Below are positions 1-64,000 of a stretch of 64,000 nucleotides of DNA, piece by piece. Below the pieces are notes generated by a model. That model saw only the letters and a program-made list of their open reading frames with translations. It was not told where the DNA came from and did not search any database. Every line of letters begins with the position of its first letter. Position 1 is the first letter of the stretch. This stretch comes from Leifsonia sp. 1010 (GTDB lineage: Bacteria > Actinomycetota > Actinomycetes > Actinomycetales > Microbacteriaceae): the NCBI RefSeq assembly GCF_031455295.1, contig NZ_JAVDSL010000002.1, positions 124,001 to 188,000 on the forward strand, written 5' to 3'. The position numbers were made by a program, and so were the translations under genes.

Positions 1-52
1 GACCGCGATTCTACGCCGCCCATCCCCGTTGTGGCGGTGTAGCGGCGACCTC

Positions 53-223
53 TCAGGTGCGGTTGCGCTTGGCCAGCGTCGAGCGCCGCACCAGGCCGAT
101 CACCAGGGTCGCGATCACCAGCACGATGCCGATGATCCCCAGCCACAGCAGCCCCTTGATGGCGAAGCCGACGATCGCGAGGATCAGCCAGAGCACGATG
201 AGGACGATGACCAGGATGAGCAT
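53..223 (-). CDS. Small hydrophobic membrane protein (56 aa)
   Basis: Reading the minus strand from the ATG at 223 gives a 56-residue protein that is almost entirely Leu/Ile/Val/Gly up to about residue 46 and ends in a basic tail (RRSTLAKRNRT). Two closely spaced transmembrane helices are the natural reading. Small proteins of this composition are common in actinobacteria and have no assigned function. It lies on the same strand as the SGNH hydrolase gene upstream of it, 57 nt away. I recognise no domain, and the functional assignment stays open. Confidence 0.6.
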   Translation of the reverse strand: MLILVIVLIVLWLILAIVGFAIKGLLWLGIIGIVLVIATLVIGLVRRSTLAKRNRT

Positions 224-280
224 GCCCCGAACGTACTCCGCGGGCGGCCGGAAGTAACCCTGTTCGGGAATCGCAGATAC

Positions 281-949
281 CTAGCGCGCTCCCAGAGACT
301 CACGCTGCGCGAGGGCGAGGACCGTTGCGCGGATGACCAGGCCGGCCGTCGCACCGGACCAGACGGTCGGGTGGATGCCGTCGGCGGTCGTGCCCTCGAT
401 CCACCTGCCGTCGGGGGCGCGGACACTCGCCCAGGGGTCGACGAACGACCAGCCGGAGCGGGCGGCGAGCTCGCGGAGGCGGGCATTGAGCGCCGATGTC
501 TGGGCGGGTGCCGCGTTCTTCGGAGCGACGGCGGACAGGATCTTCGTGCGCACGCCGGCCTTCGCGAAGATGGCGGTGATGTTCTGCAGGGTCCAGGCGG
601 TCGGAACGGGATGGCTCCCGTCGCCGATGTCGTTCGTGCCGGCCATGACGACGATGACATCCGCGTCGACCGGCCGGGTCCCCGCCAGCAGCTGCGCCGT
701 GTCGTCGCCCCAGTAGCGGAAGCCGCCGGCATCCACCACGCGGCCCGTCGCCGCGCTGCGCACCCACGACCACCCGGTCGGGGTGCCGACGCGGTCCGTG
801 AAGGCTGTGATCGAGTCCCCGATGGCCGCCATGCGAATGGGAATGGACGGCCCGGCCGCCGCGGGTGTGCAGCAGACGAGGGCCAGCAGGATGGCGACGT
901 TGGCGAGGATCCCGCGGGCGAAGCGCTTCTGGCCGCTTCCGCGTCGCAT
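281..949 (-). CDS. Secreted/anchored SGNH (GDSL) hydrolase, 222 aa
   Basis: A basic N-terminus followed by a hydrophobic stretch (residues 14-33) looks like a signal peptide or anchor. The SGNH catalytic blocks are visible: GDS with the nucleophile at Ser46, GTND at 104-107, and DGIH with the Asp190/His193 pair. Family members are extracytoplasmic esterases or O-acetyl transfer partners. The gene starts 4 nt after the stop of an acyltransferase-3 gene on the same strand. In many bacteria these two domains are fused in one OafA-type protein that O-acetylates surface glycans, so a joint role in wall or glycan acylation is a reasonable inference. Substrate is unknown. Confidence 0.85.
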   Translation of the reverse strand: MRRGSGQKRFARGILANVAILLALVCCTPAAAGPSIPIRMAAIGDSITAFTDRVGTPTGWSWVRSAATGRVVDAGGFRYWGDDTAQLLAGTRPVDADVIVVMAGTNDIGDGSHPVPTAWTLQNITAIFAKAGVRTKILSAVAPKNAAPAQTSALNARLRELAARSGWSFVDPWASVRAPDGRWIEGTTADGIHPTVWSGATAGLVIRATVLALAQRESLGAR

Positions 950-953
950 CGGG

Positions 954-2066
954 TCAGTCGAGTCCCGCGCCGACCGTCGCCGGGCCCGTTACCCGCGGAC
1001 GCGCGACCAGGCGGTGGTGGAAGCGTCGCGCGAGCGGGCGCTCCAGAGCAAACCACGACACCGTCGCGGCGGCCACCGTGAGGGGGAGCGCCAGCAGGAG
1101 GGTGATGTTCGGGTCCGGGGCGAAGCGCACCTGGAGCAGCAGGATGATCGGGTAGTGCCACAGGTACATGCCGTAGGAGATGCGGCCCAGGTAGTCGAAC
1201 GGCGGCAGCGAGAAGATCCGGGTGAGCAGCGAGCTCTGGTGCGTCACGAGGAAGGCGATGAGCGCGCAGGTCGCGATGCCGACCGCCGGGAGACCGATCG
1301 TGTAGTACAGGTAGACCTTCTTCTCGGCGCCGGCCACGTTGAATTCGGGGACGAGCACCGCGACCGCGGCGAGGTAGACGAGCGCCGGGCCCACTGCCCA
1401 CGCGGAGACGCGGCGGAGGATGTTCCCGGCGCCCGCGTGGAACGCGACCGCCAGCAGGGCGCCCATCAGCAGCATGTCGACGCGGAAGGTGGTCGCGAAC
1501 GTCTGGTACAGGTTGCTCGGGTCGAAGACGAGGAAGCGCGAGACCACGACCGCCAGCACCAGCACGCCGATGAGGATGGTGAGGGCGCGCAGCGGCCGGC
1601 GGAAGCGCAGCGCCAGGATGACCAGCAGCGGCCAGAGGATGTAGAACTGCTCCTCGACGGAGAGCGACCAGAGCGGTCCGAACGCGCCGAGCGCTCCGCT
1701 GTTGGTGATGACGATGAGCCAGTTGGAGAAGTAGAACAGCACGCCCGGCGTGGACGACAGGGTCGCCGGGGCGAGCGTCCCGAACCGGCCGGGGAGGAAC
1801 AGTGCGATGGTGTCGACGACCAGGACGAGCAGCAGGAGCGCGGGAACCAGGCGGAGGATGCGGCGGCCCCAGAAGCGCAGCAGGTCGATGCGTCCCAGCT
1901 TCTCGTGCTCCCGGAGCAGCAGCGTCGTGATGAGGTAGCCGCTCAGGACGAAGAAGACGTCGACGCCGAATCCGCCGCCGTGCATCCACGAGACATGGGC
2001 GTGCGCTGCGATCACCGCGAGGACGGCGAAGCACCGGATCCCGTCGAGTCCCTTGATTCTCTGCAC
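954..2066 (-). CDS. Acyltransferase-3 family membrane protein (OafA-like), 370 aa
   Basis: The protein opens with the family motif KGLDGIR followed by AVIAAHAH, whose His is the expected catalytic residue, then a helix with FFVLSGYLI and the RFWGRRILRLVPALL segment. About ten transmembrane helices follow, ending in a short cytoplasmic basic tail. These enzymes move acyl groups across the membrane onto sugars. I chose the GTG at 2066 because it sits directly before the conserved motif; there is no clear Shine-Dalgarno, and the open frame continues far upstream only as antisense to the next gene. It is followed after 4 nt by the SGNH hydrolase, so the pair probably works together. Confidence 0.85.
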   Translation of the reverse strand: MQRIKGLDGIRCFAVLAVIAAHAHVSWMHGGGFGVDVFFVLSGYLITTLLLREHEKLGRIDLLRFWGRRILRLVPALLLLVLVVDTIALFLPGRFGTLAPATLSSTPGVLFYFSNWLIVITNSGALGAFGPLWSLSVEEQFYILWPLLVILALRFRRPLRALTILIGVLVLAVVVSRFLVFDPSNLYQTFATTFRVDMLLMGALLAVAFHAGAGNILRRVSAWAVGPALVYLAAVAVLVPEFNVAGAEKKVYLYYTIGLPAVGIATCALIAFLVTHQSSLLTRIFSLPPFDYLGRISYGMYLWHYPIILLLQVRFAPDPNITLLLALPLTVAAATVSWFALERPLARRFHHRLVARPRVTGPATVGAGLD

Positions 2067-2092
2067 AGGCAGAGAGTCTAGGTCACGTGGGC

Positions 2093-2935
2093 TCAGCGGT
2101 CGCGCGCGATCACCGAGAAGTCCTTGTCGCCGAGGCCCGCATCCACCGCTCGCTGCAGCTCGGCGGCGACGAGGGCTGCCGCGGGGAGCGGGGTGTCGGC
2201 GGTGCCGATCATCAGGCGGAGATCCTTGGCGAGCAGGGAGGCGGAGAATTGGGTGTCGTCGAAGTCGCCCGACGCGACGACGGGTCCCTTCATGCCCGCG
2301 ATCGGGGCGATCGTGGTCAGTGGCAGCATCGACAGCGCCTCGTCGGATGACAGGCCGCCGGCGGTGCCGAGCCGGAGGGATTCGCTGAGCGCCTCCATCG
2401 AGATCGCCAGCGCCAGGTTGGCGACCAGTTTGGCGGCGGCCGCCTTCTCCGGACGATCGAAGGTGCGGATCTTGTCGGGGTCGGCCCAGAGGGCCACGAC
2501 GGTGCGGGCATCGCGGGCGGCGTCGTGCTCGCCGCCGATCAGCACCGCGAGACTCCCGGCACGTGCGGGCGCGAGCGAACCGACCACCGGCGAGTGGATG
2601 TAGCGCACGCCCGCATCCTCGGCCCACGCCGCGAAGTCGGTCGCGTCGGAGGGCGCGACGGTCGTGATGTCGATCCACAGCGCTCCCTCCGGGATCGGGA
2701 GGGACGGCTCGAGCACGGTCTCGCGGACGGCCTCCGGGCCGAACAGAACGGTGATGACGGCGTCCGCCCCCTCGACCGCTTCGGCGGCGGAGGACGCGAT
2801 GCGAGCGCCCCGGCGTCCGACGGCTTCGGCCGGTCCGGGGGAGCGGTTCCACGCGGTGACGTGGTGACCGGCGTCGATGAGGTGGGTGACCAGCTCGCGG
2901 CCCATGCGGCCGAGCCCGAGGAAGGCGATGTCCAT
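2093..2935 (-). CDS. NAD(P)-dependent beta-hydroxyacid dehydrogenase (HIBADH family), 280 aa
   Basis: The N-terminal Rossmann motif GLGRMG (residues 7-12) and an Asn/Arg at the end of the second strand suggest NADP binding. DITTVAP near residue 89 is the substrate-binding segment, and AAAAKLVANLALA contains the catalytic lysine (Lys169). Length and motif order match 3-hydroxyisobutyrate/6-phosphogluconate-type dehydrogenases, including tartronate semialdehyde and glyoxylate reductases and imine reductases. The start at 2935 puts the beta-strand MDIAFLG at the N-terminus as usual. It runs convergently with nothing and precedes the acyltransferase by 26 nt. Substrate cannot be told from sequence. 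Confidence 0.85.
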   Translation of the reverse strand: MDIAFLGLGRMGRELVTHLIDAGHHVTAWNRSPGPAEAVGRRGARIASSAAEAVEGADAVITVLFGPEAVRETVLEPSLPIPEGALWIDITTVAPSDATDFAAWAEDAGVRYIHSPVVGSLAPARAGSLAVLIGGEHDAARDARTVVALWADPDKIRTFDRPEKAAAAKLVANLALAISMEALSESLRLGTAGGLSSDEALSMLPLTTIAPIAGMKGPVVASGDFDDTQFSASLLAKDLRLMIGTADTPLPAAALVAAELQRAVDAGLGDKDFSVIARDR

Positions 2936-2978
2936 GGCATCCACTGTGCGCCTGAGACCGCGGGCGGGGAAGGGCCGG

Positions 2979-4259
2979 TCAGTCCCGCCGCGTGAGGGCG
3001 TCCCGTCGCTCGAGCAGGAACGCCCGCTCGGCGTCACCGCCGCACAGCGAGGCGGCGACGCCGTATTCGTGCGCGGCCTCGGCCGTCCGCCCGGCGCGCA
3101 GCAGGAGCCCGGCCCGCACGCCGTGGAGCAGGTAGAAGCCGGCGAGCGGTTCGCGCAGCGGGTCCAGCGCGGCCAGGCCCGTATCCGGTCCCTGCACCTC
3201 GGCTACGGCGACCGCACGGTTCAGCGCGACCACGGGCGTGGGGGAGGCGCGCAGCAGCTGGTCGTAGAGGGCGACGATCTGCGGCCAGTCCGTGTCCGCG
3301 GCCGTCGGGGCGTCGTCATGCACCGCTTGGATGGCCGCCTGCAGCTGATACGGACCCGGCCGCCCGCGCGCCAGGCATTTCCGGACTAGCTCGTGGCCCT
3401 CGGCGATCTGCTCCGCGTTCCAGCGGGACCGGTCCTGCTCGGGGAGCGGGACGAGAGCGCCCGCCGCGTCGACCCGGGCCGCTCGGCGCGCATCCACCAG
3501 CAGCAGCAGGGCGAGGAGGCCGAGCACCTCCTCCTCGTCCGGCAGCAGGGAACGCAGTTCGCGCGCCAGCCGGATCGCCTCCGTGCACAGCTCCTCCCGT
3601 ACGAGCCGGTCGCCGGCGCTCGCTGCGTACCCCTCGCTGAACACGAGGTACACCACGGCCAGCACGGACCGTAGCCGGGCGGGGAGGTCGTCGGCGGAGG
3701 GGATGCGGTACGGGATGCGCGCGTCGCGGATCTTCGCCTTCGCGCGCGAGATGCGCTGCGCCATCGTCGGCTCGGGCACGAGGAACGCCCGGGCGATCTC
3801 GGCGGTGGTCAGCCCGCCGAGCAGGCGGAGGGTCAGGGCGACGCGGGCCTCCGGCGACAGGGCGGGATGGCAGCAGGTGAAGACGAGGCGGAGGCGGTCG
3901 TCGGCGATGGCGTCGGCGGGGTCGTCGGCATCCTCGTCGGCATCCGCATGGCCGTCGTCGGTCAGCTGCCGCAGCAGGGCCGCCTCGGCTTCCTTCTCGC
4001 GCCCGACCGCATCCCGTCGCAGCCGGTCGATCGCGCGGCGACGGGCCGTCGTGATGATCCAGCCGGCCGGTGCGGGTGGAATGCCGTCGCACGGCCAGCG
4101 CTCGGCGGCGACGGCGAAGGCGTCCTGCACCGCATCCTCTGCGCGGTCGAGGTCGCCGAAGACGCGGTACAGCACGGAGACGGCGCGGCCGTACTGTTCG
4201 CGGAACACCGACGTGATCGCGTCGGCGTCCGGCAGCGGAACCGTTGCACCGTTCTCCAT
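2979..4259 (-). CDS. ECF sigma factor of the ECF42 type with C-terminal TPR-like domain, 426 aa
   Basis: Sigma region 2 (residues ~18-80, with FGDLDRAEDAVQDAF and RRRAIDRLRR) and region 4 (~125-185, with LTTAEIARAFLV) are followed by a long C-terminal helical domain. Diagnostic segments are LVFTCCHPAL, VFSEGY, LLLVDARRAAR and YQLQAAIQAVH. ECF42 sigma factors have no classical anti-sigma factor; the C-terminal extension is needed for their activity and they are encoded beside DGPF (YCII-like) proteins. That arrangement is seen here, with the DGPF gene 14 nt upstream. Targets and trigger are unknown. Start at ATG 4259; a GTG seven codons upstream is an alternative. Confidence 0.93.
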   Translation of the reverse strand: MENGATVPLPDADAITSVFREQYGRAVSVLYRVFGDLDRAEDAVQDAFAVAAERWPCDGIPPAPAGWIITTARRRAIDRLRRDAVGREKEAEAALLRQLTDDGHADADEDADDPADAIADDRLRLVFTCCHPALSPEARVALTLRLLGGLTTAEIARAFLVPEPTMAQRISRAKAKIRDARIPYRIPSADDLPARLRSVLAVVYLVFSEGYAASAGDRLVREELCTEAIRLARELRSLLPDEEEVLGLLALLLLVDARRAARVDAAGALVPLPEQDRSRWNAEQIAEGHELVRKCLARGRPGPYQLQAAIQAVHDDAPTAADTDWPQIVALYDQLLRASPTPVVALNRAVAVAEVQGPDTGLAALDPLREPLAGFYLLHGVRAGLLLRAGRTAEAAHEYGVAASLCGGDAERAFLLERRDALTRRD

Positions 4260-4273
4260 CCCGGGTGCTCCCG

Positions 4274-4615
4274 TCACTCCGCGAAGGGCCGCACCTCGAT
4301 CGGCAGCGTGGTGGCCAGCGCGAGCCGCCTGCCCCACTCGAGTGCCGCATCCAAGTCGGGCGCCTCCACGATCGTGAAGCCGCCGAGATGCTCCTTGCCT
4401 TCGGCGAACGGGCCGTCGGTGACCAGGACGTCGCCATCCTGCGGGCGCAGCACGGTGGAGGCGGAGATCGGGAGGAGGCCGTTCGAGAACACCCACGCGC
4501 CGGCGGCCCGGATGTCGGCGTTCAGGGCGTCGAGGTCGCGTCCGATGGCGGCGAGCACCTCGGGCGCCGGAGCTGCTCCATCCGGCTGGTAGACGCTGAG
4601 CAGGTACTGGGTCAT
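4274..4615 (-). CDS. DGPF/YCII-domain protein, partner of the ECF42 sigma factor, 113 aa
   Basis: A compact YCII-type fold beginning MTQYLLSVYQPDG and carrying the name-giving motif TDGPFAEGKEHLGGF (about residues 66-80), then VEAPDLDAALEWG. Proteins of this family are always linked with ECF42 sigma factors; their biochemical role is not established, though a dimeric small-molecule-binding fold is likely. A good ribosome site (GGAGAGG) lies 8 nt before ATG 4615. It is the first gene of a two-gene unit with the sigma factor. Confidence 0.92.
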   Translation of the reverse strand: MTQYLLSVYQPDGAAPAPEVLAAIGRDLDALNADIRAAGAWVFSNGLLPISASTVLRPQDGDVLVTDGPFAEGKEHLGGFTIVEAPDLDAALEWGRRLALATTLPIEVRPFAE

Positions 4616-4715
4616 TGTCGTGTTCCTCTCCGGAGCGCCGCTGAGGGGTGCGCTCTCACCGTCTACACGAACACCCTGCCGCATTCTCGACAGCGACGGC
4701 GGAATCCGCCGCCGT

Positions 4716-6113
4716 TCACGCGGTCGCGCGCCGGTGACGGTCCTCCGGCAGGAACAGCGCGGCGATCAGGCCGCCGACGCCGAGGATCGCCAGCACGGCC
4801 ATCGCGGTGCCGTACGCCGCCCCGCCCGCGTCGATGTTGGCGACGAGGATGGTGCCGGCGATCGCCGTGCCGAGCGTCGATCCCAGGTTGGATACGCTCC
4901 GCGACAGCCCGGAGATCTCGCCCTGCGCCTTCTCGGGGAACGCCGATTGCACGACGTTCACCGACGGCGTGAGCATCAGTCCGAGCCCGGCGCCGATCAG
5001 GAACAGCCCGGGCACGAACGACCATTCCGTCGTGCTCACCGCCACCAGCCAGATCAGCAGCACCACCCCGGGGATGCAGAGCACGAACCCGGTCAGGATG
5101 AGACCCCGCTGCGAGAAGCGCTTCGCCAGCCTCCCGGCCACCAGCGATGTCAGGAGCAGTCCGACCGTCGCCGCGGTGAAGATGACGCCGGTCTCGATGG
5201 CGTTGTGACCGCGCACCACCTGGAGGTAGGCGGACACCGTGAACGACGTGCCCATCAGCAGCACCCACTGCAGGTTCTGGGTGATCAGCGCGATGTTCGA
5301 CACCCGGTTCTTGAATAAGGCAGTGGAGAGCAGCACCTCTTTGCCCGCGCGCTCGCGGCTGCGCACCCACCAGAAGAAACCGGCGAGAATGACGATCCCG
5401 GCGAGGACGAGGGCGATCATCAGCGGGACGCTGGTGTCGGCCGCGAGGATGCCGAGCACCAGCACGAACAGTCCGAGGGCGGAGAGCACAGCGCCGACGA
5501 CGTCGAACGGCCGGTCGGGGTCGGCAGGCACCGGGTCGGTCAGACGACGGCTGAGCAGCAGGATGATCACGATGATGAGCGCCTGGAACAGGAACGCAGC
5601 CCGCCAGCTGATCGCGCTGGTGATCAGGCCGCCGATCAGCGGACCGGCGGCGGCGCCGATGCCGCCGAGCGCGCTGATGATCCCGAACGCCCAGGCACGC
5701 GTCGCGATGTCCGGCAGGTAGAGGGTGGTCAGGATGTAGACCGGCGGGATCAGCAGCGCCGTCCCGATCCCCTCGAGGATGCTGTTGCCGAGGATGAGCG
5801 CCCACAGCCCGGGGGAGAGCGCGCTGATGATCGCGCCGATGCCGTAGACGATGAGCCCGAGGGTGAAGCAGCGTTTCCGGCCGATCTTGTCGGTCAGCTT
5901 GCCCGCCGGGATCATCAGGGCGGCCATGGTCAGCAGGAACAGCGTGATGCTGACCTGGATGCCCTGGACGGTCGTGTCGAGATCCTTCGACATGTCGTTG
6001 ATCATCACGTTCATGTTCGAGCCCGCGAAGCTGCAGATGAACTGCGCGAGCGCGAGCGGCGCGATCAGGCGCCGGACCGATGCGTGCGAGACGCCGACGG
6101 CTGCTGCGGTCAT
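4716..6113 (-). CDS. MFS transporter, DHA2-like drug efflux family, 465 aa
   Basis: Some 14 hydrophobic helices, with the inter-helix 2-3 motif GKLTDKIGRKRC near residue 71 and the motif-C-like GPLIGGLITSAISWRAAF near residue 152. Layout fits the proton-driven drug:H+ antiporter-2 family (EmrB/QacA-type), inner membrane. A strong ribosome site (GGAGGT) sits 4 nt before ATG 6113. It is transcribed away from the GH15 gene at 6267, and no regulator gene is adjacent. Substrate unknown. Confidence 0.88.
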   Translation of the reverse strand: MTAAAVGVSHASVRRLIAPLALAQFICSFAGSNMNVMINDMSKDLDTTVQGIQVSITLFLLTMAALMIPAGKLTDKIGRKRCFTLGLIVYGIGAIISALSPGLWALILGNSILEGIGTALLIPPVYILTTLYLPDIATRAWAFGIISALGGIGAAAGPLIGGLITSAISWRAAFLFQALIIVIILLLSRRLTDPVPADPDRPFDVVGAVLSALGLFVLVLGILAADTSVPLMIALVLAGIVILAGFFWWVRSRERAGKEVLLSTALFKNRVSNIALITQNLQWVLLMGTSFTVSAYLQVVRGHNAIETGVIFTAATVGLLLTSLVAGRLAKRFSQRGLILTGFVLCIPGVVLLIWLVAVSTTEWSFVPGLFLIGAGLGLMLTPSVNVVQSAFPEKAQGEISGLSRSVSNLGSTLGTAIAGTILVANIDAGGAAYGTAMAVLAILGVGGLIAALFLPEDRHRRATA

Positions 6114-6266
6114 GGTGACCTCCGATCGGGAGGGCGGACTCCGCCCGGATGCTAGCTCCGCGGGTGCGCCCTCGGGTAGACGGCAATCCACCGGAGCCGA
6201 AGATCTCTCTCGCCGGTCACGTGTCCGCGGGGTTACCATCCCGCCATCGACCGGAGGGGGCACATC

Positions 6267-8159
6267 ATGGCCGCAACCGAGAACGCGTTCCCGGATATCG
6301 CCGACCACGGACTGATCGGCGACCTGCAGACGGTGGCCCTCGTCTCGACCGAGGGGTCGATCGACTGGTTCTGTGCACCGCGCTTCGACTCGCCGGCGGT
6401 CTTCTCGTCGCTGCTCGACCGCGAGAAGGGCGGCTTCTTCCGCATCCGGGCGGAGGACGACGGGATGCGGATCAAGCAGATGTACTTCCCGCAGACGGCC
6501 GTCCTCATCACCCGGTTCATGTGTCCGTCCGGAGTCGGCGAGGTGATCGACTTCATGCCCGTCGCCGACGAGCCCACCATCCCGAGCGACAACCGCATGG
6601 TGCTGCGCGGCATCCGGGTGGTCCGTGGCGAACTGGACTTCCACATCGAGTGCCGTCCGCGGTTCGACTTCGGTCGGCGTCACCACACGGCGAGCGCAGT
6701 CGACGGCGGCGTGGTGTTCGAGGGCGACGCGGTCCGCGCGTCCCTCACCGGGCTGACGGCGGATGAGCTGGGCGGCCTCGACCTCGCCGGTGGCGATGTG
6801 GATGCGACGGTCACGGTCTCCGCGGGAGAACTCCGGCTCTTCGTCTTCCAGACCGCGCCGGAGTCCGGAGCCGAGCCGCTCACCGCGGACGCCGGAGAGA
6901 CGGCCTTCCGCGAGACCGTGGCGTTCTGGCGCGAGTGGCTTCAGCGCAGCACGTACGCGGGCCGCTGGCGCGAGTCGGTGGAGCGATCCGCCATGGTGCT
7001 GAAGCTGCTGCAGTACGCGCCGAGCGGCGGACTGGTCGCCGCGCCGACGGCCGCGCTACCCGAGCAGCTCGGGGGAGTGCGCAACTGGGACTACCGCTAC
7101 ACCTGGATCCGCGACGGCTCGTTCTCCGTCTTCTCGCTGCTCGCGCTCGGCTACACCGAGGAGGCGATCGCGTTCGCGCTGTGGGTCTCCGACCGGGTCG
7201 CCGAACAGGCCGGGGAGAGCTCGGGCCCGCTGAAGATCATGTACCGGATCGACGGTTCCTCCGACCTGGAAGAGCGCGAACTGGAGGACTTCGAGGGGTA
7301 CGCGGGGTCGCGTCCGGTGAACATCGGCAACGGCGCCGCCGACCAGCTGCAGCTCGACATCTACGGGGAGGCGCTCGACGCGCTGTACGCCACCGAGCGC
7401 TACCGGCCGATCGGGCATCCCGGCTGGAGCAAGCTGTGCCGGATCCTCGACTGGCTGGTGGCGAACTGGGACCAGCCGGACGAGGGCGTCTGGGAGACGC
7501 GCGGCGGCCGCAAGGACTTCACGTACGGACGCATCATGTGCTGGGTCGCCTTCGACCGGGCCATCGCCATCGCCCGCGACCGGGGGCTGCCCGCTCCTCT
7601 CGAGGAGTGGCTCGAGGCGCGCGATGCCATCTACGAGCAGGTGTTCACCCGGTGCTGGAATCCGGACCGGCAGGCGTTCGTGCAGTACCCGGGCACCGAC
7701 GTCGTGGATGCGATCACCCTGCTGATGCCGCTGGTCGGCATGATCTCGCCGCAGGACCCGATGTGGCTGTCGACGCTCGACGCCATTACCGAGGAGCTGG
7801 TGACCGACAGTCTGGTGTACCGCTACAACCCGGCCGCGTCGCCGGACGGCCTGCCCGGTGCGGAGGGGACCTTCTCGCTGTGCTCCTTCTTCTACGTGAA
7901 CGCCTTGACGGATGCGGGCAGGATCGACGAGGCGCAGTACGCCTTCGAGAAGATGCTGACCTACGGCAACCACCTGGGGCTGTTCGCCGAGGAGATCGAC
8001 CCGGCGGGGCTGCAGCTGGGCAACTTCCCGCAGGCGTTCACCCACCTCGCGCTGATCCGAGCGGCGATCACTCTGGACGCTGCGCTCGACCGGCAGCAGA
8101 AGCGAGAGGCGGCTCCTCCGGCCGGCCCGCGGGCGACCTCCGGCCGACCGCGCCGCTGA
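6267..8159 (+). CDS. Glycoside hydrolase family 15 enzyme (trehalase/glucoamylase-type), 630 aa
   Basis: An N-terminal beta-sandwich (residues ~1-220, beginning IADHGLIGDLQTVALVSTEGSIDWFCAPRFDSP) precedes an (alpha/alpha)6 catalytic barrel. GH15 signatures are GGVRNWDYRYTWIRD (~270), the ELEDFEGYAGSRPVNIGNGA block with the likely general acid, and FAEEIDPAGLQLGNFPQAFTH (~575) with the likely general base. No signal peptide, so cytoplasmic. Mycobacterial proteins of this architecture are trehalases; others cleave alpha-1,4 or alpha-1,6 glucosides. Start ATG 6267 has GGAGGGG 8 nt upstream. A second GH15 gene (20163-21938) and otsAB also lie in the window, so trehalose or glycogen turnover is a plausible role. 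The 3' end overlaps the convergent gene. Confidence 0.9.
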   Translation: MAATENAFPDIADHGLIGDLQTVALVSTEGSIDWFCAPRFDSPAVFSSLLDREKGGFFRIRAEDDGMRIKQMYFPQTAVLITRFMCPSGVGEVIDFMPVADEPTIPSDNRMVLRGIRVVRGELDFHIECRPRFDFGRRHHTASAVDGGVVFEGDAVRASLTGLTADELGGLDLAGGDVDATVTVSAGELRLFVFQTAPESGAEPLTADAGETAFRETVAFWREWLQRSTYAGRWRESVERSAMVLKLLQYAPSGGLVAAPTAALPEQLGGVRNWDYRYTWIRDGSFSVFSLLALGYTEEAIAFALWVSDRVAEQAGESSGPLKIMYRIDGSSDLEERELEDFEGYAGSRPVNIGNGAADQLQLDIYGEALDALYATERYRPIGHPGWSKLCRILDWLVANWDQPDEGVWETRGGRKDFTYGRIMCWVAFDRAIAIARDRGLPAPLEEWLEARDAIYEQVFTRCWNPDRQAFVQYPGTDVVDAITLLMPLVGMISPQDPMWLSTLDAITEELVTDSLVYRYNPAASPDGLPGAEGTFSLCSFFYVNALTDAGRIDEAQYAFEKMLTYGNHLGLFAEEIDPAGLQLGNFPQAFTHLALIRAAITLDAALDRQQKREAAPPAGPRATSGRPRR

Positions 8160-9213
8160 CGCGCAGGTAGACGATGAGCCAGGCGAACACCACGACGCCG
8201 GCCACGAGCTCTGTCGCCGTGAGCACGTAGTAGCCGACGACGAAGAACAGCAGGACGGCGACGATCGTCGCGAAGAACACGTAACCGAGCACGAAGAACG
8301 CGATCGGAGCCTCCGGCAGTGCAGCCCGCACCCAGAAGACGACGAGCGAGAACACCAGCACCATCCCGACCGCCGACACGTTGTGCAACACCTGCGAGAC
8401 GTTCAGCGGGAAGAGCCCGACCCCCGCGAGGAGCACCCCGATGAGGATGAGTCCGACGCGCACCCGAATGAGCGCGGCGCGTCGACGGTCGGCGACCGGA
8501 TCACCCTCCGACACCGGGGCCAGGAAGCGCGTGTCCGTCGCGTAGCGCGCCATCGCCGTGACGATCACGCCGGCGATGATCAGGGTCAGGTTGAACGAGA
8601 GCGACGAGATCGACTGGGTCATGCCCAGGGCGCTCAGGTGCAGCATCCACCAGTGCGGGTCCGGGGCGCTGAGCATCGCCGTGAGGATGCCGACGATGAC
8701 GAAGGCGGCGAGCACCGTGGACAGCCGCATCAGGCTCATGTTGACCGCCGACAGGAACACGGCGTACCCGGTGACGGCCGCCGCGGTCGCGGCGAGTGCG
8801 GATGCCGAGAGGAAGTACACCGTCGCGTCCTGGAAGCCGTCGGCGAGCACTGTTCCGAGCACCAGCCAGCCGAGGAGCGCGATGACGCCGTGCGCCACGG
8901 CGATGGCGATGGTGTCGAACACGTCGACCGGGGAGACGCCCGGCCGCCGCCGCTCGCCGGAGGCGGCGAACGGGGTGAGACCGTCGCGCATCCACAGCCT
9001 CCCGACCACGTACGCCAGGACGGCGACGATCCCGCCCGCGTACGCGACGAACTGGCCGACGGAGTCCGGTCCCGCGATCGGCAGGTCGCGACCCCAGAAC
9101 AGCGGGAGCGCGACGATGCCCGCGAGGACGAACGCCGCGGCGCCCGCGACAATGGCGGCGCCCTCCGCCTTGAGCAGCGGAGTGCGCCGCATCTGCCCAA
9201 CGGTGTCGCCCAT
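8068..9213 (-). CDS. Polytopic membrane protein, possibly DUF998-like, 381 aa
   Basis: Around ten transmembrane helices are visible. The segment MLHLSALGMTQSISSLSFN (starting near residue 191) resembles the H-x-S-x-x-G...FN pattern of DUF998/Frag1-type membrane proteins, but the match is by eye only. Ribosome site GAGGT lies 5 nt before ATG 9213. The C-terminal ~25 residues are soluble and rich in Pro/Arg/Ala and are encoded on the strand opposite the last 92 bases of the GH15 gene, so the two genes overlap tail to tail. Function unknown. Confidence 0.75.
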   Translation of the reverse strand: MGDTVGQMRRTPLLKAEGAAIVAGAAAFVLAGIVALPLFWGRDLPIAGPDSVGQFVAYAGGIVAVLAYVVGRLWMRDGLTPFAASGERRRPGVSPVDVFDTIAIAVAHGVIALLGWLVLGTVLADGFQDATVYFLSASALAATAAAVTGYAVFLSAVNMSLMRLSTVLAAFVIVGILTAMLSAPDPHWWMLHLSALGMTQSISSLSFNLTLIIAGVIVTAMARYATDTRFLAPVSEGDPVADRRRAALIRVRVGLILIGVLLAGVGLFPLNVSQVLHNVSAVGMVLVFSLVVFWVRAALPEAPIAFFVLGYVFFATIVAVLLFFVVGYYVLTATELVAGVVVFAWLIVYLRVSGAVGRRSPAGRPEEPPLASAAGRAQRPE

Positions 9214-9318
9214 GTCACCACCTCGCCGGCCGGGAACGCGCTCACTGTACCGCCGTGCGGAGCGCGGGCACCAGGCATCGTTCCCGCCGAGTGCGAGGTG
9301 CGGGACGCGGGCGTGACG

Positions 9319-10380
9319 TCAGTCGGACGAGGGCACCCGCTCTAGCAGCGCGACGCCGATCTTCGAGTCCGCCATGCCGTAGAACACCCAGTCGCGGCCG
9401 TCCACCGTCTCGATGGCGGTCGGGAACACGACATTGGGCACGATTCCGCTCCGCTCGTCCTCCGTCTCGGCCGAGAGCAGGGGCTCAGGGGTGCGGTCGA
9501 GCACCCGCCACGGCTCGTCGCCGTCGAGGATCATCGCGCCGGCGGCGTAGTTGACGTTCTTCTGCTGCGCGACCCCCGACTCCAGTCGGCCGGTGACACC
9601 GTGGTGGATGAGCAGCCAGCCTTCGGGGACCCGGCGCGGCGCCGGGCCCGCACCGATCTTGAGCTCCTCGAACGGGAACTCGGGACCCGCGAGGAACCGG
9701 TTCTGCCGCCAGCGCGCCAGCTCGCGCAGGTCGCTCTGCACGGCATCCACGGGGATGAACGCGATCCAGATGCTCGGACGGCTCTCGCCGGCTGGGGGAT
9801 GCTCGCCCTCGCCCGGACGAATCTCGCCCAGATCCCACACCGGCCGGTGGAGCACGGCGAGGCTCGGCGTGCCGTCGGGCGCGGTGACCGGTTCGGGGAA
9901 GAACACGGTGTCCTTGTTGTGGAAGAGCGACAGGTCGATGCCGAGCTCGTCGTCGTACTCGAACGACACCGGGCCGAGCCGCCGCCAGGCGCGCAGGTCG
10001 TCGGAGATCGCGACGGCGGTGTGCGGGCCGAGCGGTCCGTAGGCGACGTACGTCATCACGTGCAGCCCGAGCGACGGGATGAACGTGATGCGCGGGTCCT
10101 CGACGCCCGCGTTCGATCGGCCGCGCTCGAAGGGGCGGTCCGGTTCGAGGACGACGCCCTGGCGTTCGACGGCGACCGGGACGCCGTCCTCCGTGATCAC
10201 GCGGGCGAGGCCGACGCGCGAGACGTTGCCCTCGGCGACGAGACGCGGCAGCAGGTACAGGTCGCCGTCGGGGCCGCGGCCGGAGGCGGGGTTGAGCACC
10301 CCCTCCGCCTCGAGCGGGTCGCCGGCGACGGGTGTCATCACGACGCCCGCGCGCGAGAGCCGGTACGGGAACGCGCTCAT
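9319..10380 (-). CDS. GH130-like glycosidase/phosphorylase, 353 aa
   Basis: A five-bladed beta-propeller protein with the GH130 hallmarks VLNPASGRGPDGDLYLLPR near residue 27 and VEDPRITFIPS near residue 93, whose Asp region is catalytic in the family, plus HHGVTG and the C-terminal VFPTAIE block. GH130 enzymes phosphorolyse or hydrolyse beta-mannosides inside the cell. The ATG at 10380 overlaps the stop of the preceding gene (ATGA), so translation is coupled. It ends the sugar operon that begins at 17776; the importer genes upstream would deliver its substrate. Specificity (beta-1,2, beta-1,4 or Man-GlcNAc) cannot be read from sequence. Confidence 0.82.
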   Translation of the reverse strand: MSAFPYRLSRAGVVMTPVAGDPLEAEGVLNPASGRGPDGDLYLLPRLVAEGNVSRVGLARVITEDGVPVAVERQGVVLEPDRPFERGRSNAGVEDPRITFIPSLGLHVMTYVAYGPLGPHTAVAISDDLRAWRRLGPVSFEYDDELGIDLSLFHNKDTVFFPEPVTAPDGTPSLAVLHRPVWDLGEIRPGEGEHPPAGESRPSIWIAFIPVDAVQSDLRELARWRQNRFLAGPEFPFEELKIGAGPAPRRVPEGWLLIHHGVTGRLESGVAQQKNVNYAAGAMILDGDEPWRVLDRTPEPLLSAETEDERSGIVPNVVFPTAIETVDGRDWVFYGMADSKIGVALLERVPSSD

Positions 10381-11402
10381 GCGTCCACCTCCTTGTAGAA
10401 GTACAGTTCGCGGACCCCGGGCGGAGCATCCCATCCCTGGGCGAATGACCAGCGGTCGTCGAGCTTCTGGAGCCCGCCCCAGGCGAGCGAGCCGCCGCGG
10501 TTGAGCTCCAGCTGGGTGAACGGGTCGTCGAGCCGGTACAGCGCTTGCGCTGCGGCGAAGTCGCCGTCGGCGTCGGCGTAGAAGAAGTCGAGCACAAGCC
10601 GGTCGCCGTCGACGACGGCGCAGGCGACCTCGAACAGCGTGCCGGGGAGCGGCGACAGGTCGAGGTAGGGCTGCACCTCGAAGCGCCACTCGAGGCCGTC
10701 GGTCGAGCGTCCGATCGTGGGCCGGCCGCCGCATCCCTCGGACAGGAACATGAGGTACTCGCCGCCGATGCGCACCGCCCGGCCGTGCTCGTCGCGCGGG
10801 ATGACGGCTCCCTTCGCCCAGTACTCCGACACCTCGTAGGGGACGACGAGGCCGCGCTTGGTCCAGTGCTCGAGGTCGTCCGAGACCGCGCTCATGATGT
10901 CGACGGCGACGGATCCGTCATCCCGTCGCCAGATCGCGTTGTAGAAGAGCACGTAGCCGGTGTCGAGGGCGTAGACCTTCGGGTCCTCGACACCGAGCGT
11001 CTCGTTCGCGAGCGTCGGATAGAGGATCGGGTTGGCGGGGGAGTCGTGCCACACGCCGTCCCGCCGGACCGCGTGACCGATCCGGCTGGCGGTCGACTCC
11101 TTGCGCGGCGACGCCCGGTAGAACAGGTGCACGTCGTCGCCCCGCTGGATCACGGTCGGGTTGAAGACCGAGTCGCTCGTCCATCCCACCCCGGTCGGGT
11201 CGTCCCACTGGCCCTCCGGGCGGAAGGTCAGCGCGTCGTCACGGACGAACGGCCCGATCGCCCAGTCCGGGCGCGCCGGGTAGTGCGCCGAGAACTGGTC
11301 GGTCGAGATGCGGTCGGTGAGGGCGTTGGTGTGCGCGAGCGCTTCGCGGTAGCTCGCCAGCAGGGCGTCGTGCTCCGCCGGTGCGGTGTGGACGGTGTCC
11401 AT
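10377..11402 (-). CDS. GH130-like beta-propeller glycosidase, second copy, 341 aa
   Basis: It has the propeller motifs FNPTVIQRGDDVHLFYRAS (~80) and LGVEDPKVYALDTGYVLFY (~135), parallel to the NP...R and VEDP blocks of the neighbouring 353-aa protein, but overall similarity to it is low. N-terminal ~45 residues are an extra helical segment. A ribosome site (GGGAG) precedes ATG 11402. Tandem non-identical GH130-type genes downstream of an ABC importer suggest successive steps on one imported oligosaccharide, by inference. GH43/GH32-type propellers are the alternative family. Confidence 0.75.
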   Translation of the reverse strand: MDTVHTAPAEHDALLASYREALAHTNALTDRISTDQFSAHYPARPDWAIGPFVRDDALTFRPEGQWDDPTGVGWTSDSVFNPTVIQRGDDVHLFYRASPRKESTASRIGHAVRRDGVWHDSPANPILYPTLANETLGVEDPKVYALDTGYVLFYNAIWRRDDGSVAVDIMSAVSDDLEHWTKRGLVVPYEVSEYWAKGAVIPRDEHGRAVRIGGEYLMFLSEGCGGRPTIGRSTDGLEWRFEVQPYLDLSPLPGTLFEVACAVVDGDRLVLDFFYADADGDFAAAQALYRLDDPFTQLELNRGGSLAWGGLQKLDDRWSFAQGWDAPPGVRELYFYKEVDA

Positions 11403-11441
11403 GGTCTCCCGTGGTTCGTTTCTGTGGATGGACGCGGTGGG

Positions 11442-12353
11442 TCAGCCCTTGACGGACGAGCCCAGATCGGTGGAGGTGAAGTAGCGCTGGAACACGATGA
11501 ACAGGATGACGACGGGTGCGGCCAGCACGACGGCTCCGGAGAGGATCGCGCCGTACGGGTTCGCGGTGGACCCCGCGACCGTCGAGATGTAGTTCGCCAG
11601 CGAAACGGCCAGCGGCTGGAGGCTCGCCTCCTTCGTGATCAGGAACGGCCAGAGGAACTCGTTCCACGGGCCGATGAAGGTGAGCAGCAGCACCGTGACG
11701 AGAGCAGGTCGCACCAGGGGCAGCGCGATCCGCCAGAGCAGCCGGAACTCGCCGGCGCCATCCACGCGGGCGGCGTCGAACAGCTCCTTCGGGAGCTGCA
11801 GGAAGTACTGCCGGAAGATGAGCACGGCCGCCGAGTTGATCGCGAACGGCAGGATCATCCCGAGGTAGTTGTCGGCGAGCCCGTAGTTGCGTGCGATGAG
11901 CACGTACAGCGGGATCATCAGCAGCTGGAACGGGATGGTCTGCACCAGCAGCGCCAGGGCGAAGGTGACCCCGCGTCCGCGCCACTGCAGCACGGCGAGC
12001 GAGTACCCGGCCAGCACGCCGAACACGACCGTGCCCAGCAGCACGCCGCCGGTGAAGATCCCCGAGTTCACGAGGCCGGTCACCAGGTTGATGCGCGAGT
12101 TGATCTCGGCGTAGTTCTGCAGCGTCAGGTTTCCCGGGTTCGGGAAGGCGCCCGCGATCGTCGTGTCGGGGGCCGTCTGCAGCGACCCGACCAGCATGTA
12201 GTAGAAGGGGAACAGGAACGCGATGGCGCCGAGCGCCAGCACGATGCCCTGCAGGATCGTCTGCCCGCGGCTCAGCCGCCGCGGAGTCCCCAGGTCCCTC
12301 CGGCGCCGTTTCCGTGCCGGTGCGACGGCGCGCGGTGTGGTCTCCGTGGTCAT
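11442..12353 (-). CDS. Carbohydrate ABC transporter permease (MalG type), 303 aa
   Basis: Six transmembrane helices and the permease EAA loop ELFDAARVDGAGEFRLLWRIALPLVRPAL near residue 190 identify a CUT1-family inner-membrane permease. N-terminal ~30 residues are basic and cytoplasmic. Start ATG 12353 overlaps the stop of the upstream permease by 4 nt (ATGA). It pairs with the MalF-type permease and the lipoprotein at 14622. No ATPase gene is in the operon, so a shared MsiK-type ATPase encoded elsewhere must power it, as is usual in actinobacteria. Confidence 0.93.
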   Translation of the reverse strand: MTTETTPRAVAPARKRRRRDLGTPRRLSRGQTILQGIVLALGAIAFLFPFYYMLVGSLQTAPDTTIAGAFPNPGNLTLQNYAEINSRINLVTGLVNSGIFTGGVLLGTVVFGVLAGYSLAVLQWRGRGVTFALALLVQTIPFQLLMIPLYVLIARNYGLADNYLGMILPFAINSAAVLIFRQYFLQLPKELFDAARVDGAGEFRLLWRIALPLVRPALVTVLLLTFIGPWNEFLWPFLITKEASLQPLAVSLANYISTVAGSTANPYGAILSGAVVLAAPVVILFIVFQRYFTSTDLGSSVKG

Positions 12354-13327
12354 GACTCGTTCCTCCCTCCGACGAAGCGGTTCTGCAGCCAGCCGATGAT
12401 GAGCACCCCGATGACGAGGATGACCCCGATCGCGGAGGCGTATCCCGGGTGACCCTGCTGGATGCCCTGCTGATAGATCAGCAGCACCGGCGAGGCGGAT
12501 CGTCCCTCCGGCCCGCCGCCACCGGTGAGCAGATAGGGCTCCGTGAACAGGTTCGCGCCGGTGATCGTCGCGAGCAGCAGCACCAGCACGGTCGCCGGAC
12601 GCACGCCGGGCACAGTCACCGACATGAACTGCCGGATCTTGCCCGCGCCGTCGGTGGCGGCCGACTCGTACAGCTCGGTCGGCACGTTCTGCAGCGCCGC
12701 GAGGTACAGCAGGATGTAGAAGCCGAGACCCTTCCACGTGACGTAGATCGCGATGGAGGGCATGGCGAGGGCCGGGTTCGAGAGCCAGCTCGGGCTCGGC
12801 GCCAGCGGACCGAGGATCTGGTTGACGAGTCCGTTCTGGCCGAACAGGAACAGCCAGACGGCGATGGTCGCCACACTCGCTGTCACGTACGGCACGTAGT
12901 AGCTCACCCGCAGGAAGGTGCGGAACCGCACGATGCTGTTGAGCCCCGAGGCGAGCAGCAGCGACAGGATGACGGTGAGCGGCACGTTGATGATCAGGAA
13001 GATGCCGACGTTGACGAACGACTGCAGCACCTGGGGGTCGGTGAACGCCTGGATGTAGTTGTCGAACCCGACGAACGGGCGATCAACGTTCGCCCCGGGC
13101 GCCGCGAAGAAGTAGTCGAAGAACGACATGTACACCGCGAAGCACAGCGGGAACGCGAAGATCGCGAGCACGAAGACGAGGTACGGCGCGCTGAACAGCC
13201 AGCCGAGCGGATTGGCGCCCAGGATGCGCTGCACGAGCGGCGGCCGGTGCGTGCGCCCCGACCCGGCGGCGGGCGAGGCGCCCGCCGCCGGCCGTGCGGT
13301 GTCAGAACCGCGGACGGAGGTGCTCAT
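12350..13327 (-). CDS. Carbohydrate ABC transporter permease (MalF type), 325 aa
   Basis: A Pro/Ala-rich 30-residue N-terminus leads into a first helix (LVFVLAIFAFPLCFAVYMSFF) and five more. The EAA loop ELYESAATDGAGKIRQFMSVTVPGVRPAT lies near residue 220. It forms the heterodimeric channel with the MalG-type protein. Its start is only 2 nt after the stop of the solute-binding protein gene, and its stop overlaps the next start, so the transporter genes are translationally coupled. Confidence 0.93.
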   Translation of the reverse strand: MSTSVRGSDTARPAAGASPAAGSGRTHRPPLVQRILGANPLGWLFSAPYLVFVLAIFAFPLCFAVYMSFFDYFFAAPGANVDRPFVGFDNYIQAFTDPQVLQSFVNVGIFLIINVPLTVILSLLLASGLNSIVRFRTFLRVSYYVPYVTASVATIAVWLFLFGQNGLVNQILGPLAPSPSWLSNPALAMPSIAIYVTWKGLGFYILLYLAALQNVPTELYESAATDGAGKIRQFMSVTVPGVRPATVLVLLLATITGANLFTEPYLLTGGGGPEGRSASPVLLIYQQGIQQGHPGYASAIGVILVIGVLIIGWLQNRFVGGRNES

Positions 13328-13329
13328 GG

Positions 13330-14622
13330 CTACTTCTGGGCCTGGAGCTTGTCGATCTTGTCGGCTGCCGCCTTGAAGACGTCCTCCACCGATCCGCTGC
13401 CGTTCACGACCGCCTTCGTGTAGGCGTCACGCAGGGCCTGCATCTGCGCGATGGTGTTGGTGCCGGTCGGGTCGTCCACCGTGCGAGCGCTCTGCGCACC
13501 GAACTCCTTGTACGCGGGGTGCGACTCGAAGTACGACGCGTAGGTGGTGGCCAGGTCCTTGCGGATCGGCATCTGGCCGCTGACGTCGAGCAGCTTGCCG
13601 TCCTGCTCCTGGCTGGTCGCGAACTTCAGCACATCCCACGCCGTCCCCTGGTTCTTGCAGGAGGTGTACATGCCGATGTTCTTCGCGTCCGGGAAGGTGT
13701 AGGTCTCGTCGGCCGCCTTGCCGTCCTTGGTCGGGACGGGGACGGAGCCCCACTGGACCTTGTCGCCGTAGTACGCGATCGCCCACGGGCCGACGATGGC
13801 CATGGCGGACTTGCCGTCCTGGAACGCGTCGCCCTGGTACTGCTCCTTGCCGGCGAGCCCGTCGCTGTAGATGGTCTTCCAGAAGTTGGCGACATCCAGC
13901 GAGTCCTGGTCGGCGATGGTGGCCTTGCCGTCCTCGATGAAGGTCTTGCCACCGGTCTGGGCGGCGAGCAGCGGCAGGTAGTCGAAGTTCACCTGGAAGA
14001 ACTCGCTCGTCGGAGCCGGGTAGATCGCGTACGGCGCTGCGCCGGACGACTTGATCTTCTGCGCGGCGGCCAGGAACTTGTCGTAGGTCGACAGGTCGGG
14101 CTTCTCGGGGTCGAGGCCGGCCTTCTGGAAGATGGCCTTGTTGTAGAAGATCATGACGGGGTTCTGCTTCCAGGGCATCTGGTAGTAGTCGCCGTCGGCC
14201 GACTTGTACTGGGCCGCGGCGTCACCGCTGCGGGCTTCGATGTACTTGTTGCCGTCCGGGAACTTCGACAGGTCGACGAGGCCGCCCTGCTTCTGCCACT
14301 GGCCGGTGGCGGCCGGAAGATTGTTGAACACCAGGCACGGCGTGGTTCCCGCGGTGATGGCGGCGCCGATGACCTCCTCGGTGCTCTTGCCGGCCGGCAC
14401 CTCCTGCGCCTTGATCTTCTCCTTGGGGTGCGCGGAGTTCCAGGCCGAGACCATGGCCTTGCCCCACTGCACCTCCTGGGTGTTGTTCGAGTACCAGATG
14501 GTGATCGGGCCGTGCGCCTTCATGGCGTCCGTGCTGCCGCCTCCGCTCGAGCCGCACGCGGCCAGAGTGCCGGCGACGATGCCGGCCGTGATGAGGGAGA
14601 TGGCGATCCTGCGCTTTCGCAT
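13330..14622 (-). CDS. Extracellular sugar-binding lipoprotein of the ABC importer, 430 aa
   Basis: The N-terminus MRKRRIAISLITAGIVAGTLAAC is a lipoprotein signal with lipobox LAAC, followed by a Gly/Ser linker. The body has the family-1 solute-binding signature (GPITIWYSNNTQEVQWGKAMVSAWN and later AMAIVGPWAIAYYG, near residue 277). The mature protein is anchored outside the membrane and hands oligosaccharide to the two permeases. A ribosome site AAAGG lies upstream of ATG 14622. Ligand unknown; GH130-like enzymes in the operon suggest a mannoside. Confidence 0.93.
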   Translation of the reverse strand: MRKRRIAISLITAGIVAGTLAACGSSGGGSTDAMKAHGPITIWYSNNTQEVQWGKAMVSAWNSAHPKEKIKAQEVPAGKSTEEVIGAAITAGTTPCLVFNNLPAATGQWQKQGGLVDLSKFPDGNKYIEARSGDAAAQYKSADGDYYQMPWKQNPVMIFYNKAIFQKAGLDPEKPDLSTYDKFLAAAQKIKSSGAAPYAIYPAPTSEFFQVNFDYLPLLAAQTGGKTFIEDGKATIADQDSLDVANFWKTIYSDGLAGKEQYQGDAFQDGKSAMAIVGPWAIAYYGDKVQWGSVPVPTKDGKAADETYTFPDAKNIGMYTSCKNQGTAWDVLKFATSQEQDGKLLDVSGQMPIRKDLATTYASYFESHPAYKEFGAQSARTVDDPTGTNTIAQMQALRDAYTKAVVNGSGSVEDVFKAAADKIDKLQAQK

Positions 14623-14658
14623 GTCTCTGCCTTTCGGTGGGTGTGGGGGTGGGGTCGA

Positions 14659-15681
14659 TCAGCCGGCCGACGGCGGGGCGGTGGAGGCGCGCACTACCAG
14701 CCGGGCGGGCGGCAGCGCGACGTCGCCGGGTTCGCCGTCCTCCACCAGCCGCAGCAGCGCGGTGGCGGCGGCGGTTCCCCAGCCGGCCGGGTCGTTGTCG
14801 AGGGTGGTGAGGGAGGGGTAGACGAACGACCCGATGTGCGAGCCGTCCAGTCCGGTGATGGAGAGCTCGGCCGGGAGGTCGAGCCCTCGCTCATGAGCGA
14901 CGCCCATGCCCGCGATCGCCATCGGGTCGTTCCCGTAGACGATCGCGGTCGGGCGGTCCTCTGTCTCGAGCAGGGCCTTGGTGGCCTCGGCGCCCTGCTC
15001 GGGAGAGAAGTCTGTGGTGACGACGACGGGCGAGATCCCGGCCGCCGCCGCGGCGAGCTCGAAGCGCTCGCGCCTGCGGAGCCCGTGCAGCATCCGCTCG
15101 TCGCCCGAGACGTGGGCGATGCGGCGGTGCCCGAGCTGCACGAGGTGCCGGACGAGCTCGTCGATGCCGGAGTCGTAGTCACGGGTGATGACGGGGAAGG
15201 GGCTGCCGCCGGGCGGTTCGCCGAGCGACACGGCGTAGGAGCCGAGCCGCGAGATCAGCGGGATGCGTTCGTCCGCGGCCAAGAGGTCGGTGAGCAGGAA
15301 CCCGTCGACGCGCTTGTCGGCGACGAGCCGCTCATACGCACGTTCCTCGGCAGCGCGGTCGGGCACGACGGTCAGCACGAGCACGTTGCCGCGTTCGGCG
15401 AGCACGGTCTCCACTCCCGCGATGAACGAGGCGAAGAACGGGTCCACCTCGATCGTGCGGGGTTCGCGCCGCAGCACCAGCCCGAGGGCGTAGGCGCGCC
15501 GGGTGCTGAGCCCGCGGGCGCCGGGATGCGGTGTCCAGCCGAGGTCGCGCGCGGTCTGCAGGATACGCTCCCGCGTCTCGCTCGCGACCCCCGGCCGGGC
15601 GTTCAGGGTCAGCGACACGAGCGACTTGCTGACGCCCGCGGCGCGGGCGACGTCGTTGATCGTGACGTTGGCCGGATTCAT
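14659..15681 (-). CDS. LacI-family transcriptional repressor of the sugar operon, 340 aa
   Basis: The N-terminal helix-turn-helix VTINDVARAAGVSKSLVSLTLN (residues 6-27) and hinge LGWTPHPGARGLSTRRA are typical, followed by a periplasmic-binding-protein-like ligand domain (IVYGNDPMAIAGM, LSITGLDGSHIGSF). The second half of the recognition helix carries SLVSLTLN instead of the commoner TVSRVLN. The gene lies inside the operon, 7 nt after the secreted protein gene, so it is probably autoregulated through the palindrome at 17825-17836 at the head of the unit. Confidence 0.93.
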   Translation of the reverse strand: MNPANVTINDVARAAGVSKSLVSLTLNARPGVASETRERILQTARDLGWTPHPGARGLSTRRAYALGLVLRREPRTIEVDPFFASFIAGVETVLAERGNVLVLTVVPDRAAEERAYERLVADKRVDGFLLTDLLAADERIPLISRLGSYAVSLGEPPGGSPFPVITRDYDSGIDELVRHLVQLGHRRIAHVSGDERMLHGLRRRERFELAAAAAGISPVVVTTDFSPEQGAEATKALLETEDRPTAIVYGNDPMAIAGMGVAHERGLDLPAELSITGLDGSHIGSFVYPSLTTLDNDPAGWGTAAATALLRLVEDGEPGDVALPPARLVVRASTAPPSAG

Positions 15682-15688
15682 GCGGCGC

Positions 15689-17776
15689 TCACTTCGGGGT
15701 CACCGTGGTGAAGCCGCCGGGGAGGACCACGATGATGCCGTGGGCTCCGACGGTCTGCGTGCGGCTGACCTGGCGGCCGGACGAGTCGTAGCTGGTCGCG
15801 GTGACCGGGCCCGTCGCATCCAGCTTCTGCGGCACCGGCAGCTTCGTCGCGTTGATGTAGACGTCGAGGCTGCTGCTGCCCGCGAGCCCGAGGTGCGACA
15901 CGACGGGCTGAACGAGCAGGGCGTCCAGCCGGGCGGTCCCGGAGACACGCGCGGTCACCGTCGTGGCCTGGGCGGGAACGGGGATGGGCAGGGTCTGCGG
16001 CAGCAGGAACACCGGGCTGGGCGCGATGCCCTGCTCACCGGGGCGGACGTTGTCGGTCCGGCCGAGGGGCAGGGTGAAGCGGCCGACCGAGGCGGTCCAG
16101 GAGGTCGTGCCCGCTCCGCCCGGGCCGAGGTCGGCGATCGGCAGGATGCGCGCCGCCGGGTGGCCCGTCGGAAGCGTGACCGTGACGGTGGAGCGGTCGG
16201 AGGCCTGCAGGTAGGCGCCGCCCGACCAGTTGGCCGAGCCCGTCCATGCCGACGGCGGCGTGACGGTGGTGACGGTGCCGGTCGTCGTGCCGGACTCCGC
16301 CTCGACCACCGTGAGGCCCTGCGTCGCGGTCGTGCGAGTGAGGGCGGTGGCGGCGCGGGCGATGGCGGGATGCGCATCCAGCGCGAGCATGCTCAGCTGG
16401 GTGTGGATGACCGACTCGGCTCCGCAGTTGCGGTTGACCGTGCCGTCGGCCGCGATGCCGTCGACGCAGACACCGGTCGCCGGGTCGTACGCCGGAACGC
16501 CGGCGCGGTTGGCCCCGAAGTACCAGGCGGCCTGCGCTCCGGCCAGCGCGGCGAGTCCGCCGGCGCCGGTCGCGTCGGCCGCGGCGACGAGTCCCTCGAG
16601 TCGCGAATCGACGCCGTAGGCGATCTGGGTGCGGTCGGCCGGGGTCGGCGTCCAGCCGTTGTCCGGTCCGCCGGTCGCGAGCAGTTGGGCGGTGAACTGG
16701 GCGAGGTCGGTGGTCGCACTGCGCTGCAGGGAGGCGTCGCCGAGGGTCGTGGACGCCGCGGTGAGGGCGGCGGGCTGCATACCGGCCCAGGCGTGCCAGA
16801 AGGTGGGGGAGTTCGCCTCGGGCAGCAGGGCGCCGAACGGCCACTGGCCGATGCCGCCGCTCTGCAGCTTCGCGATTCCCTCCGAGTAGTGGGCGAGGGC
16901 GGTGCGCGCGGCTGTGTCCGCCGGACGGGCGGAGACGTACGCGCTCAGGCCGAGCACGGCCTCCGCCGTCGCCCCGGCGCTGCCGACGATCAGCCAGCCG
17001 GGGACGGTGACGCCGTTGGCGACCTGCGTCTGCGGGTACTGGGCGAGCGACTGGCGGCCGAGGGCGCCGAGCGCCAGCTGCATCCGGTCGCCGAGGAACG
17101 ACGCGAAGGCGGGGTCGGCGTCGCGGAAGCCCGCGTAGCCCTCGCCGAGCGCCCAGACGGTGCGGGCGAGCCAGAACGACTCGGCCGAGTCGGACGGGTC
17201 GGGCAGCTCCTTCGGGATGGCGGACGGGTTGAGCGTGCCGTCGTGCTGCTGCCAGAGCACCACGTTGCCGGCGTTCGGGCCGTCCGTCGTCTGCAGGTAG
17301 GTGAGCGAGCGGAGCAGTTCGTAGGCCGACGTGCGGCTGGATGCCGTGCCGTTCTGCTTCCAATCGCGGAGGTAGACGACCGCGGCGCGGGAGATGTCGT
17401 CGGCGTCGTACGCGCCCTGGGCGTACCAGCCGCGCGCGGCATCGGTGATCGGGCCGCCGCCGACGCGGTGGAAGGTGCCGTCGGACTGCCGGTCGGCGTA
17501 CACCCAGGGGGCGCGGGCCACCGGCTCCTCGGCGGCACGGTACGTAGTGTGGCCGGCGACGCCCGCGAGGAGCGGGACATCGTCGAGCAGGAAGTCGAGG
17601 TGCGCCAGATTGGTGAGCTTCGGCGGTGCGGCGTCCGCGGTGGCGGAGGCGCTGCGGACGGTCGCCGGCGCGGTGGTCGCGGCCTGCGCGGGCAGGGCGA
17701 CGGCGGTCACCGCCAGCGTCGCGCCCAGCGCGAGAGCGAGCGCAGCCCGCGGTGTCTTCAGTTCTCGGTTACGCAT
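15689..17776 (-). CDS. Secreted protein with alpha/alpha-toroid-like body, probable glycan-active enzyme, 695 aa
   Basis: A Sec-type signal peptide ends near ALPAQAA (residue 32). The middle (~60-480) is helical with repeated Trp/Tyr-rich segments (DISRAAVVYLRDW, SAESFWLARTVWALGEGYAGF, GQWPFGALLPEANSPTFWHAWAGMQ, AAWYFGANRAGVPAYDPATG), which looks like an (alpha/alpha)6 barrel as in GH9/GH88/GH127-like proteins. Only two cysteines occur in the mature part (VCVDG and NCGAES). The last ~200 residues are beta-rich and could be a carbohydrate-binding module. As first gene of the operon it may release the oligosaccharide that the ABC system imports. I do not recognise the exact family. Confidence 0.7.
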   Translation of the reverse strand: MRNRELKTPRAALALALGATLAVTAVALPAQAATTAPATVRSASATADAAPPKLTNLAHLDFLLDDVPLLAGVAGHTTYRAAEEPVARAPWVYADRQSDGTFHRVGGGPITDAARGWYAQGAYDADDISRAAVVYLRDWKQNGTASSRTSAYELLRSLTYLQTTDGPNAGNVVLWQQHDGTLNPSAIPKELPDPSDSAESFWLARTVWALGEGYAGFRDADPAFASFLGDRMQLALGALGRQSLAQYPQTQVANGVTVPGWLIVGSAGATAEAVLGLSAYVSARPADTAARTALAHYSEGIAKLQSGGIGQWPFGALLPEANSPTFWHAWAGMQPAALTAASTTLGDASLQRSATTDLAQFTAQLLATGGPDNGWTPTPADRTQIAYGVDSRLEGLVAAADATGAGGLAALAGAQAAWYFGANRAGVPAYDPATGVCVDGIAADGTVNRNCGAESVIHTQLSMLALDAHPAIARAATALTRTTATQGLTVVEAESGTTTGTVTTVTPPSAWTGSANWSGGAYLQASDRSTVTVTLPTGHPAARILPIADLGPGGAGTTSWTASVGRFTLPLGRTDNVRPGEQGIAPSPVFLLPQTLPIPVPAQATTVTARVSGTARLDALLVQPVVSHLGLAGSSSLDVYINATKLPVPQKLDATGPVTATSYDSSGRQVSRTQTVGAHGIIVVLPGGFTTVTPK

Positions 17777-17824
17777 CGTCGCGACCCCTCATGGTGGAGC
17801 GGCCCCCGAGCGGGGGTCATCATC

Positions 17825-17836
17825 TAAACCGGTTTA
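17825..17836. promoter_or_regulatory. LacI-type operator TAAACCGGTTTA
   Basis: A perfect 12-bp palindrome with the central CG typical of LacI/GalR operators, placed just downstream of the -10 box where bound repressor would block initiation. It is the only copy I found near this operon. Confidence 0.8.
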
Positions 17837-17840
17837 AAGG

Positions 17841-17869
17841 ACGGTAGGCGCGCTGGCGGCAAAAGTCAA
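17841..17869 (-). promoter_or_regulatory. Sigma-70-type promoter of the LacI-controlled sugar operon
   Basis: Minus strand: -35 TTGACT at 17869-17864, 17-nt spacer, -10 TACCGT at 17846-17841. Predicted start point near 17834, about 58 nt before the ATG at 17776. The spacing is ideal and the LacI-type palindrome overlaps the start point. Confidence 0.75.
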
Positions 17870-17961
17870 CGTGAGTCTTGTGAAGGCCCCGGTCGCGCGA
17901 CGAGACTGGCCGCACCGTACCGCGATCGACCACGCCATGACGGCGGGGCAGGAGGACTTCC

Positions 17962-19083
17962 GTGGAGTACAAGGACATCCCGACCCAGGCCGACGTCGAA
18001 CGGATAGCCGGCTTCCGGCAACCCGGATGCGTCAGCGTCTACCTGCCGACCGGGACGACCCCGGCCGAGGCCGACCGCGCCCGCATCGAGCTCAAGAACC
18101 ACCTGGCGTCGGCGCAGCGGGCACTCGAGAAGCTCGAGGTGCCGCGCTCGCGCATCCAGAGCATCCAGGCGGAGGGGGAGCGGATCCTCGACGACCGCGA
18201 CTTCTGGCGCTACCAGTCGCGGTCGCTCGCGGTGTTCCTCGACGGCGAGCTGGCGGAGACCTTCCGCCTGCCGAACCGACTGACCACCGCGTGCGAGATC
18301 GCGGACCGCTTCTACGTGAAGCCTCTGCTGCGTGCGCTCACGTTCCCGCAGACCGCGCTCATCCTCGCCCTCGCCGGCAACTCCGTGCGCCTGCTGCGGA
18401 TCACTCCCGACCAGTCGCCCGAGCGGATAGAGGTGGCGGGGATGCCGACGGATGCGGCCTCGGCCGTCGGACTCCCGTCGATCAGTGGACGGCAGGCCGA
18501 CGGGCGCATCCAGGGCTCCGAGGGCCACAAGGTGCGGATGCTGGAGTACGTGCAGGCGATCGAGCGCGCCCTCCATCCGCTGCTCGCCAACTCGACCGAG
18601 CCGCTCATCCTCGCCGCCGCGGAGCCGCTGCTGGGCATCTTCAAGGGGGCGGGGGAGCACCCGCACCTCGTCTCCGAGGTGATCGGCGGCAACCCGGAGG
18701 AGAAGACCGACGAGGAGCTCGCTGCGGCGGCGCGGGTGGTGCTCGACCGGCTGTACGCGAGCAAGGTGGCCGCTCTGCGCGAGACGTACGAGGCGCGGAT
18801 CGCCGCCGGGACGGCCCTCGTCGACCTCAGCGACATCGCGCGCGCTGCGACCTTCGGCGCGGTCGAGTCGCTCGTCATCGACATCGACCGCCGCGTGCCT
18901 GGCAGTGTCGACGACGAGACCGGCGCGATCACGTTCGGCGACGACGACAGCCCGGGCGAGTACGGCGTGGTGGATGAGGTCCTCCGCCGCGCGCTGTCCT
19001 CCAAAGCGAAGGTGTACGCGCTCCGGGCGGAGGACGTGCCGGGCGGCGGTGCGGCCGCGGCCGCCGTCCGTTTCCCGGTCTGA
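17962..19083 (+). CDS. baeRF-like (eRF1-related) protein, 373 aa
   Basis: Starts GTG at 17962 with GGAGGA 6 nt upstream. The protein has an N-terminal alpha/beta region containing GCVSVYLPTGTTPAEADRARIELKNHL (~22), a middle strand-rich part (QSRSLAVFLDGELAETFRLPNRLTT and LILALAGNSVRLLRI), and a C-terminal domain reminiscent of the Pelota/eRF1 third domain (VDEVLRRALSSKAKVYALRAEDVPGGGAAAAAVRF). This is the arrangement of bacterial archaeo-eukaryotic release-factor-like (baeRF) proteins, thought to act on stalled ribosomes. No catalytic GGQ motif is visible. It stands alone and is followed by a hairpin-rich intergenic region. Confidence 0.6.
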   Translation: MEYKDIPTQADVERIAGFRQPGCVSVYLPTGTTPAEADRARIELKNHLASAQRALEKLEVPRSRIQSIQAEGERILDDRDFWRYQSRSLAVFLDGELAETFRLPNRLTTACEIADRFYVKPLLRALTFPQTALILALAGNSVRLLRITPDQSPERIEVAGMPTDAASAVGLPSISGRQADGRIQGSEGHKVRMLEYVQAIERALHPLLANSTEPLILAAAEPLLGIFKGAGEHPHLVSEVIGGNPEEKTDEELAAAARVVLDRLYASKVAALRETYEARIAAGTALVDLSDIARAATFGAVESLVIDIDRRVPGSVDDETGAITFGDDDSPGEYGVVDEVLRRALSSKAKVYALRAEDVPGGGAAAAAVRFPV

Positions 19084-19360
19084 CGTCGCTCCGTTTCTCC
19101 TCCGTTTCCGACGCCGACGGAAACGGAGGTACCCAGCCCAGATTCCGCCCGCATCCCCTCCGTTCGCGCCGAAATGGCCCATCCACCGGGCGTTTCTCCT
19201 CCGTTCCGCGCGGGAACGGAAACGGAGGACGCCTGGGCCGACACGCCGACGTGAGGCACGAAACGGAGGGTCGGGGACCGGGTACGGGCCGCGTCCACCT
19301 CCGTTTCGACGCGCGGGCCGCGCCGCCGGGGGCGTCCTCCGTTTCCGGCGGCGCCGCGCG
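19084..19360. repeat. Cluster of CCTCCGTTTC repeats in both orientations, convergent intergenic region
   Basis: The 10-mer CCTCCGTTTC or its complement occurs at 19099-19108 (+), 19120-19129 (-), 19219-19228 (-), 19260-19269 (-), 19298-19307 (+) and 19336-19345 (+), with near copies at 19198-19207 and around 19158. Opposed copies form hairpins. The region separates two convergent genes, so transcription termination in both directions is likely. No coding frame here looks real. Confidence 0.8.
19099..19129. terminator. Hairpin directly after the baeRF-like gene
   Basis: Perfect 12-bp stem (19099-19110 with 19118-19129) and 7-nt loop, starting 15 nt after the stop at 19083. No T-run follows, so it is either a Rho-independent terminator lacking the U-tract, as often in high-GC actinobacteria, or an RNA-stabilising stem. 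Confidence 0.55.
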
Positions 19361-19867
19361 TCAGCGACGCGGGCGGACCGCCAGCACGAGGAACTCCTGC
19401 ACCGCGGCCAGCCAGTCGTAGACCGCGCGCTGCATCGCCGACTCCTCGTCGTGGATGTCGCCCTCGTCGCCGTCCTCGTGGATGCCGAGGCGCGCCGCGA
19501 GGACCAGCCGGAGGTCGGTGATCGTCCGCAGCCACGCGCTCGCCTCGGCGTCGTCAAGCGCCACCTCGGTGCGTCTGCCGGTCGGCTCGCCGAGCGTCCG
19601 CGCCATCAGCCGCGCGTTGTGCTCCTTGCGGTCGGCGAGGCCCTCCGCGGTGAACCGGCGGAACTCGGCCGACGCCTCCGGGTCGTCGGGATATGCGTCG
19701 GGCAGCAGGCGTCCGAGCGCCGGATCCGCCTGCGGGCCGTCGGGGGAGGCGGCGGCGCGCGCCAGCTCGGCCGCTTCGTCGGCGAGCGACAGCAGCAGCC
19801 GGGCTTCGTCCGCCGCGAAGGAGGCGACCACGCGCCCGTCACGACGCCTGCGGTGGAACGGGATCAC
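19361..19867 (-). CDS. DUF2017 family protein, ClpS partner gene, 168 aa
   Basis: GTG start at 19867 overlaps the clpS stop codon. The protein is helical and acidic/basic mixed, beginning [36 protein letters not shown], with [21 protein letters not shown] and [27 protein letters not shown]. This matches the actinobacterial DUF2017 family, nearly always encoded after clpS. Function is unknown; the pairing suggests a link with N-end rule proteolysis by ClpAP/ClpCP. The gene ends against the repeat cluster. Confidence 0.85.
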
Positions 19868-20166
19868 GCGTCCGCCTTCTGCAGCGTCGCCCACAGCCCG
19901 TACTCGTGCATGGCCTCCACGTGCCGTTCCATCTCCTCGCGGGTGCCCGTCGCGACGACGGCGCGACCCTCGGTGTGCACCAGCATCATGCGCCGTTCCG
20001 CCTCCGCGCGGGGGAAGCCGAAGTACGTCTGGAACACGTAGGTCACATAGCTCATCAGGTTGACGGGGTCGTTCCAGACGATCGTCACCCACGGCGAGCC
20101 GAGTTCGAGGAGCTCGTCCGTCTGCTCTCGCGTTCCGGTCTGCTCCAGCGTGCCGGCGTCCGTCAT
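19864..20166 (-). CDS. clpS: ATP-dependent Clp protease adaptor ClpS, 100 aa
   Basis: The core [28 protein letters not shown] (residues 24-51) contains the NDPVN motif that binds the alpha-amino group of N-degrons, and [38 protein letters not shown] completes the ClpS fold that docks on the Clp ATPase N-domain. The Met in DPVNLMSYV is the usual gatekeeper position. ATG 20166 overlaps the stop of the upstream GH15 gene (ATGA) and its own stop overlaps the DUF2017 GTG, so three genes are coupled. Confidence 0.95.
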
Positions 20167-21938
20167 CCGGTCGCCTCCGCGATGGCGTCCGCCGCCCGCA
20201 CCAGCGCCAGGTGGGTCAGTGCCTGCGGTGTGTTGCCCGCGTGGGAGCGCCCGTCGACGTCGTATTCCTCGGAGAGCATGCCGACATCGTTCGCCAGGCC
20301 GACCAGCCGGTCCATGAGCCGCGTCGCGTCCGCCAGGCGACCCGAGCGGGCGTACTGCTCGACCAGCCAGAACGAGCAGGCCAGGAAGGGATGCTCGCCG
20401 GGCGGCAGCCCATCCACTCCGGATTCGGTGCGGTAGCGCAGCAGCAGGCCGTCGCGCAGTAGGTCCTCCTCGAGAGCGCGCACGGTTCCGAGCATCCGGG
20501 GGTCGTCCGCGTCGACGTAGCCGACCTGCGCCAGCTGCAGCAGGGAGGCGTCGACGGCGGTCGTGCCGTAGTGCTGCACGTACGTGCCGCGATGCGCGTC
20601 CCAGCCGTTCGCCTCGATGTCGGCGCGGATGGCGTCGCGTTCGCGCTTCCAGCGCTCGACCGGGCCATCCAGCCCGTACTCCTCGACGCCGCGGATCGCG
20701 CAGTCGAACGCCGCCCACACGAGCGCGCGGGAGTGGGTGAACTGCTGCGGCTTGTCGCGGATCTCCCAGATCCCGTGGTCCGGATCGCGCCAGTGCTGCT
20801 CCAGGTAGCCCATCAGTGCGCGCTGCAGCGCCCACGAGAACCGGGTCTCGGTGTTGCCCGCGCGCCGACCGTGGTCGAGGCCGAGCATGACCTCGCCGAT
20901 CACGTCCGCCTGGAACTGGGTGGATGCGCCATTGCCGACCCGCACGGGATGCGCGCCCTGGTAGCCGGGCAGGCTGTCGATGATGCGTTCCGAGAGGTCG
21001 CGCTCTCCGGCGAGGCCGTACATGATCTGCACGTCGCCGGGATCGCCCGCGATCGCGCGGAGCAGCCAGTCGCGCCAGTGGTCGACGGAGTCGTTGTAGC
21101 CGTGCTCGAGCAGCACGCCGATCGTCAGCGACGCGTCGCGCAGCCACACGTAGCGGTAGTCCCAGTTGCGTTGACCGCCGAACGCCTCGGGCAGCGAGGT
21201 GGTCGCCGCGGCGACGATGCCGCCGGTCTCCAGGTGCGACAGCGCGCGGAGCAGGAGCAGTGACCGCACGACCTCGTCGCGGTACGGACCCTCGTGGGCG
21301 CAGCCGCTGGCCCAGTCGGTCCACCACTCCCGGGTGTGCTGCAGGGCGTTGTCGACGTCGAGCGCGGGCGGCGCCTCGCGGTGCGACGGGAACCAGGTGA
21401 GGACGAGGTCGACGGTCTGGCCGGCGCGCACCGTGAACGACCCCTCATGGGAGTGGTTGGCCGCGTGGAGCTCGGAGCCGCGGACGACGATCGCGTCCGG
21501 CCCCGCCACCGCGATGAGGGCGTGCGGCCGCTCCTCCTTCTCCTGGCGGACCCAGGGGATGGCGGTCGCGTAGCCGAAGCGGATGCGCAGGTCCTGACGC
21601 ATCTGCACCGTGCCGCTGACGCCGCGGACGCGCCGGATGATGTCGGCGCGGTGGTCGCCCATCGGCATCGCGTCCACGACCTCCACCTCGCCGTCGGCGG
21701 TGCGCCACCGCGTGACGAGGATCATCGTGTCCTTCTCGTAGTGGCGCGTGCTGATCGCCGCGGCGTCGTCCGGCGCGACCAGCCACCGGCCGTGGTCCTC
21801 GGTGCCCAGCAGGGCGCCGAACATGGACTGCGAGTCGTAGCGGGGGAGGCACAGCCAGTCGATGCTTCCGTCCTTCCCGACAAGGGCCCCGGTGAAGCAG
21901 TCACTGATCAGGGCGTAATCCTCGATGGGGAGCGACAT
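20163..21938 (-). CDS. Glycoside hydrolase family 15 enzyme, second copy, 591 aa
   Basis: N-terminal sandwich starting [36 protein letters not shown], then a GH15 barrel with [19 protein letters not shown] (~262), [20 protein letters not shown] (~334) and [27 protein letters not shown] (~560). No signal peptide; a cytosolic trehalase or alpha-glucosidase is likely. It differs throughout from the GH15 at 6267, so this is not a recent duplication. The start codon is only 29 nt from the divergent glucose-6-phosphate dehydrogenase start, and a CATACT box lies 6 nt before the ATG, suggesting a leaderless mRNA. Confidence 0.9.
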
Positions 21939-21944
21939 ATTCCC

Positions 21945-21960
21945 AGTATGGACGTACTGT
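21945..21960. promoter_or_regulatory. Back-to-back -10 boxes for two divergent leaderless genes
   Basis: On the plus strand TACTGT (21955-21960) is followed by 7 nt and the ATG at 21968. On the minus strand CATACT (21950-21945) is followed by 6 nt and the ATG at 21938. No Shine-Dalgarno precedes either ATG. Each -35 would have to lie within the other gene's coding sequence. Confidence 0.55.
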
Positions 21961-21967
21961 GAACGGC

Positions 21968-23344
21968 ATGACGCAGTCCGTGGACACTCTTGTGATTCTC
22001 GGAGCATCCGGCGACCTCACGTCACGGCTCCTGCTCCCCGCCATCGGACAGCTGCTCACCGACCAGCCGGACCGCGCGTTCGCCCTGGTCGGCTCGAGCA
22101 GCGACGACCTCGACGACGACGCCTGGCGGAAGATCGTCACGACGTCGTTCGCGACGGTCGACGCGAAGGGGGATGCGGTGGAGCGCCTGCTCGTCGGCAC
22201 CCGCTACGTGAAGGGCGACGCCACCAGCGCGGATGACCTGAAGTCGCTTCTCGCGAGCGTGGACGGGGTCCCGGCGCTGTACTTCGCGCTGCCTCCCGCC
22301 GTGACGGCGAAGGCGTGCGATGCTCTCGGCACCTTCGACCTGCCGAAGGGGCTCACGCTGGCGCTGGAGAAGCCGTTCGGAACGGACCGCGAGAGCGCCA
22401 TCCGGCTGAACGCGCAGCTCGCGAAGCTCGTGCCGGAGGAGCAGATCCACCGCGTCGACCACTTCCTCGGGCGTTCCAGCGTGCTCAACATCCTCGGCGT
22501 GCGGTTCGCCAACAGCATCCTGGAGCCGCTCTGGGACGGCCTGCACATCGAGCGCGTCGACGTCATCTACGACGAGACTTTGGCCCTGGAGGGACGGGCG
22601 CGCTACTACGACGGCGCCGGCGCACTCATCGACATGATCCAGAGCCACCTGCTGCAGGTCATGGCGGTCCTGGCCATGGAGCCGCCGTCGACGCTGGGCG
22701 AGGCCGACCTGCGCGACGCCAAGCAGCTGGTGCTGCGTGCGACGAAGGTGTGGGGCGGCGACCCGGTCACCGCGAGCCGGCGCGCCCGTTACGCGGCGGG
22801 GGAGATCGACGGCAAGAAGCTCCCGGCCTACGCCGACGAGAGCGGCGTCGACCCGGCGCGCGAGACGGAGACACTGGCCGAGGTGACGCTGCAGGTGGAC
22901 ACCTGGCGGTGGAAGGGCGTGCCGTTCACCCTCCGGTCGGGTAAGGCGCTCGGCAGCCGCCGACGTGAGATGGTCATCACCTTCGTGCCGGCCCAGCACG
23001 TGCCGACCGGGCTGAAGGGCGCGATGGAGCCGGCCCAGCTCCGGTTGATGTTCGCCCCGGACTCGATGTCGCTCGACATCAACATCAACGGCACCGACAA
23101 CCCGTACGAGCTCGAGCGCGCCAGCCTCACCGCCGACTTCGGCCCCGGCGCGCTGCTGGCCTACGGCGAGGTGCTGGAGGGCATCCTCGACGGGGATCCG
23201 TCGCTGTCGGTGCGCGCGGACACGGCGGTGGAGTGCTGGCGGATCGTGGAGCCGGTGCTGACCGCCTGGCACGACGGCAGCGTCCCGTTGCAGGAGTATC
23301 CGGCGGGGTCGGAGGGTCCGGAGGACTGGGCGCCGCTGGGGTGA
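21968..23344 (+). CDS. zwf: Glucose-6-phosphate 1-dehydrogenase, 458 aa
   Basis: The Rossmann motif LGASGDLTSRLLLPAI near residue 12, ALEKPFGTDRESA, the catalytic RVDHFLGRSSVLNI (~163) and MIQSHLLQVMAVLAMEPP (~217) are all present, as is FTLRSGKALGSRRREMVITF. It oxidises glucose-6-phosphate to 6-phosphogluconolactone with NADP+ (or NAD+), first step of the oxidative pentose phosphate route. It is not next to opcA, tal or tkt as in the usual actinobacterial operon, so it may be a second copy. ATG 21968 is preferred over GTG 21959 because of the -10 box spacing. Confidence 0.93.
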   Translation: MTQSVDTLVILGASGDLTSRLLLPAIGQLLTDQPDRAFALVGSSSDDLDDDAWRKIVTTSFATVDAKGDAVERLLVGTRYVKGDATSADDLKSLLASVDGVPALYFALPPAVTAKACDALGTFDLPKGLTLALEKPFGTDRESAIRLNAQLAKLVPEEQIHRVDHFLGRSSVLNILGVRFANSILEPLWDGLHIERVDVIYDETLALEGRARYYDGAGALIDMIQSHLLQVMAVLAMEPPSTLGEADLRDAKQLVLRATKVWGGDPVTASRRARYAAGEIDGKKLPAYADESGVDPARETETLAEVTLQVDTWRWKGVPFTLRSGKALGSRRREMVITFVPAQHVPTGLKGAMEPAQLRLMFAPDSMSLDININGTDNPYELERASLTADFGPGALLAYGEVLEGILDGDPSLSVRADTAVECWRIVEPVLTAWHDGSVPLQEYPAGSEGPEDWAPLG

Positions 23345-23382
23345 TCCGCGCCCGTGGCGGTGCCGGCTGAACCGGCGCCGGC

Positions 23383-23874
23383 TCAGGCCGCGGAGCGGTA
23401 CGAGACGAGCGGGAACTCGCCGGTGACCGGCTTGCGCAGGTCGGTCCACTGCGTGATCGGCGCGGGCTCCCAGCCGAAGGCGGCGGGCTCGGCTTCCGGC
23501 GTCGCGACCTCTGCGGCAGCGGTCTCGACGACGGCTGCGGCGGGTGCGGTCTCGACGACCTCGGCCGTGACGACGACGGGTTCGTCCGCGACGGCGGCGG
23601 CGAGGTGCTGCGGCTCCGTGAGGCTTTCGCCGGCCTCCAGGCGACGGCGGGCCTCGGCGATCGCGGCGGCGATGCCGACCGAGACCGACTGGGCGAGGAT
23701 CGAGTGGAAGATGGTGTCGGTGTCGTCGTGAGCGCGGCGGACAACGGTCCACTCGCCCTTCTCTCCGATGAGCTCCGCCACCTTGGTGTGCACGAGCTCG
23801 AGGATCTGGGCGTCCGTCAGCTGCGGAACAGGAGCCGCCGGCACTGCCGCAGCGTGTCGCCTCCGACCAAACAT
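23383..23874 (-). CDS. Hypothetical protein with helical N-domain and Ala/Val-rich tail, 163 aa
   Basis: Residues ~18-80 (LTDAQILELVHTKVAELIGEKGEWTVVRRAHDDTDTIFHSILAQSVSVGIAAAIAEARRRLEAG) look like a compact helical domain. Residues ~90-140 are a low-complexity Ala/Val/Glu linker, and the end (ITQWTDLRKPVTGEFPLVSYR) is again ordered-looking. I recognise no family. Its upstream region carries three palindromes in under 50 bp, so it is probably a regulated single gene. GTG/ATG choice is not in doubt: ATG 23874 follows GGAAGGGG. Confidence 0.6.
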   Translation of the reverse strand: MFGRRRHAAAVPAAPVPQLTDAQILELVHTKVAELIGEKGEWTVVRRAHDDTDTIFHSILAQSVSVGIAAAIAEARRRLEAGESLTEPQHLAAAVADEPVVVTAEVVETAPAAAVVETAAAEVATPEAEPAAFGWEPAPITQWTDLRKPVTGEFPLVSYRSAA

Positions 23875-23898
23875 CGCGCACCCCTTCCAGGTTCACCG

Positions 23899-23945
23899 TT
23901 GTATACAAGTGTCCTGGACACATGTGTTGCGACACGGCGCAACAC
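23899..23945. promoter_or_regulatory. Three abutting palindromes upstream of the 163-aa hypothetical gene
   Basis: TTGTATACAA (23899-23908, perfect), GTGTCCTGGACAC (23909-23921, perfect around a central T) and GTGTTGCG/CGCAACAC (23924-23931 with 23938-23945). The first overlaps a TATACA that could be the -10 of the minus-strand gene and resembles operators of FCD-type GntR regulators. Confidence 0.55.
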
Positions 23946-23973
23946 GCCGGGGATTTCGGCGGAAATCAGCGGG

Positions 23974-24192
23974 TCAACGCCCTTTTCGCGAACCCAGCGG
24001 CTTGGATTCGCGCTCGGACGCCTCTTTCGACTCCTGCAGCACCGCTCCGATCGCCAGCGTCAGCGAGATCGCCGCGTTGATCCACATCAGCGGGATGCGC
24101 CAGTCGCGCGGTCCGCTCTTGGACGACTGGATGGTGGTCCACAGGCCGATCGCCGCACTGATCACGGCTCCGTTGAAGAGGTACTTGCGCAT
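23974..24192 (-). CDS. Small membrane protein, 72 aa
   Basis: Begins MRKYLFNGAVISAAIGLWTTIQ, then a second hydrophobic segment IPLMWINAAISLTLAIGAVLQ, and ends in a charged tail ESKEASERESKPLGSRKGR. Two transmembrane helices in a hairpin are likely. AAAGGA lies 5 nt before ATG 24192. No recognised family; it is divergent from the permease gene at 24255. Confidence 0.65.
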   Translation of the reverse strand: MRKYLFNGAVISAAIGLWTTIQSSKSGPRDWRIPLMWINAAISLTLAIGAVLQESKEASERESKPLGSRKGR

Positions 24193-24254
24193 GCCGTTCC
24201 TTTCGGGGTCGTCCCGTAGCGTACGCTTCCACAGTCGGGACCGGGAGGAGGAGG

Positions 24255-25409
24255 ATGCGCACCGCTGTCGTGGGCGCCGTGCTCCTCGTGCTCGGCGGAA
24301 TCGCCGTGGCCACCGGCCTGCTGCCCGTCCCCGAGGCCGTCGAGCTGTGGGACCGCGTCTGGCCCATCCTGCTGTTCGTCGTCGCCATCACGGTCGTCAC
24401 GGAACTCGCGGCCGAAGCGGGCGTCTTCACCGTCCTCGCGCAGCAGACCGCACGCTGGGGGCGGGGGCGCGCCTGGGTGCTCTGGCTGCTGGTCGTGGTG
24501 GTGGCCGCGCTCAGCACGATCTTCCTGTCGCTCGACACCACCGCGGTGCTGCTCACGCCCGTCGTCATCGTCATGGCGCGGCACGCCGGGCTCAACCCGC
24601 TGCCGTTCGCGCTGACGACCGTGTGGATGGCGAACGCCGGTTCCCTGCTGCTCCCGGTCTCCAACCTCACCAACCTGCTGGCCCAGCACGCCATGGGCGA
24701 CCCGACCCCCGCAGCGTTCGCGGCACTGATGCTGGCGCCCGCGCTGGTGGCGATGATCGTGCCCATGATCGTCGTGTTCGTGATCGCCCGGAAGTCGCTG
24801 CTGGTCCGCTACGAGACGGGGGAGGAGGACGGCATCGAGGATCCTGTGCTGTTCTGGATCTCGGGCGCCGTGGTGGTGGCGCTCGTCCCGCTCCTCGTCT
24901 CCGGTCTGCCGGTGTGGCTGCCGACGAGCATCGCCGCGGTCGTCCTCGCAGTGGTGTTCCTGGTCCGGCGCCGCAGCGTGCTGCGGTTCGGCTTGGTGCC
25001 CTGGCAGCTGGTGCTGCTCGCCTCCGGCCTGTTCCTGTTCATCGAGGCGCTGCACGCGGCCGGCCTCGCGACGCTCATGGCCACGATCTCGGGTACGGGG
25101 GAGTCGCCGCTGGCGCTGCTGCGGCTGTCGCTGACCGGGCTGGTGGGGGCGAACGCGATCGACAACCTGCCCGCGTACCTGGCGCTGGAGCCGGTGGCCG
25201 ACAGCCCTGCCCGCCTCGCGGCGCTGCTGGTCGGCGTCAACGCCGGTCCGCTGATCACGCCGTGGGCGTCGCTCGCGACCCTGCTCTGGCACCAGCGGCT
25301 GACGTCCTTCGACGTAGAGATCCGCTGGAGCCGCTACATGCTCCTGGGCCTGATCGTTGCGCCGGTGACGGTCGTGCTCGCGACGCTCGCCCTCTCGCTG
25401 ACCGTCTAG
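24255..25409 (+). CDS. ArsB/NhaD-superfamily (SLC13-like) anion permease, 384 aa
   Basis: About ten transmembrane helices. The family signature STIFLSLDTTAVLLTPVVIVMARHAGLNPLPFALTTVWMANAGSLLLPVSNLTNLL (~80-135) contains the T-T-A-V...P and N-x-x-S-x-x-x-P-x-S-N hairpin seen in ArsB and citrate/sulfate permeases; a second half repeats it (GANAIDNLPAYLAL, ~297, and PLITPWASLATLLW). ArsB extrudes arsenite; other members move organic anions. No arsR/arsC is adjacent, so arsenic resistance is not supported by context. RBS GGAGGAGGAGG. Confidence 0.8.
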   Translation: MRTAVVGAVLLVLGGIAVATGLLPVPEAVELWDRVWPILLFVVAITVVTELAAEAGVFTVLAQQTARWGRGRAWVLWLLVVVVAALSTIFLSLDTTAVLLTPVVIVMARHAGLNPLPFALTTVWMANAGSLLLPVSNLTNLLAQHAMGDPTPAAFAALMLAPALVAMIVPMIVVFVIARKSLLVRYETGEEDGIEDPVLFWISGAVVVALVPLLVSGLPVWLPTSIAAVVLAVVFLVRRRSVLRFGLVPWQLVLLASGLFLFIEALHAAGLATLMATISGTGESPLALLRLSLTGLVGANAIDNLPAYLALEPVADSPARLAALLVGVNAGPLITPWASLATLLWHQRLTSFDVEIRWSRYMLLGLIVAPVTVVLATLALSLTV

Positions 25410-25433
25410 CCCCGGTCCCGGCGGTCTGTGGGC

Positions 25434-25474
25434 CGCAACACGCCGTTATCGCCCGGCGATAACGGCGTGTTGCG
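25434..25474. terminator. Perfect 18-bp hairpin between convergent genes
   Basis: Arms 25434-25451 and 25457-25474 are perfectly complementary with a 5-nt loop. It lies 24 nt after the permease stop and 15 nt before the stop of the minus-strand YhgE gene, so it can serve both. There is no T-run. Its arm contains CGCAACACGCCG, shared with the hairpin at 23924-23949. Confidence 0.7.
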
Positions 25475-25488
25475 CCCAACGGATGCGG

Positions 25489-27366
25489 TTACTCGGCCGG
25501 CAGCAGCTGCGCGGCGCGCACGACCCGGCGTCGGGCGACGGCGATCAGCGCGAGGGCGAACCCGAACGCGCCCCAGAGCAGAAGTCCGCCCAGGCCGCGC
25601 CAGGCGTCTGCCGAGCCGTCGATCGCCCCCTGCAGCGCGGTGATGGCCGGCGCGGTCGGCAGCCAGGGCAGGGCGGCGTCGAAGAATCCGGGAGCGGTCG
25701 ACACGATGCCCGAGGCGAGGGTCACCACGACGACCAGCATCGACAGGAATCGTCCGACGCCGCCGAGCAGGGCGACCAGGCCGTGGTTGACCGCGGCGAA
25801 GGCGATGCCGGCGGCAGCCGCGAGCCCGGCGAAGCCGAACCAGTGGCCCGCGTCGACCGCGAGCGCCGGTGCCAGCACGGCCGCGACCAGCACGCCCTGC
25901 ACGACGCCGAGCGCGGCGGCGGGAAGGAACCCGTCGAGCGCGATCCGGCCCGCGGCGCGCGACGTCAGCAGCGCGCGGCGCGAGAGCGCCTGGAGCACGA
26001 GGAACGTGGCGAGGGCGCCGAGCCACAGCGCGACCGAGGCGAACAGCGGGATGCTCGCCGTGCCGAACGCGGTCTCGCCGGAGGCCTTCTGCGTGACCGG
26101 CTCGGCCGCGACCTTCGCGAGGCTGGTCCGCTCACCGCTGTCGTAGCTCGGGAGCTGCTTGACCGCCGTGTGCAGGCCGGAGGCGAGCGAGGACGCGCCG
26201 GAGGCCGACTGGTCGGCGCCGGAGGCGAGGGCCGGGATGCCGTCGCTGAGCTGCTTCACGCCGGTCGCGAACTGCTGGGCGCCGTCCGCCGACTGGGATG
26301 CGCCGCTCGCGAGCTGCTGCGCCCCGGACGCCGACTGCGACACCCCGCCGGTGTACTGCGCGAGCTGGCCGGCGAAGGTCTGCGTACCCGATGCGAGGCC
26401 GGCTCCATAGGCCTGTGCTGTGTTGAGGTCTTTCAGCTGAGCGGACAGCTGGGCGCACAGGGCACCCACGGCGGGGTCGGCCGGCGGCGCGCAGTTCTGA
26501 GCGACGGCTGCGTTGATCCCGTTGGTGGCGGCGGTGAGGCTGGAGGACATCGTGGCGGCCGTCCCCGCCAGCTGCTGTGCGCCTCCGTCGACCGCCGCGC
26601 CGCTGGACGCGAGCGTGTTCAGTCCGTCGGCCAGCCCCGACGTTCCGTCGGACAGCTGCGAGATGCCGGTCGCGAGCGACGACGCTCCCGTCGAGAGCTG
26701 TGCCGCGCCGTCGGCGAGCTGGTGCGTGCCGCTGGCCAGCTGCGTCAGGCCGCCGGAGAGCTGGTCGGCCCCTGTTGCCGCCTTACCGAGCTGCTCGCCG
26801 AGGGTGTTGAAGCCGACGTAGACGTTCTCGATGTACGTGGAGGTCAGCTGCTTGTTGAGCACGGAGGTCGCCGTCGTCGTGACCGCCTGGCTGATGGCCG
26901 GGTCGACCAGCTTCGAGTCCGGGCCGGTGCGGACGTCGATGGTGGCCTGCGTGGCGTCGGCCGCGGCTCCCGCGGTCGAGGTCGCCGCCTTCGAGAAGTT
27001 CTCCGGGATGGTGACCACCGACACGTACTCGCCGCTGTTGATGCCCTTGTCGGCATCCTTCTTGTCCGTCAGCACCCAGGTGAAGTTGTCGTTCTTCGAG
27101 TCGAGGAGGCCGGCGGAGAGCTGACGGCCGAGCGGCACCGTCTGCCCGTTCACCTTGACGGGCTGGTCGAGGTTCACCACGGCCGCCTTGACGTCGTGCA
27201 GGCGCTCGGTCGGGTTCCACAGCGCCCAGACGAGCAGCCCGCCGATGGTGATGGGGACGAGCAGGAGGCCGACGATCGTCAGCCAGGTGACGCGCTTGTC
27301 GGAGCGCATGCGCTCCAGCGAGAACAGCGAGCGCGGGCGGCGGAGGCGGGAGGAGGGGGTGGTCAT
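25489..27366 (-). CDS. YhgE/Pip-family membrane protein, 625 aa
   Basis: One N-terminal helix (VTWLTIVGLLLVPITIGGLLVWALW, ~28-52), then an extracytoplasmic domain with VKAAVVNLDQPVKVNGQTVPLGRQLSAGLL and VVTIPENFSKAATS. Residues ~190-400 hold repeated units of the form QLASGxxQLADGAAQLSTGASSL, a long coiled stalk as in phage-infection protein. The C-terminal ~200 residues have five or six helices resembling an ABC-2-type permease. Its ATG overlaps the stop of the MMPL gene (TGATG), so both are made together. In this family the role is export or cell-surface related but not settled. Confidence 0.88.
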   Translation of the reverse strand: MTTPSSRLRRPRSLFSLERMRSDKRVTWLTIVGLLLVPITIGGLLVWALWNPTERLHDVKAAVVNLDQPVKVNGQTVPLGRQLSAGLLDSKNDNFTWVLTDKKDADKGINSGEYVSVVTIPENFSKAATSTAGAAADATQATIDVRTGPDSKLVDPAISQAVTTTATSVLNKQLTSTYIENVYVGFNTLGEQLGKAATGADQLSGGLTQLASGTHQLADGAAQLSTGASSLATGISQLSDGTSGLADGLNTLASSGAAVDGGAQQLAGTAATMSSSLTAATNGINAAVAQNCAPPADPAVGALCAQLSAQLKDLNTAQAYGAGLASGTQTFAGQLAQYTGGVSQSASGAQQLASGASQSADGAQQFATGVKQLSDGIPALASGADQSASGASSLASGLHTAVKQLPSYDSGERTSLAKVAAEPVTQKASGETAFGTASIPLFASVALWLGALATFLVLQALSRRALLTSRAAGRIALDGFLPAAALGVVQGVLVAAVLAPALAVDAGHWFGFAGLAAAAGIAFAAVNHGLVALLGGVGRFLSMLVVVVTLASGIVSTAPGFFDAALPWLPTAPAITALQGAIDGSADAWRGLGGLLLWGAFGFALALIAVARRRVVRAAQLLPAE

Positions 27367-30260
27367 CAGGCGTTCGTCTTCTCGAGGTGGGCGCCGTGCT
27401 CGGCGCGGTCGGGGTCGGTGAGGTCGGGAGCCGTGACGGCGCGCGGGCCGGGGCCGGCGGAGAGGTCGACCTCGGTAGGTTCGGCGCTCTCGGGCAGCAG
27501 ATCGTCGAGGCCCGCGGGCTCGACGCAGCTGACGACGAGCGCGAACGGGCGCTCCTCGACCCGGGCGCGGCTCAGCGCCGCGGTCAGTTCTGCCCGGATG
27601 CGGCGGCGTTCGATCGGGTCGGTGACGGAGTCGACGGCGTCGAGGGCCAGCAGCTGCGGCCGGCCGGCGAGCGCGTGGCGGAGGTCCTCCACCGGCGTCT
27701 CGGCCGCGTCCAGCCGCACGATGGCGGTGCGCGAGCGGACTGCGGCGCCCCGGACGGGCAGCACCAGGCCCGCCACCTTGACGGTTCCGCCGTCGACCGG
27801 CGTGCGGCCGGTGATCGCCATGAGCAGTGCGACGGCTGCCGTCCGGTCGTCGCCGTGCACGACGAGCACCTCGCCGTCGGCGAGACGGAACGACACGTCG
27901 CCCACCAGGCGCCGCTTGCGCGTGCTGACCGTCAGCCCGTCGGCCGCGGCGACGAGGTTCTCCCCGCCCTCGGGCCAGTTCGCGAGCTCCAGCTCCTTCT
28001 GCAGGCCGTCGCCCTCCACGTCGAAGGAGGGGAGGATGCGATCGAGCCAGCGCGGCATCCACCAGGCCTTCTCGCCCAGCAGCTGCAGCACCGCCGGGAC
28101 GACCGTCATCCGCACGATGAACGCGTCGACGAACACGCCGACGGCAAGGCCGAGCGCGATGGGTTTGATGGACGCATCGCCCTCGGGCACGAAGGCGGCG
28201 AAGACCGAGATCATGATGATCGCGGCCGCGGTGACCACCTTGGCCGAGCTGACGAACCCGCTCTGGATGGCACGCCGGGCGTCGCCGCCATGCACGTAGT
28301 CCTCGCGCATACGGCTGACCAGGAACACCTCGTAGTCCATCGCGAGTCCGAACAGCACGCCCATCAGGATGATCGGCATGAACGAGATGATCGGGCCGGT
28401 CTTGTCGACGTGCAGGAGATCGGCCAGCCAGCCCCATTCGAAGACGACCGTGACCGCTCCGAACGCGGCGCCGACCGAGAGCAGGTAGCCGAGTGCGGCC
28501 TTGATGGGCACCGCGATCGAGCGGAACACCATCGTCAGCAGGATGAGCGAGAGCCCGACCACCAGGATGCCGAAGGGCAGCAGCGCGCCGGCCAGTCGCG
28601 ACGACACGTCGATCTGGGCTGCCGTGTTGCCGGTGACCTTGAGATCGACGCCGTACTCGTCGAGGAAGTGCTGGTGCTTCGAACGGATCTCGGCGACCAG
28701 GTCGGCGGTCTTCTGGTCGTTCGGCCCGGTGGTCGGGACGACCTGCACGATGCCGGTGTCAGCGGTCGCGTTCGGCGTGGCGAGCGGGACGGAGGCGACG
28801 CCGGGAAGATCGGCGATCTCGTCCCCGATCTTCGTCATCAGGCCGACCGGGTCGGTGCTGGAGATGATCGAGCCGGTCACGATCAGGGGACCGTTGTAGC
28901 CGGGGCCGAAGTGGTCGGACACCAGGTCGTACGCGACGCGAGCGGGCGCGCCCTCCGGCTGGGAGCCGGCGTCCGGGAGGGCGAGCCGCAGCTGCAGGGC
29001 GGGCAGGGCGGCGATGCCGAGGGCGACGATGACGGCGACGACGGTGACGATCGGGAAGCGGATGACGGCACGCACCCAGCCGCGGAAGAACCCCGGCGGG
29101 ATGTCGGCTTTCGCGGCATGCGCGAACGAGGGTGCGGACGCATCCACGGGTTCGGGGGAGTCTGCGGCGGAAGGAGCGGCCTGTGCCGTTTCGGCCTCCG
29201 TCGCCCCGCGCTTCGCGGCGCGCGCCGCCTTCCGGCGACCCGGCGTGAGCCGTGCCCCGGCGAAGCCGAGCAGCGCGGGCGTCATGGTCAGCGCGACGAG
29301 CACGGCGACCGCCACGCCGACGGACGCCGCGATGCCCATCGTGGTCAAGAACGGGATGTTGGCGACGGCGAGACCGGCCAAGGCGATGATGACCGTGATG
29401 CCGGCGAACAGCACGGCGGATCCCGCTGTCGCGACCGCGCGCGCGGCGGACTCCTCCGGCGGCACCCCCGACTTCAGTTGCGCCTGGTGCCGGGAGATGA
29501 TGAAGAGCGAGTAGTCGATGCCGACGGCGAGGCCGAGCATCAGGGCGAGCATCGGCGTCGTCGACGAGATCGAGCCGAACAGCGTCGCGATGAAGATCAG
29601 GCACATCGAGATGGCGACGCCCAGGATCGCGGTGAGCAGGGGCATCCCGGCCGCGAGGAACGAGCCGAACGTCAGGATGAGCACGACGAGCGCGATGAGC
29701 ACGCCGACGAGTTCGATGACCGACAGCGTCGGCAGGTTCTGGGAGAACAGCTGACCGCCCACGGCCGACTTCGCGCCGTCGGGCAACTGCTTCGCGAGAT
29801 CGGCCCCCGCATCCTTGACGGCCGTCTTGGTCGCGTCCGTGACCGTGGTCATCTGGCCCTTCAGCTGGACCGTGATGATGGCCGCCGAGCGGTCGTCGGA
29901 GATCAGGTTCTTGACCTGGGTGGAGTAGGGGGAGCTGACGCCGGAGACACCATTGACGTCCTTCAGCTGGTCGACCGTGTCCTCAATCGGCTGCTTGATG
30001 TCGTTGTCGTCGACCGTCTGGCCGTCCGGGGCGACCACGACGATCTGCGCGGTCGTACCGCTGACCTGGGGGAACGTGCGGCTCAGCGTGTCGAGCGCGT
30101 CCTGCGACTCGGTCCCCGGGATGCTGAAGCTGTTGTCCGTACCCTGATTGAAGAGGAGTGCGCCGCCGCCGAGGAGCGCCAGCAGGCCGATCCAGACGAT
30201 GACGACGAGGGCACGGGCGCGGTAGGCCCATCGGCCGACCGAATACAGGAGCGAGGACAC
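27366..30260 (-). CDS. MMPL/RND transporter fused to a degenerate ABC-ATPase-like domain, 964 aa
   Basis: Two RND halves are visible: helix 1 then extracytoplasmic loop (DNSFSIPGTESQDALDTLSRTFPQ), TM segments with GIDYSLFIISRHQAQL near residue 246, a second loop, and LAMDYEVFLVSRMREDYVHGG near 640, the Asp-Tyr pairs of MMPL proton relays. After residue ~760 comes a 200-residue domain laid out like an ABC ATPase (DGLTVSTRKRRLVGDVSFRLADGEVLVVHG...) but the Walker A lacks its Lys (GDDRTAAVALL), there is no LSGGQ, and Walker B reads LLALDAVDS without the catalytic Glu. So it probably does not hydrolyse ATP. GTG 30260 is the start before helix 1. Repressed by the adjacent TetR, by inference. Confidence 0.9.
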   Translation of the reverse strand: MSSLLYSVGRWAYRARALVVIVWIGLLALLGGGALLFNQGTDNSFSIPGTESQDALDTLSRTFPQVSGTTAQIVVVAPDGQTVDDNDIKQPIEDTVDQLKDVNGVSGVSSPYSTQVKNLISDDRSAAIITVQLKGQMTTVTDATKTAVKDAGADLAKQLPDGAKSAVGGQLFSQNLPTLSVIELVGVLIALVVLILTFGSFLAAGMPLLTAILGVAISMCLIFIATLFGSISSTTPMLALMLGLAVGIDYSLFIISRHQAQLKSGVPPEESAARAVATAGSAVLFAGITVIIALAGLAVANIPFLTTMGIAASVGVAVAVLVALTMTPALLGFAGARLTPGRRKAARAAKRGATEAETAQAAPSAADSPEPVDASAPSFAHAAKADIPPGFFRGWVRAVIRFPIVTVVAVIVALGIAALPALQLRLALPDAGSQPEGAPARVAYDLVSDHFGPGYNGPLIVTGSIISSTDPVGLMTKIGDEIADLPGVASVPLATPNATADTGIVQVVPTTGPNDQKTADLVAEIRSKHQHFLDEYGVDLKVTGNTAAQIDVSSRLAGALLPFGILVVGLSLILLTMVFRSIAVPIKAALGYLLSVGAAFGAVTVVFEWGWLADLLHVDKTGPIISFMPIILMGVLFGLAMDYEVFLVSRMREDYVHGGDARRAIQSGFVSSAKVVTAAAIIMISVFAAFVPEGDASIKPIALGLAVGVFVDAFIVRMTVVPAVLQLLGEKAWWMPRWLDRILPSFDVEGDGLQKELELANWPEGGENLVAAADGLTVSTRKRRLVGDVSFRLADGEVLVVHGDDRTAAVALLMAITGRTPVDGGTVKVAGLVLPVRGAAVRSRTAIVRLDAAETPVEDLRHALAGRPQLLALDAVDSVTDPIERRRIRAELTAALSRARVEERPFALVVSCVEPAGLDDLLPESAEPTEVDLSAGPGPRAVTAPDLTDPDRAEHGAHLEKTNA

Positions 30261-30305
30261 GCGTTCTCCAGTGGATGAGTACCGAAAAGGGGTGAGGAGC
30301 GGTTC

Positions 30306-30321
30306 GATACACCTTTGTATC
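30306..30321. promoter_or_regulatory. TetR-type operator GATACANNNNTGTATC, copy 1
   Basis: Perfect palindrome with a 4-nt centre (CCTT) in the MMPL/TetR divergent region, 46 nt from the MMPL start. Its centre is 33 bp from that of copy 2, three helical turns, so both dimers would bind the same DNA face. Confidence 0.8.
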
Positions 30322-30338
30322 CGTACACGACCGTATCG

Positions 30339-30354
30339 GATACACTCCTGTATC
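30339..30354. promoter_or_regulatory. TetR-type operator GATACANNNNTGTATC, copy 2
   Basis: Same palindrome with centre CTCC, ending 26 nt before the TTG start of the regulator. A degenerate third half-site pair (GTACAC...GTATC) lies between the copies at about 30323-30337. Confidence 0.8.
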
Positions 30355-30380
30355 GATAGCTCCTTCAGGAAGGTTTCAGC

Positions 30381-31067
30381 TTGGAAAGCACGACTCTCAG
30401 CGAGGGCGTCGCCGCCGGCGTTCCCGAGGACATCCCGGCCGAGTCGGCCCGGCGTCAGCGCACTCGCGCGCGCCTGCTCGACGCGGCCTTCGACGTGTTC
30501 GCGGAGCAGGGCGTCCGCGCCGCCAGCGTCGAGACGATCGCCGAGGCGGCCGGCTTCACGCGCGGCGCGTTCTACTCCAACTTCTCCAGCAAGGAGGAGC
30601 TGTTCTTCGCGCTGATGGAGCGCGAGAAGACCATGCGGCTCGAACAGCTGAACACCGGCGTCGCGCAGTTCCTCGCGCCGCTCGTCGGAGCAGAGGGAGC
30701 AGGGCTCTCCGACGAGGATGTGCTGCAGACCATCACGCACATCCTGGAGCTGCAGTCCGACGACCGACGCTGGTGGCTCGTGCAGGCCGAGTTCCAGCTG
30801 ATGGCGTTGCGCGACCACGCCATCGCTGCCGACTATCTGCGGTATCACGACGAGTTCTTCGCCGACCTCACCGAGATCGTCGTCGAAGCGCTCGCGAGCG
30901 CACGGCGCCGCTTCACGATCGCCCCGGAGGAGGCCGTCCGCGTGATCGCCGAGCTGTGCGCGAGCGGCGAAGCCCGCGCGGTGCTCGCCGGGGACGAGCG
31001 GACCTTCACGGAGCGGCTGTCCGAGTCGGTGCCCGCGATCCTGCTGGCGCTGACCGAGCGCGTTTGA
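30381..31067 (+). CDS. TetR-family repressor divergent from MMPL/YhgE, 228 aa
   Basis: Helix-turn-helix RTRARLLDAAFDVFAEQGVRAASVETIAEAAGFTRGAFYSNFSSKEELFFALMERE (residues 27-81) is textbook TetR. The start is TTG 30381, chosen because AGGAAGG sits 7 nt before it; there is no ATG or GTG near. The C-terminal ligand domain has several Trp (DDRRWWLVQAEFQLMALRDHA). Orientation and two matching palindromes between the genes imply control of the MMPL-YhgE unit and of itself. Confidence 0.92.
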   Translation: MESTTLSEGVAAGVPEDIPAESARRQRTRARLLDAAFDVFAEQGVRAASVETIAEAAGFTRGAFYSNFSSKEELFFALMEREKTMRLEQLNTGVAQFLAPLVGAEGAGLSDEDVLQTITHILELQSDDRRWWLVQAEFQLMALRDHAIAADYLRYHDEFFADLTEIVVEALASARRRFTIAPEEAVRVIAELCASGEARAVLAGDERTFTERLSESVPAILLALTERV

Positions 31068-31089
31068 GCGTTCGCCAAGCGTCGGCGAC

Positions 31090-31095
31090 TACCCT
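31090..31095 (+). promoter_or_regulatory. -10 box TACCCT of the SGNH lipoprotein gene
   Basis: TACCCT is followed by 7 nt and the ATG at 31103, with no Shine-Dalgarno, so the transcript may start at or next to the ATG. Confidence 0.4.
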
Positions 31096-31102
31096 CGATG
31101 GG

Positions 31103-32020
31103 ATGCGACCCGAAGCATCCCGGACCTCCCGTGCGCTTTTGCGCGCGCCGCGCTCCTCGCGTGTGCTCCGCTCCGTCGCCCTGCTCGCCACGGCGGCCGT
31201 CCTCACGGTACTGACGGCGTGCTCGGCCGCGCCCACCAGCGCCGACACACCGCATGCCGAGTCGACCGCCGTCCCGACGCCGACGGCGACCCCCGACCCG
31301 TTCCCGAAGGAGCCGCTCACCGCATCCACCCGGTACGTCGCCCTCGGCGACTCGTTCGCCGCGGGCATGGGCGGCGGCGACGAGAAGGGGAAGTGCCGGC
31401 TGAGCCCGCGCGCTTACCCCGCCGTGTTCGCCCGCGACGCGGGCATCGACCTCGTGGTCAACGCGGCCTGTGCCGGGGCCACCACCTCCGACCTGCTCAA
31501 GCACCAGCTGATCGCGCTCGACGACCGTACCGATCTCGTGACGGTCAGCATCGGCGGCAACGACCTCGGCGTCGCCGCGATCGCGGGAGACTGCGCGGCG
31601 GGCAAGGCCGCCGCCTGCCGCAACGAGGTGACGGCCGCCCTGTCGCTGCTCAACGTGCTGCCCGACCGGCTCGACACGGTCTACAGCGCGATCGCGCAGG
31701 CCGCGCCCAACGCGCGCATCGTCGTGACCGGCTACACGCTGCTCTACGACGCGTCCGATCCGAACGCGCCCGACTTCGGCACCGCAGCGGCGATCAATGC
31801 CGCGACGCTCGGCCTCAACGAGGTGATCCGCCAGGCGGTCGACGAGCAGAGGGCGGCCGGCAAGGCGATGACCTACCTCCCCGTCGACTTCGCCGGCCAC
31901 GCGATCGGCGACCGGAAACCGTGGCTCAACACGACCGGCCCGGATGTCTTCCACCCGACCGGCGCCGGCTACGCCGAGTACGCGAGCCGGCTCGTCCAGC
32001 TGCTCGGGAAGGCGCACTAG
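31103..32020 (+). CDS. Secreted SGNH/GDSL esterase-lipase lipoprotein, 305 aa
   Basis: Signal sequence with lipobox LTAC (cysteine near residue 40), a Pro/Thr linker, then the SGNH lipase blocks: VALGDSFAAGMGGG with the nucleophilic Ser, NAACAGATTSD, SIGGNDLG, and GPDVFHPTGAGYAEYA with the Asp/His pair. Six further Cys in the body probably form disulfides, as in Streptomyces scabies esterase and mycobacterial GDSL lipases. It acts outside the membrane on ester-linked lipids or acylated glycans. The ATG at 31103 has a -10 box 7 nt ahead. Confidence 0.9.
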   Translation: MRPEASRTSRALLRAPRSSRVLRSVALLATAAVLTVLTACSAAPTSADTPHAESTAVPTPTATPDPFPKEPLTASTRYVALGDSFAAGMGGGDEKGKCRLSPRAYPAVFARDAGIDLVVNAACAGATTSDLLKHQLIALDDRTDLVTVSIGGNDLGVAAIAGDCAAGKAAACRNEVTAALSLLNVLPDRLDTVYSAIAQAAPNARIVVTGYTLLYDASDPNAPDFGTAAAINAATLGLNEVIRQAVDEQRAAGKAMTYLPVDFAGHAIGDRKPWLNTTGPDVFHPTGAGYAEYASRLVQLLGKAH

Positions 32021-32181
32021 CCGCGAGCACCCCGTGAGGGGGCTCGGAGGACGCTGGTACCCTGGCTGGTGTCCACGTCCCGACCCCTCGAGGGAGTTGA
32101 CCCACCATCACCGCGACGCCTGAATCGACGACGAACACCGCGAGCACGACCACGAACGACGACACGTACGATCTGGTCATC

Positions 32182-33654
32182 GTGTCCAACCGACTGCCCG
32201 TCGACCGGGTGGTCGACGAGAGCGGGAACGCCGACTGGCGGCCATCGCCCGGCGGTCTCGTCGCGGCGCTCGAGCCCGTGATGCGGTCGCAGGACGGCAT
32301 CTGGATCGGCTGGGCCGGCGTGGCGGGGGAGGAGATCGAGCCCTTCGAGGCCGGCGGCATCAACATCCTGCCCGTCCCGCTCTCCGACCAGGAGCTGCAG
32401 GAGTACTACGAGGGCTTCTCGAACGACACTCTGTGGCCGCTCTATCACGACGTCATCGCGCAGCCGAGCTACCACCGCGAGTGGTGGGAGACCTACGTGA
32501 AGGTCAACCGCCGGTTCGCCCAGGCCGCCGCCTCCGTCTCGGCGCCCGGTGCCGTCGTCTGGGTGCACGACTACCAGCTGCAGCTCGTGCCCGCGATGCT
32601 GCGCGAGCTGCGGCCGGACCTCGTGATCGGCTTCTTCAACCACATCCCGTTCCCGCCGTACGGCATCTACTCGCAGCTGCCCTGGCGCCGTCAGATCATC
32701 GACGGCCTGCTCGGAGCCGACGTGATCGGCTTCCAGCGCGTCGCCGACGCCGGCAACTTCTCGCGCGCGGTCCGCCGGCTGAAGGGGTTCGAGACCCGCG
32801 GCCCCATCATCGAGGTGCCGATCGACACGGACGACCCGGAGGCCGGCTCGCACCGCCACGTCACGACGGACCGCCGCGGCGGCCTGGTGCGCACGGTGCT
32901 CGCCCGCGCGTTCCCGATCTCCATCGACGCCGACCAGTACCAGGAGCTCGCGAGGAAGCCGGAGATCCAGGCCCGCGCCCGCGAGATCCGCGAGGAGCTC
33001 GGCAACCCCGAGAAGATCATGCTCGGCGTCGACCGCCTCGACTACACGAAGGGGATCGGTCACCGGCTCAAGGCCTTCGGCGAGCTGCTCGAAGAGGGCC
33101 GGCTGAACGCGGAGGACGTCACGCTCGTCCAGGTCGCCAGCCCCAGCCGCGAGCGCGTCGAGACCTACCGGCAGCTGCGCGACGAGATCGAGCTGACCGT
33201 CGGCCGCATCAACGGCGACTACTCCACCCTCGGCCACACTGCGATCGCGTACCTCCACCACGGCTACCCGCGCGAAGAGATGGTGGCGCTGTACCTCGCC
33301 GCCGACGTCATGCTCGTCACGGCGCTGCGAGACGGCATGAACCTCGTCGCGAAGGAATACGTGGCCACCCGCGTGGACGAGGACGGCGTGCTCGTGCTCA
33401 GCGAGTTCGCCGGCGCCTCCGACGAGCTCCGGCAGGCGCTCCTCATCAACCCGCACGACATCGAGGGACTCAAGGAGACCGTGCTGCAGGCGCTCGCGAT
33501 GCCGCGGCGAGACCGCACGCGGCGGATGCGCGCCCTGCGCAAGAAGGTGCTCACGAACGACGTCGCGCGCTGGTCGGCGTCCTTCCTCGACGCGCTGACC
33601 CGCAGCGCGCACGGCGACCACCCGCTGCAGAACCCGCCCGTCAACCGGCGCTGA
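32182..33654 (+). CDS. otsA: Trehalose-6-phosphate synthase OtsA, 490 aa from first canonical start
   Basis: GT20 enzyme joining UDP/ADP-glucose and glucose-6-phosphate. Visible are SNRLPVD, the SPGGLVAALEP loop, WVHDYQLQLVPAMLR, FFNHIPFPPYGIYSQLPWR, VDRLDYTKGI and TALRDGMNLVAKEYVA with the donor-site residues. The first canonical start is GTG 32182, but it cuts off the first beta-strand (TYDLVIVSNR), which is conserved. The same frame is open from 32101, and an ATC at 32107 stands 10 nt after AGGGAG; a one-base change would make it ATG. The native protein is therefore probably 515 aa from 32107. otsB follows after a 67-nt gap with tandem repeats. Confidence 0.93.
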   Translation: MSNRLPVDRVVDESGNADWRPSPGGLVAALEPVMRSQDGIWIGWAGVAGEEIEPFEAGGINILPVPLSDQELQEYYEGFSNDTLWPLYHDVIAQPSYHREWWETYVKVNRRFAQAAASVSAPGAVVWVHDYQLQLVPAMLRELRPDLVIGFFNHIPFPPYGIYSQLPWRRQIIDGLLGADVIGFQRVADAGNFSRAVRRLKGFETRGPIIEVPIDTDDPEAGSHRHVTTDRRGGLVRTVLARAFPISIDADQYQELARKPEIQARAREIREELGNPEKIMLGVDRLDYTKGIGHRLKAFGELLEEGRLNAEDVTLVQVASPSRERVETYRQLRDEIELTVGRINGDYSTLGHTAIAYLHHGYPREEMVALYLAADVMLVTALRDGMNLVAKEYVATRVDEDGVLVLSEFAGASDELRQALLINPHDIEGLKETVLQALAMPRRDRTRRMRALRKKVLTNDVARWSASFLDALTRSAHGDHPLQNPPVNRR

Positions 33655-33689
33655 ACCGGCCGGCGCTGACCCGGCCGGCGCTGAGCCGC
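33645..33689 (+). repeat. Three 15-bp tandem repeats spanning the otsA stop codon
   Basis: Units at 33645-33659, 33660-33674 and 33675-33689 share CCGGCGCTGA then a variable base and CCG. Because 15 is a multiple of three, the otsA stop TGA is repeated in frame two more times. Confidence 0.8.
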
Positions 33690-33721
33690 ATCCCTCGCCC
33701 CACTCCCTGCAGGAAAGACGC

Positions 33722-34546
33722 ATGACCGACACCGCTTCGCACCGCCCGCCCGCCTCCGCCGTCGCCCTCGCGTCGGCCCTGCAGGAGCTGGCGCGCGCCG
33801 ACCGGCTGCTGCTCGCCCTCGACTTCGACGGGACGCTGGCCCCCTTCGTGGATGTGCCGCGCGGCGCCCGCGCGCTTCCGGAGTCGAAGGCCGCGCTCGA
33901 CCGCCTCGAGCACTTGCCGGACACCTGGGTCGCGTACGTTTCCGGTCGCCCGCTGTCGAGCCTCGAAACCGTGACGGAGGCGGACGAGGACGCGCTGCTG
34001 ATCGGCTCGCACGGCGTCGAGATCCGCTTCGGCCGCGACGGCGTCTCCCTCGACCTGAGCCCGGAGGAGCAGGAGACCCTGGCCCGGCTGGGCGAGGCGC
34101 TGCAGGCGCTCGTGGACGACATCCCCGACACCAAGCTCGAGACCAAGCCGGTCGGCTTCGGCGTGCACTACCGACTCGTGGCCGCCGAGCGCGGACCGGA
34201 GGTCGTCGCCCGCGCCCGCGAGGCCGCGGCGTCGGTCAGCGATAGCCTCACCATCCGCGACGGCAAGGACATCATCGAGTTCTCCGTCCGCGGCGCGAAC
34301 AAGGGCGACGGCGTCGAGCGCCTGCGCGAGTACACGCACGCGACCGCGGTGCTGTTCGCCGGCGACGACGTGACCGACGAGGACGGCTTCGCGGTGCTGC
34401 GCCCCGAGCACGGCGACGTCGGCATCAAGGTCGGGACGGGTGAGACGGCCGCGCAGTACCGCGTCGCGGACGAGCGCGCGATCGCCACCCTGCTGGGCCT
34501 GCTGGCCCAGGCGCGCGAGGCGCGCGTGAACTCGTCCACAGACTGA
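33722..34546 (+). CDS. otsB: Trehalose-6-phosphate phosphatase OtsB, 274 aa
   Basis: HAD-superfamily motifs are all present: LALDFDGTLAPF near residue 35 (nucleophile Asp), VAYVSGRPLSSLE (~77), the lysine in GANKGDGVERL and FAGDDVTDEDGFAVL (~219). SHGVEIRF is the TPP-family cap signature. It dephosphorylates the OtsA product to free trehalose in the cytosol. AGGAAAG precedes ATG 33722. Transcribed with otsA. Confidence 0.95.
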   Translation: MTDTASHRPPASAVALASALQELARADRLLLALDFDGTLAPFVDVPRGARALPESKAALDRLEHLPDTWVAYVSGRPLSSLETVTEADEDALLIGSHGVEIRFGRDGVSLDLSPEEQETLARLGEALQALVDDIPDTKLETKPVGFGVHYRLVAAERGPEVVARAREAAASVSDSLTIRDGKDIIEFSVRGANKGDGVERLREYTHATAVLFAGDDVTDEDGFAVLRPEHGDVGIKVGTGETAAQYRVADERAIATLLGLLAQAREARVNSSTD

Positions 34547-34606
34547 CGCCTTCGCGAGCTCTCCCCAGGCAGGGGACGCATGGTCGGAGCGGCATTCGAG
34601 ACGTCC

Positions 34607-34612
34607 TAGAGT
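34607..34612 (+). promoter_or_regulatory. -10 box TAGAGT placing the ilvD start at its ATG
   Basis: TAGAGT is followed by 6 nt and then ATG 34619, and no ribosome-binding sequence is present, which fits a leaderless ilvD mRNA. Confidence 0.55.
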
Positions 34613-34618
34613 TGTTCC

Positions 34619-36313
34619 ATGCCAGAAGTCGATTGGAAGCCGCGTTCGCGCGTCGTCACGGACGGGATCGAAGCCACCACCAGCCGCGGGATGCTCCGCG
34701 CCGTCGGCATGGGTGACGAAGACTGGGAGAAGCCGCAGATCGGCATCGCCAGCTCGTGGAACGAGATCACCCCCTGCAACCTCTCCCTCGACCGTCTCGC
34801 GCAGGGCGCCAAGGAAGGCGTCCACGCGGGCGGCGGATACCCGCTCCAGTTCGGCACCATCTCCGTCTCCGACGGCATCTCGATGGGCCACGAGGGCATG
34901 CACTTCTCGCTCGTGTCGCGTGAGGTCATCGCCGACTCGGTCGAGACCGTCATGATGGCCGAGCGCCTCGACGGCACCGTCCTGCTCGCGGGCTGCGACA
35001 AGTCGCTCCCCGGCATGCTGATGGCGGCCGCCCGCCTCGACCTGTCCGCGGTGTTCCTCTACGCCGGCTCGATCGCGCCCGGCTGGGTGAAGCTCTCCGA
35101 CGGCACGGAGAAGGACGTCACGATCATCGACTCCTTCGAGGCGGTCGGCGCCTGCAAGGCCGGCAAGATGAGCGAAGAAGACCTCAAGCGCATCGAGTGC
35201 GCCATCGCCCCGGGCGAGGGCGCCTGCGGCGGCATGTACACCGCCAACACGATGGCCTCCGTCGCCGAGGCGCTCGGGATGAGCCTGCCGGGCTCGGCCG
35301 CGCCGCCCTCGGCCGACCGCCGCCGCGACTACTACGCGCACCGCTCTGGCGAGGCCGTGGTGAACCTGCTCAAGAAGGGCATCACCGCGCGCGACATCAT
35401 GACCAAGGAGGCGTTCGAGAACGCCATCGCGGTCGTGATGGCGTTCGGCGGCTCCACCAACGCGGTGCTCCACCTGCTCGCGATCGCGCACGAGGCCGAG
35501 GTCGACCTCACGATCGACGACTTCAACCGCATCGGCGACAAGGTCCCGCACATCGGCGACCTCAAGCCGTTCGGCAAGTACGTGATGAACGACGTCGACC
35601 GCCACGGCGGAGTCCCGGTCGTCATGAAGGCGCTCCTCGACGCCGGGCTGCTGCACGGCGACTGCCTCACCGTGACCGGCAAGACGGTCGCCGAGAACCT
35701 GGCCGAGATCAACCCGCCCGCGCCGGACGGCGAGGTCATGCGTTCGCTCGACAACCCGATCCACCCGACCGGCGGCATCACCATCCTCAAGGGCTCGATG
35801 GCGCCCGAGGGTGCGGTCGTCAAGACGGCCGGCTTCGACGCCGCCGTGTTCGAGGGCCCCGCGCGGGTGTTCGAGCGCGAGCGGGCCGCGATGGACGCCC
35901 TCACCGAGGGCAGCATCAAGGCCGGCGACGTCGTGGTCATCCGCTACGAGGGCCCGAAGGGCGGTCCCGGCATGCGCGAGATGCTCGCGATCACCGCCGC
36001 CATCAAGGGCGCAGGCCTCGGCAAGGATGTACTACTATTGACGGACGGACGATTCTCAGGCGGCACAACCGGCCTGTGCATCGGCCACATAGCACCCGAA
36101 GCGGTGGACGCAGGTCCCATCGCCTTCGTGCGCGATGGTGATCTGATACGGGTCGATATCGCGGCTCGCTCCCTCGACCTACTTGTCGACGAGTCTGAGC
36201 TGACCGCCCGCCGAGAAGGCTGGGCGCCTCTTCCTCCGCGCTATACCCGTGGCGTTCTCGCGAAGTTCTCCAAGCTCGTGCGCTCCGCAGCTGAAGGAGC
36301 CGTCACCGGGTAG
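34619..36313 (+). CDS. ilvD: Dihydroxy-acid dehydratase IlvD, 564 aa
   Basis: Dehydrates 2,3-dihydroxy-3-methyl acids to the keto acids of valine, leucine and isoleucine. Three Fe-S ligand cysteines are at Cys53 (TPCNLSLD), Cys126 ([10 protein letters not shown]) and Cys203 ([11 protein letters not shown]). The C-terminal [11 protein letters not shown] block and [13 protein letters not shown] are intact, so the protein is full length. From about codon 470 (base 36026) to the stop, codon choice changes sharply: roughly a third of codons end in A or T (GTA CTA CTA, CGA, TCA, ATA) while the preceding gene uses nearly none. ilvB follows after 44 nt. Confidence 0.96.
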
Positions 36314-36357
36314 GGGCCGTTCGCACCACCACCCACCACCGCAGTATGTAAGGACTG

Positions 36358-38172
36358 ATGACAGGCATGTCCACGGATGCAACCCCCAGCAGTGTGTTGC
36401 CGTCCGCGACGCCGTCCAAGGCGTCGCCCGAGATCCTGACCGGCTCGCAGTCGGTCGTCCGCACCCTCGAGCTCCTCGGCGTCACCGACGTCTTCGGGCT
36501 CCCCGGGGGTGCCATCCTCCCCATCTACGACGCGATCATGGACTCCACCCGGATCCGTCACGTCCTCGTCCGTCACGAGCAGGGCGGCGGCCACGCCGCC
36601 GAGGGCTACGCGGTGGCGTCCAACAAGGTCGGTGTCGCGATGGCGACCTCCGGCCCCGGCGCCACCAACCTCGTCACGGCCATCATGGACGCCCACATGG
36701 ACTCCGTCCCGGTCGTGTTCATCACCGGCCAGGTCTTCTCCACGCTGATGGGCACGGACGCGTTCCAGGAGGCCGACATCGTGGGCATCACGATGCCGAT
36801 CACCAAGCACTCCTTCCTGGTGAAGGACGTCGAGGACATCCCCGCGACGATCGCGGCGGCGTACCACATCGCCGGCACCGGTCGCCCGGGTCCCGTGCTC
36901 GTCGACATCACCAAGGACGCGCAGCAGAACACCGCTCCGTTCGTGTGGCCGCCCAAGGTCGACCTGCCGGGGTACCGGCCGATCACCAAGGCCCACGGCA
37001 AGCAGGTCCTGGCAGCGGCCCAGCTGCTCGCCGAGGCCAAGAAGCCGGTGCTGTACGTGGGCGGCGGAGTGATCCGCGCCCGCGCTTCGCAGGAGCTGTT
37101 CGAGCTCGCCGAGGCCACGGGTGCGCCGGTCGTCACCACGCTGACCGCGCGCGGCGCGTTCCCGGACACGCACAAGCAGCACCTGGGCATGCCCGGCATG
37201 CACGGGACGGTGCCTGCCGTGCTCTCGCTCCAGGAGTCCGACCTCATCGTGTCGCTCGGGGCGAGGTTCGACGACCGCGTCACCGGCAACACCTCCCTGT
37301 TCGCGCCCAACGCGAAGATCGTGCACGTCGACGTCGACCCTGCCGAGATCTCCAAGATCCGTGTCGCCGACGTCCCCATCGTCGGCGATGCCAAGGACGT
37401 CATCGTCGATCTGACCGCCGCGTTCCAGGACGCGAGCCGCTCCGGCAAGCCCGACCTGATCGAGTGGTGGACCTACCTGAACGGGCTCCGCGAGGAGTTC
37501 CCGCTCGGGTATTCGGCCACAAGCGATGGCCTGCTCGCTCCGCAGTACGTCATCCAGCGGATCGGTGAGCTCACCGGACCCGAGGGCATCTACACGGCGG
37601 GCGTCGGCCAGCACCAGATGTGGGCGGCGCAGTTCATCAAGTACGAGCGGCCGAACTCGTGGCTCAACTCCGGCGGCGCCGGCACGATGGGCTACTCGGT
37701 CCCCGCGGCGATGGGCGCGAAGGTCGCCCAGCCGGACCGCGTGGTGTGGTCGATCGACGGCGACGGTTGCTTCCAGATGACCAATCAGGAGCTCGCCACC
37801 TGCACGATCAACAACATCCCGATCAAGGTCGCGATCATCAACAACTCGTCCCTCGGGATGGTGCGGCAGTGGCAGACCCTGTTCTACGACGGGCGCTACT
37901 CCAACACCGACCTGAACACGGGCCACGACACCGTCCGCGTCCCCGACTTCGTGAAGCTCGCCGAGGCGTACGGCGCCTTGGGCATCCGCGTCACGAAGGA
38001 GGACGAGGTCGACGCCGCCATCAAGCTGGCGCTGGAGACCAACGACCGCCCGGTGGTGATCGACTTCGTGGTCAGCGCCGACGCCATGGTGTGGCCGATG
38101 GTCCCGCAGGGCGTCAGCAACAGCTACGTCCAGTACGCCCGCGACCACAGCCCGTCGTTCGGAGGGGAGTGA
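36358..38172 (+). CDS. ilvB: Acetolactate synthase large (catalytic) subunit, 604 aa
   Basis: ThDP enzyme condensing pyruvate with pyruvate or 2-ketobutyrate. [19 protein letters not shown] (~43) begins the PYR domain with the catalytic Glu in [15 protein letters not shown]; the FAD-binding middle domain follows; the PP domain has [29 protein letters not shown] (~467), the ThDP-Mg signature. ATG 36358 stands only 3 nt from AAGGA while ATG 36367 is 12 nt away, so the true start is either. Works with IlvN encoded next. Confidence 0.96.
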
Positions 38173-38174
38173 CC

Positions 38175-38684
38175 ATGAGCACGCACGTTCTGAGCCTCCT
38201 CGTGGAGGACAAGCCGGGTCTGCTGACCCGCGTGGCCGGGCTCTTCGCCCGTCGCGGCTTCAACATCCACTCGCTCGCGGTGGGGACGAGCGAGGTCGAC
38301 GGGCTCTCGCGCATCACCGTCGTCGTCGACGTCGAGGAGCTCCCGCTCGAGCAGGTGACCAAGCAGCTCAACAAGCTGATCAACGTCATCAAGATCGTGG
38401 AGCTCGACCCCGCGCAGTCGGTGCAGCGCGAGCACCTGCTCATCAAGGTGCGGGTGGACAACTCCACGCGTTCGCAGGTGCTCGAGGCCGTGAACCTCTT
38501 CCGCGCCCGCGTCGTCGACGTCGCGACCGACGCGCTGGTGATCGAGGTCACCGGCGACAGCGGAAAGACTCAGGCGCTGCTCAAGGTGCTCGAGCCCTAC
38601 GGCATCAAGGAGATGGCCCAGTCGGGCCTCCTCGCGATCGGCCGCGGCGGCAAGTCCATCACCGAGCGCGTCTTCCGGAATTGA
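38175..38684 (+). CDS. ilvN: Acetolactate synthase regulatory subunit, 169 aa
   Basis: N-terminal ACT domain MSTHVLSLLVEDKPGLLTRVAGLFARRGFNIHSLAVG and a second ACT-like half from ~80 on. It binds valine and activates the large subunit. ATG 38175 is 2 nt after the ilvB stop with GGAGGGGAG just upstream inside ilvB, so the two subunits are coupled. Confidence 0.96.
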   Translation: MSTHVLSLLVEDKPGLLTRVAGLFARRGFNIHSLAVGTSEVDGLSRITVVVDVEELPLEQVTKQLNKLINVIKIVELDPAQSVQREHLLIKVRVDNSTRSQVLEAVNLFRARVVDVATDALVIEVTGDSGKTQALLKVLEPYGIKEMAQSGLLAIGRGGKSITERVFRN

Positions 38685-39770
<1,086 letters not shown>

Positions 39771-39807
39771 TCGCAGCCCGCACCTCCCGCACTGCGCAGT
39801 AGTCTCA

Positions 39808-39838
39808 GGGTGCCGCACGCGACGCGTGCGGCACCCTT
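39808..39838 (+). terminator. Terminator after ilvC
   Basis: Perfect 13-bp stem (39808-39820 with 39824-39836), 3-nt loop, short T-stretch, 37 nt after the ilvC stop. Confidence 0.8.
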
Positions 39839-39854
39839 CTGCGTCAGGAGCCAC

Positions 39855-40586
39855 ATGGGCATCGCCGTCGAGATCGCCGTGCAGGACGTGGTCGGCGTTC
39901 GCGTCGCGCTGGCTGGGGGAGCCGACCGCGTCGAGCTGTGCAGCGCGCTCGGGATGGGCGGGCTCACGCCCTCCGCCGCCCTGATCGCCGGCGCGGTCGC
40001 GGAAGCGCGCGACGCCGGTCGCGATGGCTTCGTCCACGTGCTCGTCCGCCCGCGTGGCGGCGGGTTCGTCTACGACGCAGACGAGGTGGCGCTGACGGTC
40101 GCCGATGTGGGGTTCGCCCGCGAGGCCGGGGCGGCGGGAGTCGTCGTCGGCGCGCTGAACGACAGCGGGGCCGTGGACGCGGAGGCGGTCGGGGCCATCG
40201 TCGACGCGGCCGGTCCGCTGACGGTGACGTTCCACCGCGCGATCGACGTCGCGCCGGACCCGGTGCGTGCTGCGGAGCGGCTGGCGGAACTCGGCGTCGC
40301 GCGCATCCTCACCTCCGGTGGCGCCGAGCGCAGCATCGACGGCGTCGCGGTGCTGCGGCAGCTGACGGACCGCGTGGCCGGCCGGATGCAGGTGATGGCA
40401 GGCGGGGGAGTGCGCGTCGACGACATCCCCGAGATCGTGGCGACCGGGGTGGATGCGGTCCATCTGTCCGCGCGCGACGCGGTGCATGGCGCGCCCAGCG
40501 GCCCGGGCGGAGGCGCCGCCACCTACGACATCACGGATGCGCGGATCGTCCGTGCGGCGGTGGAGACGGCGAATCGTCGGCGCTGA
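39855..40586 (+). CDS. cutC: CutC-family protein, 243 aa
   Basis: A TIM-barrel protein with the family segments VALAGGADRVELCSALGMGGLTPSAALIAGA (~18), VRPRGGGFVYDADEV (~68), VTFHRAIDVAPDP (~128), RILTSGGAE and MAGGGVRVDDIPEIV. CutC was named for copper homeostasis in E. coli, but its enzymatic role is unproven. ATG 39855 follows CAGGAG; the longer frame upstream is the terminator region of ilvC and is not coding. Confidence 0.9.
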   Translation: MGIAVEIAVQDVVGVRVALAGGADRVELCSALGMGGLTPSAALIAGAVAEARDAGRDGFVHVLVRPRGGGFVYDADEVALTVADVGFAREAGAAGVVVGALNDSGAVDAEAVGAIVDAAGPLTVTFHRAIDVAPDPVRAAERLAELGVARILTSGGAERSIDGVAVLRQLTDRVAGRMQVMAGGGVRVDDIPEIVATGVDAVHLSARDAVHGAPSGPGGGAATYDITDARIVRAAVETANRRR

Positions 40587-40607
40587 GGTGCTGCGGTGTT
40601 CGTGCGG

Positions 40608-40991
40608 CTACAGCGCGCAGAACACGCAGAGCGCGATCAGCACGATCTGCAGGATGAGTCGCGGGACGAGGGGCGTCGCGAAGACCCCGAACCGCTCGGT
40701 CTTGCCCGCGGCGTAGGCGTTCGCCGGGAAGACCGCCACCAGGAAGACCGCCAGGCAGAGGGCGGCGGGGACGCGCGTGGCCGGAATGAGCAGCCCGACG
40801 CCGCCGAGGATCTCGCAGACTCCGGTGAACGCCACCAGGACGCTCGGACGCACCACCCGCAGGGCCGGCGGGACCATCGCCGCCATGCCGCGAGCCGGTC
40901 CAGGGACGAAGTGCAGCGTCCCCATCACGACGAACACCGCCGCGAGCAGGATGCGGACGATGAGCTGTGCGATCTCCAGAAGTGTCACCAT
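40608..40991 (-). CDS. DoxX-like membrane protein, 127 aa
   Basis: Four transmembrane helices with the DoxX-type pattern ILLAAVFVVMGTLHFVPG, VLVAFTGVCEILGGVGLLIPATR and ALCLAVFLVAVFPANAYAAG. Family members are small integral membrane proteins, some linked with thiol stress; function here unknown. GGGGAGG lies 6 nt before ATG 40991. It is convergent with cutC (21 nt apart) and divergent from serA. Confidence 0.85.
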   Translation of the reverse strand: MVTLLEIAQLIVRILLAAVFVVMGTLHFVPGPARGMAAMVPPALRVVRPSVLVAFTGVCEILGGVGLLIPATRVPAALCLAVFLVAVFPANAYAAGKTERFGVFATPLVPRLILQIVLIALCVFCAL

Positions 40992-41138
40992 GCCATCCTC
41001 CCCTGAGGTTGTCCACAGGCGGGCGTAACGCGGCGAAAGGCGGGGGTGGCGTCCCGCTAGAGTTAAGCCGTTCCGCGCCCCACCGACCGTGGCGCAGTCC
41101 TCCCAAGCCAGCCCTCGCACTCTGTAAGGAACTGCCAC

Positions 41139-42731
41139 GTGACAAAGCCGGTCGTCCTGATCGCCGAAGAACTCTCGCCCGCCACCGTCGACGCCCTCGG
41201 GCCCGACTTCGAGATCCGCTCGGTGGACGGGACCGACCGGCCGGCGCTCCTGTCGGCGGTCGCCGACGCCGACGCCATCCTGGTGCGCTCCGCGACCAAG
41301 GTCGACGCCGAGGTCATCGCGGCCGCACCGGTGCTGAAGGTCGTGGCCCGCGCGGGCGTCGGACTCGACAACGTCGACATCAAGACCGCGACCAACGCGG
41401 GCGTCATGGTCGTCAACGCGCCCACCTCGAACATCATCTCGGCGGCTGAGCTGACGGTCGGCCACATCCTGAGCCTCGCCCGCCACATCCCGGCCGCGCA
41501 CAACGCTCTCGCACAGGGTCAGTGGAAGCGCTCGAAGTACACCGGTGTCGAGCTGTACGAGAAGACGATCGGCATCATCGGCCTCGGCCGGATCGGCGCT
41601 CTCATCACCGCGCGCCTGCAGTCGTTCGGCACCAACGTCATCGCCTACGATCCCTATGTCACGAGCGCGCGGGCGCAGCAGCTCGGCGTCCAGCTGGTCA
41701 CCCTCGACGAGCTGCTCGCGCAGTCCGATTTCATCACCATCCACATGCCGAAGACGCCGGAGACGACCGGCATGATCTCCGACGACCAACTGGCGCTGAT
41801 GAAGAAGACGGCGTTCATCGTCAACGTCGCCCGCGGCGGCCTGATCGACGAGGATGCGCTCTACCGCGCGCTGACCACCGGCACGATCGCCGGCGCCGGC
41901 CTCGACGTCTTCGTCTCGGAGCCCCCGCAGGACTCGCCGCTGCTCGCGCTCGAGAACGTCGTCGTCACGCCGCACCTCGGCGCCTCCACCGACGAGGCGC
42001 AGGAGAAGGCGGGCGTCTCGGTCGCGCGTTCCGTTCGGCTGGCGCTCTCGGGCGAGCTCGTGCCCGACGCGGTGAACGTCGCCGGCGGCGTCATCGACCC
42101 GTACGTGCGTCCCGGCATCCCGCTGGTCGAGAAGCTCGGCCAGGTGTTCTCCGGGCTCGCCAGCAGCCCGGTGACGAGCGTCGACGTCGAGGTGCGCGGC
42201 GAGCTCGCCGACTACGACGTCAGCGTGCTCAAGCTCGCTGCGCTGAAGGGCATCTTCACCAACATCGTCAGCGAGACGGTGTCGTACGTGAACGCCCCGC
42301 TGCTCGCCGACCAGCGCGGCATCGAGGTGCGCCTCATCACCGACTCGGTGAGCGAGGAGTACCGCAACCTGATCACCCTGCGCGGCGCGCTCAGCGACGG
42401 CTCGCAGATCTCGGTGTCGGGCACTCTGACCGGGCCGAAGCAGATCGAGAAGATCGTCGGCATCAACGGCTACGACGTGGAGGTGCCGGTCGCCGAGCAC
42501 CTCGTGGTCATGGTCTACGACGACCGCCCCGGCATCGTCGCGGTCTACGGCCGCGAGTTCGGCGAGGCCGCGATCAACATCGCGGGCATGCAGGTCGCGC
42601 GGACCTCGGCAGGCGGCAAGGCGCTCAGCGTGCTCACCGTCGACTCGCGGGTGCCGGACGGCCTGCTCGAGAAGGTGCGCCTCGCGATCGACGCCGACCT
42701 GATGCAGGAGATCGACATCACCGAGTCCTGA
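41139..42731 (+). CDS. serA: D-3-phosphoglycerate dehydrogenase, 530 aa
   Basis: First step of serine synthesis from 3-phosphoglycerate. NAD site TIGIIGLGRIGALITARL (~144-161), catalytic Arg in VNVARGGLIDEDAL, Glu in SEPPQDSP, and His in VVTPHLGASTDEAQ. Long form with an intervening (ASB) domain and a C-terminal ACT domain (LVVMVYDDRPGIVAVYGREFGEAAINIAGMQV, ~456) that senses serine in relatives. GTG 41139 has TAAGGA 8 nt upstream. Confidence 0.97.
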   Translation: MTKPVVLIAEELSPATVDALGPDFEIRSVDGTDRPALLSAVADADAILVRSATKVDAEVIAAAPVLKVVARAGVGLDNVDIKTATNAGVMVVNAPTSNIISAAELTVGHILSLARHIPAAHNALAQGQWKRSKYTGVELYEKTIGIIGLGRIGALITARLQSFGTNVIAYDPYVTSARAQQLGVQLVTLDELLAQSDFITIHMPKTPETTGMISDDQLALMKKTAFIVNVARGGLIDEDALYRALTTGTIAGAGLDVFVSEPPQDSPLLALENVVVTPHLGASTDEAQEKAGVSVARSVRLALSGELVPDAVNVAGGVIDPYVRPGIPLVEKLGQVFSGLASSPVTSVDVEVRGELADYDVSVLKLAALKGIFTNIVSETVSYVNAPLLADQRGIEVRLITDSVSEEYRNLITLRGALSDGSQISVSGTLTGPKQIEKIVGINGYDVEVPVAEHLVVMVYDDRPGIVAVYGREFGEAAINIAGMQVARTSAGGKALSVLTVDSRVPDGLLEKVRLAIDADLMQEIDITES

Positions 42732-42739
42732 TCGGTGTC

Positions 42740-42772
42740 GCGGGTCTCCGGCCGCTGCGGTCGGAGACCCGC
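42740..42772 (+). terminator. Hairpin terminator after serA
   Basis: 15-bp stem (42740-42754 with 42758-42772, one G-T pair) and 3-nt loop beginning 8 nt after the serA stop. No T-run. Confidence 0.65.
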
Positions 42773-42985
42773 GCTCCGCGCCGGCCTCCGCCGGAGACCA
42801 GCCCGCTTCCGTCGGACCTCCGCCGGCTTCCGTCGGAGATCCGCGCCGATGCGGTCCGGATATCCATCCGGACCGCGTTGAGTCGGAGATTTGGGGCACT
42901 TTCTCCGACGGTGGCTTTTGGGGTCAGAGCCCGTGGTGCGGCTCTGAGACCACGGCCCACAGTCGTCGTGCGACCGGACTCCGGC
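42773..42985. repeat. Hairpin- and repeat-rich convergent intergenic region
   Basis: Contains two copies of CTTCCGTCGGA (around 42806 and 42828), a perfect 11-bp hairpin with loop ATCC (42851-42861 with 42866-42876) and an 8-bp stem (42882-42889 with 42902-42909). No credible gene. It separates serA from the convergent TetR gene. Confidence 0.65.
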
Positions 42986-43648
42986 CTACGCGTCGCCCGC
43001 GAACCGGCGGATCAGGGCGACCAGGTCGTCGATGTCCGTCTCGTCGCGAAGCACGTTGTTCGCCGCGGGGAGCAGCGCCGTGTTGTAGTACATCCCGTCG
43101 CCGATCAGCATGATGGTCCGCGCGACCAGCGGATCGCCCACCGCCTCCTGCAGCACTTCCAGCCAGCGCCGCTGCGCGCGGGCGAGCGCATCCCGGGCCT
43201 GAGGGTCGGCGGCCTGCGCGAGCCGGGCGATCGCCACGATCGCGCGCTCGAAGCGCGAGTCGGTCGGGATGGACGTCCGGAGGAAGTAGTCGACCGGACC
43301 GTCCTGCGCGGCGCGCATCGCGGCGACGTCCTCGTCGATGAGGGCGGCGAAGCGGTCGAGCACGCCCGCCGCCAGGGCCTCCTTGGAGGCGAAGTGGTAG
43401 AGCAGCCCGCCCTTCGAGACGCCGGCACGCGCGGCGACGGCGTCGAGGGTCGCGGCGCGCTCGCTCTGCTCGGCGAGAAGCTCCTCGAAGGCGTCGAGCA
43501 CGCGGTCGCGAGCGGACACAGGCGCACTTGACGGCGCTGAGGACGAGGTGGCGGCTGCGGTCGCGGCGCCGGCTGCGGGCGCCGTGTGTGCGGGGGACGC
43601 GGCGGACTCGCGCGGTGCGGGGGAGGACGGCGCTGCGGCAGGCGGCAT
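42986..43648 (-). CDS. TetR-family repressor of the adjacent MFS pump, 220 aa
   Basis: A 40-residue Ala/Pro/Ser-rich extension precedes the HTH (SARDRVLDAFEELLAEQSERAATLDAVAARAGVSKGGLLYHFASKEALAAGV, ~45-97). The ligand domain contains ERAIVAIARLAQAADPQARD. ATG 43648 has TACCAT 6 nt upstream and no ribosome site, which suits a leaderless mRNA. A 28-bp perfect palindrome in the 58-nt gap to the divergent transporter is the obvious binding site. Confidence 0.9.
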   Translation of the reverse strand: MPPAAAPSSPAPRESAASPAHTAPAAGAATAAATSSSAPSSAPVSARDRVLDAFEELLAEQSERAATLDAVAARAGVSKGGLLYHFASKEALAAGVLDRFAALIDEDVAAMRAAQDGPVDYFLRTSIPTDSRFERAIVAIARLAQAADPQARDALARAQRRWLEVLQEAVGDPLVARTIMLIGDGMYYNTALLPAANNVLRDETDIDDLVALIRRFAGDA

Positions 43649-43674
43649 GCCCCCATGGTAGCCGCATGATCTTG

Positions 43675-43702
43675 CTACTGTACCGTCCAGACGGTACAGT
43701 AG
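43675..43702. promoter_or_regulatory. 28-bp perfect palindrome, operator of the TetR/MFS pair
   Basis: Arms CTACTGTACCGTC (43675-43687) and its complement (43690-43702) flank a 2-nt centre. The right arm contains TACAGT (43695-43700), which stands 6 nt before the MFS ATG at 43707 and is its likely -10 box, so bound TetR would cover the promoter. The length and symmetry recall QacR/TtgR-type operators. Confidence 0.88.
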
Positions 43703-43706
43703 AGCT

Positions 43707-45233
43707 ATGACCACGACACCGACCCTCCCGACCCCGGCGATCACGCGTGCGGGCGTGCGCGGCTGGGCGGCACTCGGCGTCCTCATGCTGCCGACGCTGC
43801 TGGTCTCGGTCGACAACACCGTGCTCAGCTTCGCCCTCCCGGCCATCTCCGAGGCGCTGCGCCCGTCGGCGACCGGGATGCTGTGGATCGTCGACATCTA
43901 CCCGCTGGTCCTCGCCGGGCTGCTCGTGGCGATGGGCAGCCTCGGCGACCGCATCGGCCGCCGCCGGCTGCTGCTCATCGGCGCCACCGGCTTCGCGGTC
44001 GTATCAGCCGTCGCGGCCTTCGCCCCGACCGCCGAGTCGCTCATCGCCGCCCGCGCCGCGCTCGGCGTCTTCGGCGCGATGCTGATGCCGTCGACACTGT
44101 CGCTGCTGCGGAGCATCTTCCTCGACCGCGAGCAGCGCCGTCTCGCCATCGCGATCTGGGCCTCGGGCTTCGCGGCCGGCTCCGCGCTCGGCCCGATCGT
44201 CGGAGGCGTGCTCCTCGAGCACTTCTGGTGGGGCTCGGTGTTCCTGCTGGCGGTGCCCGTCCTCATCCCGCTGCTCGTGCTCGCACCCCTGCTCGTGCGC
44301 GAGTCGCGTGATCCCGCGCCCGGGCCGGTGGATGTGCCCGGCATCGTCCTCTCGCTCCTGACCATGGCGCCCATCGTCTACGGCATCAAGGCGCTGGCGG
44401 TCGACGGCTTCTCGCTCGTCGCCGTGCTGGCGATCGCGCTCGGCGCCGGCTGCGGCTGCCTGTTCGTGCGGCGGCAGCTGCGACGCCCGGTTCCGATGCT
44501 CGATATGCGGCTGTTCACGCGACCCGCCTTCAGCGGTGCCGTCGTGGTCAACCTGCTGAGCGTGGTGTCGCTCGTCGGCTTCCTGTTCTTCGTCTCGCAG
44601 CACCTCCAGCTCGTGATCGGGCTGACGCCGCTGCAGTCGGGGCTCGTGCTCCTGCCGGGCCTCCTCACGATGATCGTCGCCGGCCTCGTCGTCGTTCCGA
44701 TCGCCCGTCGCATCCGGCCGGGTCTCGTGATCGCGGGCGGGCTGACGCTCTCCGCCGCGGGCTACCTGCTGGTCGCGCTGACCGGCGGGGGAGCGCCGTG
44801 GAGCATCCTGCTGGCCGCCTTCGTGCTGCTGGGTGCGGGGATCGGCGGGGCCGAGACGGTCTCGAACGAACTCGTCATCTCGACCGCTCCTGCCGCCAAG
44901 GCGGGCGCCGCATCGGCGGTGTCGGAGACGGCGTACGAGCTGGGAGCCGTGCTCGGGACGGCGACGCTCGGTACGTTGATCACGGCCTCGTACCGGGCGA
45001 CGCTGGTCGTCCCGGAGGGACTGACCGCCGCGCAGGCCGACGCCGCAGGGGAGACCCTGGGCGGCGCGGTCACCGTCGCGGCCGGCCTGCCCGGCCCGCT
45101 CGGCGAGCAGCTGCTGGCCTCGGCGCGCGCTGCGTTCGACAGCGGCGTCGGGATCACCGCGGTGATCGGCATCGTCCTGGTGGCGAGCGCCGCGCTGGTC
45201 GCCCTCATCACCCTGCGTCACGTGCGCTCCTGA
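43707..45233 (+). CDS. MFS drug efflux transporter, DHA2 (14-TM) family, 508 aa
   Basis: Fourteen hydrophobic helices. Motif D1-like [14 protein letters not shown] (~33), motif [17 protein letters not shown] (~73) and motif C-like [19 protein letters not shown] (~152) are those of QacA/SmvA/EmrB-type proton antiporters that export cationic antiseptics and drugs. Divergent TetR with a shared operator supports ligand-induced expression. No ribosome site; apparent leaderless start. Confidence 0.92.
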
Positions 45234-45306
45234 GCGCGGGTGGATGTCGTGGCGCGGCGATAGGGTGGCACTACCGGTTCCGCCCATCGACCAGCGCAGG
45301 AGTGCC

Positions 45307-46362
45307 ATGTCCCGTACCGTCAAGCTCGCCGTCATCCCCGGGGACGGGATCGGTCCGGAGGTCATCGCCGAGGCCGTTACGGTGCTCGACGCGGTGACGG
45401 AGGGGAGCGGGCTCGCGTTCGAGAAGACCCACTTCTCGCTCGGGGCGGACCGCTACCTGGCGACGGGCGACGTCCTGACGGACGCCGACCTGGAGTCCAT
45501 CACGGCCCACGACGCCATCCTGCTCGGCGCTGTCGGCGGCGTGCCGGGCGACCCCCGCCTGGCGGGCGCGAACATCGAGCGCGGACTCCTCCTGAAACTG
45601 CGGTTCTCGCTCGACCACTACGTGAACCTGCGCCCGACGACGCTCTTCCCGGGCATCGCCAGTCCCCTCGCGAACCCCGGCGACGTCGATTTCGTCGTCG
45701 TGCGCGAGGGCACGGAGGGTCCGTACGTCGGCAACGGAGGCGCGATCCGGCAGGGCACGCCACACGAGATCGCCAACGAGGTCTCGGTGAACACTGCGTA
45801 CGGCGTCGAGCGCGTCGTCCGCTACGCGTTCGACCAGGCCGCACAGCGGAGGCGGAAGCTCACGCTCGTGCACAAGACCAATGTGCTCACCTTCGCGGGC
45901 TCGCTGTGGAAGCGGGTCGTGGATGCGGTGGCCGCCGAGCATCCCGACGTCACGGTCGACTACCTCCACGTCGACGCCGCGACGATCTTCCTGGTCACGG
46001 ATCCTGCTAGATTCGATGTGATCGTCACGGACAACCTCTTCGGCGACATCCTCACCGACCTCGCGGCCGCGATCAGCGGCGGCATCGGGCTGGCGGCCTC
46101 GGGCAACATCAACCCGGCCGGGGCCTTTCCGAGCATGTTCGAGCCGGTTCACGGATCGGCCCCCGACATCGCCGGCCAGCAGAAGGCCGACCCCACCGCC
46201 GCCATCCTCTCCACGGCGCTCCTGCTCCGCCACCTCGGCGAGAAGGAGCTCGCCGAACGCGTGGAGCAGGCGGTGACCGCCGACCTCGCCGCCCGCACGG
46301 GCGCTGCGCGAACGACCTCCGAGATCGGCGCAGCGATCGCCGCACGAGTGGCGCAGAATTGA
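45307..46362 (+). CDS. leuB: 3-isopropylmalate dehydrogenase, 351 aa
   Basis: Beta-decarboxylating dehydrogenase of leucine synthesis. Motifs: [15 protein letters not shown] at the N-terminus, [16 protein letters not shown] with substrate Arg residues, [27 protein letters not shown] with the catalytic Lys, [38 protein letters not shown] (metal Asp). The 351-aa length and REGTEGPY segment are those of the actinobacterial leuB type. AGGAG lies 6 nt before ATG 45307. ilvE follows 25 nt later. Confidence 0.96.
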
Positions 46363-46387
46363 TTCACCGTCGCATAAAGGACCTGTC

Positions 46388-47518
46388 ATGACTTCGACCA
46401 GCATCTCCCTCACCAGCGGACCCACCGAGACCTCGGGCCTGCTCTGGAACGTCACCCGCAACGAGGCCGCCCGAGACGCGGCGACTCGCGCCGAGATCCT
46501 CGCGGACCCCGGCTTCGGCAACCACTTCACCGACCACATGGTCGACATCTGCTGGTCGGCCAAGGGAGGGTGGCACCGTCCGCGCGTGTCGCCCTACGGC
46601 CCCATCCAGCTCGAGCCGTCGGCCGCGGTGTTCCACTACGCGCAAGAGATCTTCGAGGGCCTGAAGGCGTACCGCCACGAGGACGGCTCGATCTGGGGCT
46701 TCCGCCCGGAGGCGAACGCCGCCCGCATGCAGCGCTCGGCCTACCGCCTCGCGCTTCCCGAGCTGCCCGTCGAGCACTTCCTCGACTCGATCAAGCAGCT
46801 CATCGCCGTCGACGGCGACTGGGTGCCGGACGCCCCGGAGACGAGCCTGTACCTCCGGCCGTTCATGTTCGCCAAGGAGGCGTTCCTCGGTGTGCGCCCG
46901 GCCAACAAGGTCGCGTACTACCTGATCGCGAGCCCGGCGGGCGCGTACTTCCCGAGCGGCGTCGCCCCGGTGTCCATCTGGCTGTCCGACCGCTGGTCGC
47001 GCGCCGGCAAGGGCGGAACGGGTGCGGCAAAGACCGGCGGCAACTACGCCTCGAGCCTGCTCCCGCAGTCGGAGGCGTACGAGCACGGTTGCGCCCAGGT
47101 GCTCTTCCTCGACTCGGTCGAGGGCAAGTACCTCGAAGAGCTCGGCGGGATGAACGTGGTGCTCGTGCGCAGGGACGGCACGCTGGTCACGCCCGAGTCC
47201 GACAGCATCCTCGAGGGCATCACCCTCGACTCGGTGTTGCAGCTCGCCCGCGACCGCGGTCACGCCGTCGAGCGCCGCAAGGTGACGCTCGACGAGTGGC
47301 GCGACGGCGTGGAGTCGGGCGACATCGTCGAGGTGTTCGCGTGCGGCACGGCCGCGGTGATCACCCCGATCGGCGAGCTGAAGTCGGACACGTTCACCGT
47401 CGGTGACATCACCGCGCCTCCCGGCGAGCTGACGATGTCGCTGCGCCAGGAGCTGACGGACATCCAGTACGGCCGCGAGCGCGACCGCCACAATTGGATG
47501 TACCGCCTCGACGCGTAG
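46388..47518 (+). CDS. ilvE: Branched-chain amino acid aminotransferase, 376 aa
   Basis: PLP enzyme making Val, Leu, Ile from their keto acids. Class IV features: [35 protein letters not shown] (~77), the PLP lysine in [16 protein letters not shown] (~213), [12 protein letters not shown] and [22 protein letters not shown] with the phosphate-binding Thr. AAAGGA precedes ATG 46388. Ends the leuB-ilvE pair, closed by a strong terminator. Confidence 0.97.
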
Positions 47519-47576
47519 TCCGCGGCTGTGCGGACGGAGGAGTTTCTGCTCCGTCGGTCGGCGTTTCGCGTGAAAG

Positions 47577-47617
47577 GGAGGAGTCTGCGGCCGGTTCGGC
47601 CGCAGACTCCTCCTTTT
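47577..47617 (+). terminator. Rho-independent terminator after ilvE
   Basis: Perfect 17-bp GC-rich stem (47577-47593 with 47597-47613), 3-nt loop and TTTT. Best terminator in the window. Confidence 0.92.
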
Positions 47618-47659
47618 CGCATACCTGCGGAACGCCATGCCCTTGGGCCGAACCCTGGC

Positions 47660-47665
47660 TAGCAT
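47660..47665 (+). promoter_or_regulatory. -10 box TAGCAT of the panE-like gene
   Basis: TAGCAT lies 6 nt before ATG 47672 with no ribosome site between, so a leaderless start is likely for the panE/FAH unit. Confidence 0.5.
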
Positions 47666-47671
47666 CGAGGC

Positions 47672-48547
47672 ATGGGTGACGGGACCGTGTTCGCCGTCGT
47701 CGGACCGGGCGCGGTCGGCGGCCTCCTTGCGTGGTTGTTGCACCGGGCCGGACACGACGTGGTCGCGGTGGGTCGCCCGGCCACGGTCGAGGCGATCCGG
47801 CGCGACGGCATCGAGGTGCGGAGCGAGCTCTTCGGCGACGGGATCGAGCGTGTCCCGGCCGTGACGGAGGTGCCCGCCGGGGCGAGCGTCCTGCTCGCGA
47901 CGAAGGCCTACGGGCTGGATGACGTGCTCCCCGGCGTCGTAGCGGCGCGACCCGCCGAGGTGATCTCCTTCCTCAACGGCGTCGAGCACATGGAGCCGCT
48001 GCGTTCTGCGCTTCCGGGTGTGCCGGTCGCGGGCGCATCCATCGCGGTGTCGGCGCTGCGCGCATCCACCACCGTCATCGACCACCGGAGCCCGTTCGTC
48101 GGCATCGAAGCGCCCCAGGCGGCGGCCGGCTTCGCCTCGGTTGTCGCGCTCACCGACGCCGGGCCGAGCGTCCGCGTCGGCGGGAGCGAGGCGGAGGTCC
48201 TCTGGGCGAAGTTCCGCCTGCTGGCCTCCCTCGCCCTCCTCACCTCGTATTGGCGGCAGCCGGCCGGGTCGGCCCTCAGCGAGGACCCCGAGCTGACCGA
48301 GGGGGTCGTCCGTGAGGTGGTCGCCTGCTCGGCCGCCGAGGGGGTCCCCACGTCCGAGCTCGACCTGGTCCGCGCCCTCCGCAGCGTGCCCGGCGGGATG
48401 CGCACCTCGCTCCAGGAGGACCTCGCCGCCGACGCCCCGAGCGAGCTCGACGCCATCGGCGGAGCGCTCCTGCGCATCGGCGAGCGGCACGGCATCCCGA
48501 CGCCCTCCCTTGCGCGCATCCTGTCGGCGCTAGGCTCGAACGCGTGA
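47672..48547 (+). CDS. panE: Ketopantoate reductase family protein (PanE/ApbA-like), 291 aa
   Basis: NADPH site [19 protein letters not shown] (residues 8-26), a Lys in [11 protein letters not shown] at the expected catalytic position, NGVEHMEPL, and the C-terminal helical domain with [33 protein letters not shown], where S..D..... matches the family's substrate loop. It would reduce ketopantoate to pantoate for CoA, using a product branching from valine synthesis, but other 2-keto acid substrates are possible. Its stop overlaps the next GTG. Confidence 0.85.
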
Positions 48548-49329
48548 AGATCGCACGTTTCAGCCACACCCGCGAAGGCTCATCGACGCCCGCCATCGAC
48601 TACGGCATCGTCGACGAGGACGCCCTGGTCGTGCTCGCCGGCGACCCGATGTTCGTGGGATTCGAGACCACCGGGGAGCGCGTCCCGCTGGGCAAGGTCG
48701 GCTCGCTGCTCGCTCCGGTCATCCCGCGCTCGAAGGTCGTCGCGGTCGGCAAGAACTACCGCGAGCACGCCGCCGAGATGGGCGGGGAGGCGCCGGGGGA
48801 GCCGTTGCTGTTCCTGAAGCCGAACACGGCCGTGATCGGCCTCGGCGACGCGATCGTGGTGCCGCCGCAGTCCGAGCGCGTCGACTATGAGGGCGAGCTG
48901 GCCGTGGTGATCGGCAAGATCGCCCGCAACGTCCGTGCGGAGGACGCCGCCGGCCACATCTTCGGCTACACCGTCGCGAACGACGTCACCGCCCGCGACC
49001 TGCAGGAGAAGGACGGCCAGTGGACGCGCGCGAAGGGCTTCGACACCTTCTGCCCGCTCGGCCCGGTGATCGAGACCGAGCTCGCGCCCGACGCCGTGCT
49101 GCGGACCCGCCTCAACGGCGAGCTCAAGCAGGAGGCGCCGATCTCGGACATGGTGCACGACATCCCGTCGATCATCGCGTACGCGTCGAGCGTGTTCACG
49201 CTGCTGCCGGGCGACGTCATCCTCACCGGGACGCCGTCCGGGATCGGCCCGATGAAGGCCGGCGACACCGTCGAAGTGGAGGTCGAGGGCGTCGGGTCGC
49301 TGGTGAATCCGGTGCGCGCCCCGAAGTAG
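48544..49329 (+). CDS. Fumarylacetoacetate hydrolase family protein, 261 aa
   Basis: GTG 48544 overlaps the panE stop (GTGA). FAH-fold motifs: [14 protein letters not shown], metal ligands in [47 protein letters not shown], and [25 protein letters not shown]. Such proteins include fumarylpyruvate hydrolase, 2-hydroxyhepta-2,4-diene isomerase and oxaloacetate decarboxylase. The position between leucine genes and gltX is conserved in Micrococcales, which argues for a housekeeping clean-up role; the substrate is unknown. RBS absent, coupled translation. Confidence 0.9.
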
Positions 49330-49353
49330 CCTCCCCGGTAGGATCGAAGACGT

Positions 49354-50871
49354 ATGTCTGACTCGATCGCTCACCCGTTCTCCGAGGCCACCGGCGCCGA
49401 TGTGCGCGTGCGCTTCTGCCCGTCGCCGACCGGTACTCCGCACGTCGGCCTGATCCGCACCGCCCTGTTCAACTGGGCGTACGCGCGCCACACGGGCGGG
49501 AAGATGGTGTTCCGCATCGAGGACACCGACGCCGCCCGCGACAGCGAGGAGAGCTACCAGCAGATCCTGGATGCGCTGCGCTGGCTGCGCCTCGACTGGG
49601 ACGAGGGCATCGACGTCGGGGGCCCGCACGGCCCGTACCGGCAGTCGCAGCGGTACGGCATCTACAGCGACCTCATCCAGAAGCTGCGCGATTCCGGCCA
49701 CATCTACGAGAGCTTCGCGACGGCGGAGGAGATCGAGGCGCGCAACGTGTCGCTCGGCCGCGACCCGAAGCTCGGCTACGACAACTTCGAGCGCGACCTC
49801 ACCGACGAGCAGAAGGCCGCCTACCGCGCCGAGGGCCGCGAGCCGGCCCTGCGCCTGCGCGTGCCGGACGACGACCTGAGCTTCGACGACCTGGTGCGCG
49901 GCGAGATCACCTTCAAGGCCGGGTCGTTCAGCGACTTCGTCGTGGTGCGCCCCAACGGCCACCCGCTGTACACGTTCGTGAACCCGGTCGACGACGCGCT
50001 CATGGGCATCACGCACGTGCTCCGCGGCGAGGACCTGCTGTCGTCGACCCCGCGCCAGATCGCGCTCTACCACGCGCTGATCGACGCGGGAGTGACCACG
50101 TTCGTCCCGCGGTTCGGCCACCTCCCGTACGTGATGGGGGAGGGCAACAAGAAGCTCTCCAAGCGCGACCCCGAGTCGAACCTGTTCCATCACCGCGACC
50201 GTGGTTTCATCCACGAGGGCCTGGTGAACTACCTGGCGCTGCTCGGCTGGTCGCTGACGCACGACCGCGACGTCTTCTCGCTGGAGGAGATGGTGGCGGC
50301 GTTCGACGTGAAGGACGTCAACCCGAACCCGGCGCGCTTCGACCTGAAGAAGGCGGAGTCGATCAACGGCGACCACATCCGGCTCTTGGATGTGGCCGAC
50401 TTCGCCGAGCGCACCATCCCGTACCTGGCCGCGGCCGGCGTGGTCGAGGAGCCGCTGACGCCCGCCCAGCACGAGGTGCTCGCGCAGGCGGCGCCGCTGG
50501 TTCAGGAGCGCGTGCAGCTGCTGGGCGAGACGCCCGGGATGCTCGGCTTCCTCTTCACCGACGCCGCGTCCCTCGCGGTCGAGCCCGACGCCCGCGCCTC
50601 GCTGCCGGACAACGCGGGCGAGGTGCTGGCCGCGTCCCTCGGTGCGCTGGAGCTGGTGCCCGAGGCGGAGTGGAACCACGAGGCCATCGAGTCCGCGCTG
50701 CGCGACGCCCTGGTCGAGGGGATGGCGCTGAAGCCGCGCGTCGCGTTCGGCCCGCTGCGGGTGGCGCTCTCGGGCCGCCGCGTGTCGCCGCCGCTGTTCG
50801 AGTCGATGGAGATCCTGGGCAAGGCGGAGACCATCGCGCGGCTCGACCGGCTGTCGGCGGACCTGGGCTAG
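49354..50871 (+). CDS. gltX: Glutamyl-tRNA synthetase, 505 aa
   Basis: Class I synthetase with the HIGH-type motif [20 protein letters not shown] (~23), [27 protein letters not shown], and KMSKS as [11 protein letters not shown] (~262). The C-terminal anticodon-binding helical domain is complete. A TAGGAT box lies 9 nt before ATG 49354, so the leader is very short. In most actinobacteria GltX also charges tRNA-Gln for later amidation; a tRNA-Gln gene follows 1 kb downstream. Confidence 0.97.
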
Positions 50872-50875
50872 CGCG

Positions 50876-51841
50876 ATGACCGGTGTGACCGCGACGCCGG
50901 CTCTCGAGCCGTCCTACGAGGTCGTCGTCATCGGGGGTGGCCCCGCTGGGCTGTCCGCGGCACTGAACCTCGCTCGCGCCCGGCGACGCGTGCTCGTGGT
51001 CGACGGAAATCGCCCGCGTCACGCGGCGACCCTGCTCGCCCACGGGTTCCTCACCCGCGACGGTGTCAGCCCGCTGGAGCTGCGCCGGATGGGCCGGGAG
51101 GAAGTGGACGCGTACGACAACGCGACCGTCGTCTTCGCCCAGGTCGGCGCGGTCTCGGTGGAGGGCGACGGCTTCCGGGTCACGGCCCGCGGGGTGCGCG
51201 GGGGCGCGGACGTCGACGTGCGCACGGACACCGTGCTCATCGCGACCGGTGTGACGGAGACGATGCCGGCCATCCCGAGCATCCGCGCGTTCTACGGCAC
51301 CCAGCTGCACAGCTGCATCGAGTGCGACGGCTTCGAGTCTGCCGGTCAGCCGCTCGCCCTGATCGGCGAGACCGACGACCTGGCTGAGCGCGCCCTCCTG
51401 CTCACCCAGTGGACCGACGATCTGATCGTCTTCACCAACGGCGTCGCGCCCGTCGGCGAGGACGAGGAGCGCACACTCGCCCGCCTCGGAGTGCGGGTCG
51501 AACGCCGCCCGATCGACGACGTGGTCGGCGAGAAGGGCGTCATGACCGGCGTCAGGCTCGCGGACGGCACGGTCGTCGAGCGGGCCGGCGGATTCCTGCG
51601 CCCGGTGTGGTCGCCCTCCCTGTCGTTCGTGGATGCCCTGGACCTCGATCGAGACGCCGACGGCTACCTGCTGACCGACGCGGACGGCCGCACGTCGCTG
51701 CCCGGCGTGTACGCGGCGGGGGAGACGACGGCACCCGGACCGCAGCAGCTGATCGTCGCCGCGGGCTCCGGAGCGGTGGTCGCGGCGGCCGTCAACCGCG
51801 ACCTCATCGGGCTCTCGCTGGAGGACGCCCCCGTTTTGTAG
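50876..51841 (+). CDS. Thioredoxin reductase-like FAD/NAD(P)H oxidoreductase, 321 aa
   Basis: FAD site EVVVIGGGPAGLSAALNLARARRRVLVVDG (residues 14-43), NAD(P) domain with LALIGETDDLAERALLL lacking the usual GxGxxG, and the C-terminal GVYAAGETTAPGPQQLIVAAGSGAVVAAAVN. The redox site is CIEC (HSCIECDGFE), an unusual CxxC with Glu inside. This class is often next to rhodocoxin-like or mercuric-type partners; its disulfide or quinone substrate is unknown. It starts 4 nt after the gltX stop and is likely co-transcribed. Confidence 0.88.
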   Translation: MTGVTATPALEPSYEVVVIGGGPAGLSAALNLARARRRVLVVDGNRPRHAATLLAHGFLTRDGVSPLELRRMGREEVDAYDNATVVFAQVGAVSVEGDGFRVTARGVRGGADVDVRTDTVLIATGVTETMPAIPSIRAFYGTQLHSCIECDGFESAGQPLALIGETDDLAERALLLTQWTDDLIVFTNGVAPVGEDEERTLARLGVRVERRPIDDVVGEKGVMTGVRLADGTVVERAGGFLRPVWSPSLSFVDALDLDRDADGYLLTDADGRTSLPGVYAAGETTAPGPQQLIVAAGSGAVVAAAVNRDLIGLSLEDAPVL

Positions 51842-51898
51842 TCCGGCCTGCCGGTAGGATAGAGTTGTTTCTCGTGCCCGGACTACGGTTCAGGCCGG

Positions 51899-51970
51899 TG
51901 GGGTATGGTGTAATTGGCAACACGGCTGATTCTGGTTCAGTTGTTCTTGGTTCGAGTCCAGGTACCCCAG
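51899..51970 (+). tRNA. tRNA-Gln, anticodon CTG
   Basis: Acceptor TGGGGTA (51899-51905) pairs with TACCCCA (51963-51969), discriminator G51970. Anticodon stem GCTGA/TCAGT encloses the 7-nt loop with CTG at 51932-51934. T-arm contains GGTTCGAGTCC. The 3' CCA is not encoded. U1-A72 first pair and discriminator G are normal for tRNA-Gln. Confidence 0.95.
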
Positions 51971-51978
51971 CAAGAAGC

Positions 51979-52002
51979 GCCCCGGTTCTCCGGGGCTTTT
52001 TT
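51979..52002 (+). terminator. Terminator of tRNA-Gln
   Basis: GCCCCGG/CCGGGGC stem with TTCT loop and six T, 8 nt after the tRNA. Confidence 0.92.
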
Positions 52003-52019
52003 GTTGCCCTTCTGAGCGG

Positions 52020-52709
52020 TCAGGCGGCCCATCGGGCCGCGGCAAGGATGAGGTCGGAGACCTCCGCCGGATGCGAGACGAGCGAGACGTGGCTGGCGGC
52101 GATTTCGATGGTGGTGGCGCCCATCCGTTTCGCCATGAAGCGCTCGAGGTCGGGGTTGATCGTCCGGTCCTCCGTCGAGACCGCGTACCAGCTCGGCTTG
52201 TCGCGCCAGGCGGCGTGCGTGGTCCTGCCGGAGAAAAGCGTGTCGGAGATCGGTCCCTGCACTGCGTACAGAACCCGCGCCTCCTCCGGCGGGAGGTCGC
52301 CGGCGAAGTCGCGCAGGAAGGCCTCCTCGCTGAGACGACCCCGTCCCTCGGACCACACCACCCCGGCGGATGCGGGCGGTAGAGGGTAGGTCTTGGCGAG
52401 CGCGCCGTAGTCCTCTCCGGCGTCGGGCGCCCGAGCCGCGACGTACACGAGCGCTGAGACGGCCGGGTCGATGCCGGCCTCTGTCACGATCATTCCGGCG
52501 AACGAGTGCCCGACGAGCACGGTCGGGCCGGGGTTCAGGGCGATGGCGCGCCGGGTGATCTCGACGCCGTCCTGGAGTGTGGTGAGGGGATGTTGCACCG
52601 CCGTCACCCCCAGACCAGCGGCCTGTAGGCGGGGGATCACCTTCGACCAGGACGAGCCGTCGGCGTAGGCGCCGTGGACGAGAACGACGTTGGGTGCAGC
52701 TTCAGGCAT
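52020..52709 (-). CDS. Alpha/beta hydrolase (hydroxynitrile lyase/esterase-like), 229 aa
   Basis: Alpha/beta hydrolase with oxyanion motif VLVHGAYADGSSWSKVI (~9), nucleophile GHSFAGM (~69), and C-terminal ASHVSLVSHPAEVSDLIL with the catalytic His. The small-cap architecture with YVAARAPDAGE matches the group of plant esterase/HNL-like proteins common in actinobacteria. AAAGAGG precedes ATG 52709. It runs against the tRNA terminator. Substrate unknown. Confidence 0.9.
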   Translation of the reverse strand: MPEAAPNVVLVHGAYADGSSWSKVIPRLQAAGLGVTAVQHPLTTLQDGVEITRRAIALNPGPTVLVGHSFAGMIVTEAGIDPAVSALVYVAARAPDAGEDYGALAKTYPLPPASAGVVWSEGRGRLSEEAFLRDFAGDLPPEEARVLYAVQGPISDTLFSGRTTHAAWRDKPSWYAVSTEDRTINPDLERFMAKRMGATTIEIAASHVSLVSHPAEVSDLILAAARWAA

Positions 52710-52883
52710 TCCGACCTCTTTCAGCCGAGCGGGTGGAGCGTGGCAGCACGGTAGCAGGGTCACCCGCCGCGACAACAGAAGCAGATCGTGACGGATCTGG
52801 TGGAGCGCGGGCGGAACCTGCTACTTTGACGGCCACCCGAACGAGCACCGCTCCGGCACCATCGCCCCAGGAGAGAGCGACCC

Positions 52884-52919
52884 ATGACCGAAGAACCGTC
52901 TCCGATCGGCTCGATGTGA
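52884..52919 (+). other. 11-codon upstream reading frame overlapping the YoaK-like gene start
   Basis: ATG 52884 follows AGGAGAG at good spacing and encodes MTEEPSPIGSM; its TGA (52917-52919) overlaps the GTG start of the membrane protein at 52916. It could be a translational-coupling leader peptide. A frameshift that has detached an original N-terminus is the alternative. Confidence 0.4.
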
Positions 52920-53629
52920 CCGGTACGCCGGAACTCGTCCAGTCGACTCATCCCGGACGGGTGCGCCGCATCCACCTGGCCCTGATTCTGCTGTCCTTCT
53001 CGGCGGGCGCGGCCGATGCCTTCGCTTTCCTCGCCCTCGGCGGGATCTTCACGGCGAACATGACGGGCAACCTGATCCTGAGCGGCATGTTCACCCGGCC
53101 GCAGTTCGCGCTGACCCTTCTGACGGCCGGCGTGGCCATCGTCTCGTTCGTGGGCGTGCTCTATACCGCATTCCGGCTCACGCGCGCCCCGACGACCGTC
53201 TCAGCGACGGCACGACGGGCGTTCCGTCGACTGGTGCTGCCGTCCGTGGGCGTGCAGACGGTCGTCGTCGTGATCTGGATGGTGCTGCCCGGCGCCGACA
53301 GCACGGTGGAGCGTTGCGTGGTCATCGCTCTCTCCGCGGCAGCGCTGGCACTGCAGACCGTGGCGGCGAAGAAGCTCTCCGATGTGGATGGAGTGACCAC
53401 CACCTACGTCACGGGAACGCTGACCACCACGATGCAGGATCTTGCGCTGCGCACCGCCCACGGCCAGGGCATCCGAGTGCTCTCGGTGCTCGCTCTGCCG
53501 GTCGGCGCCGTGTGCGCGACGGCCGCGCTGGCGCTCGCACCGCTCCTCGGCCCGGTCGTCGCATGGGTGGCGGCGCTCCTCGCGACGAGCCTGCTCATCC
53601 CCGGCCCCGGTTCGGACGTCGGCGAGTGA
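52916..53629 (+). CDS. DUF1275 (YoaK-like) membrane protein, 237 aa
   Basis: Six transmembrane helices. IHLALILLSFSAGAADAFAFLALGGIFTANMTGNLILSGMF (~18) is the family's typical N-terminal block (A-D-A...F...F.AN.TGN), and DVDGVTTTYVTGTLTTTMQDLA (~157) the second. Function of YoaK proteins is not known. The GTG start lacks its own ribosome site and is overlapped by the small frame above. A second membrane protein follows after 2 nt. Confidence 0.82.
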   Translation: MTGTPELVQSTHPGRVRRIHLALILLSFSAGAADAFAFLALGGIFTANMTGNLILSGMFTRPQFALTLLTAGVAIVSFVGVLYTAFRLTRAPTTVSATARRAFRRLVLPSVGVQTVVVVIWMVLPGADSTVERCVVIALSAAALALQTVAAKKLSDVDGVTTTYVTGTLTTTMQDLALRTAHGQGIRVLSVLALPVGAVCATAALALAPLLGPVVAWVAALLATSLLIPGPGSDVGE

Positions 53630-53631
53630 CG

Positions 53632-54111
53632 ATGGCTGACTGGGGTGTGTTCGCCACCATCGTCGGCGGTGCGGCGGCGGCCCTCCGCGGCCTGCTCTTC
53701 GTGGCCGTGTCCATCCGGATCCAGGTCATCGCCGGATCCATGGAACTGCGTCTCCGGGCGGCCCAGACGCTGAGTCTCTTCACCTCGATGCTGCTGGTGG
53801 CGGTCCTCCTCGCCGTGCCCGGTCAGCCTGCGAGGGCTCTCGGCATCGAGGTGATCGCCCTCGCGGTGCTGACAGCCGTGACGCTGCTCGTGCTGGACCG
53901 GCGGGCCACCGGGCCGTCGCCCACCCCGCTCGGGCGCGCGATTCAGCGGGTCAACCCGAACGTGGTGACCTCCGTGACTCTGCTCGCCGCAGGCATCCTC
54001 ATGGTCGTCGTCGGTGAGGCCGGCATCTATGTGCTCGTCCCGGCGGTGTTCGTGGCCTTCGTGGGCGGGGTGCTCAGCGCGTGGGTGTTCCTCATCCACG
54101 TCGACGCGTGA
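53632..54111 (+). CDS. Small membrane protein, 159 aa
   Basis: Four transmembrane helices (residues 5-27, 45-62, 68-86, 111-157 split in two). Resembles unnamed actinobacterial membrane proteins with the LLAAGILMVVVGEAGIYVLVPAVF pattern. Two nt after the DUF1275 stop, so co-translated. Function unknown. Confidence 0.7.
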   Translation: MADWGVFATIVGGAAAALRGLLFVAVSIRIQVIAGSMELRLRAAQTLSLFTSMLLVAVLLAVPGQPARALGIEVIALAVLTAVTLLVLDRRATGPSPTPLGRAIQRVNPNVVTSVTLLAAGILMVVVGEAGIYVLVPAVFVAFVGGVLSAWVFLIHVDA

Positions 54112-54131
54112 GTCGGTCGGGCCGGAAGCTC

Positions 54132-54193
54132 GCCGAAGTGCACGTTGTGGCGGTCTCGCACGGCGTGTCGACCGCAACAACGTGCACCTCGGC
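54132..54193. terminator. Long hairpin between convergent genes
   Basis: 24-nt arms (54132-54155 with 54170-54193) pair at 22 positions around a 14-nt loop. It lies 20 nt after the plus-strand stop and 18 nt before the minus-strand stop and can terminate both. Confidence 0.75.
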
Positions 54194-54211
54194 GCAGAAA
54201 GGGGCGAGGGC

Positions 54212-54538
54212 TTAGGGGGTGACGTCCTCGGCGGCCTCCTCGGCCTGCTCGCCGTGCTGGACGATGTCGCCGTCCTGGAACAGGATGCCCCTGGCGGTCT
54301 CCCGCCACTGCGGCTCGGCCCGCAGCAGGAACTCGAGCTCCATGCTGAAGTGCTTGTACTCCTCCGCCAGCGAGTCGAGCATGATCGCGCGCGCTACGTC
54401 GTCCTTCTCAACCGCGATGCGCTGCTCGTACCAGCCGATCGCCTCCGCCTCCTCGGAGAGGCTGGCGCACATCCGAGCGAACGTCCTCGTCTCCGCGCTG
54501 AGCTCCTCGGGGGGCTCGTGGTACTGATCCGTTGACAT
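54212..54538 (-). CDS. Encapsulated-ferritin-type (EncFtn) ferroxidase-like protein, 108 aa
   Basis: Two helices carry the EncFtn pattern: SLSEEAEAIGWYEQRIAVEKDDVARAIM (~31-58) and LAEEYKHFSMELEFLLRAEPQWRETARGILF (~61-91). The Glu in helix 1, the Trp-Tyr pair and the E-x-x-H of helix 2 match the di-iron and entry-site residues known in Rhodospirillum EncFtn, which forms a ring of dimers with iron at the interface. EncFtn normally sits inside an encapsulin shell, guided by a C-terminal tail like LTVGSLR. Here the tail is acidic (HGEQAEEAAEDVTP) with no such signal, and no encapsulin gene lies in the window. AAGGGAG precedes ATG 54538. Confidence 0.82.
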   Translation of the reverse strand: MSTDQYHEPPEELSAETRTFARMCASLSEEAEAIGWYEQRIAVEKDDVARAIMLDSLAEEYKHFSMELEFLLRAEPQWRETARGILFQDGDIVQHGEQAEEAAEDVTP

Positions 54539-54638
54539 GGATCTCCCTTCGTCGACACCATCCAATGCCCGGCGATAGGGCCCGGCAAGGCTTCCTGGCC
54601 GGTCGCCGCGCCGCTAGGGTGTGGACAGGGGGTGGCGT

Positions 54639-54977
54639 ATGAACGCACTGATGGCTGAACTGCAGCGGGACGAGCGGCGGCGCCGGAGGACTGCGCTACT
54701 GGTGGTGCTGGCGATTCTCGCGGCTGCCGGAGCGTGGCTGACGGGGCCGTGGGGCGTTGTGCTGCTCACCCGGGGCGAAGCGGTCGGCTGGCTGCTCGTG
54801 GCGAGCGGTGTCGTGCTGCTCGCGGCCGCGGTGGCTGCCATCATCGCGGCGCGGCGTCTGCGCGTGCCGGTTGAGAGCCTCCGGGGCAAGGCGAACCCGC
54901 GTTTCGACGAGCCGGAGCCCTCCCGCAACCCGAACGGCGGGTACTCGCTGGCCGGATCGCAGTTGGGGTCGCACTAG
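54639..54977 (+). CDS. Small two-helix membrane protein, 112 aa
   Basis: A basic N-terminus (LQRDERRRRRTA) leads into LLVVLAILAAAGAWLTGPWGVVLL and WLLVASGVVLLAAAVAAIIAARRL, then a hydrophilic tail of 40 residues. TAGGGT at 54615-54620 would start transcription near 54627, so ATG 54639 after AGGGGG is preferred to GTG 54621. Unknown function. Confidence 0.65.
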   Translation: MNALMAELQRDERRRRRTALLVVLAILAAAGAWLTGPWGVVLLTRGEAVGWLLVASGVVLLAAAVAAIIAARRLRVPVESLRGKANPRFDEPEPSRNPNGGYSLAGSQLGSH

Positions 54978-55013
54978 CCTCGACCGGCGCATGGATGAGG
55001 GTCTCGGAGGCCC

Positions 55014-55622
55014 TCACTCCCCGTTGCGGAGGTCGGCGAGGCGGTCCTGTCGGAGTGCGATCCTGTCGAAGGTCGCGGTGCAGGTGTCGCCCATCGGCGC
55101 CTGCGACAGGAAGCCGAGCTTCCAGGCGCCTGCGCCGGCATCGAGTCGGAACAGGCGGACGAAGTCCCAGTGGATGCCGTCAGCCGACGAGTGGAACGCC
55201 CACGCCTCCCCGACGCGCGCGACGCGCAGGAAGACCTCGCCGCTGGTCACGCAAGTGCTGTTGCAGTCGTCCGAGTACCGGTCGGTGACGACGCTCACCA
55301 CCATCGGCTGACCCTGCGGCGAGTACTCGAAGCACAGCTTCGCCCAATGGTCGTCGTCGCTCCACAGCACGAGCGCACCGGCGTCGAAGGTGGTGCGCGG
55401 CCCGGTGACGCGGATCCGCGCGGACAGCGTGAAGTCGCCGGCCGGGCCGCCGAAGGTGAGGGCGGTTGCGGCGTGCTGCGAGTGCGCGCCGAGCGCGTCG
55501 TTGGACCAGTCGACTCCCGCTGCCGCCGTCAGAGTCAGCGCCTCGGTCGAGGGGTCGTACTCGGCGTCGCCGGAGGTGTGGGTCCAGGAGAGCTCGGGCA
55601 GGGCGGGGATGCTGATCGACAT
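55014..55622 (-). CDS. DUF1349 (concanavalin-like) protein, 202 aa
   Basis: Beta-sandwich protein with the family segments FTLSARIRVTGPRTTFDAGALVLWSDDDHWAKLCFEYSPQGQPMVVSVVTDRYSDDCN (~63-120) and WAFHSSADGIHWDFVRLFRLDAGAGAWKLGFLSQAPMGDTCTATFDRI. This matches the DUF1349/YesU-like family, intracellular lectin-like proteins of unknown ligand. No signal peptide. Ends 37 nt after the plus-strand membrane gene, convergent. Confidence 0.85.
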   Translation of the reverse strand: MSISIPALPELSWTHTSGDAEYDPSTEALTLTAAAGVDWSNDALGAHSQHAATALTFGGPAGDFTLSARIRVTGPRTTFDAGALVLWSDDDHWAKLCFEYSPQGQPMVVSVVTDRYSDDCNSTCVTSGEVFLRVARVGEAWAFHSSADGIHWDFVRLFRLDAGAGAWKLGFLSQAPMGDTCTATFDRIALRQDRLADLRNGE

Positions 55623-55632
55623 ACCGAGAACG

Positions 55633-55911
55633 CTACGGCACGCGCTCCTCCGCGTCGTCTTCCGGCACGACGCCGAGGCTCGTCCGCCAGGCGCGCCGAG
55701 CGCGTTTCGTGTTGGCCAGGATGAGGCCGGTGAGCGCCAGCGCCAGGAGGACGGCACCGAGGGTGACGAACTCGGGTTGCGCGACTGCACGCTCATTCCG
55801 ACCCGGGAGCATCCCCAGCCCCCACAGGACGAAGACGACGCCGAACAGCAGACCGCCGAGCGGCGAGACGATCCGGAACCACAGCTCGACAGCCCGATGG
55901 AGGAAGACCAT
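55633..55911 (-). CDS. Small membrane protein, 92 aa
   Basis: Two hydrophobic helices (VSPLGGLLFGVVFVLWGLGMLP and LGAVLLALALTGLILANT) and a charged tail RARRAWRTSLGVVPEDDAEERVP. Its ATG overlaps the stop of the 35-codon gene upstream (TGATG). No family recognised. Confidence 0.6.
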   Translation of the reverse strand: MVFLHRAVELWFRIVSPLGGLLFGVVFVLWGLGMLPGRNERAVAQPEFVTLGAVLLALALTGLILANTKRARRAWRTSLGVVPEDDAEERVP

Positions 55912-56018
55912 CAGCGCTTCCGATCCTGGTCGGAGGGTCGCCGTCGCAGTCCGACGGCGACCACCAGGCCGATGACCACGAGCGCGACGAACTGACTGCG
56001 CGGCCGACGCGGATTCAT
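55911..56018 (-). CDS. Micro-membrane protein, 35 aa
   Basis: Reads MNPRRPRSQFVALVVIGLVV then AVGLRRRPSDQDRKR: one transmembrane helix flanked by basic residues. It is too short for most gene finders. Support is the TGATG overlap with the next gene, which implies coupled translation. Ribosome site weak. Confidence 0.5.
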   Translation of the reverse strand: MNPRRPRSQFVALVVIGLVVAVGLRRRPSDQDRKR

Positions 56019-56060
56019 GCGGCGACACTACGCCTGCGCCCGCCCGCCTGCCGACCGTCG

Positions 56061-56066
56061 TAGGGT
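56061..56066 (+). promoter_or_regulatory. -10 box TAGGGT of the GNAT gene
   Basis: TAGGGT is 6 nt before ATG 56073 and there is no Shine-Dalgarno, consistent with leaderless expression. Confidence 0.5.
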
Positions 56067-56072
56067 GGCGGG

Positions 56073-56561
56073 ATGGGCGATGTCGAGGTGCGGTCGGCGC
56101 GGCCGACGGAGTGGGCGGCCGTAGGCGGATTGCGCTGGGATTCGGTGTTCGAGTTCGGGGGAGAGGCCCTCGATCCGCGCGACGTGTTCGCCGAGCAGTT
56201 CGCCGAGTGGGCCGGCGATCACCAGGACACCCACGAGTGCTTCGTCGCGGTCGCGGACGGCGAGGTGATCGGGATGACGTGGCTGGCCGTCATCCCGCGG
56301 GTCCCGAGTGCGCGGGCCCTCGACCGCGCGTCCGGCGACCTGCAGTGCGCGTACGTCGCCCCCGAGCACCGTGACCGCGGGATCGGCGGTCGGCTGATCG
56401 ACGCGGTCGTTGAAAGGGCTCGCCAGCGCAGGCTGGAGCGTGTGACCGTGCACTCCAGCCCGCGGGCGGTGCCCGTGTACGAGCGGCACGGCTTCAGCTC
56501 GGAGGGGCGACTGCTCCACGTCTACGTCGTGCACCCGGATGCGCCGACGACACCGGCCTGA
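56073..56561 (+). CDS. GNAT-family N-acetyltransferase, 162 aa
   Basis: Acetyl-CoA site DLQCAYVAPEHRDRGIGGRLIDAVVERARQRRLERVTVHSSPRAVPVYERHGFSSEG (~89-148) has the R-G-x-G-G-like pyrophosphate loop (RDRGIGGRL) and the C-terminal YERHGF. N-terminal half VRSARPTEWAAVGGLRWDSVFEF is the substrate side. Substrate unknown. Convergent with the lipoprotein gene. Confidence 0.9.
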   Translation: MGDVEVRSARPTEWAAVGGLRWDSVFEFGGEALDPRDVFAEQFAEWAGDHQDTHECFVAVADGEVIGMTWLAVIPRVPSARALDRASGDLQCAYVAPEHRDRGIGGRLIDAVVERARQRRLERVTVHSSPRAVPVYERHGFSSEGRLLHVYVVHPDAPTTPA

Positions 56562-56573
56562 ACGCGTCGCGCG

Positions 56574-57443
56574 TCAGCGTCTCGCCGGATCGAGGGTGAT
56601 CTCGACGTCGTACTTCAGTTGCGGCTCCGGGGAACCGAACAGGAGGGCTGGGTTCAGCCAGACGAGCTCGACCTCGGTGAGACCGAAGCGACGCGAGACG
56701 GCGAAGAGGGTGTCGTACGGGTTGGGGACGTAGCCGGTCAGCACGCCGTCCTCCACGATCGCCTTCCCCCGGGCGAAGGACACGGGGCCGTGGTCGACGG
56801 CCTGGAGCTTCGGAAAGGGGGAGGGCAGGGTCCACGTCAACGGCGCGGCCGCGATGACGCCGGAGCCGCCGACCGTCTCCTCGATGGAGTGCAGGTACGA
56901 CGGATCGCCTTCGGACGTGAAGCCCGGAGGGATGGGCAGCACGAGCTCGCCGTCGGGCGTGACGCTGACGAGGTCCGAGTCCAGGCCGAACACCATGGGC
57001 TGCACCGGACCCGGCTTGCCATCGTGGCGGGCGTTCGTCACGAGGAGGGAGTAGCCCTGCAGGCGGGATGCGTCGGCGCTCCCCTCCGGCAGCGGGGCGT
57101 CGGGCCGCACGTGCACCTCGACCCGGAGCCACGAGTTGACGACCACTCGCACCGCGCCGGTCAGCGGTGGCGCTGCAGGCATCCCGTCGCCGGGGTCGTG
57201 CTCGACGGCCTGCAGCTGACCTGTCGCGATGGTCTGCCCGGCCACGCGGAGGTCAGGGAGCTGCTGCGCGATGGGGACGGGATCAGAGGTCTCGGTCGGC
57301 GTCGGCGTCGGGCGGGACGCGGCAGGCGCGAGCAACGAGCATCCCGAGACGGCCACAGCGACGGCCGCGATGAACAGAGCCGCGGCGCCGCGACCCACAC
57401 CGCCGCGACCTACCCCGCCGCGACCCACCCCCCGATGAATCAT
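56574..57443 (-). CDS. Lipoprotein with C-terminal LysM-like segment, 289 aa
   Basis: Start MIHRGVGRGGVGRGGVGRGAAALFIAAVAVAVSGC gives a lipoprotein signal with lipobox VSGC at Cys35; its basic part is a threefold VGRGG repeat encoded by 15-bp tandem DNA repeats. Then a Pro/Thr linker (TPTPTETSDP), a beta-rich domain with LVTNARHDGKPGPVQPMVFGLDSDLVSVTPDGELVLPIPPGF, and a tail YVPNPYDTLFAVSRRFGLTEVELVWLNPALLFG that resembles LysM. A surface-anchored wall-binding protein is likely; no exact family. Confidence 0.7.
   Translation of the reverse strand: MIHRGVGRGGVGRGGVGRGAAALFIAAVAVAVSGCSLLAPAASRPTPTPTETSDPVPIAQQLPDLRVAGQTIATGQLQAVEHDPGDGMPAAPPLTGAVRVVVNSWLRVEVHVRPDAPLPEGSADASRLQGYSLLVTNARHDGKPGPVQPMVFGLDSDLVSVTPDGELVLPIPPGFTSEGDPSYLHSIEETVGGSGVIAAAPLTWTLPSPFPKLQAVDHGPVSFARGKAIVEDGVLTGYVPNPYDTLFAVSRRFGLTEVELVWLNPALLFGSPEPQLKYDVEITLDPARR
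57387..57431 (-). repeat. Three 15-bp tandem repeats in the lipoprotein signal sequence
   Basis: Units 57387-57401, 57402-57416 and 57417-57431 differ at one or two bases and encode the VGRGG repeats. Confidence 0.85.
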
Positions 57444-57501
57444 GGCTCGACCCTAGCGCACGCGGCCGGCCCACGCAGAAGCAGCCCGCTCGTGCACCGG
57501 A

Positions 57502-58635
57502 CTACACCTGCGCCCCGAGCTTGAAGCCCTGCGCCTCCTCGCCCTTCCGGGTGTACGAGAAGCCGTCCGCGCCGATGGTGACCTCCATCTCGGAGTCGTC
57601 GGTGCGGGTCGTCAGCGGCTGCGGGTTGCCGTCGAGGTCGAGGACGGTGGACGCCTCCGTGTACCAGGACGGCACGACGGGGTTGCCCCACCAGTCCCGG
57701 CGCTGGTTGTCGTGCACATCCCACGTCACGACCGGGTTGTCCGGGTCGCCGGTGTAGTAGTCCTGCGTGTAGATCTCGACGCGGTGGCCGTCGGGGTCGC
57801 GCACGTACAGGTAGAACGCGTTCGAGACGCCGTGACGGCCCGGTCCGCGCTCGATGCAGTCGCTGCGGCGCAGGGCGCCCAGCTTGTCGCAGATCGCGAT
57901 GATGTTGTGCTTCTCGTGGGTGGCGAACGCGACGTGGTGCATGCGCGGGCCGTCGCCGCCGGTCATCGCGGTGTCGTGCACGGTCGGCTTGCGACGCATC
58001 CACGCGGCGTAGGTCGTGCCGTGCTCGTCCTGGATGTCCTCGGTGACGCGGAAGCCGAGGTCCTCCATGTACTTCACGGCGCGCGGCACGTCCGGCGTGA
58101 CCTGGTTGAAGTGGTCGATCCGGACGAGCGCCCCGGGCGTGTACAGGTCGTAGCGCCAGGCGAGGCGCTCCACGTGCTCCACCTCGTAGAAGAACTCGTA
58201 CGGGAAGCCGAGCGGGTCCTCGACGCGGACGGAGTCGCCGACGCCCTTCGTGAAGCCCTCGGCGCGACGCTCCACCCGGCAGCCCAGCTCGGTGTAGAAC
58301 GCGACGGCGCGGTCCAGGTCCTCCGGCGTCCGCACGCGGTACGCGAACGCGGCGACGGCGGCGACCGGACCCTTCCGCAGCACGAGGTTGTGGTGGATGA
58401 ACTCCTCGAACGACCGCAGGTACACGGCGTTCTCGTCCTCCTCGGTCACGACGAGGTCGAGCACGTCGACGTAGAACTCACGGCTGGCGGCGAGGTCGGT
58501 GACGACGAGCTCCATGTAGGCGCACCGCACGACGTCCGGCGGCGTGGCCTTCGGCGTCGGGATGCGGTCGGTTGGCGCCGGGATGGGGTCGGTGCCGGTC
58601 ACGGTGGGCTCCGGCGAGTCGGGGGTGATGGTCAT
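57502..58635 (-). CDS. hpaD: Homoprotocatechuate 2,3-dioxygenase, 377 aa
   Basis: Extradiol dioxygenase of the vicinal-oxygen-chelate type, cleaving 3,4-dihydroxyphenylacetate. Two modules repeat; the metal ligands are His165 (VRIDHFNQV), His224 (RMHHVAFATHEKHNI) and Glu277 (GHRVEIYTQDYY). Long C-terminal extension with DWWGNPVVPSWYTEAS as in the Brevibacterium and Arthrobacter enzymes. The first ~35 residues are Pro/Thr-rich and outside the conserved fold. GAGGA precedes ATG 58635. Last gene of the operon that starts at 62402. Confidence 0.95.
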   Translation of the reverse strand: MTITPDSPEPTVTGTDPIPAPTDRIPTPKATPPDVVRCAYMELVVTDLAASREFYVDVLDLVVTEEDENAVYLRSFEEFIHHNLVLRKGPVAAVAAFAYRVRTPEDLDRAVAFYTELGCRVERRAEGFTKGVGDSVRVEDPLGFPYEFFYEVEHVERLAWRYDLYTPGALVRIDHFNQVTPDVPRAVKYMEDLGFRVTEDIQDEHGTTYAAWMRRKPTVHDTAMTGGDGPRMHHVAFATHEKHNIIAICDKLGALRRSDCIERGPGRHGVSNAFYLYVRDPDGHRVEIYTQDYYTGDPDNPVVTWDVHDNQRRDWWGNPVVPSWYTEASTVLDLDGNPQPLTTRTDDSEMEVTIGADGFSYTRKGEEAQGFKLGAQV

Positions 58636-58652
58636 GGTGGTGCGTCCTCTGC

Positions 58653-58691
58653 GTTGAGTCTGTGGCGTTGAGTCTGTGCGGGTTGAGTCTG
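58653..58691 (-). repeat. Three direct repeats of GTTGAGTCTG in the hpaE-hpaD gap
   Basis: Copies at 58653-58662, 58667-58676 and 58682-58691, spaced 14 and 15 nt, with a partial fourth after them. They lie between hpaE stop and hpaD ribosome site. Confidence 0.75.
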
Positions 58692-58717
58692 CGTGGGCTT
58701 GAGTGATGGATGCGCGG

Positions 58718-60265
58718 TCAGGCGTCGCCGGCGTCCTCGGCGGCTTCCGTCGCCTCCTCCGGCTGATGCGCACTCGCACCGAACCGGGCGGTGTGGACGG
58801 GGCCCAGCGTGATGTGCACGGCCTGCTGGTCGGTGTAGAAGTCGATCGAGCGGTATCCGCCCTCGTGCCCCAGCCCGGAGGCCTTCACGCCGCCGAACGG
58901 CGTGCGCAGGTCGCGGACGTTGTGCGAGTTGAGCCACACCATCCCGGCCTCGACGTTCTGCGCGAAGGTGTGCGCGCGCTCCAGGTCGGTGGTCCAGATG
59001 TAGGCCGCGAGACCGTACTTCACGCCATTGGCGAGCTCCAGCGCCTCCTCGTCCGAGTCGAACGGGGTGATCGCGACGACCGGGCCGAAGATCTCCTCCT
59101 GGAAGATCCGCGCGTCGGGCGCGACGTCGGCGAAGACGGTCGGCGCGACGTAGTTGCCGTGCTCGAGACCCTCCGGGCGTCCGCCGCCCGCGAGGAGACG
59201 TCCCTCCTGCTTGCCGAGCTCGACGTACGACATGACCTTCTCGAAGTGCTCCGGGTGCACGAGCGCGCCGACCTCGGTCTTCGGGTCGTGCGGGTCGCCG
59301 ACGACGATGTTCTTCGCCCGTTCGGCGTAGCGCTCCAGGAACTCGTCGTAGATCGGACGCTCGACCAGGATGCGGGAGCCGGCCGTGCAGCGCTCGCCAT
59401 TGAGCGAGAACACACCGAACAGCGTCGAGTCGATCGCCGCATCCAGGTCCGCGTCGGCGAACACGACGGCGGGCGACTTGCCGCCCAGCTCCATCGACAG
59501 GCCCTTCAGGAACGGCGCGGCGTTGGCGAAGATCAACTGCCCGGTGCGGCTCTCGCCGGTGAACGAGATGAGCGGGACGTCGGGATGCTTCACCAGCGCG
59601 TCACCCGCCTCCTCGCCGAGCCCGTTCACCAGGTTGAACACCCCGTCCGGCACGCCGGCCTCACGGAAGATCTCCGCCCACAGGCTCGCGGACAGCGGCG
59701 TGAACTCAGCCGGCTTCAGCACGACCGTGTTGCCGGTCGCGAGCGCCGGAGCGAGCTTCCAGCTCTCCAGCATGAACGGGGTGTTCCACGGGGTGATGAG
59801 CCCGGCGACGCCGATCGGCTTGCGGTTCACGTAGTTGAGCTGGCTGCCCGGCACCTTGTAGGCGTCGTCGGCCTGCGCGACGATCAGGTCGGCGAAGAAG
59901 CGGAAGTTCTCCGCGGCACGCTGCGCCTGACCGAGTGCCTGGGTGATGGGGAGGCCAGTGTCGAAGGTCTCGAGCTCGGCGAGGCGCGCATCCTGCTCTG
60001 CGACCGCGTCGGCGATGCGGTTCAGCACCCGCGCCCGCTCGCGCGGCTTCATCCGCGGCCACGGACCCTCGCGGAAGGCGCGGCGGGCGGCGGCCACGGC
60101 CAGGTCGATGTCCTCCTTCTGACCGGCCGCAGCCTGCGCGTACGTCTCGTTCGACACCGGGTCGAGCACGTCGAACGTCGCGCCCGACACGCTGTCGACG
60201 AAGCGGCCGTCGATGAAGTGCCGGATGGTGTCCGGGAGGTTCTCGGGGATGTGGTGCTGCGCCAT
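58718..60265 (-). CDS. hpaE: 5-carboxymethyl-2-hydroxymuconate-semialdehyde dehydrogenase, 515 aa
   Basis: Aldehyde dehydrogenase oxidising the ring-cleavage semialdehyde with NAD+. N-terminal HFIDGRFVDSVSGATFDVLDPVSN, catalytic ELGGKSPAVVFADADLD (Glu) and NGERCTAGSRILVERPIYD (Cys, ~297), EEIFGPVVAITPFDSDEEAL and the bridging domain FGGVKASGLGHEGGYRSIDFYTD. AGGAGG lies 7 nt before ATG 60265. Sits between gntR and hpaD on one transcript. Confidence 0.95.
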   Translation of the reverse strand: MAQHHIPENLPDTIRHFIDGRFVDSVSGATFDVLDPVSNETYAQAAAGQKEDIDLAVAAARRAFREGPWPRMKPRERARVLNRIADAVAEQDARLAELETFDTGLPITQALGQAQRAAENFRFFADLIVAQADDAYKVPGSQLNYVNRKPIGVAGLITPWNTPFMLESWKLAPALATGNTVVLKPAEFTPLSASLWAEIFREAGVPDGVFNLVNGLGEEAGDALVKHPDVPLISFTGESRTGQLIFANAAPFLKGLSMELGGKSPAVVFADADLDAAIDSTLFGVFSLNGERCTAGSRILVERPIYDEFLERYAERAKNIVVGDPHDPKTEVGALVHPEHFEKVMSYVELGKQEGRLLAGGGRPEGLEHGNYVAPTVFADVAPDARIFQEEIFGPVVAITPFDSDEEALELANGVKYGLAAYIWTTDLERAHTFAQNVEAGMVWLNSHNVRDLRTPFGGVKASGLGHEGGYRSIDFYTDQQAVHITLGPVHTARFGASAHQPEEATEAAEDAGDA

Positions 60266-60291
60266 GCGCGGCCTCCTGTCGGTCGTAACGG

Positions 60292-60987
60292 TCACGGCTG
60301 CTGCTGTTCGCTCGCGGCCCCCTGCTCCTGGCGGCGGTGGAGGGCGTCCAGGGTGGCGAGCCGGTGGCGCCGGGCGGCGAGTTCGATCTCGAGCGGCTCG
60401 GCGCCGGATTCGATCAGCTCGACGATGCGCTCGTGCTCGTCGACGGACTCGCGGGCACGGCCGGGCACGAAGCTGAACGTCGAGTCGCGGAGAACGGTCA
60501 GGCGGTTCCAGCCGCGGTGCACAAGGTCGAGGATGTGCGGGTTCGGGCACTCCTCGAAGAGCACGGCGTGGAACTGCTGGTTGAGCTCGGTGAACCGGTG
60601 CGGGATGAAGTCGTCGAGGCACGCGATCATCTCGCGGTTGATCGCCCTGGCCCGCTCCAGGTGGTCGGCGGTGAGCAGGGGAGCGGACAGCTGGGTCGCG
60701 GCGCCCTCGACGAGGGCGAGCGTCTCCATCGTGTACGTGTACTCGGCCTCGTGCAGCAGGGCGACCTGGGCGCCGACGTTCTTCTCGAACGTCACCAGCC
60801 CCTCCGCCTCCAGCCGGCGGATGGCCTCCCGCACGGGCACGACGCTGATGTCCAGCTCCCCGGCGATCTGCCCGAGCACGAGCCGGAAGCCGGAGACGTA
60901 CCGGCCGTCGTCGATGCGGGCCCGGATGAACTCGTACGCGAGCTGCGACTTGCTCGGGGCCGCTGCCTTCAGTGCTGCGTCCGCCAT
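60292..60987 (-). CDS. GntR-family (FCD/FadR-type) regulator of the hpa cluster, 231 aa
   Basis: Winged HTH SQLAYEFIRARIDDGRYVSGFRLVLGQIAGELDISVVPVREAIRRLEAEGLVTF (14-67) and an all-helical FCD domain whose metal ligands appear in HRFTELNQQFHAVLFE and LAARRHRLATL. Start at ATG 60987 follows GAGAGAGG; ATG 61008 is possible. The start lies inside the last codons of the upstream gene. It likely responds to an aromatic intermediate and binds the palindrome at 62449-62462. Confidence 0.92.
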   Translation of the reverse strand: MADAALKAAAPSKSQLAYEFIRARIDDGRYVSGFRLVLGQIAGELDISVVPVREAIRRLEAEGLVTFEKNVGAQVALLHEAEYTYTMETLALVEGAATQLSAPLLTADHLERARAINREMIACLDDFIPHRFTELNQQFHAVLFEECPNPHILDLVHRGWNRLTVLRDSTFSFVPGRARESVDEHERIVELIESGAEPLEIELAARRHRLATLDALHRRQEQGAASEQQQP

Positions 60988-62402
60988 GCGCGGTACCTCT
61001 CTCTCCACTCGGCGTTCATCGGGAACAGCCCGTCGACCGGATGGGCGGCCGCCACCTGCTCGGCGATGAACTCCTCTTCGCGCTCCTGCTCGATCGCGTC
61101 ATCCACGACCTCCTCGACCAGGGCGGGCGGGATGACCAGCAGCCCGTCCGCGTCGCCCACGATCACGTCGCCCGGCTGCACCGAGGCCCCGCCGCAGGCG
61201 ATGGTCACGTCGGTGTCCCACGGCACGTGCTTGCGGCCGAGCACAGCCGGATGCGGGCCGTTGTGGTAGGTCGGGATGTCGAGGGAGGCGACGACCGCGA
61301 GGTCGCGCACGCCGCCGTCCGTGACGATCCCGGCCGCGCCGTTGACCTGCGCCCGCAGCGCGAGGACGTCGCCGACGGTTCCGCTTCCGCGCTCGCCGCG
61401 GGCCTCGATCACCAGCACCTCGCCCGGTCCGACAGAGTCGAACGCGCGCTTCTGCGCGTTGTACCCGCCGCCGTGCGTGGAGAAGAGGTCCTCCCGGTTC
61501 GGGATGTAGCGGAGCGTCCGCGCCGTGCCCACGACCCGGGTACCGGGCCGCGTCGAGGTCAGGCCGTCGATGGAGACGTTGTCGAGACCGCGCTTGCGGA
61601 GCTGCGAGCTGAGGGTGGCGGTGGCGACGCTCGCGAGCTTCTCCCTCAGCTCGTCGGTCAGCCGCCAGGCCGGGGTCGGCGGAGTGCCCCAGGCTTCCGC
61701 GCGCTGCGTGTCGTCGACGCTGGGCTTCGTCCCGAAGTCGCCGAACGGAATGCGGCCCTCGGTGATGCGGGTGATCAGGCGGCCGGTGGTCGGTGCGCTC
61801 GGCGCTGTGGGCGCATCCACTTCGACCTCGACCGTGTCGCCGGGAACGGTCACCGACGAGCCCGCCGGGGTGCCGGTCAGGATGACGTCGCCGGGCTCCA
61901 GGGTCATCAGCTGGGAGAGGTCGGCGACGAGGCGGCCGAACGGGAAGAGCAGGTCGTCGGTCGTGCCCTCCTGCACCAGGTCGCCGTTGAGCCAGGTGCG
62001 GACGCGGAGGGCGTCCGGGTCGAGGCCGGCGGCCGGGAGGACCGCGGGCCCGAGGGGTGTGAAGCCGTCGCCGCCCTTCGAGCGGACGTTGGAGCCCTTG
62101 TCGGCGGCGCGGAGGTCGTAGAGGCCGAAGTCGTTCGCGGCGGTGACGCCGGAGACGGCCGCCCAGCCGTCCTCGGGGGAGACCCGGCGGGTCGGGCGGC
62201 CGATGATCAGCGCGATCTCGCCCTCGAAGGCGAGGAGTTCGGTGCCGGCGGGGCGCTCCAGCTCGCCGCCCGATTCGGCGACAGAGGAGGAGGGCTTGAA
62301 GAAGTAGGAGGGCTGCGCGGGGGTGCGTCCGCGCTGTGCGGCGCGCGAGCGGTAGTTCAGGTGCACCGCGATGATCTTGCCGGGGCGGGGGATGTCCGTC
62401 AC
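60969..62402 (-). CDS. Fusion of FAH-type isomerase/hydrolase and RraA-like decarboxylase/aldolase, 477 aa
   Basis: Residues 1-~210 are a FAH domain: AVHLNYRSRAAQRGRTPAQPSYFFKPSSSV, LLAFEGEIALIIGRPTRRV (metal Glu pair), [55 protein letters not shown]. Residues ~245-465 are RraA-like: LSSQLRKRGLDNVSIDG, GDVLALRAQVNGAAGIVTDGGVRDLAVV (catalytic Arg-Asp) and GDVIVGDADGLLVIP. In E. coli HpaG two FAH domains decarboxylate and isomerise the intermediate; RraA relatives include HMG aldolase and oxaloacetate decarboxylase. So the RraA half may be the decarboxylase, by inference. First gene after the promoter at 62450. Confidence 0.88.
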   Translation of the reverse strand: MTDIPRPGKIIAVHLNYRSRAAQRGRTPAQPSYFFKPSSSVAESGGELERPAGTELLAFEGEIALIIGRPTRRVSPEDGWAAVSGVTAANDFGLYDLRAADKGSNVRSKGGDGFTPLGPAVLPAAGLDPDALRVRTWLNGDLVQEGTTDDLLFPFGRLVADLSQLMTLEPGDVILTGTPAGSSVTVPGDTVEVEVDAPTAPSAPTTGRLITRITEGRIPFGDFGTKPSVDDTQRAEAWGTPPTPAWRLTDELREKLASVATATLSSQLRKRGLDNVSIDGLTSTRPGTRVVGTARTLRYIPNREDLFSTHGGGYNAQKRAFDSVGPGEVLVIEARGERGSGTVGDVLALRAQVNGAAGIVTDGGVRDLAVVASLDIPTYHNGPHPAVLGRKHVPWDTDVTIACGGASVQPGDVIVGDADGLLVIPPALVEEVVDDAIEQEREEEFIAEQVAAAHPVDGLFPMNAEWRERYRAWRTQH

Positions 62403-62448
62403 GGGTGGTGCCTCCTCATCGTCGGGGACGGTCTGGGACCGTATTCGA

Positions 62449-62462
62449 GATCATATACAATC
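62449..62462. promoter_or_regulatory. Candidate GntR operator overlapping the hpa -10 box
   Basis: On the minus strand GATTGTATATGATC, symmetric as GAT-N2-TATA-N2-ATC. FCD-type GntR regulators commonly bind ATTGTATACAAT-like sites. It covers the -10 element. Confidence 0.6.
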
Positions 62463-62478
62463 TGTCGAACCTGTTCAA
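62450..62478 (-). promoter_or_regulatory. Sigma-70-type promoter of the FAH-RraA/gntR/hpaE/hpaD operon
   Basis: Minus strand: -35 TTGAAC (62478-62473), 17-nt spacer, -10 TATGAT (62455-62450). Predicted start near 62443, about 40 nt before ATG 62402. The -35 begins just after the hpaI stop codon. Confidence 0.8.
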
Positions 62479-62479
62479 G

Positions 62480-63292
62480 CTAGTACGCAGCCGGGGTGGG
62501 AGAGTCGGGCGTCGCGCCGTTGAAACGGTCGGCGAGCGCCTCCGACGCCCGGGCGAGCAGGGTGACGTCGGCGCCGACGAGCAGATAGGCGGCGCCAGCT
62601 GCCGCGTAGCGGTCTGCCGTCGCCGGGTCGAAGGCGTTCACGCCGACGGGTGTGCCCGCCGCGCGGCCGGCGGCGATCACCGACTCGACGGCCGCGACGA
62701 CGTCCGGATGGTTCTGCTGTCCGAGCAGGCCCATCGAGGCCGCGAGGTCGGCGGGGCCGACGAGGAGCGCATCCACGCCGTCGATGGCCGCGATCGCCGC
62801 TGCCTGCTCGAGCCCCTCGGTCGTTTCGATCTGCACGGTCAGCGAGACGAGGTCGTTCGCGCGGGCGAGGTAGTCGGGGATGCGGCTCCAGCGCGACGAT
62901 CGTGCGAGTGCGCTGCCGACGCCGCGGACGCCGTGCGGCGGGTAGCGCACCGCGCGCACCATGGCCTCGGCGTGGGCGACACTGTCGACCATCGGAACGA
63001 GGATGTTCTGGGCGCCCAGGTCGAGGAGCTGCTTGATCACGACCGGATCACCGATCGGCGCCCGCACCACCGGGACAGCCGGGTACGGCGCGACCGCTTG
63101 CAGCTGGGCGAGGATCGACTCGAGGTTCACGGGGGAGTGCTCCCCGTCGATCAGCACGATGTCGAGCCCGCTGCCGGCGCAGATCTCGGCGACCAGCGGG
63201 CTGCCCGCGCAGGACCACATCCCGAACAGCGTGCGGTCCGCGGATCGCAGGCGGTCGGCGAATGTCGGCGCGGGCTCTAGACGAATCGGCAT
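62480..63292 (-). CDS. hpaI: 4-hydroxy-2-oxoheptane-1,7-dioate (HpcH/HpaI) aldolase, 270 aa
   Basis: Class II aldolase of the HpcH/HpaI family, splitting the pathway end product into pyruvate and succinic semialdehyde. FGMWSCAGSPLVAEICAGSGLDIVLIDGEHSPVNLES (~23) holds the catalytic His; VQIETTEGLEQAAAIAAIDGVDALLVGPADLAASMGL (~152) holds the metal Glu and Asp. GVRGVGSALARSSRW is the substrate loop. Its ATG lies 13 nt inside the 3' end of hpaH, so the two are coupled. Confidence 0.95.
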   Translation of the reverse strand: MPIRLEPAPTFADRLRSADRTLFGMWSCAGSPLVAEICAGSGLDIVLIDGEHSPVNLESILAQLQAVAPYPAVPVVRAPIGDPVVIKQLLDLGAQNILVPMVDSVAHAEAMVRAVRYPPHGVRGVGSALARSSRWSRIPDYLARANDLVSLTVQIETTEGLEQAAAIAAIDGVDALLVGPADLAASMGLLGQQNHPDVVAAVESVIAAGRAAGTPVGVNAFDPATADRYAAAGAAYLLVGADVTLLARASEALADRFNGATPDSPTPAAY

Positions 63293-64000
63293 GTGACGGC
63301 TCCCAGGGTTCCGTAGTCGGCGTGGACGGTGTCGCCGCGCTCAACCCACATCGGGCGGGTGAACGAGCCGGCGAGGACGATGTCGCCGGCTTCGAGGCGG
63401 CTGCCGTGCTGCGCGAGCTTGTTGGCGAGCCAGGCGACGCCGGTGGCGGGATGGTCGAGCACGGCGGCGGCGACGCCGGACTCCTCGATGGTCTCGTTGC
63501 GGTACAGCAGGGCGGAGACCCAGCGCAGGTCCACCGCATCCACCGCCACCGGCCGGCCTCCGACGACCATGCCGCCCATCGCCGCGTTGTCAGAGATGGT
63601 GTCGACGATCGTGCGGCCCTGCATCTCGATCCGCGACGACAGGATCTCGAGGGCGGGGACGACGTAGCGGGTGGCGCTGAGCACGTCGAACAGGGTGACG
63701 TCGGGGCCTTCGAGCGGCTCGGCGAGGACGAACGCGAGCTCGACCTCGATGCGCACGTTCGAGAACTGGTCGAGCGGGATGACGGAACCGGTCTCGTGGA
63801 CCATGTCGGCGAAGATCGCGCCGTAGTCGGGCTCGGTGATGCCGGTCGCCTGCTGCATGACCTTCGACGTGAGGCCGATCTTGCGGCCGACGAGCCTGCG
63901 TCCCTCGGCGAGTCCGCGTTCGACCCACAGACGCTGGACCGCATACGAATCCTCGACGGTCATGTCTGGATGGCGGGCGGTGAGCAGCGGGACCGTCGTG
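63277..64000 (-). CDS. hpaH: 2-oxo-hept-4-ene-1,7-dioate hydratase, 5' end beyond window
   Basis: FAH-superfamily hydratase (MhpD/HpaH) acting one step before the aldolase. Motifs: GLAEGRRLVGRKIGLTSKVMQQ, ADMVHETGSVIP, IEVELAFVLAEPLEGPDVT (metal Glu), DNAAMGGMVVGG and VLAGSFTRPMWVERGDTV. The ATG at 63963 is not the start: the frame stays open to the window edge and reads VPLLTARHPDMTVEDSYAVQ, the family's N-terminal block. The missing part is about 25-30 residues. TAG stop at 63277. Confidence 0.93.
   Translation of the reverse strand, partial: TTVPLLTARHPDMTVEDSYAVQRLWVERGLAEGRRLVGRKIGLTSKVMQQATGITEPDYGAIFADMVHETGSVIPLDQFSNVRIEVELAFVLAEPLEGPDVTLFDVLSATRYVVPALEILSSRIEMQGRTIVDTISDNAAMGGMVVGGRPVAVDAVDLRWVSALLYRNETIEESGVAAAVLDHPATGVAWLANKLAQHGSRLEAGDIVLAGSFTRPMWVERGDTVHADYGTLGAVTCRFV

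What the first reader, a model, noticed from the sequence alone, without database searches (positions are those of the whole stretch)
54212..54538. Encapsulated-ferritin-type protein without encapsulin gene or cargo signal
The protein has the EncFtn residue pattern (Glu, Trp-Tyr, Glu-x-x-His) but ends in an acidic tail with no encapsulin targeting motif, and no shell gene is within the visible ~10 kb on either side. EncFtn rings oxidise but cannot store iron without a shell, so a free form raises the question of what takes up the iron.
Basis: partly seen in the sequence, partly recalled or inferred. Interest (0 to 1): 0.62.

Follow-up and report, generated by a model that had tools for sequence, protein, structure and literature searches.

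The report
Shell-less encapsulated-ferritin-like protein (tail-less EncFtn)
A small iron-oxidising protein that normally works inside a protein shell is kept intact in this soil actinobacterium although both the shell gene and the address tag that would place it inside are gone; shell-less relatives were already known, but this group appears to have lost its shell separately.

Summary
The minus-strand gene 54538-54212 encodes a 108-residue EncFtn-family protein (Pfam PF22277, 77 bits against a cut-off of 27; nearest solved folds 3k6c and 5da5) with all ferroxidase ligands. It has no encapsulin targeting peptide (TP), and the whole, 100% complete genome (Leifsonia or close kin) has no encapsulin hit. 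The pattern is general. Every relative with a C-terminal SLGIGSL(K/R) TP has an encapsulin gene beside it (46/46 loci, 18/18 sampled genomes). Tail-less relatives have none nearby, and 23/23 sampled genomes whose only EncFtn is tail-less have no encapsulin anywhere. The ferroxidase core shows no class-specific residue and is under strong purifying selection (dN/dS about 0.09-0.14), so the gene is functional, not a remnant. Tail-less EncFtns as such were reported in 2016 ("Non-EncFtn") and 2024 ("s-FLP", NE0167/3k6c, decamer). What is added: this Micrococcales lineage is nested among TP-bearing cargo and is not the NE0167 type (one shared tail-less clade is rejected, AU p = 0.004), so it is a separate, secondary loss of the shell. 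Likely function: a free cytosolic ferroxidase ring. The iron acceptor is not shown; the only PF00210 ferritin-superfamily proteins in this genome are two Dps. Known kind, modest interest.

The parts
54212..54538 (-). CDS of tail-less EncFtn-like protein, 108 aa
   Evidence: Pfam PF22277 77 bits; PDB 5da5/3k6c by sequence; AlphaFold model pLDDT 86, best Foldseek hit 3k6c; dN/dS 0.09-0.14 against neighbours
54543..54549 (-). likely ribosome-binding site AAGGGAG
   Evidence: sequence; inference
54428..54451 (-). codons of the first ferroxidase motif: E30 ligand through W36-Y37 (E29 and E32 correspond to the Rru E31/E34 metal-entry site)
   Evidence: alignments; invariant or nearly invariant columns
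54350..54361 (-). codons of the E60-x-x-H63 ferroxidase ligands
   Evidence: alignment, invariant; E62/H65 mutants of R. rubrum lose or reduce activity (PMC5012862)
54215..54259 (-). short acidic C-terminal tail (QHGEQAEEAAEDVTP) in the place where cargo relatives carry a linker plus SLGIGSL(K/R)

Best explanation
A member of the EncFtn family that has lost its shell. SHOWN: EncFtn fold and ligands, no targeting peptide, no PF04454 encapsulin in the genome, purifying selection, and strict co-distribution of TP with shell across the lineage. INFERRED from the family: it assembles into the EncFtn ring (two-helix subunits, a di-iron ferroxidase centre at the dimer interface, decamer), stays in the cytosol, and oxidises surplus Fe2+ to Fe3+ with O2. 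It is thus an iron-detoxifying, redox-protecting enzyme rather than an iron store. INFERRED from the tree: it descends from encapsulin cargo; the lineage lost TP and shell, while the core kept the same residues. SPECULATIVE: the product Fe3+ is taken up by one of the two Dps cages, the only PF00210 ferritin-superfamily proteins found in this genome, or is simply released to cellular chelators.
For: Family and fold. No shell; one EncFtn only. TP and shell together: 46/46 TP loci have encapsulin adjacent; tail-less loci with usable flanks have none. In the family and order samples, 9 TP genomes all have encapsulin and 9 tail-less genomes all lack it. In the phylum sample, 9 TP with encapsulin and 14 further tail-less without. 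Of 31 genomes holding tail-less loci, 26 lack encapsulin; the 3 with a full encapsulin also carry a TP paralogue beside it. Nested in TP cargo; not of the NE0167 type. Core unchanged between classes. Selection. Only two Dps.
Against: No biochemistry was found for this lineage; activity and oligomeric state are carried over from relatives at about 35-40% identity. A shell too divergent for PF04454, or of another type, cannot be excluded (the PF19307 control was silent). No neighbour links it to iron: no conserved gene beyond Arthrobacter, and no IdeR-like box upstream. Nothing ties it to Dps apart from coexistence; 11 of 27 shell-less tail-less genomes also have a classical-ferritin-like protein, and two drafts show no PF00210 protein at all.
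Confidence: 0.72

Rival explanations
1. Two-component ferritin: the free EncFtn ring is the fast O2-using ferroxidase and hands Fe3+ (or H2O2 plus Fe2+) to Dps, which stores it.
For: The only PF00210 proteins in the genome are two Dps; EncFtn alone cannot mineralise (PMC5012862).
Against: No synteny, no shared regulation, no conserved interaction surface found; Dps-only genomes are not universal among tail-less carriers.
Confidence: 0.2
2. It is cargo of an unrecognised shell, or of an encapsulin via an undefined short C-terminal signal, as the 2024 review leaves open for s-FLPs.
For: The tail GDIVxHGExAEEAA is itself conserved; PMC11202242 says encapsulation of s-FLPs is sterically possible; the family-2 model control was silent.
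Against: No PF04454 encapsulin in the genome or in 22 of 22 other sampled genomes whose only EncFtn is tail-less; the GDIVxHGE stretch is also present, before the TP, in genuine cargo, so it is not a special signal.
Confidence: 0.06
3. A decaying leftover of a lost encapsulin operon.
For: Patchy presence within the genus (3 of 5 sampled congeners lack it); one relative, G084/L092, is 5'-degraded.
Against: dN/dS 0.09-0.14 with intact ligands and start across many genera.
Confidence: 0.03
4. It has taken on another function (di-metal oxidase, Mn/Zn/Cu binding, metal buffering) and is no longer a ferroxidase.
For: No iron-linked neighbours or IdeR box; free rings lack a storage cavity.
Against: All ferroxidase and entry-site residues kept; no core position separates tail-less from cargo forms.
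Confidence: 0.15

Closest known systems
Tail-less EncFtn / s-FLP of Nitrosomonas europaea NE0167 (PDB 3k6c); 'Non-EncFtn' group of PMC5012862
   Same: Two-helix EncFtn subunit, ferroxidase ligands, short tail without TP, about 95-113 aa; best structural match of the model
   Different: 39% identity; belongs to the other branch of the family; its tail consensus LFTD(E/N)KPIAHE (PMC11202242) differs from GDIVxHGExAEEAA; a single tail-less clade is rejected
Encapsulin cargo EncFtn of actinobacteria (Microbacterium STN6 L019, Occultella L007, Paenarthrobacter L010, Solirubrobacterales)
   Same: About 68-82% identical core, same GDIVxxGExAE segment
   Different: They carry a linker plus SLGIGSL(K/R) and an adjacent encapsulin gene; this protein has neither
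Rhodospirillum rubrum EncFtn Rru_A0973 (5da5)
   Same: Same ligand set and fold
   Different: About 40% identity; has TP and shell, which it needs for iron storage

Membership tests
EncFtn-like family (PF22277) | Profile match over the curated cut-off, full length | tested here: met
   77 bits against 27, 1-85/85
EncFtn-like family (PF22277) | Ferroxidase ligands E, E-x-x-H, W-Y and entry-site glutamates | tested here: met
   E29 E30 E32 W36 Y37 E60 H63
EncFtn-like family (PF22277) | Two antiparallel helices plus short third helix | tested here: met
   AlphaFold helices 15-43, 47-74, 76-83, pLDDT 86; Foldseek top hits 3k6c, 5da5, 5n5f
EncFtn-like family (PF22277) | Decameric ring and ferroxidase activity | not testable with these tools
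   needs expression, native MS and assay
Encapsulated (cargo) EncFtn, TIGR04535 | Score over the TIGR04535 cut-off | tested here: not met
   82.8 bits against 125
Encapsulated (cargo) EncFtn, TIGR04535 | C-terminal encapsulin targeting peptide | tested here: not met
Encapsulated (cargo) EncFtn, TIGR04535 | Encapsulin gene in the operon or genome | tested here: not met
   PF04454 absent from the whole genome
Tail-less EncFtn (Non-EncFtn / s-FLP) | EncFtn core with short C-terminus and no TP | tested here: met
Tail-less EncFtn (Non-EncFtn / s-FLP) | Common descent with the NE0167-like group (not part of the group's published definition; tested as an extra) | tested here: not met
   joint clade rejected, AU p = 0.004, logL 101 lower; NE0167 itself was placed with the older group by similarity, not put in the tree

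The most novel reading that the evidence does not exclude
A former encapsulin cargo enzyme was converted in this Micrococcales lineage into a free cytosolic ferroxidase that works with Dps as a two-component iron-detoxification system, i.e. a split ferritin in which the enzyme and the storage cage are different proteins.
Probability: 0.18. Interest if true: 0.6.

Novelty: new member of a known kind. Interest (0 to 1): 0.34.

Why it matters
The 2024 review leaves open whether tail-less EncFtns are encapsulated after all. In the genomes sampled here that is answered for this lineage by genome content: targeting peptide and shell go together, and genomes whose only EncFtn is tail-less have no encapsulin. 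The lineage is a natural shell-free control with a core nearly identical to genuine cargo (up to about 80%), so what the shell adds to EncFtn chemistry, and where iron goes without it, can be tested with close homologues.

Tried and rejected
IdeR-like box upstream: best matches no better than shuffles in 24 loci. Targeting-peptide remnant downstream in any frame: none in 24 loci. Conserved neighbour as iron partner: none across genera; only 13 related Arthrobacter species share synteny, next to a gene whose translation looks like methionine sulfoxide reductase B. Local neighbours in the window (DUF1275, a GNAT acetyltransferase, DUF1349, alpha/beta hydrolase, small membrane proteins) give no iron link. 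Family-2 encapsulin search: no hit but silent control, so uninformative. Diagnostic core residues separating tail-less from cargo forms: none. L017 (Arthrobacter mobilis) looked like an EncFtn-encapsulin fusion but holds a run of N between the two parts, so it is left unclassified; L077 stops at a contig end and was left out. In one search one handle (G085) was included by mistake, and one genome of the window's genus family (G025/G145) set came from the earlier samples; G085 is not counted. The tree has only 89 columns and unsettled bootstrap, so only the AU tests and nested starred nodes are relied on.

Full report
WHAT IS THERE. The gene runs from ATG 54538 to the stop at 54212 on the minus strand and encodes 108 residues, MSTDQYHEPPEELSAETRTFARMCASLSEEAEAIGWYEQRIAVEKDDVARAIMLDSLAEEYKHFSMELEFLLRAEPQWRETARGILFQDGDIVQHGEQAEEAAEDVTP. 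A ribosome-binding-site-like AAGGGAG precedes it. It matches Pfam EncFtn-like PF22277 end to end (77 bits, cut-off 27) and no other Pfam family; the nearest solved chains are R. rubrum EncFtn 5da5 and N. europaea NE0167 3k6c. Every ferroxidase ligand of R. rubrum EncFtn is kept (E30, E60, H63, plus W36, Y37 and the entry-site E29 and E32). An AlphaFold model from 28 window and locus sequences (pLDDT 86) shows the EncFtn helices; its best Foldseek matches are 3k6c, 5da5 variants and 5n5f.

NO TAIL, NO SHELL. Genuine cargo relatives end in a linker and SLGIGSL(K/R); this protein ends at QAEEAAEDVTP. No targeting-peptide-like stretch follows in any frame. PF04454 has no match in the whole genome (3,875,751 bases, completeness 100), with working controls. 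The genome has one EncFtn.

THE PATTERN ACROSS RELATIVES. A scan of genome contigs gave 80 loci. 46 carry a targeting peptide, and all 46 have an encapsulin ORF overlapping or just downstream; the tail-less ones, leaving out L017 (run of N) and L077 (contig end), have none in the DNA held. Whole-genome samples agree. In 249 genomes of the same family and 347 of the same order there are 18 EncFtn genomes over the cut-off: 9 TP-type, all with adjacent encapsulin, and 9 tail-less (one of them, G084, 5'-degraded), none with encapsulin. In 366 genomes of the phylum, 9 more TP-type all have encapsulin and 14 more tail-less ones lack it; weaker PF22277 hits were not classified. Of 31 genomes that hold tail-less loci, 26 have no encapsulin, three (Paenarthrobacter Z7-10 and PH39-S1, Arthrobacter terrae) have a full encapsulin sitting beside their own TP paralogue, one (Arthrobacter H14-L1) has only a broken encapsulin piece at a contig end, and one draft has weak fragmentary hits.

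EVOLUTION. In a tree of 103 cores the window protein falls with 30 other tail-less rows and 5 TP rows (support 91/91), nested within several starred nodes of TP-bearing cargo. A single clade of these 31 tail-less rows is not rejected (p-AU 0.49); a single clade uniting them with the nine older tail-less actinobacterial proteins, which are closest to NE0167/3k6c by sequence, is rejected (p-AU 0.004, logL 101 lower). So tail-less EncFtns arose at least twice, and this group most simply lost TP and shell secondarily. Alignments are short (89 columns), so the exact number of losses is unsure. Pairwise dN/dS with the four nearest tail-less relatives compared is 0.09-0.14, and no core position separates tail-less from cargo forms: the core is kept as it was.

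HOW IT PROBABLY WORKS. Shown: family, ligands, absence of tag and shell, selection. Inferred from R. rubrum EncFtn (PMC5012862): a ring with a di-iron centre at the dimer interface that oxidises Fe2+ but cannot mineralise it alone. Hence the best reading is a free cytosolic ferroxidase for detoxification rather than storage. The iron acceptor is open. The genome's PF00210 proteins are two Dps (nearest 2yjj and 2z90), with no classical ferritin or bacterioferritin found; among 27 shell-less tail-less genomes searched (window included; some species may be present twice under two handles), 11 also have a high-scoring classical-ferritin-like protein (four of these proteins read) and two drafts none, so no fixed partner emerges. 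Neighbours and upstream DNA give no regulatory clue.

WHAT IS KNOWN. PMC5012862 (2016) already had a 'Non-EncFtn' group; PMC11202242 (2024) calls them s-FLPs, notes they were first classed as non-encapsulated, and says it is unclear whether an undefined signal could still load them. Searches of the paper library found no study of tail-less EncFtn in this lineage and no description of shell loss; that library lacks most subscription papers. The finding is therefore a new member, in a separately derived lineage, of a known but uncharacterised kind.

VERDICT. Observation confirmed, interpretation supported, novelty modest. The useful gain is the strict TP-shell co-distribution and the evidence for a second, secondary loss, which make the question of what EncFtn does without a shell directly testable with close homologues.

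Noticed in passing
window 54133-54191: Strong intergenic palindrome (CGAGGTGCACGTTGTTGCGGTC...GACCGCAACAACGTGCACCTCG) between two convergent genes, -54 kcal/mol as RNA, z -6.2; a second, imperfect copy lies at L186:5655-5712 in 0.2 Mb of sampled own genome, so it looks like a REP-like repeat family.
   Followed up: partly
L117:10-543 (Arthrobacter sp. H14-L1 contig C19): Encapsulin gene that looks broken (internal parts missing) at a contig end, in a genome with an intact tail-less EncFtn elsewhere: a possible snapshot of shell loss.
   Followed up: partly
L001, L013 (Cryobacterium) against L004, L025 (Arthrobacter): Tail-less EncFtn genes of two bacterial families group together and share similar upstream DNA, which suggests horizontal transfer.
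   Followed up: no
L006/L010, L015/L046, G595: Three genomes carry both a TP cargo EncFtn with encapsulin and a tail-less paralogue; mixed rings could be possible there.
   Followed up: partly
L017:9932-11425 (Arthrobacter mobilis): EncFtn and encapsulin in one open frame with a His/Gly-rich linker, but with a run of N inside: likely a mis-assembly rather than a fusion.
   Followed up: no
L092 (G084): 5'-degraded EncFtn in a relative of the same family: an apparent pseudogene.
   Followed up: no
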